A stretch of 24,490 bases of DNA, taken from the IMG/VR virus record IMGVR_UViG_3300009164_000345, positions 1 through 24,490 of that record. One strand, 5' to 3'. Within the stretch, counting starts at the first letter, position 1, and every line of letters starts with the position of its first letter. Both the position numbers and the translations under genes were made by a program. The stretch is from a virus. Shown here in pieces: positions 1 to 24,490 of the stretch. A model generated the notes under the pieces. That model was not told where the DNA came from, made no database searches, and saw only the letters and a list, made by a program, of their open reading frames with translations.

Positions 1-367
1 GTGGATCATAACTGCCAGCATGCCATAAACCGTGTGTAACTACTGGAATGCCCAGTAACTCACTCATGTACTTTAGATTAATAATACCTGGATGCCAGGC
101 ATCAGTAAAGATAAAATGATCGCCAGCCTTGACGGATCCTGCACAAAAAAGTCTTCCAAGCTGTTCAACTTGGCTTGCCTTATAGATATTAGTGCCCCCA
201 AAATTGAGAAATGCACCAGGAGTAGTGGCGTTAGGAATATCATTAGGACCCGATATAACATGAACTTCATGTTCTGCCTTTCGTAAGAGTTCAGGTACAT
301 GAGTCTTCCATTGACCCGTGTACCTTGTATCTACTGCTTCTAAATCAACGAGAAAAATTCTGCTCAT
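1..367 (-). CDS. Probable GT-B-like glycosyltransferase, N-terminal part (cut by window edge)
   Basis: The frame is open from the ATG at 367 to the window edge, giving 122 residues with no stop, so the C-terminal part lies outside. The N-terminus (MSRIFLVDLEAVDTRYTGQW, then a basic segment ending in HEVHVISGP) looks like the first strand-helix-strand of a GT-B glycosyltransferase. A later GIPVVTHGLWHAGS stretch fits the acceptor-domain core. The start overlaps the preceding gene by 23 bp and no strong ribosome site is visible, so it probably relies on coupled translation. It is the last visible gene of the replication/DNA-modification run, which permits but does not prove a role in glycosylating DNA or a virion component. 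Family assignment is by fold impression only; no catalytic residues can be checked on the fragment. Confidence 0.5.
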   Translation of the reverse strand, partial: MSRIFLVDLEAVDTRYTGQWKTHVPELLRKAEHEVHVISGPNDIPNATTPGAFLNFGGTNIYKASQVEQLGRLFCAGSVKAGDHFIFTDAWHPGIINLKYMSELLGIPVVTHGLWHAGSYDP

Positions 368-632
368 TGCGTGGCCGGTAGGTGTTATTGCCGTTGCCGC
401 TTCGGTTAAATTCACCGCGAGGCTTACGGTCGCCATTCCATGGCTTCTTTGGACGAGTACTGTAATAGTAGTTGTTCCAAATTTGACTATTCCTATTGTA
501 GAGATTAGCTTCGTTAAAGTCGCACATCTCAAAGCGACAAAAATCTTGAAACTTTTCTAAGTCGTCAAACAGTTTGACAATGTCAGGACGATTTTCAAAG
601 TAGTTAACGTCTTTATAATTATTCTTAGCCAT
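345..632 (-). CDS. Small basic phage protein of unknown function
   Basis: A 95-residue protein with an ATG at 632 preceded by AAGGAAAG, a good ribosome site lying in the short gap after the upstream gene. The first half is acidic and aromatic (ENRPDIVKLFDDLEKFQDFC, then RFEMCDFNEANLYNRNSQIW). The last 35 residues are rich in Arg, Asn, Gly and Pro and look disordered and nucleic-acid binding. I do not recognise a named domain. It sits between the QueD-like gene and the glycosyltransferase-like gene and overlaps the latter by 23 bp, so it is almost certainly part of the same transcript. An RNA- or DNA-binding accessory role is only a guess from composition. Confidence 0.7.
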   Translation of the reverse strand: MAKNNYKDVNYFENRPDIVKLFDDLEKFQDFCRFEMCDFNEANLYNRNSQIWNNYYYSTRPKKPWNGDRKPRGEFNRSGNGNNTYRPRNEQNFSR

Positions 633-643
633 AATAGCTTTCC

Positions 644-1033
644 TTAGTACTTAATAAATGAACCATTTTCCCCGTCTTCGGAGACCTCAATCCAAACCTC
701 ACGATTTGGATACCTTTGTGAAATCTGAGCATACAAGTCATCGCTCATCATCTCGCAACTTTTAAAATCAAGTTCTAAAATGTCTTTACTGTAAAGACTT
801 TCGCACCAGCGTTTAAACTGAATGAACTCAATATCGCGATCGTTGTGTGTAACACCGATCCATACTTTAAAGTGAAAAATATGTCTGTGTGCATTAGCTA
901 AGAATGACACATCATATTCTCCTGCGGTACATAAATTAGGATCAGTTGCCGCTGCCGGGTAACAATGCATACCTTCTTTGCGGAACGTGACCCAGATCAT
1001 TTTATTAGGTCTAATATCTTGTTTAATAATCAT
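644..1033 (-). CDS. QueD/6-pyruvoyl-tetrahydropterin-synthase-like T-fold protein (tentative)
   Basis: A 129-residue protein whose order of motifs matches the QueD/PTPS tunnelling fold. There is a first strand ending in a His (VTFRKEGMHCY, H23), then H49-R-H51 followed by an alternating beta strand (HFKVWIGV) in the place of the QueD HGH zinc pair. Next come DIEFIQFKRW, like the QueD DF..LK segment, then SCEMMSDDL, like the T.E.LA helix start, and a last strand WIEVSEDGENG. The catalytic Cys before the HGH pair and the LDH motif are not seen, so QueD chemistry is uncertain; it may bind a deazapurine or act in a variant step. Its ATG overlaps the stop of the upstream gene (ATGA), three genes after the DpdA-like gene, and that context supports a 7-deazaguanine link. 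Alternative: an unrelated conserved phage protein. Confidence 0.5.
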   Translation of the reverse strand: MIIKQDIRPNKMIWVTFRKEGMHCYPAAATDPNLCTAGEYDVSFLANAHRHIFHFKVWIGVTHNDRDIEFIQFKRWCESLYSKDILELDFKSCEMMSDDLYAQISQRYPNREVWIEVSEDGENGSFIKY

Positions 1034-1554
1034 TTTACAATTTCGTCGTTTTTGTATTGATTCCAGTCTGTAAACTTACTACGATCCATTAGTGTGTGTA
1101 GACTGTGGGACCACACACCGGGATTAGTTGCTTTAAAATCTTTATCATCGATTTTAAGCATTGTATTATAATTCCATAATTTAATGTAAGGAATTGGCAC
1201 ACGAATCTGTGGAATAAAATTATTACTCTCGCATAGTCCACTATCGTGAAATTCTTCTAATTGATTAATAGGAATGTCGAGACTGCATAGGTAATCCTTT
1301 TCAAGAAAGAATCGAATCATGTCTTCCCATGCTTTGTGCTCGTCGTAGTTTCGGGGATTGTAGCTGTGATTAGCACCAAAAAAGATATGCTCGATTCCGT
1401 CAGGGTGTTTATCGAAATGATAAGCAATTTCGTCAACAGGTTGCACACCTGTAACAAACAGAGTACGCATACCAAAAGCAGGAGTATGTTCTACTTCTGT
1501 GCCTACAAAGAAGGTAATGTCTTCTTTAACGCCATCCGTATAATCACGCTTCAT
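1030..1554 (-). CDS. Conserved phage protein of unknown function in the dpdA operon
   Basis: A 174-residue soluble protein starting at ATG 1554. It overlaps the upstream 80-residue gene by 11 bp and the downstream QueD-like gene by 4 bp. Striking segments that look conserved are FFVGTEVEHTPAFGMRTLFV (residues about 15-34), IEHIFFGANHSYNP, a central SLDIPINQLEEF, and the C-terminal DKDFKATNPGVWSHSLH before a charged tail. There is no CxxxCxxC, so it is not a radical-SAM QueE. No signal peptide or membrane segment is seen. Position between the BPSL0761-family protein and the QueD-like protein suggests a role in the same pathway, possibly base modification. I cannot name its family, and my impression that relatives occur in T4-like marine phages comes from memory, not a search. 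Confidence 0.75.
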   Translation of the reverse strand: MKRDYTDGVKEDITFFVGTEVEHTPAFGMRTLFVTGVQPVDEIAYHFDKHPDGIEHIFFGANHSYNPRNYDEHKAWEDMIRFFLEKDYLCSLDIPINQLEEFHDSGLCESNNFIPQIRVPIPYIKLWNYNTMLKIDDKDFKATNPGVWSHSLHTLMDRSKFTDWNQYKNDEIVK

Positions 1555-1786
1555 TTTTCTTTTCCTCGTAAAGTTTAAACATTCGAGTTACATCTTCCAT
1601 ACGTTCTTGAAATACATGTGGTGCTAATTCGCTTACTGCTTTCATATCCCATTCACTGGGATAATGACGCAGGCAATATCTTGCGCTGTCTTTAATTGTT
1701 TTTGGAACTCGAGGAGTAGACAGAATCTCCAATAAAAACTTTTGAGTCTGTACTACTGCACGATACCGTTCGTCGGGTAATGTCAT
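1544..1786 (-). CDS. BPSL0761-family small protein
   Basis: An 80-residue protein with an ATG at 1786 overlapping the dpdA-like stop (ATGA). The pattern MTLPDERYRAVVQTQKFLLE, then PRVPKTIKDSARYCLRHYPS and a helical acidic tail, matches the small bacterial BPSL0761 family (start M..P.ER.RAV..T..FL, later a LLRHYP motif). The molecular role of that family is not known to me. It is mostly found in bacterial chromosomes, so its place inside a phage DNA-modification operon suggests acquisition from a host. Translational coupling on both sides argues it is expressed with the DpdA-like enzyme. Confidence 0.65.
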   Translation of the reverse strand: MTLPDERYRAVVQTQKFLLEILSTPRVPKTIKDSARYCLRHYPSEWDMKAVSELAPHVFQERMEDVTRMFKLYEEKKNEA

Positions 1787-3393
1787 TTAACTTCTGCTTC
1801 AAGTTGATCAAGTTTAATAGCTTCTTCTTCGCTGAATTCTTCGGCGTGTTCTAATTGTACAGTATCTTCCTCTACTATGTCAAATAGATTGGCAAATTGT
1901 GTACTTGCATTAACGGTCTTCTTACCAGTGGCACCTCTGGTACCAATAATGCTCATCCAAAAGCGACTGTATTCTTCAACAATAGCATCAGCTATCCCTC
2001 TATCCGAAGTTGCAAAAATAGCTTCAATAATATCTTTAACAAATAATCTATCAAATTTTTCTTGTACTAACATAGCAGGAACATTTCCTGCATCGTATTT
2101 TCGATTAGCTTCTTGAACAGCATTAATGTGACTCCACACATTATGCCCCATTTGGATTGCATAGCTAAAAGAATCCCAACTGGTCCTGTTACTAATTTTG
2201 CCCAACTTATTAAGATCTGGCGGAATAATCCAATCGTTCTTATTATAGGGATCTGGTGCCGCAATTCCTGGCTTAGGAGTGCCAGCACCGTAAATGCAAA
2301 CATCTTTCATCAACACACCGTCCATTAATGGACTTGTTTCAAAATTCTTAAAGATTCCATCTTGTATTACAGCGTCTTGAAACAGCCTTGTATCCTGTGC
2401 ATACTTTTTATCGTCTGCGCTGGGAACCATTCGATAGACCCATTTGGTGCGATCAACTGTTTCTGTTTGAATATAAATTTGGCCGTTAGCAGTGGCAAGG
2501 AACGGACTTGCACAGTCAAACGATATTGTAAAGTTAGGATTGTGGTATTTACGTACAGCACGTTGAATATCAGTTAATAGCGTAGCCCACTCAAGTTTGC
2601 TTGTACCGAGAAAGTGCATCCAATCTTGTTTACCTGTTTCTAACAATCCATCAAAACGTAATGCTACTAATCTTTTAAGAACAAGGTGTACGTCACACAT
2701 ATTCTGTCCACCCATGCCCCAACCATTGAAGTGATTGCTGAACTTCTTAGGATCGCAGTAGTGCTTCATACGTTGATACCAATCTTCGGCATCTGCGTGA
2801 TTTTCGCCTTGCAATACGTTTAGGAACTTACAGTTACCATTACGATTATTAATAAAATAATCATTGTTGATATAAGTGCCTTGAACTGCTTCAGCATACG
2901 AACTAATCTTAGTAGCGGCAACACCTGCTGGACTACGAGCAACCCACGCAGGAATATCAAGGCCCATGCCATAGTCCATTAACGTGTCCATCCAAGTAAG
3001 CACTTGTTTACGTTTTTTCATAGCCTGTGGGCAGTTAGGATCTTTCCAGTCAGCAGGCCAAACACCCTTACCAATCTGGAATCCGCCCGAGTCACCTAAT
3101 ACCCAAGATGTTGCTCTGTTCCTATTGCGGAACATATCCTCGCTGTCATCTTGTTTGTTTAAATCAAGATTGGCATGCCCTGCTGAATATAAACAATGAT
3201 CGTAATAAAACGCACCCTTGTCTGGTTCGAGGTAATTGAGACTTTCAACACCGTTCTTAAAACTTGTAGGAATACGTGCCGGATCTACGTAATTTCCGTA
3301 ACGTTGTTTTCCGATAAATGTGCTATAGAACCCTGAGGTTGCCGGCAAGAAGTATGCGTAATCGTTTTGTGTTGCTGTTAAGTTTTTATTCAT
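1783..3393 (-). CDS. dpdA: DpdA-like 7-deazaguanine DNA transglycosylase (TGT-fold)
   Basis: A 536-residue protein with the tRNA-guanine transglycosylase (TGT) motifs in order. DSGGFQ at residues 101-106 carries the conserved active-site Asp. VLQGENHAD near 194 matches the TGT VQGG segment, and GWGMGG at 224-229 matches its (A)IGG substrate loop. HFLGTSKLEWA near 260 stands for YLMGVG.P, and SFDCASP at 291-297 holds the nucleophile Asp (D293). The TGT zinc motif CxCxxC is absent and the C-terminus is long and acidic, as expected of phage DpdA proteins, which exchange guanine for a 7-deazaguanine in DNA rather than in tRNA. It overlaps its upstream membrane-protein gene and downstream BPSL0761 gene by ATGA. 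The modification would protect phage DNA from host nucleases (known for the family). The exact base installed cannot be read here. Alternative: a tRNA-acting TGT, less likely given the context. Confidence 0.82.
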   Translation of the reverse strand: MNKNLTATQNDYAYFLPATSGFYSTFIGKQRYGNYVDPARIPTSFKNGVESLNYLEPDKGAFYYDHCLYSAGHANLDLNKQDDSEDMFRNRNRATSWVLGDSGGFQIGKGVWPADWKDPNCPQAMKKRKQVLTWMDTLMDYGMGLDIPAWVARSPAGVAATKISSYAEAVQGTYINNDYFINNRNGNCKFLNVLQGENHADAEDWYQRMKHYCDPKKFSNHFNGWGMGGQNMCDVHLVLKRLVALRFDGLLETGKQDWMHFLGTSKLEWATLLTDIQRAVRKYHNPNFTISFDCASPFLATANGQIYIQTETVDRTKWVYRMVPSADDKKYAQDTRLFQDAVIQDGIFKNFETSPLMDGVLMKDVCIYGAGTPKPGIAAPDPYNKNDWIIPPDLNKLGKISNRTSWDSFSYAIQMGHNVWSHINAVQEANRKYDAGNVPAMLVQEKFDRLFVKDIIEAIFATSDRGIADAIVEEYSRFWMSIIGTRGATGKKTVNASTQFANLFDIVEEDTVQLEHAEEFSEEEAIKLDQLEAEVK

Positions 3394-3740
3394 ATTAAAT
3401 GTTGTGCCAATACCATACAGCTAATCCATGCCCATATAGTGTTAAATCCCACTAATGTAGGTAATAGTTTCTTTTCACTGGCCCAAATAAGTGTAAGGCT
3501 TGTTGCTAATGTAAAGAAATACAACCACCAAATTTGTATACCAAATATTAAGCCAGGAATAATGATACAAGCCTTAGCCGCCCAACTGGCAAACTCTACA
3601 CGATTGTAATCAGTCCAATATTCCTTTGTAAACCACATGCCATAACATTCTTTCATTTTATCAAATCCTATATGGCGATATACAGCGCCACATAGAACTA
3701 AGAATACTAAACAAGCAGATAATATCTGTACACTATTCAT
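3390..3740 (-). CDS. Small integral membrane protein of unknown function
   Basis: A 116-residue protein with about four hydrophobic segments (residues 5-21, 52-70, 71-87 and 93-113) and a short polar loop near 22-50 containing RHIGFDKMKECYGMWFTKEY. No named domain is recognised. The ATG shares its A with the clamp stop (TAATG) and its stop overlaps the DpdA-like start (ATGA), so it is a tightly coupled member of the replication/modification transcript. A membrane protein between a clamp and a DNA transglycosylase could tether replication to the membrane or be an unrelated passenger; the sequence does not decide. Confidence 0.7.
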   Translation of the reverse strand: MNSVQILSACLVFLVLCGAVYRHIGFDKMKECYGMWFTKEYWTDYNRVEFASWAAKACIIIPGLIFGIQIWWLYFFTLATSLTLIWASEKKLLPTLVGFNTIWAWISCMVLAQHLI

Positions 3741-4471
3741 TATTTGCTTTGTGCTGGCAAGATATAGTTATATTCTGTCATTCCGCTATCCACAGTAATT
3801 TGCATAGCGCCTTGATCGCTAATACGCATAGTCTTGTCGCCTGACAAATTTAAAATTTGCATAACTTGTGTAACCGGCCATGACCATGTGCTTTTTAGTT
3901 TTCCACCTGCGGCATTTTGGAATACAAAACTACCAGCGTGTGTACTTGCATCACCGAAGCTGAAAATTAAGTTACCACTGTCTGTGCTAACTTGAAATAC
4001 TGATTCTTCACTGTGCGCTTGACTTTGAAATTTCAATTTCTGAATACTGGTAACAGCAGGTGCAAATTCGATATCCCATGCAGCCCCTTTGAACTTGGCA
4101 CTTTTTAATTTTTCATTAATAATTTCTGTGCTCATAAAGCGATAGTCATTACTAAAGTCGCCACCTGCATTTTCAAAGTGAATAGTTGTAGGAATATCTA
4201 CACCGTTACGTTGCTGGCGAATAACTTCAATCTTAGCATCGTCCTTGTATTCTGGACACTTTAAGTGGATGTTAAGTTTATCTAAGTTAGGCATACCAAA
4301 TGTGCCTTCAAACTCGTCTACTACTTTGTGCGTTTTAGCAGTTAAAATAACTGAACGGTCTTCAGCCATGGATTCGATAGTTGTATCTTTTTCTGTGCCT
4401 GTGATTTTAACAATAGGCAAAAAGCCTAATGCGTGAGTATGTGTTACGATGTCTTGTAAAATGTCTTTCAT
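3740..4471 (-). CDS. 45: DNA polymerase sliding clamp (T4 gp45-like)
   Basis: A 243-residue protein close to the 228 residues of T4 gp45. It has the beta-rich, repeated two-domain character of trimeric phage clamps. An N-terminal half with FLPIVKITGTEKDTTIESMA and DEFEGTFGMPNLDKLN is followed by a C-terminal half ending in KTMRISDQGAMQITVDSGMT and a final beta strand YNYILPAQ. Such clamps encircle DNA, hold the polymerase, and in T4 also activate late transcription. The ATG at 4471 follows AAAGGA at 4478-4483, and a CTAAATA late-promoter-like element lies at 4499-4505. It is directly downstream of the polymerase gene; no clamp-loader genes are in between or elsewhere in the window. Confidence is high because position and size agree with the fold pattern. 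Confidence 0.85.
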   Translation of the reverse strand: MKDILQDIVTHTHALGFLPIVKITGTEKDTTIESMAEDRSVILTAKTHKVVDEFEGTFGMPNLDKLNIHLKCPEYKDDAKIEVIRQQRNGVDIPTTIHFENAGGDFSNDYRFMSTEIINEKLKSAKFKGAAWDIEFAPAVTSIQKLKFQSQAHSEESVFQVSTDSGNLIFSFGDASTHAGSFVFQNAAGGKLKSTWSWPVTQVMQILNLSGDKTMRISDQGAMQITVDSGMTEYNYILPAQSK

Positions 4472-4498
4472 AATGATTCCTTTGTGTTAGTATATAGG

Positions 4499-4505
4499 TA
4501 TTTAG
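4499..4505 (-). promoter_or_regulatory. Candidate late promoter of the clamp gene (CTAAATA)
   Basis: CTAAATA on the minus strand lies one base past the polymerase stop codon and 28 bp before the clamp ATG, close to the T4-type late consensus TATAAATA. No -35 box is expected for this class. The leader would contain the AAAGGA ribosome site. Short motif, so support is moderate. Confidence 0.4.
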
Positions 4506-4506
4506 G

Positions 4507-7176
4507 TCAGAAGTCAAATAATTTGTTGAAAGTATTTGTCTGTTCGGTTGATCTGATGTCCCAGTTTAGGACACCGATTAGGTTTTCCAACTTATTATCA
4601 ATAATAGTTGCTTCCATTTCTTCGTGATTAAATGGTAAATCTTTAAACCATTGGGGTAGTCTAAGTTCATCTACTGGATAAGCCACACTGGTAAATCCCA
4701 TAGGATTATCTTTGAGTTTACAAACAATGACTTTTTGACCGTCAGTAACACTCATAGAATACTTGTCATCAAACATACGCTTTAGAGTATTCCAGTTGAG
4801 ACTTGCACGAACGTGTCCGGGCATGTTAGTCTTTCCTGCTTTCTCTTCCTTGCCGCGATATGCTGAAATATTGTTAGCACGTTTAGGCGAGCCTTTCTCC
4901 CAACCTGGACGCACTTTAAAATCAGTTCTAAAATTTGTTATAAAGTTTAATACTTCTGATTCCTCACTGCCTGTTAATACTTTCTCTAAAACATCACTTA
5001 AGAAGTTTTGAATAAATTCTGGCGTATCACTACGCTTTAGATCCAAGCCCATGGCTTTGATTTTGCCTGGCTTGCCATCTACGTCAAGCCTTTTGCCTTC
5101 TTTGTCATAGTACAGAACAGCATAACGCTTCTTAGTAATAAACAGGCCTTTACTTGCAACAATCTCACGACCTGCTTTGATAACTTCGCCACGTGATTTA
5201 GGGCAATGAAATCCGTCTTGCATAAATTGTGGGAATGTGTTATTAACTTCTTCACCAATTTGGTCGTATAGTGTAACTACAGTTTCTTTTGACCACGGTA
5301 ACGACCCCGAGTCGATATCTTTCTTAAGCGTCTTATAAGCAGAAAAATAACAGCTATCAGTATCACCGTAGATAATAGATTTTCCAACATGGTTGTTTTC
5401 TCCAGTAATGATTTCGTTGACTTTGCCAGCCATATGTCGAGCAATAGCACGACCAGTTAGTGTGGTACTTTGTCCAATACGTTTGTCAAAGAAGCGGCAA
5501 TGCGGGTTAAGAATAGCACCATACAAACTATTTAGGTTAATTTTCTTAACCAGCTGTCGTTTGTCCCAGTATTCTTCTTCAATCTTATTACCTGCAGAAA
5601 TACAATCTTTAAGTTTGGCCTGCATTTCCTTACGTTCAGCATACCAACGTTTTAATAAGCCAGGAATAATACCTTCTTTTTCATATGTGAAGATAGTGCC
5701 ATTAGCACTGAGCATTAGACTTTGATGACTTTCAAAGATTAACTTATAGACTTCGGCAGCACTGAGTACGTTTTTGTCACCACCTTCCCAATCGATAGTA
5801 ATCTCTGTACCAATTTCTTTATTCATAGTAGCAGTATATTCTAAACTACCAAATATACCTTCCCATGCAGCCGCAAAACTCTTGCCTTTTGATACTTGCC
5901 CTGCAATGTAATCCTCAGTCATTGTTTGACGTAGTTGTCCCACAATAGTTTCTGGACCCATATTTAATGCTCTAATCGCACTGGGATACAGACTGTTAAT
6001 ATCTAATGATCCAATCCACTCGTGAATACCTTCTTTAGGATAAGCAACATACGCACCAGCGGCTCCTGCATCCTCTTCTTGACTGTCATCTTTTTTAACA
6101 CGATTCGGTACTTGAAAACCTCTACGATGACTTTCGTTAATGATAGCCTGTTCAGTTACAGCCACAGCTCCCATAGTTGTAGTAATTAATACTGTACATT
6201 CGTGCGCCAGTGTGTTAGCAAGGTCAAGGAATTTAAGTTTGTTATCAAGTTTGTTTAACAATGCACAGTCTTGCCTATTATATTCAACAAACTTACGGAA
6301 GTCATTGTTGTATAATTGATCAAGGGTGCCTTCGTAAACAGTCTTAGATTCACCTATTTCCATTTCTCCAATTGCGTCTAATCGATACGTGTGTCGTTCT
6401 TCATAAGTGTACTTTCGATACAGTTCAAGACTGTCTAAGTGTACACGACCAACCAGGTCATAAGTAGTGGCTTTCTTTCCATACTTCTCATACTCACGTT
6501 TCTTAGGATATTGATCCCATAGACACATTCTGCGTGTGTCATCTTTACTGAGTACTTTGGTAATACGATTGACAGTGTAAGGCATATCGAAGCCTTCCGA
6601 ATTCCAACCACTAAGTACATCCGCATCTTGAATAAGATTTAAGAATGTATCCAGCATGTCTGCTTCGTTATCAAAAATATGTGTATTAGGGAATTCTTTA
6701 ACCTGTTCATGTGCTTCTTCTATACTCATTCCCTTGGGAGGAATTGCCAAACAGACCATGGTCTGCATCCATTGTAAGTAAACAGCAATCGCAGTAATTG
6801 GCATAAATGCATCTTCTGGAGAAGCATAACCTCGTTCTGGATCAAAGTCTACCTCAATGTCCCAAAACGCTACATTGAGCTTGGGTGCATCTTGGTTAAT
6901 ATAGTTTTCGCTAAGACAAGCGACTACAGGGTTAATGTCAGCTTCATAAAGCTGTTTCCCACTGTTAATTTTAACTTCTTTGTGGAAGTCTTTGGTGTTT
7001 TTACAGACAATACGACTTAGAGGTTTTCCGTAAATTGATTGGAATTTACCTCTGGAATCTTCGTAATAGAAAGTGTAACGTACAGGGAATTCTTTAAATT
7101 CTCTTTTACCGTCTTTGTTTCTTTCTACTACTCGAACAATATCTGTATCTCTATCGAAATATGCGTCTACGTACAA
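4507..7176 (-). CDS. 43: Replicative DNA polymerase, family B (T4 gp43-like)
   Basis: An 889-residue polymerase, close to T4 gp43 (898). The 3'-5' exonuclease has Exo I WDIEVD (about 105-110), Exo II with GWNSEGFDMPY (about 190-200) and Exo III YNRQDC (D about 303). The polymerase domain has motif A SLDINSLYPSAI (D about 392), motif B KINLNSLYGA (about 545-554) and motif C IYGDTDSCYF (DTD about 605-607). All catalytic Asp residues are present and no intein or split is seen. I choose the TTG at 7176 because AGGAGA at 7183-7188 is 6 nt upstream; the longer frame starts at another TTG (7194) without a ribosome site, and no ATG is available. A rare TTG start may hold down synthesis, echoing the tight control of gp43 in T4. 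The clamp follows directly. Confidence 0.95.
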   Translation of the reverse strand: MYVDAYFDRDTDIVRVVERNKDGKREFKEFPVRYTFYYEDSRGKFQSIYGKPLSRIVCKNTKDFHKEVKINSGKQLYEADINPVVACLSENYINQDAPKLNVAFWDIEVDFDPERGYASPEDAFMPITAIAVYLQWMQTMVCLAIPPKGMSIEEAHEQVKEFPNTHIFDNEADMLDTFLNLIQDADVLSGWNSEGFDMPYTVNRITKVLSKDDTRRMCLWDQYPKKREYEKYGKKATTYDLVGRVHLDSLELYRKYTYEERHTYRLDAIGEMEIGESKTVYEGTLDQLYNNDFRKFVEYNRQDCALLNKLDNKLKFLDLANTLAHECTVLITTTMGAVAVTEQAIINESHRRGFQVPNRVKKDDSQEEDAGAAGAYVAYPKEGIHEWIGSLDINSLYPSAIRALNMGPETIVGQLRQTMTEDYIAGQVSKGKSFAAAWEGIFGSLEYTATMNKEIGTEITIDWEGGDKNVLSAAEVYKLIFESHQSLMLSANGTIFTYEKEGIIPGLLKRWYAERKEMQAKLKDCISAGNKIEEEYWDKRQLVKKINLNSLYGAILNPHCRFFDKRIGQSTTLTGRAIARHMAGKVNEIITGENNHVGKSIIYGDTDSCYFSAYKTLKKDIDSGSLPWSKETVVTLYDQIGEEVNNTFPQFMQDGFHCPKSRGEVIKAGREIVASKGLFITKKRYAVLYYDKEGKRLDVDGKPGKIKAMGLDLKRSDTPEFIQNFLSDVLEKVLTGSEESEVLNFITNFRTDFKVRPGWEKGSPKRANNISAYRGKEEKAGKTNMPGHVRASLNWNTLKRMFDDKYSMSVTDGQKVIVCKLKDNPMGFTSVAYPVDELRLPQWFKDLPFNHEEMEATIIDNKLENLIGVLNWDIRSTEQTNTFNKLFDF

Positions 7177-7258
7177 GTTAGTTCTCCTATGCAATTTACG
7201 GCTTGCAAATACCTGCTTTGCGGATTATGGCCTCGCCTGCCTTCTATGTTATATTTAA
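7177..7258 (-). promoter_or_regulatory. Polymerase leader: late-promoter-like TTAAATA, short hairpin and strong SD before a TTG start
   Basis: TTAAATA at 7252-7258 overlaps the stop codon of the upstream small membrane protein. The leader of about 75 nt then contains a weak 5-bp hairpin (GCAAA 7205-7209 with TTTGC 7217-7221) and the AGGAGA ribosome site used by the TTG start at 7176. In T4 the gp43 leader is a translational operator, so a similar role is possible, but no homologous hairpin is recognised here. Confidence 0.35.
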
Positions 7259-7548
7259 TTAATTATCATTCTAACAAGACCGAAGGTGTCAATTGCGGTA
7301 AGCAAGATATAATTAGCCAGCATACCAAAGGAACGCCGACTATAAGCGCACCAAGCGTATATAGCACAACCTGTAATCCAAACTGGGTACAGGGCAAGAA
7401 GGGGAGGAGTAGGCACGGTAACGGCCATAGTGATAGAACAGCCAATAGATATAGCCCAAGCAAGGACCTCAAGACAAAAACGTACTCTATTACTTTGGTA
7501 GTCATCTTTTATCCACTGTATTGTTGGTGCAAAAATGCTGCCAATCAT
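7255..7548 (-). CDS. Small membrane protein of unknown function
   Basis: A 97-residue protein starting at ATG 7548, overlapping the DsbA-like stop (ATGA). It has three predicted membrane spans (about residues 24-44, 48-69 and 74-96) and a short polar N-terminus (FAPTIQWIKDDYQSNRVRF). No domain is recognised. A second open frame in the same strand (7266-7505) is also hydrophobic but lacks the coupled start, so this frame is preferred. It lies between the DsbA-like gene and the polymerase and is therefore probably expressed early with them. Small membrane proteins of this sort in phages are often host-takeover or superinfection factors, but nothing here shows that. Confidence 0.65.
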   Translation of the reverse strand: MIGSIFAPTIQWIKDDYQSNRVRFCLEVLAWAISIGCSITMAVTVPTPPLLALYPVWITGCAIYAWCAYSRRSFGMLANYILLTAIDTFGLVRMIIN

Positions 7549-7814
7549 TGATCATCCGGCAATCTGCCAGTAACACCGAGAATCATCTCAATATCATTCC
7601 ATGCTTGTTCGTGTTCTTTCCAATTGTCTTTATGTGCAATAGTGATTGCTTTATTGATAATGCCGGGTTTGATTTCCAATTCTTCTGCTACTGCTTTGAC
7701 AGTTTCTTTCAAACCTTCTTTTAAATCTTCAATTTCTCGAAGTACAGTAGAGCCTTCGTTAATTAAACGCTCTAATTTGGCTTTTTCTTCTGGCCCGTAC
7801 ATGCGTGTTGACAT
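7545..7814 (-). CDS. dsbA: DsbA-like dsDNA-binding protein (late transcription accessory)
   Basis: An 89-residue helical protein of about the same size as T4 DsbA. The segment EDLKEGLKETVKAVAEEL, then EIKPGIINKAITIAHKDNW, resembles the T4 DsbA stretch that runs into a KDELGVDGKMFNRLL region and ends in YHKDN. T4 DsbA binds double-stranded DNA near late promoters and helps late transcription; the name is unrelated to the disulfide isomerase. The ATG at 7814 follows AAGGAG at 7821-7826, and a consensus sigma70 promoter lies at 7835-7863 with a predicted leader of only about 14 nt. It is the first gene of the leftward replication/modification run. Confidence 0.65.
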   Translation of the reverse strand: MSTRMYGPEEKAKLERLINEGSTVLREIEDLKEGLKETVKAVAEELEIKPGIINKAITIAHKDNWKEHEQAWNDIEMILGVTGRLPDDQ

Positions 7815-7834
7815 TAGTGTCTCCTTAAAATGTA

Positions 7835-7863
7835 ATTATACATTAGTTAGCGTTGTAAGTCAA
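7835..7863 (-). promoter_or_regulatory. Sigma70-type promoter of the leftward replication/modification run
   Basis: TTGACT (7858-7863) and a perfect TATAAT (7835-7840) are separated by exactly 17 bp on the minus strand. The start of transcription is expected near 7828, giving a short leader that holds AAGGAG before the ATG at 7814. It is divergent from the promoter at 7894-7922. A host-polymerase promoter implies early expression. Confidence 0.85.
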
Positions 7864-7893
7864 CAACAGTTTTAATATTGTTAGCCAAATGGA

Positions 7894-7922
7894 TTGACTA
7901 AATGGACTAATACTACTATAAT
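7894..7922 (+). promoter_or_regulatory. Sigma70-type promoter of the lone plus-strand gene
   Basis: TTGACT (7894-7899), 17 bp spacer, TATAAT (7917-7922). The expected start of transcription, about 7 nt after the -10 box, falls on the A of the ATG at 7929, so the mRNA is probably leaderless. It shares the intergenic region with the divergent promoter at 7835-7863. Confidence 0.85.
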
Positions 7923-7928
7923 AAAAAC

Positions 7929-8252
7929 ATGAAAAAACTTATTTTGATTACTGCCCTGCTTACTAATGTAGCCCATTCTCAAACATTTCATGATTGGGAT
8001 AATCCTTCAAAGAAGTTTGATATTAGTGGTACACACGATATTCAAATTAAAGTTATTGCTACAGACGATGTTCAAAAGTTATGCGAACGAGAAAGTCGCA
8101 ATAGAGGATTTAGCGGATTTGGCTACACTGTGAACAGTTGTGCTTTTTGGAACGATAATAAAACACAATGCACTATCATTACTCCGAAAAAAACATCCAT
8201 GCACATCTTAGGACATGAATTACTTCATTGTGTAAAAGGTAGCTGGCATTAA
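7929..8252 (+). CDS. Small secreted protein with a C-terminal HExxH zinc-protease-like motif
   Basis: A 107-residue protein with an N-terminal signal peptide (MKKLILITALLTNVAHSQ, likely cut after AHS). The C-terminus HILGHELLHCVKGSWH has H96-E97-x-x-H100 with a further His as the very last residue (H107), which resembles the metzincin pattern HExxHxxGxxH but with one extra residue before Gly. Cysteines at 52, 71, 81 and 101 suggest disulfides in the periplasm. It is the only complete plus-strand gene, with its own sigma70 promoter and a terminator overlapping its stop, an arrangement typical of a moron gene. No Shine-Dalgarno is present. Protease activity is inferred from the motif only; the protein is very small for a free-standing enzyme and may be an inhibitor or a fragmentary family member. 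Confidence 0.8.
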   Translation: MKKLILITALLTNVAHSQTFHDWDNPSKKFDISGTHDIQIKVIATDDVQKLCERESRNRGFSGFGYTVNSCAFWNDNKTQCTIITPKKTSMHILGHELLHCVKGSWH

Positions 8253-8276
8253 AAAAGCACCCCTGGGGTGCTTTTT
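8252..8276. terminator. Bidirectional intrinsic terminator between convergent genes
   Basis: Perfect 12-bp inverted repeat, AAAAAGCACCCC (8252-8263) and GGGGTGCTTTTT (8265-8276), with a GC core and A/T tracts on both sides, so it can end transcription from either side. It lies between the convergent stops at 8250-8252 (+) and 8278-8280 (-). Confidence 0.92.
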
Positions 8277-8277
8277 A

Positions 8278-9849
8278 TTAGAATCGAAACGCTGATTTAA
8301 TCCTTGCAAGGATTTCGTCGTCTTGATAACGAACACTTTCTCCTGCAAAATTACCAATGTCTTTATTAACTGCTTGTTGAGCAGGAGTCTGTGTTGAACC
8401 ACCTGTTAACGCTGCCTTTTCTTTTTCTAATCTTGCAATGATCTGCGAATTCATTTGTGGATACTTCTTATATTTGGCTAATTGAGCATCAATCTCTGCT
8501 GCTTTTGGATTAGCCGCTGGACTTGCTGCCTGACCACCTGCCGCGGGTGCCTGTGCCATTTGTGTTGCTGTAGGACCACCTTGACCACCACGGCCTGCGC
8601 CAGCTGTACTTGTGCCTACTCCGGATGTAGTAGTTACACCCATTTTTTGTGCAGCCGCTTGTAGAGCTTTTGTCGTTGCAGGACCAATTTGACCATCAGG
8701 TGTTAAACCGTTGTTTTTCTGGAATAACTTAATAGCATCTGGCGTAGTCATCTTTAATTGATTAGCAATTGACTGACCAACTGGATCTACTTTGAATCCA
8801 GGTTTTGCTGCCGCCGGCTTTGCTGGACTTGCTGCCTGACCACCTGCTGGCTTACTGCCTGCTACAGTCATACCTGCTTCAGGTGCAGCACCCGGCGGCA
8901 ATTCTAAAGGAGCATCTGCTACGCTTGTATATTTTTCACCTGTCTCTGGATTAATACCTGCAGGTACTTCTGCTGGCTTAGTTGGTGCAGCTGGACTTGC
9001 TGCCTGTGCTGGTTTGTTCTTAGGAAGATTAGGATTACTTCCTGGCACATACGGAGTGCCGTCATCATTAGTTGCTGCAACTCCGCCTGGGCCTGTAGTA
9101 AGTTTACTACCATCGCCCATGTCTTGTGTTTTAGTCTGATTCTTAGGAAGATTAGGATTACTTCCTGGAATGTAAGGAGTACCATCATCGTTAGTTGCCG
9201 CTGATGCGCCTGTCTTTGGATCAGTAGTTAATTTGCTACCGTCACCCATATCTTGTGTATTTCCTGCAGCCGGGCTTGCCGCCTGACCACCGGCCGCTGG
9301 AGCTGCTGGAGCTGCTGGTGCTGCCGCTGGGTTAGTAGCTGCACCACCTCGACTTAACCCACCTTGTGCTACAGCTGGTGCCGCCGCTGGTTTACCTTTG
9401 TTAGGAGCTCTCATTAAAATGTACTGATCGTTAATATCAGGTTTGCCACCACCCTTAGTTAACCATGCTTGATCTTCTGGACTCATAGCTGCAAACTTAG
9501 TAGCATCTGCGCCCTGATAAGGATTAGCAATCGGAGCTTCTTCTAAACCAAATTCTCTTAAAAGCATTTGAGCAATAGAACTGTTAAAAACAATACCTTC
9601 GTCAGTTTTCTTTTTACCCGTGTCTAATGTTTCCTTGCAATCAGCCACCATTTGTTTTAGTTCTTTCTGATCACAATCAGGATGCATTTTACAAATTTCT
9701 GCTGCGGATTTTCCATCCTGACACATTTTTTTAACGTGTGACATTGGCGGGCATTTCTTTTTGTCAGTGTGTACTTTCTCTTCAGATTCCATTAGATTTT
9801 GCTTATTATTAATAAGTTCTAATTTCTGCATTAATGCTTTTAAGTCCAT
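8278..9849 (-). CDS. Low-complexity, peptidoglycan-binding-domain protein (probable virion or lysis-associated)
   Basis: A 523-residue protein. The frame is open 31 codons further up, but I choose the ATG at 9849 because a late promoter (9875-9882) lies between. Parts in order: a Cys-rich N-terminal segment (KKCPPMSHVKKMCQDGKSAA, then EICKMHPDCDQ), a PYQGADATKFAAMSPEDQAW region, a long Ala/Pro/Gly linker, two tandem 40-residue repeats (9016-9258), and then a peptidoglycan-binding type 1 unit (AIKLFQKNNGLTPDGQIGP, about residue 380). The rest is a linker with repeated GGQAASPA and a short basic C-terminus. The binding unit would hold the protein to the cell wall; no catalytic domain is visible. 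It is the last gene of the leftward accessory block and ends at the bidirectional terminator. It could be an internal virion protein injected with DNA. Confidence 0.75.
   Translation of the reverse strand: MDLKALMQKLELINNKQNLMESEEKVHTDKKKCPPMSHVKKMCQDGKSAAEICKMHPDCDQKELKQMVADCKETLDTGKKKTDEGIVFNSSIAQMLLREFGLEEAPIANPYQGADATKFAAMSPEDQAWLTKGGGKPDINDQYILMRAPNKGKPAAAPAVAQGGLSRGGAATNPAAAPAAPAAPAAGGQAASPAAGNTQDMGDGSKLTTDPKTGASAATNDDGTPYIPGSNPNLPKNQTKTQDMGDGSKLTTGPGGVAATNDDGTPYVPGSNPNLPKNKPAQAASPAAPTKPAEVPAGINPETGEKYTSVADAPLELPPGAAPEAGMTVAGSKPAGGQAASPAKPAAAKPGFKVDPVGQSIANQLKMTTPDAIKLFQKNNGLTPDGQIGPATTKALQAAAQKMGVTTTSGVGTSTAGAGRGGQGGPTATQMAQAPAAGGQAASPAANPKAAEIDAQLAKYKKYPQMNSQIIARLEKEKAALTGGSTQTPAQQAVNKDIGNFAGESVRYQDDEILARIKSAFRF
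9016..9258 (-). repeat. Two tandem in-frame repeats of about 40 codons
   Basis: Each unit runs from TQDMGDGSKLTT to NDDGTPY(I/V)PGSNPNLPKN. The units are nearly identical except for a variable middle (DPKTGASA versus GPGGV). The DNA keeps long identical stretches, so the copy number could change by recombination or polymerase slippage. Confidence 0.9.
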
Positions 9850-9874
9850 TTTGTTCCCCAAATTTCTTATACTA

Positions 9875-9882
9875 TATTTATG
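9875..9882 (-). promoter_or_regulatory. Late promoter (CATAAATA) of the peptidoglycan-binding protein gene
   Basis: CATAAATA matches the T4-type late consensus at seven of eight positions. It lies 26 bp upstream of the ATG at 9849 in an intergenic region. The following bases (TAGTATAAG) recur after the late promoter at 24326-24333. Confidence 0.6.
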
Positions 9883-9976
9883 CTCACTTCCAGGATTCTG
9901 AGTAGCGAATTCAGCCGTCCCGCGCCAGCAGCCTGCGCACACTTATATAACGCAAAGGTCCTAAGGTAGTGTGTTC
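9883..9976. other. Non-coding spacer with rRNA-like words and a 6-bp hairpin
   Basis: This gap between two minus-strand genes has no credible gene. On the plus strand it holds GCCAGCAGCC (9924-9933), identical to part of the conserved 16S 530 loop, and GGTCCTAAGGTAG (9957-9969), identical to the conserved 23S helix 71 region that is also the core of the I-CeuI site. CACACT (9938-9943) pairs with AGTGTG (9968-9973) around the second word. It may be chance, a remnant, or a small RNA. Confidence 0.45.
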
Positions 9977-10651
9977 TTATTGTTCACCTTTTGGTAAAAC
10001 GTAAACTTTGTTCCCTGCAAGAATACCAATTAATCTGCCAATACTTCTAATTCCAAGCATAGCAAGTGGAATAGCATACATTGTACCGCCACGTGGTCTA
10101 ATACCGCCTGGCTCTAAGTGAACCATTTCGTAATCTTTTCCATCAATTGTAACAGTCTGCGCTTCCCTATTGGCTGCATCAACTGTGGGCAGTGATCCGC
10201 CTACAAGCGGCTTAGGTGCTTCGGGAGCAGATGGCTCAGCTGGAGTATTTGGTTTGCCTGTTAGACGATTAATATTTGGATCAGGTAGTGAGCCGTCTGC
10301 GTTAGGCACTACTCGTTCCATTACTTTTTTTGCTACAATACCAGCAAGTTGATCCGCACGATCTTTATATCTGCTATTACTCTCTGCAAGTTCGTTTTCA
10401 ACAGCTTTAAAATATTTGCCAATCATACTGGGCTTTGCGCCTGTTGCTACATTTAATACTGGACTGGTAATAGTTTCTCTTTCCTCTACTGAGTCATTAT
10501 GGTAGACTGCAATACTTTCTGCTTGAGTTAAACGATTTAACGGACCTTGCCCTTCTCTAACTACTTTAACAAACTTTGACATACTATCAACACCTTCTAC
10601 AGGTTTTGATGCGGCACCGTCAATTGCCTGTAGAATTTTTTTCATGTCCAT
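9977..10651 (-). CDS. Conserved phage protein, probably virion-associated, unknown function
   Basis: A 224-residue protein starting at ATG 10651 (an in-frame ATG two codons later is possible), with AGGG close upstream and only 3 bp after the previous stop. The N-terminal part has VREGQGPLNRLTQAESIAVY and a helical region EAVENELAESNSRYKDR-like in character. A Pro-rich linker near 130-155 follows, then a C-terminal beta-rich domain with KDYEMVHLEPGGIRPRGG and AMLGIRSIGRLIGI. The GPLNRLTQAE phrase is familiar to me from marine phage proteins encoded near head genes, but its function is unknown. It belongs to the same low-complexity, tagged-protein block as its neighbours. Confidence 0.7.
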   Translation of the reverse strand: MDMKKILQAIDGAASKPVEGVDSMSKFVKVVREGQGPLNRLTQAESIAVYHNDSVEERETITSPVLNVATGAKPSMIGKYFKAVENELAESNSRYKDRADQLAGIVAKKVMERVVPNADGSLPDPNINRLTGKPNTPAEPSAPEAPKPLVGGSLPTVDAANREAQTVTIDGKDYEMVHLEPGGIRPRGGTMYAIPLAMLGIRSIGRLIGILAGNKVYVLPKGEQ

Positions 10652-10654
10652 GAT

Positions 10655-12160
10655 TTAGCCCTTTAGACGACCATCTTTTTCTGCTGACTTTAACATGGCT
10701 GCACGATCTCCGTAGCTACCACGCTTGACATCTTTAGCCGCAGACTTCTCGCCCTTGGTAGGATTCTTGACATGCTTTAATGGATCAAACTTGTCGCCTT
10801 CATACATACTACCACATTCTTTCAAGCCATGTACTGGACATGACTTACCTTTAGCAGAGTGATTGCATTTTGCTGTAGCTTCTTTAACTTTGGCAAAAGG
10901 ATTAACACCTTTCTGCGGACCTGCTTTTTTGTTAGCGGCGGCATCTTTCATTTTTTCTTTCTTGTTGCCATCATTGTCAAGGTCTAAGAAGTCTGGCTTT
11001 GAGCCTTCTTTAACACTGTTAGGATAGCGTTTAGCCAGGCGTTGAGCTTCGTCGGGCTTAGGACCATATGCAGGATCGGGCATATCATAACCAAGTTTAT
11101 CTTTGATTTTGTTGATTACACCCGGTTCTGTTCTGTCTACATAGTTGTTTTGACCGCGAGCATCCATTGACCATGCACCAGCGGCAGCAGCGGGATAGTT
11201 CTTGGCAGAATACCCTTGCCCTGCCATCTTGTCAAGACTTCGTGATGTAGCAAACTGCTGGTCCGTGTTTGGAGTTTTGTAATTGTTGGCGTCTGGACTG
11301 ATAGCACTGGGTCCTGCTTGATTTCTCTTTGGACCTGCTGTACCGGGCCCAAACTCTTCAGGTACCTTTCCTTTCTTATTGCCTTCTTTCATTGCAGGAT
11401 TAGTTGGTCCCGGAGTTTGCGGACTCCAACGCTTACCTTTGTGTGGGCCTGATGTTACAACAGGATATTGACCATCTTTACCCTTCGGAGGAGGAGCAGT
11501 AGCACCGTCTGGATCCATAGGAGCCATTCCTTCTTTAACTGCTTTATCTCTATTGTCAAACTTCTCGCTGTCTTTCATGCCCCATGTCTTGGCACTCTTT
11601 GGACTTTGTTTTAGTTTTGGAGACTGTGATTTCTTCTCAGCGGCTGACTGTGATTTAGCATGTGTCTTAACGCCCTTGCCTGACTTCTCTTCAGCCTCAC
11701 CGTCGTCTTTATAACTTGTATTCTTATGAACTACACCTTTGTCAGTTTTAGTTAATTCGCCTGTACGAGTTTTCTTAGTGTCGCCTACTTTAGCTTTGTC
11801 ATCAAATGCTTCGTCAAGATCCTTCTCGTTTTTCTTTTTAAGTTTGTTTAACTTGACTTTAGCCTCAGTTAATTTTCGTTGAAATTGTTTACGGACATCT
11901 TCAGTATACATATCAGAATTTTCAATCTTATTGCCATACTCGCTAAATTTCATCTCGTACTCTAAGTAGTGATATACGCTGGCAATATAGTCAGCTGATT
12001 TAGTAATCTTAGCTTGTACCCAACCTTCAAGCTGGTCACCGTCTTTGATCATTTTAAATAGCTTGAAGCTATAGTTGGCCATCTTATACAGATCGGCACG
12101 AGCCATCGCAGCTTCTTGGTCATCTGGATGGGGATTATTCATCATATTCATTCCTGGCAT
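10655..12160 (-). CDS. Lys/Gly-rich, modular, probable virion-internal protein
   Basis: A 501-residue protein with ATG 12160 preceded by GGAG. The N-terminal helical domain (about residues 20-110) contains GDQLEGWVQAKITKSADYIA and the sequence VYHYLEYEMKFSEYGNK, a module I associate with marine T4-like phage head-region proteins. The remainder is charged low-complexity sequence with recognisable inserts. These include KAVKEGMAP-type linkers, an EF-hand-like PDFLDLDNDGNKKEKM (about residue 395) with the Asp/Asn spacing of a calcium loop, a Cys/His cluster CNHSAKGKSCPVHG (about 433-446), and a basic C-terminus ending KRGSYGDRAAMLKSAEKDG. No enzyme domain is seen. Scaffold-like or internal-head function is inferred from composition and neighbours. 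Confidence 0.7.
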   Translation of the reverse strand: MPGMNMMNNPHPDDQEAAMARADLYKMANYSFKLFKMIKDGDQLEGWVQAKITKSADYIASVYHYLEYEMKFSEYGNKIENSDMYTEDVRKQFQRKLTEAKVKLNKLKKKNEKDLDEAFDDKAKVGDTKKTRTGELTKTDKGVVHKNTSYKDDGEAEEKSGKGVKTHAKSQSAAEKKSQSPKLKQSPKSAKTWGMKDSEKFDNRDKAVKEGMAPMDPDGATAPPPKGKDGQYPVVTSGPHKGKRWSPQTPGPTNPAMKEGNKKGKVPEEFGPGTAGPKRNQAGPSAISPDANNYKTPNTDQQFATSRSLDKMAGQGYSAKNYPAAAAGAWSMDARGQNNYVDRTEPGVINKIKDKLGYDMPDPAYGPKPDEAQRLAKRYPNSVKEGSKPDFLDLDNDGNKKEKMKDAAANKKAGPQKGVNPFAKVKEATAKCNHSAKGKSCPVHGLKECGSMYEGDKFDPLKHVKNPTKGEKSAAKDVKRGSYGDRAAMLKSAEKDGRLKG

Positions 12161-12180
12161 GGTTTACTCCGTTATTAGTA

Positions 12181-12187
12181 TATTTAG
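12181..12187 (-). promoter_or_regulatory. Candidate late promoter (CTAAATA) overlapping a stop codon
   Basis: CTAAATA on the minus strand contains the TAA stop of the small upstream gene (12184-12186) and lies 21 bp before the ATG at 12160. It matches the element in front of the clamp gene exactly. Confidence 0.4.
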
Positions 12188-12444
12188 TGTCTTTTGATCG
12201 CAGAACCGCCGAAAAGGCTTGCACCCTTTAATTCGTGAGCACCTTTAGCTGTGCCATCTGCGTTTTTCTTTTGCACGCCTTGTGGTTGTGGCGGCGCTTT
12301 AGTACCTGATTTTCCAGGGCTACCTGTGTAGCTTTTTTTGCCTCGTGCAGAACCCGGACTAAGGTGCGGATTTGCCACTGTACCAATGTTACCAGCACTG
12401 GTAGATCCTGCTGTTGCGGTTTCTGTAATATCACGTATCTTCAT
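12184..12444 (-). CDS. Small basic Gly/Ser/Lys-rich phage protein
   Basis: An 86-residue protein (MKIRDITETATAGSTSAGNI, then GTVANPHLSPGSARGKK and a tail LFGGSAIKRH). It is basic, disordered in appearance and lacks hydrophobic cores. The ATG at 12444 overlaps the GH19 endolysin stop (TAATG). Short proteins with a SAGxIGTVAxP start and a basic end are, to my memory, common near head genes in marine T4-like phages, but I cannot give a function. It may be a small virion or internal protein. Confidence 0.65.
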   Translation of the reverse strand: MKIRDITETATAGSTSAGNIGTVANPHLSPGSARGKKSYTGSPGKSGTKAPPQPQGVQKKNADGTAKGAHELKGASLFGGSAIKRH

Positions 12445-13079
12445 TATTCGCCCTCGAATAAATCTAATGCAATGTTCCAGTGAGCAATGCGATCTTCTAA
12501 ACCAATAGTGCCACCGTTGATCTTTTTGCTTAATGAGACAATATCGCCGCTGTCACATACTTGATTAAGATTATTCTTTTTCCAGAACCAACAGGCAGTA
12601 AGTGTAGCATATGCTGGTTGTCTTAATAGATCCGGATCTTGTACTAAACAGTCATCTTGGAATAAATCGCGACTTGCTTGTGTATAGTTACTACGACCGG
12701 TAATTTGCAGGATGCCACGACCACGGAATTTCCATCCGTCACCACTGGCTTCTGGACCGTTACCCATTCTACTACTGTAAATTTTGTTGGCAATTAGTTC
12801 GGGCTTGCGCTCGTATTGTAGTGCAGTGGCGTCATCTTTAAAATATTTGCCAAACAATCCGCGCAGACCTTTTGCACCGTAGTTTAAATTTTCTTGTAAT
12901 ATTGTAAAGTCCAAACTCTCGTGTTGACACTGTGCTATGAATCCAGCAACTCGGGCAGGAGTTGTGATGTCAAATAGCGGTAAGTATTCTTCAAATGCGT
13001 CGTACCACATTTGCGGATTTTTATTTTTATGGATACACTCAGCTAATTTTTCTGGTGTAAAATTAAATTCAAAACTCAT
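12444..13079 (-). CDS. GH19 chitinase-like endolysin
   Basis: A 211-residue single-domain enzyme of glycoside hydrolase family 19, which in phages cleaves peptidoglycan glycan strands at lysis. AGFIAQCQHESLDFTILQEN carries the two catalytic acids (E54 as proton donor and E63 as base). This is followed by LNYGAKGLRGLFGKYF, the substrate-binding GWKFRGRGILQITGRSNY, and C-terminal KKINGGTIGLEDRIAHW. No signal peptide is present, so release through the holin encoded at 20870-21433 is expected. ATG 13079 overlaps the upstream stop (ATGA). It lies 8 kb away from the holin and spanins, in the virion-associated block. Confidence 0.9.
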   Translation of the reverse strand: MSFEFNFTPEKLAECIHKNKNPQMWYDAFEEYLPLFDITTPARVAGFIAQCQHESLDFTILQENLNYGAKGLRGLFGKYFKDDATALQYERKPELIANKIYSSRMGNGPEASGDGWKFRGRGILQITGRSNYTQASRDLFQDDCLVQDPDLLRQPAYATLTACWFWKKNNLNQVCDSGDIVSLSKKINGGTIGLEDRIAHWNIALDLFEGE

Positions 13080-13765
13080 TTTTCTCTCCCTGATTTCATA
13101 TTAGCCATCCAGTGTGCTAATTGTCCTTTACGGCCGCCTTGCTTGGCAACCTTACGTAGTGTACTTACACTGGCTTTAGTGGGAACACCATGTCTCTTAC
13201 TATCGCCTTTGTCTTGCGGGTTTTTGCCATCAGCAAAGTTTTCTTCTACACCGCTATCTCCAACATCGCTCGGGGCCATGGGTGCTATTGCCCTAATTGG
13301 CTGTATATATTTTTTAGGTTTCTTATTGTACTTCTTAGCACGAACACCTTTTTTATGCTCGTCTAATTCTAACGGTTTAGTGCCAATGTAGTTAGGATAC
13401 TGTTTGTTAAAGTATCTCATTATTATACCAGCAAGTTGATTAGCTTCGTTTTCTTCAGGACTACCGGTCTCTCCACTGTGTTCACCTAAACGATTTTCCA
13501 TATGCTGTTTAAAATGCACAAGTTCGTGTGCTAATGTACGTAAAATGTCATTGGGATGACGATTGGCTATGGCTAAATGTATAGCAGTTTGACTATCTAC
13601 GTATCCGCCGAATGTAGGCTGTTCTTGATCATTAATTTGTTTACTTAAATGTATTTTAGGCAACTTGTTTATTTTAAGAACATGCATTGCAATAGGTAAG
13701 AAATCACTAAACATCTCAGGGATGTCTACTTGTAATTTTTGTGCAATAAGTTCTCGTATATTCAT
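13076..13765 (-). CDS. HExxH zinc metallopeptidase-like protein with a phage C-terminal module
   Basis: A 229-residue protein. The N-terminal half (residues about 1-125) has a metallopeptidase pattern, TLAHELVHFKQHMENR with H80-E81-x-x-H84, and 20 residues on an EENEANQLAG helix that can supply the third, glutamate ligand, as in gluzincin-like families. The middle is a basic linker (KKYNKKPKKY). The C-terminus, DGKNPQDKGDSKRHGVPTKA followed by STLRKVAKQGGRKGQLAHW, is a separable basic module that I associate with several marine phage proteins. Starts and stops overlap both neighbours by ATGA. Proteolysis of a head or host protein is possible; activity is inferred from the motif. Confidence 0.75.
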   Translation of the reverse strand: MNIRELIAQKLQVDIPEMFSDFLPIAMHVLKINKLPKIHLSKQINDQEQPTFGGYVDSQTAIHLAIANRHPNDILRTLAHELVHFKQHMENRLGEHSGETGSPEENEANQLAGIIMRYFNKQYPNYIGTKPLELDEHKKGVRAKKYNKKPKKYIQPIRAIAPMAPSDVGDSGVEENFADGKNPQDKGDSKRHGVPTKASVSTLRKVAKQGGRKGQLAHWMANMKSGREK

Positions 13766-14052
13766 TTTTTATCTATCATGTAAGGAAGACTAAACCACAA
13801 TTTAAACCATTCAACATCGCCAGGTCTTATATTGTTTTTTCTCATTATCTCTGCTTTTTCAGTACCAGCTTGGCCAAACGATTCACCGTAACTTGTTTGT
13901 TGCGCTCGGTATTCGTGCAACCTTGCCGCACTACCTAATCCGCCAAGGCCTGATAATGCTTTTAATTCGTGTATAGGATCAGCCGGAGACAAATAACAAT
14001 CGTCTGGACTGTCTTGATTGATATCGTAGCCGGTCACTTTGTACTGTTTCAT
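13762..14052 (-). CDS. Conserved phage protein of unknown function
   Basis: A 96-residue protein starting at ATG 14052 (ATGA with the Dps-like gene). Segments DDCYLSPADPIHELKALSGL and the C-terminal NNIRPGDVEWFKLWFSLPYM look conserved; I recall IKPGTPEWFKLWF-type endings in marine T4-like phages. There is a Gly-rich middle (GLGGLGSAARLHEYR). No signal or membrane segment is apparent, although the C-terminus is aromatic. Its position among virion-associated genes is the only functional clue. Confidence 0.65.
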   Translation of the reverse strand: MKQYKVTGYDINQDSPDDCYLSPADPIHELKALSGLGGLGSAARLHEYRAQQTSYGESFGQAGTEKAEIMRKNNIRPGDVEWFKLWFSLPYMIDKK

Positions 14053-14483
14053 TTAAGTGTTGCTCTCAACATCCAACTGTGTTTACGATGTGCATCCATG
14101 CGCTCTGCTAAAAAATTACTTAGCCCATTTTCACCAGCTTGTTCGGCAAGCTCGTAAACCATCTTTAACAATTTACTCATCTTATCACTGTCGTTTAACA
14201 ATTCAATTACCATAGCCTTACTGTCCAATATATCAGTTTCGTCGTCAACTTGAGTTAACATACTAAAACGAGACAAACTTGCCGGAGTATATGAGCCTAA
14301 CTTGCGAATGTTCTCAGCAAATGGATCAATACTACCGTAGACTTCTTCGTAGATATTACCAAACAACGTATGTAATGATTCAAAGAACATACCCTCTACG
14401 TTCCAGTGAAAATTCTGCGCCTTTAATACAAAACTATATTCTGATGCAAACGCTACTTTTAGTGCTTTTTGTAATTCTTCCAT
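14049..14483 (-). CDS. dps: Dps-like ferritin
   Basis: A 144-residue helical protein matching the Dps/ferritin-like family, which oxidises and stores iron in a dodecamer and can protect DNA. KAQNFHWNVEG (H26), then SLHTLF (H38) and GSIDPFAENIRKLG (D53, E57) reproduce the Dps ferroxidase spacing at the subunit interface. The fifth ligand position, normally Asp or Glu four residues after the second His, is Gly42, so iron chemistry may be altered. The N-terminus is short and lacks the Lys-rich DNA-binding tail of E. coli Dps. It is coupled to both neighbours (TAATG before, ATGA after). A role against oxidative damage or in iron capture during infection is inferred. Confidence 0.85.
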   Translation of the reverse strand: MEELQKALKVAFASEYSFVLKAQNFHWNVEGMFFESLHTLFGNIYEEVYGSIDPFAENIRKLGSYTPASLSRFSMLTQVDDETDILDSKAMVIELLNDSDKMSKLLKMVYELAEQAGENGLSNFLAERMDAHRKHSWMLRATLK

Positions 14484-16198
14484 TATTTCTTACCCTTCAT
14501 ATCATTGTCGAATTGTTTATTAGTTGCCTTAACAATTCCTTTAAATCTTTTGTTGCCTTTATCGACATTACCTTCTTTATCTGCTTTGCTTGCATCAGCA
14601 CCTGCTGCTTTTTTGTAACGTCCCAACATGTCAGAACTAAGTTCTGCAAGATTCTTGTTAAGATTACTTACGTGTTCTTTAGGTACACAGTTAGGAACTT
14701 GCTTGCTACCTTTCTTTTTCATACCAACCATTTTATGGGTATCCCAGCAAGGATCATTATCTTCTTCTACAGCGGGTCTACCTGGCACTTTGCTACCTAT
14801 TGGAGTAGCTGGCTTAGCTGGACTTGCACCTTGGCCGCCTGCTGGGCTATCCCACGTTACACATGTTGCAACTTGATTAGGCCATTGACCTGTGTACGTC
14901 CATTTAGTACAACGTGGTTGTTGACCAGCCTCCGCCACACCTTGAATTTTACGTTTAGTTAATTCTTGATGTAGTGCTTGTATCTTGTTAGGTGCTCGTG
15001 CAATAGCATTACGTATTTCACCTGCTACATTCTTAGGAAGTTTTGATAATACGTTGTTAACAATTTGTTCTGCTTGCGCATTTTGTTGCCCGGGCACTTT
15101 GCTCTTTTCAGGTTTTGCCGCTGGATAATCAAAGTCATCATCGTCACCAACCTCTGATTCTAATTGAGATAGGTACGAGTCGTACTCATCTTTACGTGCT
15201 TTCCAACTACGTGCAAACTGCATTAAACTTTCGTCTTTTATACGCTTGCCTATGCTGAATAGTATAGGAGGCAACGAGCCACTAATTTCTGTAAAATTAA
15301 TACGACTTTCACGGCCCTCACTGGCATCTTTTAAAAATGCAATCAGCGGTGGTGCATACTTAGGAGCTTGTTTGGTTAAGGCATACAAATCATTTTGCAA
15401 TTTGTTAAAATAAAAATTATTAAACCATTGAGCACTTTGACCGGCTGCATTGCGATGAAATCCTTTTAGGCTTCCGTTATTATCTACCCAACGTTTAGCC
15501 ATTGCTTTTAATTTGCCGTATAATTGCGTTATAGGTTCACCATTGGTAGTAATGCTTTTTAGCGTACTTGGTAATGAAGGACCTTCAGCTAACTCAGTTG
15601 GCTCTTTAGCTTTTTTCTTAACAGCTTTAGCCGCCGCCTTTTCAGCATGTGGCATTAAATAATATTTTACAACATCAAAGAATGGCTTGCCTGCAATCAG
15701 TGTGTTAGGATCAACTCCTGCTGCCTGTCCAAATGCATCTCTATTATCTGCCGCAACAGCATTACGCAGAGCAGTTGCTGAACTTAGACGAGGAGTTTCT
15801 TGTTGTTGTATATTAGGAAAATTATAAAATCCATGCGCACCTTCTTTACCGTTATACTGTACCAGTGCCTTGGTAACCCATGCTTCGTCAGTATAAACAT
15901 TTAATACAACATTGCCATATTTTTTATAAACTTTACTTGCTAAAGTTAACCAGCTAACCTCTGCAATGATATGTCCTTTGATCTCTGGATATACAGCTTC
16001 CATTGCTTTGACTTTAATATCAAATGGTAACGGATCTTTAGGACCTTGTGTACTTTTATTAGTACCAACATACCATGCCGAATTCTCTGAAGCCATTTCC
16101 CACGCTTTCATGTGGCCCATGTGAGGAGGATTAAATCTGCCAAAAATAATACCAACAGATTTATCACGCTTTGATTCAAATAGATGTCTAAGCAGCAT
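14483..16198 (-). CDS. Cytidylyltransferase-like (HxGH) nucleotidyltransferase fused to a long tagged tail
   Basis: A 571-residue protein. The longer frame begins at TTG 16228, but the ATG at 16198 starts MLLRHLFESKRD directly after the previous stop and is preferred. Residues about 13-185 are an HxGH nucleotidyltransferase: GIIFGRFNPPHMGHMKAWEM, an AMEAVYPE helix, and RLSSATALRNAV, the equivalent of the family ISSTxxR motif. Such enzymes join NMP or similar groups to phosphorylated substrates (NMNAT, NadR, PPAT types); the substrate cannot be read. About 350 further residues follow: a helical region, an acidic DDDDFDYPAA linker, GGQGASPA, a module DTHKMVGMKKKGSKQVPNC and a terminal MLGRYKKAAGADASKAD with RFKGIVKATNKQF. 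These modules suggest targeting or virion association. Confidence 0.75.
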   Translation of the reverse strand: MLLRHLFESKRDKSVGIIFGRFNPPHMGHMKAWEMASENSAWYVGTNKSTQGPKDPLPFDIKVKAMEAVYPEIKGHIIAEVSWLTLASKVYKKYGNVVLNVYTDEAWVTKALVQYNGKEGAHGFYNFPNIQQQETPRLSSATALRNAVAADNRDAFGQAAGVDPNTLIAGKPFFDVVKYYLMPHAEKAAAKAVKKKAKEPTELAEGPSLPSTLKSITTNGEPITQLYGKLKAMAKRWVDNNGSLKGFHRNAAGQSAQWFNNFYFNKLQNDLYALTKQAPKYAPPLIAFLKDASEGRESRINFTEISGSLPPILFSIGKRIKDESLMQFARSWKARKDEYDSYLSQLESEVGDDDDFDYPAAKPEKSKVPGQQNAQAEQIVNNVLSKLPKNVAGEIRNAIARAPNKIQALHQELTKRKIQGVAEAGQQPRCTKWTYTGQWPNQVATCVTWDSPAGGQGASPAKPATPIGSKVPGRPAVEEDNDPCWDTHKMVGMKKKGSKQVPNCVPKEHVSNLNKNLAELSSDMLGRYKKAAGADASKADKEGNVDKGNKRFKGIVKATNKQFDNDMKGKK

Positions 16199-16199
16199 A

Positions 16200-16541
16200 T
16201 TATTTCTCGTCGTAGTGACCGTTTTCAATATTGTCAGTTTCTATTCTATGTAGATCTGCACATATCTCTGCACACATATCTTTTTCAAGATCCGGCTCTA
16301 ATCCTTCAACTTTAAATTTGTTGTTATATTGTTCGTATGCATTCTTTACTAATGATTCAAACGCACGTGATTTTACTAATTTTCCAGACTCTACATACTC
16401 TTTAAAGCGATGCATTACTGGAAAGTATTGCTTTCTATAAAAATCTGGATCATTCTGCATAAAGCAGATGAGATCGTCTTTTAAGTCGTAGCCTAATTCT
16501 TTTTTATGTGTATTAGCGTTGAATAAATCTTCTATTTGCAT
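16200..16541 (-). CDS. Conserved phage protein of unknown function
   Basis: A 113-residue acidic, helical protein (MQIEDLFNANTHKKELGYDL, then FYRKQYFPVMHRFKEYVE and a Cys-containing end DMCAEICADLHRIE). ATG 16541 follows GGAGAAATT, a good ribosome site, so it is the first gene of the accessory run after the late promoter at 16601-16608. I do not recognise a domain. Its stop is 1 bp before the next ATG, so the two are coupled. Confidence 0.75.
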   Translation of the reverse strand: MQIEDLFNANTHKKELGYDLKDDLICFMQNDPDFYRKQYFPVMHRFKEYVESGKLVKSRAFESLVKNAYEQYNNKFKVEGLEPDLEKDMCAEICADLHRIETDNIENGHYDEK

Positions 16542-16559
16542 AATTTCTCCGGATGTTAC

Positions 16560-16576
16560 ACTGTATAAATTACAGT
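16560..16576 (-). promoter_or_regulatory. Small perfect hairpin in the leader of the accessory run
   Basis: ACTGTA (16560-16565) and TACAGT (16571-16576) form a 6-bp stem with a 5-nt loop, 19 nt upstream of the ATG at 16541 and just above the ribosome site. It could tune translation or mRNA stability. Confidence 0.35.
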
Positions 16577-16586
16577 CGTAAAAAAT

Positions 16587-16618
16587 CCCTTATTTCGATG
16601 TATTTATCGAAATAAAGG
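16587..16618 (-). terminator. Terminator-like hairpin with a late promoter in its loop
   Basis: TTATTTCGAT (16590-16599) pairs perfectly with ATCGAAATAA (16606-16615), and CC/GG pairs can extend it past a bulged A. On the minus strand it is followed by ATTTTTT, so it can end transcription from the proteostasis block 8 bp after that block's last stop. The loop and inner stem read GATAAATA (16601-16608), a T4-type late promoter for the next gene. Confidence 0.6.
16601..16608 (-). promoter_or_regulatory. Late promoter (GATAAATA) of the accessory/virion-associated run
   Basis: GATAAATA matches the TATAAATA late consensus at seven of eight positions. It lies 60 bp before the ATG at 16541 and inside the hairpin at 16587-16618. 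It would let the run start again late, after early transcripts stop here. Confidence 0.6.
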
Positions 16619-16625
16619 ATCAAGG

Positions 16626-17219
16626 TTATGCTTTAATAACCGAGTCTATTTTTGCTATGTCACCGCCTAAGAACACTCGCACCATGGTTAGTGTCTGCGC
16701 TCCCTTAACATAAAAGTAGCCGCCGCCCCAACTACTATCTTTATTTAGGTGTTTTTTCACAGTAGGTGTCAGGCGTATTTTTTTATTAGTCTCTGCCCAT
16801 GTTACAAACTTATTGTGATTTTTTCGAGTCCTGCCCATAAAAATTTTATAGTCATAATCTAACTTTTTAACAATCACAGATCCTGCTACTAAATCTGGAT
16901 TGTTCTTATTTGGCAAGCTAACATACTTAACTCTGCCCTCGTCTACTACCGCTAACTGTTCAATATACTTGCTGTCGTTAGTATAGAAATTAATAAAGGG
17001 CTGTTCAACACGCAACTCGTAGTCAGCAAACTTAGATAACATAGTATGTAAATTTTTACAAAACACCGTGTCTTCATCGCTACGTAGTTTAACCCACTGT
17101 GGCGAAACTCCAGTAGCTTCAAGTTCATTTAGTCTATCGATAACATTTTCAAGATCGTTGCCTCGAAACCAATTGGCAACAGGGCATACAAGTACAATTT
17201 TGTACTTGTATTTTTTCAT
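16626..17219 (-). CDS. Conserved phage protein of unknown function
   Basis: A 197-residue protein. The frame opens at TTG 17285 inside the ClpA-like gene, but the ATG at 17219 gives the natural start MKKYKYKIVLVCPVANWFRG. The sequence has an alpha/beta look in its first 120 residues (KIVLVCPVANW, a helical NVIDRLNELE, and INFYTNDSKYIEQLA). A basic second half includes RKNHNKFVTWAETN and SSWGGGYFYVKGAQTLTMV, which I recall from T4-like marine phages as an unnamed conserved protein. No ribosome site is obvious; the start is 19 bp after the ClpA-like stop, so re-initiation is likely. It ends just before the terminator-like hairpin. Function unknown. Confidence 0.7.
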   Translation of the reverse strand: MKKYKYKIVLVCPVANWFRGNDLENVIDRLNELEATGVSPQWVKLRSDEDTVFCKNLHTMLSKFADYELRVEQPFINFYTNDSKYIEQLAVVDEGRVKYVSLPNKNNPDLVAGSVIVKKLDYDYKIFMGRTRKNHNKFVTWAETNKKIRLTPTVKKHLNKDSSWGGGYFYVKGAQTLTMVRVFLGGDIAKIDSVIKA

Positions 17220-17238
17220 AAACAGGCTAACTGTGTCT

Positions 17239-19506
17239 TTAACCTTGATCGACTTCGGGAGTTTCACGTACAGTGATCCTTGCAAGTTTAGGCTTTGATA
17301 CTAATACCATTTTGTCATCTTCAACAATAATATTTAATGATCCACCGTCTTTGAGGTTACCAAACAACATTTCTCTTGCTAACGGACGTTTGATTTCCTT
17401 GTCAATAACACGTTGCAATGGACGGGCACCCATCTTAGGATCAAATCCTTTTTCGATTAACCAATCAATTGCATCGTCTGACACTTTAAATTTAATATTT
17501 TTCTCTTTGATTTGATCTTTAAGTTCTAACATAAACTTACCGACAATTTTAATCATTGTTTCTTTAGTTAACTTGCTAAATGTAACAACTGCGTCTAAAC
17601 GGTTACGGAACTCTGGAGCAAAGAACTTTTTAAGTGCTTTGTCACTGTATGTTTGTTCTTGTGTTCCAAATCCGATAGTATTTTTCTCAGCGTCTTGTGC
17701 GCCGGCGTTAGTTGTAATAATTAAGATCAAATTACGGCAGTCTGCTTGTTTGCCATTCGAGCCTGTAATAAATCCATTGTCCATCATCTGTAACAAGATA
17801 GTTGACACATCTGGATGTGATTTTTCAATTTCATCTAATAGCAATACACAGTTAGGGCTTTCTTGAATCTTAGTAATCAATAGGCCAGCATTTTCTTCAA
17901 AGCCAACATAACCAGGCGGGCTACCAATCAACTTAGATACGCTGTGCTTCTCTTGATACTCACTCATATCAAAGCGTACCAGTTTAGTGCCAAGATGTTT
18001 AGCCAGTGCCTTAGCAGTTTCAGTTTTACCTGTACCTGTTGGGCCCATGAATACAAACGAACCAACTGGTTTGTTATCTGCTTTAAGTCCTGCGCGAGCA
18101 ACAAGAATTTTATCAACAATTTCTGTAATGGCGGTATCTTGTCCGTAGACTTCTTGATTAAGTTGATTTTCGAGATTTGATAATGTACTTGATTCTTGCT
18201 CTGCAATTTGCTCTGCAGGCATTTGTACCATTTTAGCAAGTTCAAACTGAATGCTTGCTTCGTTAATAACCCTATCTTCAGCTAACTTTAAATTAAAGCG
18301 GCTACACGCACAGTCAATTAAATCAATTGCTTTATCTGGTAACTTCTTGTCAGCTTGATATTTAACTGACAATTTAATAGCTGCCTGCAATGCATCGTCT
18401 TTAATTTTAACACTGTGAAATCCTTCGTAGTATTTCTTAATACCTTTAAGGATTTGCATAGTAACTTCTTGTGTAGGCTCATCAACTGTGATACGTTGGA
18501 ATCGACGCATTAACGCACGATCCTTTTCAAAGTGCTTGCGATATTCTTCCCATGTAGTGCTGGCAATAACTTTGATATTACCTTTACTTAGAGCAGGCTT
18601 CATCATGTTAGCAAGATCGTTAGCTGAATTGTTTGCCGAACCTGCACCGGAGATCATATGTGCTTCGTCAATGAATAGGACCGTCTTGCCTTTCTTTTGA
18701 AGAGCTTTAATAACTGCTTTAAATCTTTCTTCAAAGTCTCCGCGATACTTAGATCCGGCTAACATAGCACTGATGTCTAAATTATAAACAGTGTAGTCTT
18801 TTAAGAAATCTGGCACCGCACCGTTAACAATATTATGTGCAAGACCTTCTGCAATGGCAGTTTTACCTACACCAGGATCGCCTACCAGGATACAGTTATT
18901 TTTACTACGACGACCTAAGGCCAATGCAATATTTTCAAGTTCTTCAACTCGTCCAATAACCGGATCAATCTTATTCTTTTTAACGTCTTCGTTAAGGTTA
19001 GTAGTAAAGGATTTAAGAGCACGTTCGCTTTGATTGTCTCGAGGAGAATCTTCTTCCTCTGCTTCAACTTCAACTTCACTATTAATATAGTCGTTGAATT
19101 TTTCTTTGTCAATGTTAGCTTGTTGGATGTAGTAATTACTCCAGCTACGTTTCTCACTCATCATAGCAAGAAACACATCGGTGGGTTCAATACGCTGGCG
19201 CCCGTTAAACAATACCTGTGTGAATGCACGATTAAGCACACGTTCAACTGTTTGTGTTTTTCGGGGCTTTACTTCTGTAGTTGATGCACTGATAATTTCA
19301 TCACATTTATTTTTTAAGTAATGTTCGAGATTCTTTTTAATGTATTCTGGATCTGCTCCGTATCCTTGAACACAATTTGTAAATGCGTCTTCACACAGCA
19401 TAGCAAACAATAGATGTTCTATTGTCAAGTATTCGTGATTTAATTTTTTGGCTACGTCAATAGCTTTTTCGAATACTAATTGAAGATCATTACTTGGTTC
19501 TACCAT
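17239..19506 (-). CDS. clpA: ClpA-like AAA+ protein unfoldase
   Basis: A 755-residue protein, nearly the length of E. coli ClpA (758). It has an N-domain (about 1-140) with LTIEHLLFAML, an acidic linker, and a first AAA+ module with Walker A GDPGVGKT (209-216), pore loop GSKYRGDF (251-258) and Walker B LFIDEAH (277-283). The second module has Walker A GPTGTGKT (488-495), pore loop GYVG (532-535) and LLLDEIEK (555-562). IGF at 611-613 occupies the place of the IGL loop by which ClpA docks on ClpP. No ClpB-type middle domain is present. The protein should unfold substrates and feed them to ClpP, presumably the host's since no ClpP is in the window. ATG 19506 follows AAAGGAAA and overlaps the deformylase gene by 17 bp. 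All ATPase motifs are intact, so a working enzyme is expected. Confidence 0.93.
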   Translation of the reverse strand: MVEPSNDLQLVFEKAIDVAKKLNHEYLTIEHLLFAMLCEDAFTNCVQGYGADPEYIKKNLEHYLKNKCDEIISASTTEVKPRKTQTVERVLNRAFTQVLFNGRQRIEPTDVFLAMMSEKRSWSNYYIQQANIDKEKFNDYINSEVEVEAEEEDSPRDNQSERALKSFTTNLNEDVKKNKIDPVIGRVEELENIALALGRRSKNNCILVGDPGVGKTAIAEGLAHNIVNGAVPDFLKDYTVYNLDISAMLAGSKYRGDFEERFKAVIKALQKKGKTVLFIDEAHMISGAGSANNSANDLANMMKPALSKGNIKVIASTTWEEYRKHFEKDRALMRRFQRITVDEPTQEVTMQILKGIKKYYEGFHSVKIKDDALQAAIKLSVKYQADKKLPDKAIDLIDCACSRFNLKLAEDRVINEASIQFELAKMVQMPAEQIAEQESSTLSNLENQLNQEVYGQDTAITEIVDKILVARAGLKADNKPVGSFVFMGPTGTGKTETAKALAKHLGTKLVRFDMSEYQEKHSVSKLIGSPPGYVGFEENAGLLITKIQESPNCVLLLDEIEKSHPDVSTILLQMMDNGFITGSNGKQADCRNLILIITTNAGAQDAEKNTIGFGTQEQTYSDKALKKFFAPEFRNRLDAVVTFSKLTKETMIKIVGKFMLELKDQIKEKNIKFKVSDDAIDWLIEKGFDPKMGARPLQRVIDKEIKRPLAREMLFGNLKDGGSLNIIVEDDKMVLVSKPKLARITVRETPEVDQG

Positions 19507-20002
19507 TACGTTTCCTTTGTTTTTTAATTGCTAAGTCTAATTTAAATTTGCTTATCTTAGAGGTAAAGCATATACCGTCTAAGTGTTCGAGTTCGTGTAA
19601 AAAGCATCGTGCATCAATGCCGTCAAATCTTATTATACACTTATTATTATCTCTGTCAAAGAATTCGGTTACTACGTTAAAAGGTCTACTCACGTGAAAG
19701 AATAGTCCTGGAAAACTTAAACAGCCTTCTTCGCCTTGTTCAGACTCGTCACTTACTGCAATAATCTTAGGATTAAACACAGCAAACGGTTCAGTTACGC
19801 CTTCAAGATTACGTGTCATAATTGCAAATACTCGAGCTTCAACGCCAACTTGATTTGCAGCCAGACCGATGCCATTATGTTCCCACATCAGCTTAACCAG
19901 TTGTTCCTCAAGATCTCGTGGATCTATGATTGGGTTAGCAAAGTCAAACTCGGGTAATTGTTTATCGAGTATTGGATTTGGATGAGTTATTAATTTCAGC
20001 AT
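19490..20002 (-). CDS. def: Peptide deformylase
   Basis: A 170-residue peptide deformylase, which removes the formyl group from the initiating methionine of new proteins. The three family motifs are complete: GIGLAANQ (residues 44-51), EGCLS (92-96, metal ligand C94) and HELEHLDG (136-143, metal ligands H136 and H140, catalytic E137). The C-terminus is short and basic, KKQRKRNGRTK, as in minimal phage and organellar forms. ATG 20002 lies 41 bp inside the end of the DnaJ-like gene in another frame, and the stop overlaps the ClpA-like start. Its place between a co-chaperone and an unfoldase suggests control of the fate of new proteins during infection. Confidence 0.95.
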   Translation of the reverse strand: MLKLITHPNPILDKQLPEFDFANPIIDPRDLEEQLVKLMWEHNGIGLAANQVGVEARVFAIMTRNLEGVTEPFAVFNPKIIAVSDESEQGEEGCLSFPGLFFHVSRPFNVVTEFFDRDNNKCIIRFDGIDARCFLHELEHLDGICFTSKISKFKLDLAIKKQRKRNGRTK

Positions 20003-20834
20003 ACAGGCTTTCTAACTTTGTTTTTAGGATTGGATCTGTGATTGTTAACATGTCAACCTTTACACGAACTATCAAGTTTCCTTTAAACTTAGTATTGATA
20101 TTCGTAAAACCTAATCCTCTATGCAAAAATTCTGATCCGTGTTGTACACCTGGATTTAAATTAATAGGTATAACTTTGTCATCTGGTGTGTTAATTGTTT
20201 TTCTACAACCTAACATCGCTTCAAATGCGTTGATATTAACGAATGTAATTAGGTCATCGCCATGTCTTTCGTATTCAGGATCAGGTTCTACTATAACTGT
20301 AACATTAAGGTCTCCCTTAGGTACATTAGCTATTGCGTCATCACCCATACCGCCGTACTTGATAACCTGACCACTATCTATGCCAGCTGGTACTTTTATA
20401 ATAACATTTTGATCACGGCCTGACGGAAGAGTAAAATTAGCTTCAAGTTCGGCACCGTTGAATGCCTGTTTAAGAGATATAGTGCATCTAATGTTTAAAT
20501 CTCTATTACGCGGTCGACGTTGCCCGCCCTGACGTTGAAAAAATTGTTCGAACGGGCTTCCACCGAATACCTGTGAGAACGGGTCAAACGGGTTACCAGT
20601 ATTGAAGTGAAATTCGTGAAACCCACCACCATGATGCATTCCGTTACGTTCAGCATCGTATTGGGCACGTTTTTGCGGATCGCTAAGTGTGTCATACGCT
20701 TGCGATATTTCTTGAAATGTTTTTGTGTCACCGCCTCGATCAGGATGATTTTTCATAGCCAATTTTTTGTAGGCTTGTTTTATCTCCTCCTGCGAGGCAG
20801 TTTCATTTACGGTTAAAGTTGAATAATAGTCCAT
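19962..20834 (-). CDS. dnaJ: DnaJ-like (type II, CbpA-like) co-chaperone
   Basis: A 290-residue J-protein. The J-domain (about 1-65) has YKKLAMKNHPDRGG with the HPD motif at 30-32, which stimulates the ATPase of DnaK. A Gly/Phe region (MHHGGGFHEFHFNTGNPFDP) follows, then the C-terminal substrate-binding domain (LNIRCTISLKQAFNGAELE, VPKGDLNVTVIVEPDPEYER). The Cys-rich zinc finger of true DnaJ is absent, so it is CbpA-like. The frame opens at GTG 20852, but that would place the -10 box inside the gene; ATG 20834 is chosen and coincides with the predicted transcription start, implying a leaderless mRNA. It overlaps the deformylase gene by 41 bp. It presumably recruits host DnaK, since no DnaK gene is seen. 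Confidence 0.92.
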   Translation of the reverse strand: MDYYSTLTVNETASQEEIKQAYKKLAMKNHPDRGGDTKTFQEISQAYDTLSDPQKRAQYDAERNGMHHGGGFHEFHFNTGNPFDPFSQVFGGSPFEQFFQRQGGQRRPRNRDLNIRCTISLKQAFNGAELEANFTLPSGRDQNVIIKVPAGIDSGQVIKYGGMGDDAIANVPKGDLNVTVIVEPDPEYERHGDDLITFVNINAFEAMLGCRKTINTPDDKVIPINLNPGVQHGSEFLHRGLGFTNINTKFKGNLIVRVKVDMLTITDPILKTKLESLYAEINNSSKSNTR

Positions 20835-20840
20835 AGTAAT

Positions 20841-20869
20841 ATTATATAGCACTTAGACTAAAAAGTCAA
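20841..20869 (-). promoter_or_regulatory. Sigma70-type promoter of the proteostasis run
   Basis: TTGACT (20864-20869) and TATAAT (20841-20846) with a 17-bp spacer on the minus strand. The -35 box directly abuts the holin stop codon (20870-20872). Transcription should begin about 7 nt after the -10 box, at the ATG of the DnaJ-like gene (20834). Confidence 0.87.
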
Positions 20870-21433
20870 CTATTCTCTTGGAGGCATATAGTCGCTGTCA
20901 ATTGGGCCAGTTGATGGTGGCTTACGTACATTTGGCATTGAGGTTACTGCTGGAGACGCTGCCGCTCCAAATCCTGTATTGCTATTACTGCCGCCTGGTA
21001 TTGGAGTTGTGCCCCAACTTGGTGCTGGTGCATAACTTGTGCTTGGTGCTGGTGAACCAAAGCTACTGGAGTTGCCGAAGCCTCCTGATTGCGGTTGGCC
21101 AAATGTTGTTGGGCTGCTCGCAAATCCTGTTGTTTGTGTTTGTAGTCCGCCATTGTTTGCTCCTCCAAGTTTTTCCTGTGTACGACCAAATGCCGCAATA
21201 CCTAAAACTGCACCCATTGCAATATGGAATAGGCCTGCACCTTGTAGTGTCAGTGGATTCCACTGCGTAATTGGGCTATGAGTCATTGTTTGTAATAGAC
21301 TCCAGAGGATTGGAAATATAACCATGTCCATGGTGCAAACTAACATGTACATCCAACCCATCATTGGACGCCATTTTGAATTCATCCAATCTTCTTTTTT
21401 TGTTTCGCTTGCGCTTTTTACTTCTTCGCTCAT
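20870..21433 (-). CDS. Holin of the phage 3TM-holin type
   Basis: A 187-residue membrane protein. After a charged N-terminus there is KWRPMMGWMYMLVCTMDMVI (first membrane segment, about 24-47) and then NPLTLQGAGLFHIAMGAVLG with IAAFGRT (second, about 63-82). This is the pattern of the 3TM holin family (RWRP..G, W.P.TLQGGGLFH.AMGA.LG). The final 95 residues are a disordered Gly/Ser/Pro/Thr/Gln-rich tail ending in DSDYMPPRE, unusually long for a holin. Holins open the inner membrane and set the time of lysis. ATG 21433 follows CAGGA. The neighbouring DUF4337 membrane protein and the spanin-like genes upstream make a lysis cluster; the matching endolysin is at 12444-13079. Confidence 0.8.
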   Translation of the reverse strand: MSEEVKSASETKKEDWMNSKWRPMMGWMYMLVCTMDMVIFPILWSLLQTMTHSPITQWNPLTLQGAGLFHIAMGAVLGIAAFGRTQEKLGGANNGGLQTQTTGFASSPTTFGQPQSGGFGNSSSFGSPAPSTSYAPAPSWGTTPIPGGSNSNTGFGAAASPAVTSMPNVRKPPSTGPIDSDYMPPRE

Positions 21434-21452
21434 TGGTTAATCCTGCTGTTAT

Positions 21453-22043
21453 TTAAAAGAATAAGAATACACCTTGTGCTGATAGCAGTATGCCTAATCC
21501 AGCAACAAAGAAACTACCCCAAAACATGCCCATACTAACTGCAAGAATACTTGCCGATAATACAACAATGCTCAATTGATACATCGTACTTGCATATCCA
21601 ATCCATGGACTACGCTTTTTAGCTTCGTCGCGCTCTGCTTCTAATGCACGAGCTTTTTCCATTAGCTCTTTCTTACCTTCGCCAGTTTTAGGATCACTTT
21701 CGTACCGATCAATCTTGGCCTGTAGTTTAGCCATCTTTTCTGTATCTTTACGATAAGTAGCATCGTCTAATGATTGCTCGGCAAGAGTTTGTTTAATACT
21801 CTTAGCTTGATAGAACGCCCAAACATTGTTTGCTGAAATTGTGTTGTTTAAGGTTTTACTGCTTAGATTGCCACCGTACCAAGAGTTAACTGCTAACAAT
21901 AATGCAAACACAGAAATAACCATACCTGCTTTGTCTTTTAGCTTTGCCTCACGTTCACTACGTGATCCTACTGGAGGTTTTGGTGCGTCTGGATCTTTTG
22001 GTTGTTTAGTAACTAAATTTAACACTGAATCTATTAATGCCAT
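21453..22043 (-). CDS. DUF4337-family membrane protein
   Basis: A 196-residue protein with a membrane segment near 38-56, a coiled-coil loop (about 60-145), and a strongly hydrophobic C-terminus (about 150-196) of two spans. NNTISANNVWAFYQAKSIKQ and KARALEAERDEAKKRSPWIG are typical of DUF4337, a family of small bacterial and phage membrane proteins without known function. ATG 22043 follows GCAGGAG, with a late-promoter-like TTAAATA at 22069-22075. Placement between a lipoprotein and the holin suggests a role at the envelope or in lysis timing. Confidence 0.75.
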   Translation of the reverse strand: MALIDSVLNLVTKQPKDPDAPKPPVGSRSEREAKLKDKAGMVISVFALLLAVNSWYGGNLSSKTLNNTISANNVWAFYQAKSIKQTLAEQSLDDATYRKDTEKMAKLQAKIDRYESDPKTGEGKKELMEKARALEAERDEAKKRSPWIGYASTMYQLSIVVLSASILAVSMGMFWGSFFVAGLGILLSAQGVFLFF

Positions 22044-22068
22044 TTATCGCTCCTGCTTAATGTATTAG

Positions 22069-22075
22069 TATTTAA
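22069..22075 (-). promoter_or_regulatory. Candidate late promoter (TTAAATA) next to a stop codon
   Basis: TTAAATA follows the TGA stop (22076-22078) of the small lipoprotein gene directly and is 26 bp before the ATG at 22043. The motif matches the one in front of the polymerase gene. Confidence 0.35.
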
Positions 22076-22297
22076 TCAAAATCCAAATATATTCTTCTTT
22101 GGTTCTATAACAAACTTTTCTGCAATGGCAGCACCTTTAGACCTAACATGCGGATCGGGACTGGTTAACATTTCATTGATCAAAGCTGCTTTGGCCATCT
22201 TGTCCATTGTTTGATCTTTAGATACTGATTTTTGTACTTCTGGATTAGTGGCGCAGCCTACTAACGCTATTGATGCAATGATTAATGCAATTTTCAT
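22076..22297 (-). CDS. Small predicted lipoprotein
   Basis: A 73-residue protein with a lipoprotein signal peptide (MKIALIIASIALVGC, lipobox LVGC, lipid-bearing Cys15). The mature part is a short helical chain (TMDKMAKAALINEMLTSPD, then GAAIAEKFVIEPKKNIFGF). The ATG overlaps the previous stop (ATGA). It probably sits in the outer or inner membrane facing the periplasm. It could be a lysis accessory or a superinfection factor; no family is recognised. Confidence 0.75.
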   Translation of the reverse strand: MKIALIIASIALVGCATNPEVQKSVSKDQTMDKMAKAALINEMLTSPDPHVRSKGAAIAEKFVIEPKKNIFGF

Positions 22298-22560
22298 TTT
22301 ATGCTCTCGTATATTTTCTTTTGTGTATCATACCACTCTTGCCAACCTTCTACTTTAGTTGAACACTCATAGTACAATGTGTAGTTGTGTATTACAACTT
22401 TTAACATTTCTGTTATCGCCACCTTATCACCTTCAATTTTTCTCAACTGCTCGCATTTGTCTTTTAATACTTGCGGTGCTTCTGGAAACTTAGGCTTAAT
22501 AGGCACAGCGGTAGTGCAGGCAGTTAGTAATACAACAGATAATATAGCAAGGTATTTCAT
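22294..22560 (-). CDS. Probable outer-membrane spanin-like lipoprotein (Rz1-like role)
   Basis: An 88-residue protein with signal peptide and lipobox (VVLLTAC, Cys15). The mature chain has VPIKPKFPEAPQVLKDKCEQ and a helical YECSTKVEGWQEWYDTQKKI segment. The two extra Cys (about 36 and 66) could form disulfides. It directly follows, with ATGA overlap, a membrane-anchored coiled-coil protein, the arrangement of an Rz/Rz1 spanin pair, which fuses inner and outer membranes at the end of lysis. The assignment is from topology and order; sequence identity to known spanins is not demonstrated. Confidence 0.6.
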   Translation of the reverse strand: MKYLAILSVVLLTACTTAVPIKPKFPEAPQVLKDKCEQLRKIEGDKVAITEMLKVVIHNYTLYYECSTKVEGWQEWYDTQKKIYESIK

Positions 22561-23033
22561 TTCTTACCCTCTGCCGCTTTGTTCATTTCGGCCGCTGCAT
22601 TATGTGCATCAATAATGACCTTAGGTACAGGACACTGCTCAATGTATTTTACAACTTCTTTGTCTTGTGTAATAACACGATCAACATATTCAATCTGTGT
22701 CTTACCTTTTTCTTTAATAACTGTGGTCTTAGTAACAATCTTTTCTTGAATTTCTACGTTCTTAGTATTAGAGGCTTCTTCAGCCAACTTAACCTTATCT
22801 TCTAAGTCTTTGATCTTAGCTTCCCATACTGCATTGGTATTGTTAGCACTTACAAACCATATACTAATCAACAAGCTAACAACGCTAACTGCCTGTATAG
22901 GGAATTGGTATTGACTGACAAATGGTATACGTTTTAATAGCCATGCTGCTAATAAGCCTACTATGCTGGCTATAAGCATAGTAGTCCATATCCACTCAGG
23001 TAATAGGCTTAGCATCCATTGAAATTGCCACAT
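22557..23033 (-). CDS. Probable inner-membrane spanin-like coiled-coil protein (Rz-like role)
   Basis: A 158-residue protein with two hydrophobic segments near the N-terminus (about 14-33 and 44-62). A long charged helix follows (AVWEAKIKDLEDKVKLAEEA), then a Lys/Thr/Val-rich stretch (KIVTKTTVIKEKGKTQIEYV) and a Cys near the C-terminus (EQCPVPK). A canonical i-spanin has one membrane span, so two is a deviation. TAATG overlap with the gene before and ATGA overlap with the lipoprotein after support a functional pair. Alternative: an unrelated envelope protein. Confidence 0.55.
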   Translation of the reverse strand: MWQFQWMLSLLPEWIWTTMLIASIVGLLAAWLLKRIPFVSQYQFPIQAVSVVSLLISIWFVSANNTNAVWEAKIKDLEDKVKLAEEASNTKNVEIQEKIVTKTTVIKEKGKTQIEYVDRVITQDKEVVKYIEQCPVPKVIIDAHNAAAEMNKAAEGKK

Positions 23034-23770
23034 TATACTTTCTCCAATACCACTGCGTAGCCTTCATTTTCAAAGACAAAACTATTGCCAATTTTAGAAA
23101 TGTTATAGTTTCCAAGGTACTTAGTCATGTATAATATTTCTGCAATATCTCTACCTTCAATCATCATAGGGCCTTTTAGATTTTCATACACGTTGTGCCT
23201 TGGACCTGAGCTGGTAATACGCATACGCAATGGATCGCTGTATTTTCTTCTAAAGATAATATCGTCATCATCTACAGCAATACTTTCAAGGTAGCTTTTA
23301 TTAAAAAAGTTACTAAAGTTATTCATGTGACTTTCTTTAATTTGCATTTCGTAGTCGGCGCCGGTAGTTGGTATAGTTTCTGTTAAACTTGTTTCGTCTG
23401 CAGGAATTGAGCTAAAACTTTTATGATATCTAAATTTAAATTTATCAATGCCAGTTAGCTTACCTACTCCGTCAAGTAGTTCCATAACCTGTTCACCAAT
23501 ACGTCTATTACGTTCGATTTCTACAAACACTTTATAGTGACCGTTTTCTAATTCTCCGGGAGTTGCATCGGCATCAAGGACAAAATCGTAGCCACGTTCC
23601 ACAAAGTTTACAAGGTCTGTAGCAGGTGCAAGGTCTTCTACAGTAAAACTAATTACTACAACGTCTTTATCAGACCCCATTTTTGAAGCATAGCTGTCTA
23701 CTTCAAATACATCGTCGACAAGATTGTGTAAATCTCGTGCTGTTAATTCTTCATTAAGCTGTTGGGACAC
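23033..23770 (-). CDS. Conserved phage protein of unknown function, GTG start
   Basis: A 245-residue soluble protein starting at GTG 23770, which is preceded by a strong AGGAGGAG ribosome site; no ATG is near. Two-part look: an N-terminal region with DKDVVVISFTVEDLAPATDL, then VLDADATPGELENGHYKVFV and EIERNRRIG, and a C-terminal region ending RMRITSSGPRHNVYENLKGP and a KIGNSFVFENEGYAVVLE hairpin. I recall the DADxxPGEL..G.Y.VFVEIER stretch from marine T4-like phages, where it is unnamed. It overlaps the end of the upstream gene by 17 bp. A virion or head-associated role is a guess. Confidence 0.7.
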   Translation of the reverse strand: MSQQLNEELTARDLHNLVDDVFEVDSYASKMGSDKDVVVISFTVEDLAPATDLVNFVERGYDFVLDADATPGELENGHYKVFVEIERNRRIGEQVMELLDGVGKLTGIDKFKFRYHKSFSSIPADETSLTETIPTTGADYEMQIKESHMNNFSNFFNKSYLESIAVDDDDIIFRRKYSDPLRMRITSSGPRHNVYENLKGPMMIEGRDIAEILYMTKYLGNYNISKIGNSFVFENEGYAVVLEKV

Positions 23771-24302
23771 TTGGTGCTCCTCCTGCAGGCGCTGCCGCTA
23801 CATCTGCTACTGCATCATCAGCCGGCTCAGCTGGTGCTGCTTGAGCACCCTCAGTTCTTCCAATCCCCATGCTTTCTCGCATCTTAGTCATATACCCGTT
23901 AAATGTATCTTCAACAAGTTTTTTAGGCATAATGATCTCTACTACCCATATAGGTCTACGATCAAGTTTTCCTTTTTTGGTTCCGGGTCTAAAATCGTCC
24001 GGGGTCTTAATTTGTCGAGGCTCTACGATAAAAGATTTTTTATATCTTACTTTACAGCCGTAGTCGAGCAGGCGTTTTCCCGCCATAGGGTCAGGCATCT
24101 TATTTTCTGGCCATATAAAACTTGCCGATACCCAATGTCTTTCAACAAGAGGCCCTTCAGCGAGTTCACCGTCTTGCCAGTTTTTATAGACATACATGTC
24201 CATTTCATCGAGTACACGTTCGAAGTCTTTGAGCACAGATAGCGAACTATTTGCGCTGTAGATTGATTCTACGTTTTTAATAACGTCTAAAATATCAAGC
24301 AT
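23754..24302 (-). CDS. Conserved phage protein of unknown function
   Basis: A 182-residue protein. The longer frame opens at TTG 24341, but ATG 24302 with AAGGA upstream and a late promoter at 24326-24333 is clearly the start. The core contains EGPLVERHWVSASFIWPENK, RLLDYGCKVRYKKSFIVEPR and RRPIWVVEIIMPKKLVEDTF, alternating strands and helices. The last 35 residues are an Ala/Pro/Gly-rich tail. It is the first gene of the leftward run beginning here and diverges from the plus-strand gene at the right edge. Not recognised beyond resemblance to unnamed phage proteins. Confidence 0.7.
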   Translation of the reverse strand: MLDILDVIKNVESIYSANSSLSVLKDFERVLDEMDMYVYKNWQDGELAEGPLVERHWVSASFIWPENKMPDPMAGKRLLDYGCKVRYKKSFIVEPRQIKTPDDFRPGTKKGKLDRRPIWVVEIIMPKKLVEDTFNGYMTKMRESMGIGRTEGAQAAPAEPADDAVADVAAAPAGGAPSVPTA

Positions 24303-24325
24303 TGTTATTCCTTGAAGCTTATACT

Positions 24326-24333
24326 TATTTATC
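24326..24333 (-). promoter_or_regulatory. Late promoter (GATAAATA) at the right end of the window
   Basis: GATAAATA on the minus strand, 24 bp before the ATG at 24302, seven of eight matches to the late consensus. It is followed by AGTATAAG, as after the promoter at 9875-9882. Confidence 0.6.
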
Positions 24334-24356
24334 CAGCCCAAAACGATATCATATCT

Positions 24357-24387
24357 TATTACTTTTGTCCAAAATGACTAAGTAATA
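24357..24387. repeat. 8-bp inverted repeat in the divergent intergenic region
   Basis: TATTACTT (24357-24364) and AAGTAATA (24380-24387) are perfect inverted arms separated by 15 bp. A protein-binding site or short hairpin is possible; nothing else marks it. Confidence 0.35.
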
Positions 24388-24391
24388 GTGT

Positions 24392-24430
24392 AGGACCTCT
24401 GTAGTTACTGAGGCGGTCGCTACATGTCCT
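24392..24430 (+). promoter_or_regulatory. Structured leader hairpin upstream of the right-edge gene
   Basis: AGGAC (24392-24396) pairs with GTCCT (24426-24430), and TGTAG (24400-24404) with CTACA (24420-24424), nested with a 3/1 internal loop and a 15-nt apical loop. It ends 26 nt before the ATG at 24457, so it may be a translational control element in that leader. Confidence 0.4.
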
Positions 24431-24456
24431 GCTTTACTAAAAGTGGGAGATACTTA

Positions 24457-24490
24457 ATGAGTAAAAACAATCGAGTGAAAAAACGTTTTA
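24457..24490 (+). CDS. Start of a rightward gene (cut by window edge)
   Basis: ATG 24457 follows GGGAGA at 24445-24450 with good spacing and reads MSKNNRVKKRF before the window ends, with no stop. The beginning is very basic. The product cannot be named. It diverges from the leftward run starting at 24302. Its promoter is not evident; no good sigma70 or late element is seen on the plus strand in the 115-bp gap. Confidence 0.55.
   Translation, partial: MSKNNRVKKRF

Follow-up and report, generated by a model that had tools for sequence, protein, structure and literature searches.

A DpdA-like transglycosylase beside viral replisome genes: a candidate sliding-clamp client, probably supplied by a pathway without QueC

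A viral locus in which a gene for a DpdA-like protein lies close to those for the DNA polymerase and the sliding clamp bears on how a DpdA enzyme may distinguish phage DNA from that of its host, and on the timing of its action. The window analysed here is the whole 24,490-nucleotide fragment IMGVR_UViG_3300009164_000345, covered end to end. We consider it reasonably likely that the locus encodes a clamp-tethered DNA-guanine transglycosylase fed by a precursor pathway that lacks QueC, a reading in which the chemistry and the clamp binding are inferred. The open reading frames that a sequence-only reading had grouped into a cassette are all present on the minus strand, and the features of the region are as follows.

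4507..7194, minus strand: family B (T4-like) DNA polymerase (Pfam PF00136, 1e-35; phrog_262, 8e-202)
3740..4471, minus strand: sliding clamp by position (gp45 position; phrog_12062, 2.8e-36, function unnamed)
3390..3740, minus strand: 116-residue membrane-like protein, between the clamp gene and dpdA
1783..3393, minus strand: putative DpdA-like DNA-guanine transglycosylase, 536 residues (TGT fold; D101, D146, D293)
1879..1896, minus strand: DpdA residues 500-505, FANLFD, a putative clamp-binding motif in a low-confidence tail
1544..1786, minus strand: BPSL0761 family protein, 80 residues, accessory (NCBIfam NF041728, 4.2e-17)
1030..1554, minus strand: 174-residue protein of unknown fold with a conserved KIDDxxFxATNPGVW
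644..1033, minus strand: 129-residue T-fold (QueD/PTPS-like) protein (AlphaFold2 model, PDB matches, alignment, phrog_17812)
345..632, minus strand: 95-residue protein with a basic C-terminal end, its position conserved across the family
1..367, minus strand: N-terminal part of a GT-B glycosyltransferase, start codon read, clipped by the window edge

The identity of the 536-residue protein rests on its fold and on profile-profile comparison, because sequence searches of Pfam, PHROGs, PADLOC, NCBIfam and the PDB give no significant match. The AlphaFold2 model, made with a 57-sequence alignment, has a pLDDT of 87.8, and its top 22 PDB matches (E <= 0.001) are all tRNA-guanine transglycosylases (TGT), with moderate TM-scores of 0.35-0.43 by query length. 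Alignment of the family with a six-sequence TGT-family profile by hhalign (96.4%, E 1.4e-9) places D101, D146 and D293 on D89, D143 and D264 of E. coli Tgt. Both catalytic aspartate motifs and the lack of the TGT zinc motif, noted earlier from the letters, hold across the family: D101 and D293, on active-site positions, are invariant in 57/57 aligned sequences, and CxCxxC is absent from all 57. Viral structure matches include the DpdA2 of Vibrio nt-1 (R9TGF0, 8.4e-10) and a phiST protein, and the family profile has no match in the nt-1, phiST, ACP17 or BUCT-ZZ01 genomes. Relatives of the dpdA locus, 288 close and at least 594 in the wider set, lie in T4-like contigs that also carry folE, queE, the QueD-fold 129-residue protein and the GT-B glycosyltransferase. 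The alignment as query reached these at least 594 IMG/VR loci; PA5oct or Phosso DpdA alone reached none or two. The dpdA gene is real and its product belongs to the TGT superfamily as a DpdA-like protein, the assignment first made from sequence, on which fold, active-site alignment and association with 7-deazaguanine genes agree. The protein is very probably a DNA transglycosylase.

The gene arrangement is not a matter of chance, because it recurs in close IMG/VR relatives (288 confirmed, 80 of them examined). The overlaps that were said to join dpdA to the clamp gene on one side and to the other cassette genes on the other are real: ATGA at dpdA/BPSL0761, at the junction of the 174- and 129-residue proteins and at 116-residue protein/dpdA, and TAATG between the clamp and 116-residue genes. 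However, it is the 116-residue gene that separates the clamp from dpdA, and the BPSL0761 gene overlaps the 174-residue gene by 11 nt. The 116-residue gene occurs in just 22 of the 80 close relatives and is not core; that for the BPSL0761-family protein, which scores 61.9 bits against the NF041728 cut-off of 35, is found in 65 of the 80 and is almost missing from the divergent group. The product of 3740..4471 has no named family and is identified as the clamp by position, from polymerase adjacency, synteny and the sequence-only reading.

Coupling to the replisome had been proposed from gene order only; a putative clamp-binding peptide in DpdA, resembling that of the polymerase, and the joint exchange of the clamp gene and dpdA suggest a physical basis for it. 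The polymerase ends in NTFNKLFDF (last residues at 4510-4530), presumably its sliding-clamp-binding motif, and FANLFD in the DpdA tail, where the pLDDT around the motif is below 50, is the counterpart of FNKLFDF. Only 2 of the 33 genes in the window, polymerase and dpdA, have a clamp-type motif. Across the family it is present in 41 of 57 DpdA tails, compared with a mean of 5.8 and a maximum of 13 in 500 shuffles; 16 tails are without it, and none of a short-tailed subgroup (L120, L166, L171, L194) has it. When the pattern F..[LM]F[DEGST] is sought in the last 80 residues of the 325 genes of 18 loci, 32 genes have it and 31 of them encode polymerase or DpdA. The variant in DpdA, moreover, matches that in the polymerase of the same phage. 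The polymerase and DpdA peptides are NNTDLFDW and NNNDLFGW in Vibrio 2.275.O and LQAFFEF and LNEFFEF in L153, and the motif extends to the DpdA2-type proteins of ACP17 (SLDDLFE and TLDELFE), X1 (SLESLFG and SLEELFG) and BUCT-ZZ01 (TLDDFFS and SLDSFFD). The peptide is absent from nt-1 DpdA2 and from the phiST and PhiXhv-12 proteins, so not every DpdA depends on holding the clamp.

Clamp and dpdA also appear to travel together. Among relatives whose polymerase identity lies at 77-83%, the clamps of those with window-type dpdA (n=54) are 63-76% identical and the clamps of those with divergent-type dpdA (n=20) 52-55%, and the 129-residue protein shows no such difference (79 vs 77). On these figures clamp and dpdA are exchanged as a single block, although for such near neighbours plain linkage could explain the pattern. 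An unlikely but not negligible rival combines this linkage with a motif that is a chance hydrophobic-acidic stretch or serves another partner; the motif is short and missing in some members. Its excess over shuffles, its near-exclusive sharing with the polymerase, the phage-by-phage agreement of variants, FF versus LF included, and its occurrence in distinct DpdA subfamilies argue against this rival, as does the polymerase, which also adjoins the clamp and yet is not co-exchanged.

A precedent for such tethering exists in T4, where gp43, gp55 and gp33 each hold gp45 by a peptide of this kind, an internal copy still being functional (PMC2988020). The T4 alpha-glucosyltransferase also binds gp45, although, as a point against the reading, this contact is not what chiefly sets the level of modification (PMC13216743). 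In both cases phage enzymes that modify or act on DNA are held by the clamp, as proposed here. The T4 alpha-glucosyltransferase differs in its chemistry, the transfer of glucose onto 5-hmC, and T4 binding is experimental whereas that of DpdA is read from sequence. With these points together we regard DpdA as probably a sliding-clamp client. No report of a DpdA-clamp contact was found in the mostly open-access literature searched.

The second question is what base the enzyme would receive. The absence of folE, queE and queC from the window is confirmed for the entire fragment. That they might be encoded elsewhere holds for folE and queE, which lie within about 10 kb downstream of dpdA in relatives and match FolE and QueE models, but not for queC. 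Among the 41 loci that continue for at least 8 kb on the downstream side of dpdA, folE is found in 31 and queE in 28, queC and queF in none; folE is also present in 14 of 20 large relatives, and some relatives' contigs have a separate QueD-family gene. Seventy loci continue downstream of dpdA for at least 5 kb, and the 129-residue gene and the glycosyltransferase gene are each found in 67 of them. ACP17 has a compact cassette in the order queD-folE-174-dpdA2-GT-129-queE. The 174-residue protein probably belongs to the pathway, because its homologue sits there between folE and dpdA2; neither family nor PDB searches found a match for it, and a guessed link to QueE has no support from them.

The AlphaFold2 model of the 129-residue protein (pLDDT 92.4) matches QueD/PTPS structures of the T-fold in the PDB, and the zinc histidines H23, H49 and H51, aligned by hhalign with E. 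coli QueD, are invariant in 54 members, as are E94 and E119. The earlier description as QueD-like is thus right for the fold and the zinc histidines, but the protein is not QueD, because the catalytic cysteine position, four residues before HxH, is an invariant leucine (L45) in 54/54 members and because a true QueD gene co-occurs with the family in ACP17, phiST, BUCT-ZZ01, PA5oct and contigs G001, G002 and G007. The family and full-length QueC are mutually exclusive: none of 19 genomes with the family has a full-length QueC, and three genomes without it have full-length QueC (E <= 3e-51). CAjan, 9g, Dp-1 and HVTV-1, for which a pathway through QueC is reported (PMC6884629), likewise lack the family. 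The gene is found where FolE and QueE are encoded and QueC is not, and we hold with good confidence that the precursor pathway dispenses with QueC. The role that fits best is that of a candidate decarboxylase of 7-carboxy-7-deazaguanine (CDG) giving plain 7-deazaguanine, which we take to be comparable to the CDG decarboxylase DpdL. In Bakedbeans and MA9V-3 the 129-residue domain is fused to N-terminal parts for which no link to the pathway was found and which give no hint of the substrate.

In the mechanism that we propose, FolE, QueD of phage or host and QueE would in turn lead to CDG, from which the 129-residue protein, in place of any QueC step, would most likely strip the carboxylate. DpdA would swap guanine in phage DNA for the resulting 7-deazaguanine, giving dDG, a product that we name tentatively, at slightly less than an even chance. 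With its FANLFD tail docked on the phage clamp, DpdA would modify newly copied DNA near the fork; that the enzyme bears the peptide by which the polymerase holds the clamp suggests modification during copying. The peptide, if functional, would be a simple answer to how phage DNA is told apart: modification at the phage replication fork. The glycosyltransferase found in most members may act further on the DNA, and modified DNA would presumably be shielded from host nucleases.

The glycosyltransferase, which is GT4-like, is about 365 residues long in relatives, the window holding the N-terminal third only; 5 of 9 members of its family match Pfam Glycos_transf_1 (PF00534; best 8e-12), and the donor-site residues R222, E226, K227 and E282 are invariant. 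A function for cell-surface glycans only was considered, and is made less likely by the position of the gene in ACP17 and X1, beside dpdA2 and the 129-residue gene. Plain 7-deazaguanine offers a glycosyltransferase no obvious acceptor, which counts against the favoured reading. A rather unlikely alternative is that DpdA inserts CDG itself (dCDG), with the 129-residue protein otherwise employed, for example in activating the carboxylate for sugar coupling. The pathway does end at CDG, whose carboxylate should be chemically usable as an acceptor, and the glycosyltransferase is nearly constant in the loci and, in ACP17 and X1, adjoins a DpdA of another type; however, phiST, RHph_I1_18, Bakedbeans, Ahp1, D479 and MA9V-3 have the 129-residue family without this glycosyltransferase, so the two are separable. 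A BUCT-ZZ01 glycosyltransferase ends in SLEDFFND, resembling TLDDFFS of its polymerase. A speculative and improbable extension is a replisome-borne hypermodification in which DpdA and in some phages also a glycosyltransferase sit on the clamp, and a CDG-derived 7-deazaguanine is inserted and then glycosylated to a base that is not known to have been described; the 129-residue protein and glycosyltransferase would then be a portable core serving at least two DpdA families that differ greatly from each other. No literature linking 7-deazaguanine phage DNA with a glycosyltransferase was found in a search of mostly open-access papers.

A conventional preQ0 route, with the 129-residue protein as QueD, host QueC or scavenged preQ0, and DpdA making dPreQ0 or dADG, is distinctly improbable. 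Derivatives of preQ0 are what most known DpdA phages contain, some of these phages perhaps relying on the host (PMC6884629), and the fold is that of QueD/PTPS, but the missing cysteine, the separate QueD genes and the mutual exclusion of QueC all speak against it. Modifications of the preQ0 type (dPreQ0, dPreQ1, dADG, dG+) are not the default expectation, since none of the genomes tested that have the 129-residue gene carries a full-length queC. That the 536-residue enzyme modifies tRNA in aid of phage translation is very improbable, for although its significant PDB matches are all tRNA enzymes, it has no TGT zinc site, its gene lies beside those for the clamp and the polymerase, the clamp motif is present in it, and nt-1 DpdA2 and the phiST protein are among its viral matches.

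The favoured reading, a clamp-tethered DpdA with a QueC-less supply, can be set against known systems. With phage DpdA and DpdA2 (Hutinet et al. 2019, PMC6884629) the locus shares a TGT-superfamily enzyme and 7-deazaguanine synthesis genes; it differs in the greater length of the protein, in the clamp-type peptide that nt-1 DpdA2 lacks and in the absence of QueC from genomes with the 129-residue gene. In nt-1 itself, dPreQ0 replaces just about 0.11% of G (PMC6884629). Cellulophaga phage phiST has, in a stretch of about 4 kb, folE, queD, queE, genes for a TGT-fold protein and for a 129-residue homologue (32% identity), and no queC, but its DpdA-like protein is of 259 residues and another subfamily, without the clamp peptide and without a glycosyltransferase of the window family. 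In work by Cui and co-workers (NAR, 2023), phiST is reportedly a dDG/dCDG phage. Pseudomonas jumbo phages of the PA5oct/Paride type have the same order, polymerase-clamp-dpdA-GT-129-queE, with a 36% identical dpdA and the clamp peptide in polymerase and DpdA; they differ in that the 174-residue homologue lies elsewhere, the surroundings of dpdA yielded no BPSL0761 homologue, and folE and queD form a separate cluster. The DpdA family described here is large, is found in freshwater phages and escapes the models of Pfam, PHROGs and NCBIfam. It has relatives in the isolated phages PA5oct/Paride and Phosso, and the same pathway logic recurs in ACP17, X1 and BUCT-ZZ01, isolated phages whose DNA is open to immediate analysis.

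The 24,490-base window spans a full IMG/VR record and is a fragment of a T4-like virus; no DNA-level match to phage records was found. The minus strand carries every gene named in the sequence-only reading, with the overlaps given there, apart from its direct clamp-dpdA junction, where a 116-aa protein sits in between.

Genes of the cassette and its neighbors
4507-7194, minus strand: polymerase
3740-4471, minus strand: sliding clamp
3390-3740, minus strand: 116-aa protein
1783-3393, minus strand: 536-aa DpdA-like protein
1544-1786, minus strand: BPSL0761-family protein, 80 aa
1030-1554, minus strand: 174-aa protein
644-1033, minus strand: 129-aa protein
345-632, minus strand: 95-aa protein
1-367, minus strand: GT-B family glycosyltransferase gene, cut by the window edge (Glycos_transf_1 in 5 of 9 family members, best 8e-12)

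A search of IMG/VR confirmed 288 proteins closely related to the 536-aa protein, and the best 80 loci keep the gene order polymerase, clamp, dpdA, BPSL0761, 174, 129, 95, glycosyltransferase with some insertions and losses. In one relative (L021 9623-10840), dpdA is separated from the BPSL0761 gene by an inserted gene of the flavin-dependent tryptophan-halogenase family (PF04820, 4.2e-30); the spacing is similar in L019, L020, L029, L031 and L032, with an equal-length insertion there in several relatives.

The 536-aa protein is very likely a DpdA-type enzyme. Searches of Pfam, PHROGs, PADLOC, NCBIfam and PDB sequences gave no significant match to it. The PDB structures matching its predicted model (57 aligned relatives, pLDDT 87.8, pTM 0.84) with E ≤ 0.001 are all tRNA-guanine transglycosylases (TGT), with moderate TM-scores, and viral structure matches include DpdA2 of Vibrio phage nt-1 and a 259-aa protein of Cellulophaga phage phiST. 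Profile-profile comparison of the family with the TGT family (96.4%, E 1.4e-9) aligns DSGGFQ with DSGGFQ, the LDIP aspartate D146 with D143, GWGMGG with GYAVGG and FDCASP with FDCVMP. All 57 aligned DpdA-family sequences have D101, D146 and D293, and none contains CxCxxC; a distant relative carried by PhiXhv-12 does retain such a motif.

The model of the 129-aa protein (pLDDT 92.4) matches QueD and PTPS structures. Its zinc triad H23, H49 and H51, together with E94 and E119, is invariant in 54 family sequences, and the catalytic Cys position of QueD (E. coli QueD alignment) is an invariant Leu. The family co-occurs with true QueD in some genomes, a separate QueD-family gene being found in three relative contigs and in PA5oct, ACP17, phiST and BUCT-ZZ01. 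In 19 of 22 complete phage records or large contigs the 129-aa family is present without a full-length QueC, and the other three have QueC (E ≤ 3e-51) and no 129-aa family; D479 and X1 each give one weak partial QueC match. The family was also not found in CAjan, 9g, Dp-1 and HVTV-1, which are reported with QueC pathways. The mutual exclusion therefore argues that the 129-aa protein replaces QueC in the pathway logic. The family may correspond to DpdL, a predicted 7-carboxy-7-deazaguanine decarboxylase that Cui et al. (2023, NAR) reportedly described along with the bases dDG and dCDG. Vibrio phage Bakedbeans (L221 8212-9363) and Chryseobacterium phage MA9V-3 (L225 7395-8276) encode fusions in which the 129-aa domain follows other N-terminal parts.

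The precursor is likely made without QueC. Genes downstream of dpdA in relatives match FolE and QueE models. In the 41 loci that extend 8 kb or more downstream, folE occurs in 31, queE in 28 and queC or queF in none. Fourteen of 20 large relative contigs carry folE; the six that lack it are fragments no longer than 63 kb, and QueC exceeded the cut-off in none of the 20. A single folE match of the 14 (G003 44345-44737) contains an in-frame TGA. PA5oct shares the order polymerase, clamp, dpdA, glycosyltransferase, 129, queE. The exception is Vibrio phage 2.275.O, which has a preQ0/preQ1 pathway but no member of the 129-aa family; its dpdA, of the window family, adjoins queF, a YhhQ-like transporter gene, queC and folE. 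The gene after this dpdA, near queF, queC and folE (L083 7723-8832), is amidoligase-like (PF12224, 1.8e-4, slightly below cut-off). Because its ACP17 relative (L111 7216-7698) sits between folE and dpdA2, the 174-aa protein, of unknown fold, is probably a member of the pathway. A purine phosphoribosyltransferase gene accompanies the cassette in freshwater relatives (L021 15361-15849) and in BUCT-ZZ01 (L112 3471-3932), where it is annotated as xanthine-guanine phosphoribosyltransferase.

Of the 70 loci that extend 5 kb or more downstream of dpdA, 67 carry the glycosyltransferase family, which has conserved R, EK and E positions. In Phosso the gene, annotated as a glycosyltransferase, adjoins the 129-aa gene, and in ACP17 and X1 it adjoins DpdA2-type genes; it is missing from six phages that have the 129-aa family. 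We infer that it acts in DNA modification.

The new point, and the one most open to test, is the tethering of DpdA to the clamp that a shared peptide would suggest. The pattern F..[LM]F[DEGST] occurs in only two of 33 window genes, polymerase (C-terminal FNKLFDF) and DpdA (FANLFD, residues 500-505, pLDDT < 50 on either side). A looser motif, a hydrophobic-acidic peptide resembling the polymerase C-terminus, is present in 41 of 57 DpdA tails; shuffling gave 5.8 on average and 13 at most. Near the C-terminus, the pattern F..[LM]F[DEGST] occurs in 32 of 325 genes from 18 loci, all but one (31/32) polymerase or DpdA. Motif variants agree within one phage in five pairs, and thus the match spans DpdA subfamilies that have no mutual profile match.

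Motif variants of polymerase and DpdA within one phage
ACP17: polymerase SLDDLFE, DpdA TLDELFE
X1: polymerase SLESLFG, DpdA SLEELFG
BUCT-ZZ01: polymerase TLDDFFS, DpdA SLDSFFD
2.275.O: polymerase NNTDLFDW, DpdA NNNDLFGW
L153 (relative locus): polymerase LQAFFEF, DpdA LNEFFEF

The peptide was not found in the DpdA-like proteins of nt-1, phiST, MA9V-3 and PhiXhv-12; the main base of nt-1 amounts to only ~0.11% of G (PMC6884629). T4 alpha-glucosyltransferase binds the T4 clamp gp45, and this contact is not the main determinant of its modification share (PMC13216743). Synechococcus phage BUCT-ZZ01 encodes, between folE and dpdA2 (L112 5388-6731), a second glycosyltransferase-like protein that ends in SLEDFFND; judging by the likeness of this end to polymerase TLDDFFS, it may be a clamp client too.

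The relatives fall into two types, window-like (dpdA median 81% identity) and divergent (39%). At matched polymerase identity (77-83%), and with kinship among loci ignored, clamp identity is 63-76% in the window-like (n=54) versus 52-55% in the divergent type (n=20), with disjoint ranges, while the 129-aa protein is alike in both (79 versus 77). The clamp tracks the dpdA type, and therefore clamp and dpdA are co-inherited and the flanking polymerase and 129-aa genes are not. This joint inheritance fits co-adaptation, and physical linkage alone could also produce it. DNA comparison of window 1-3393 with one relative locus (L006) gives 96-98% identity for clamp, BPSL0761 and 129 and 80-82% for dpdA, the 174-aa gene and the glycosyltransferase gene; these last three look allele-shuffled from the aligned DNA, and the identity changes sharply inside dpdA.
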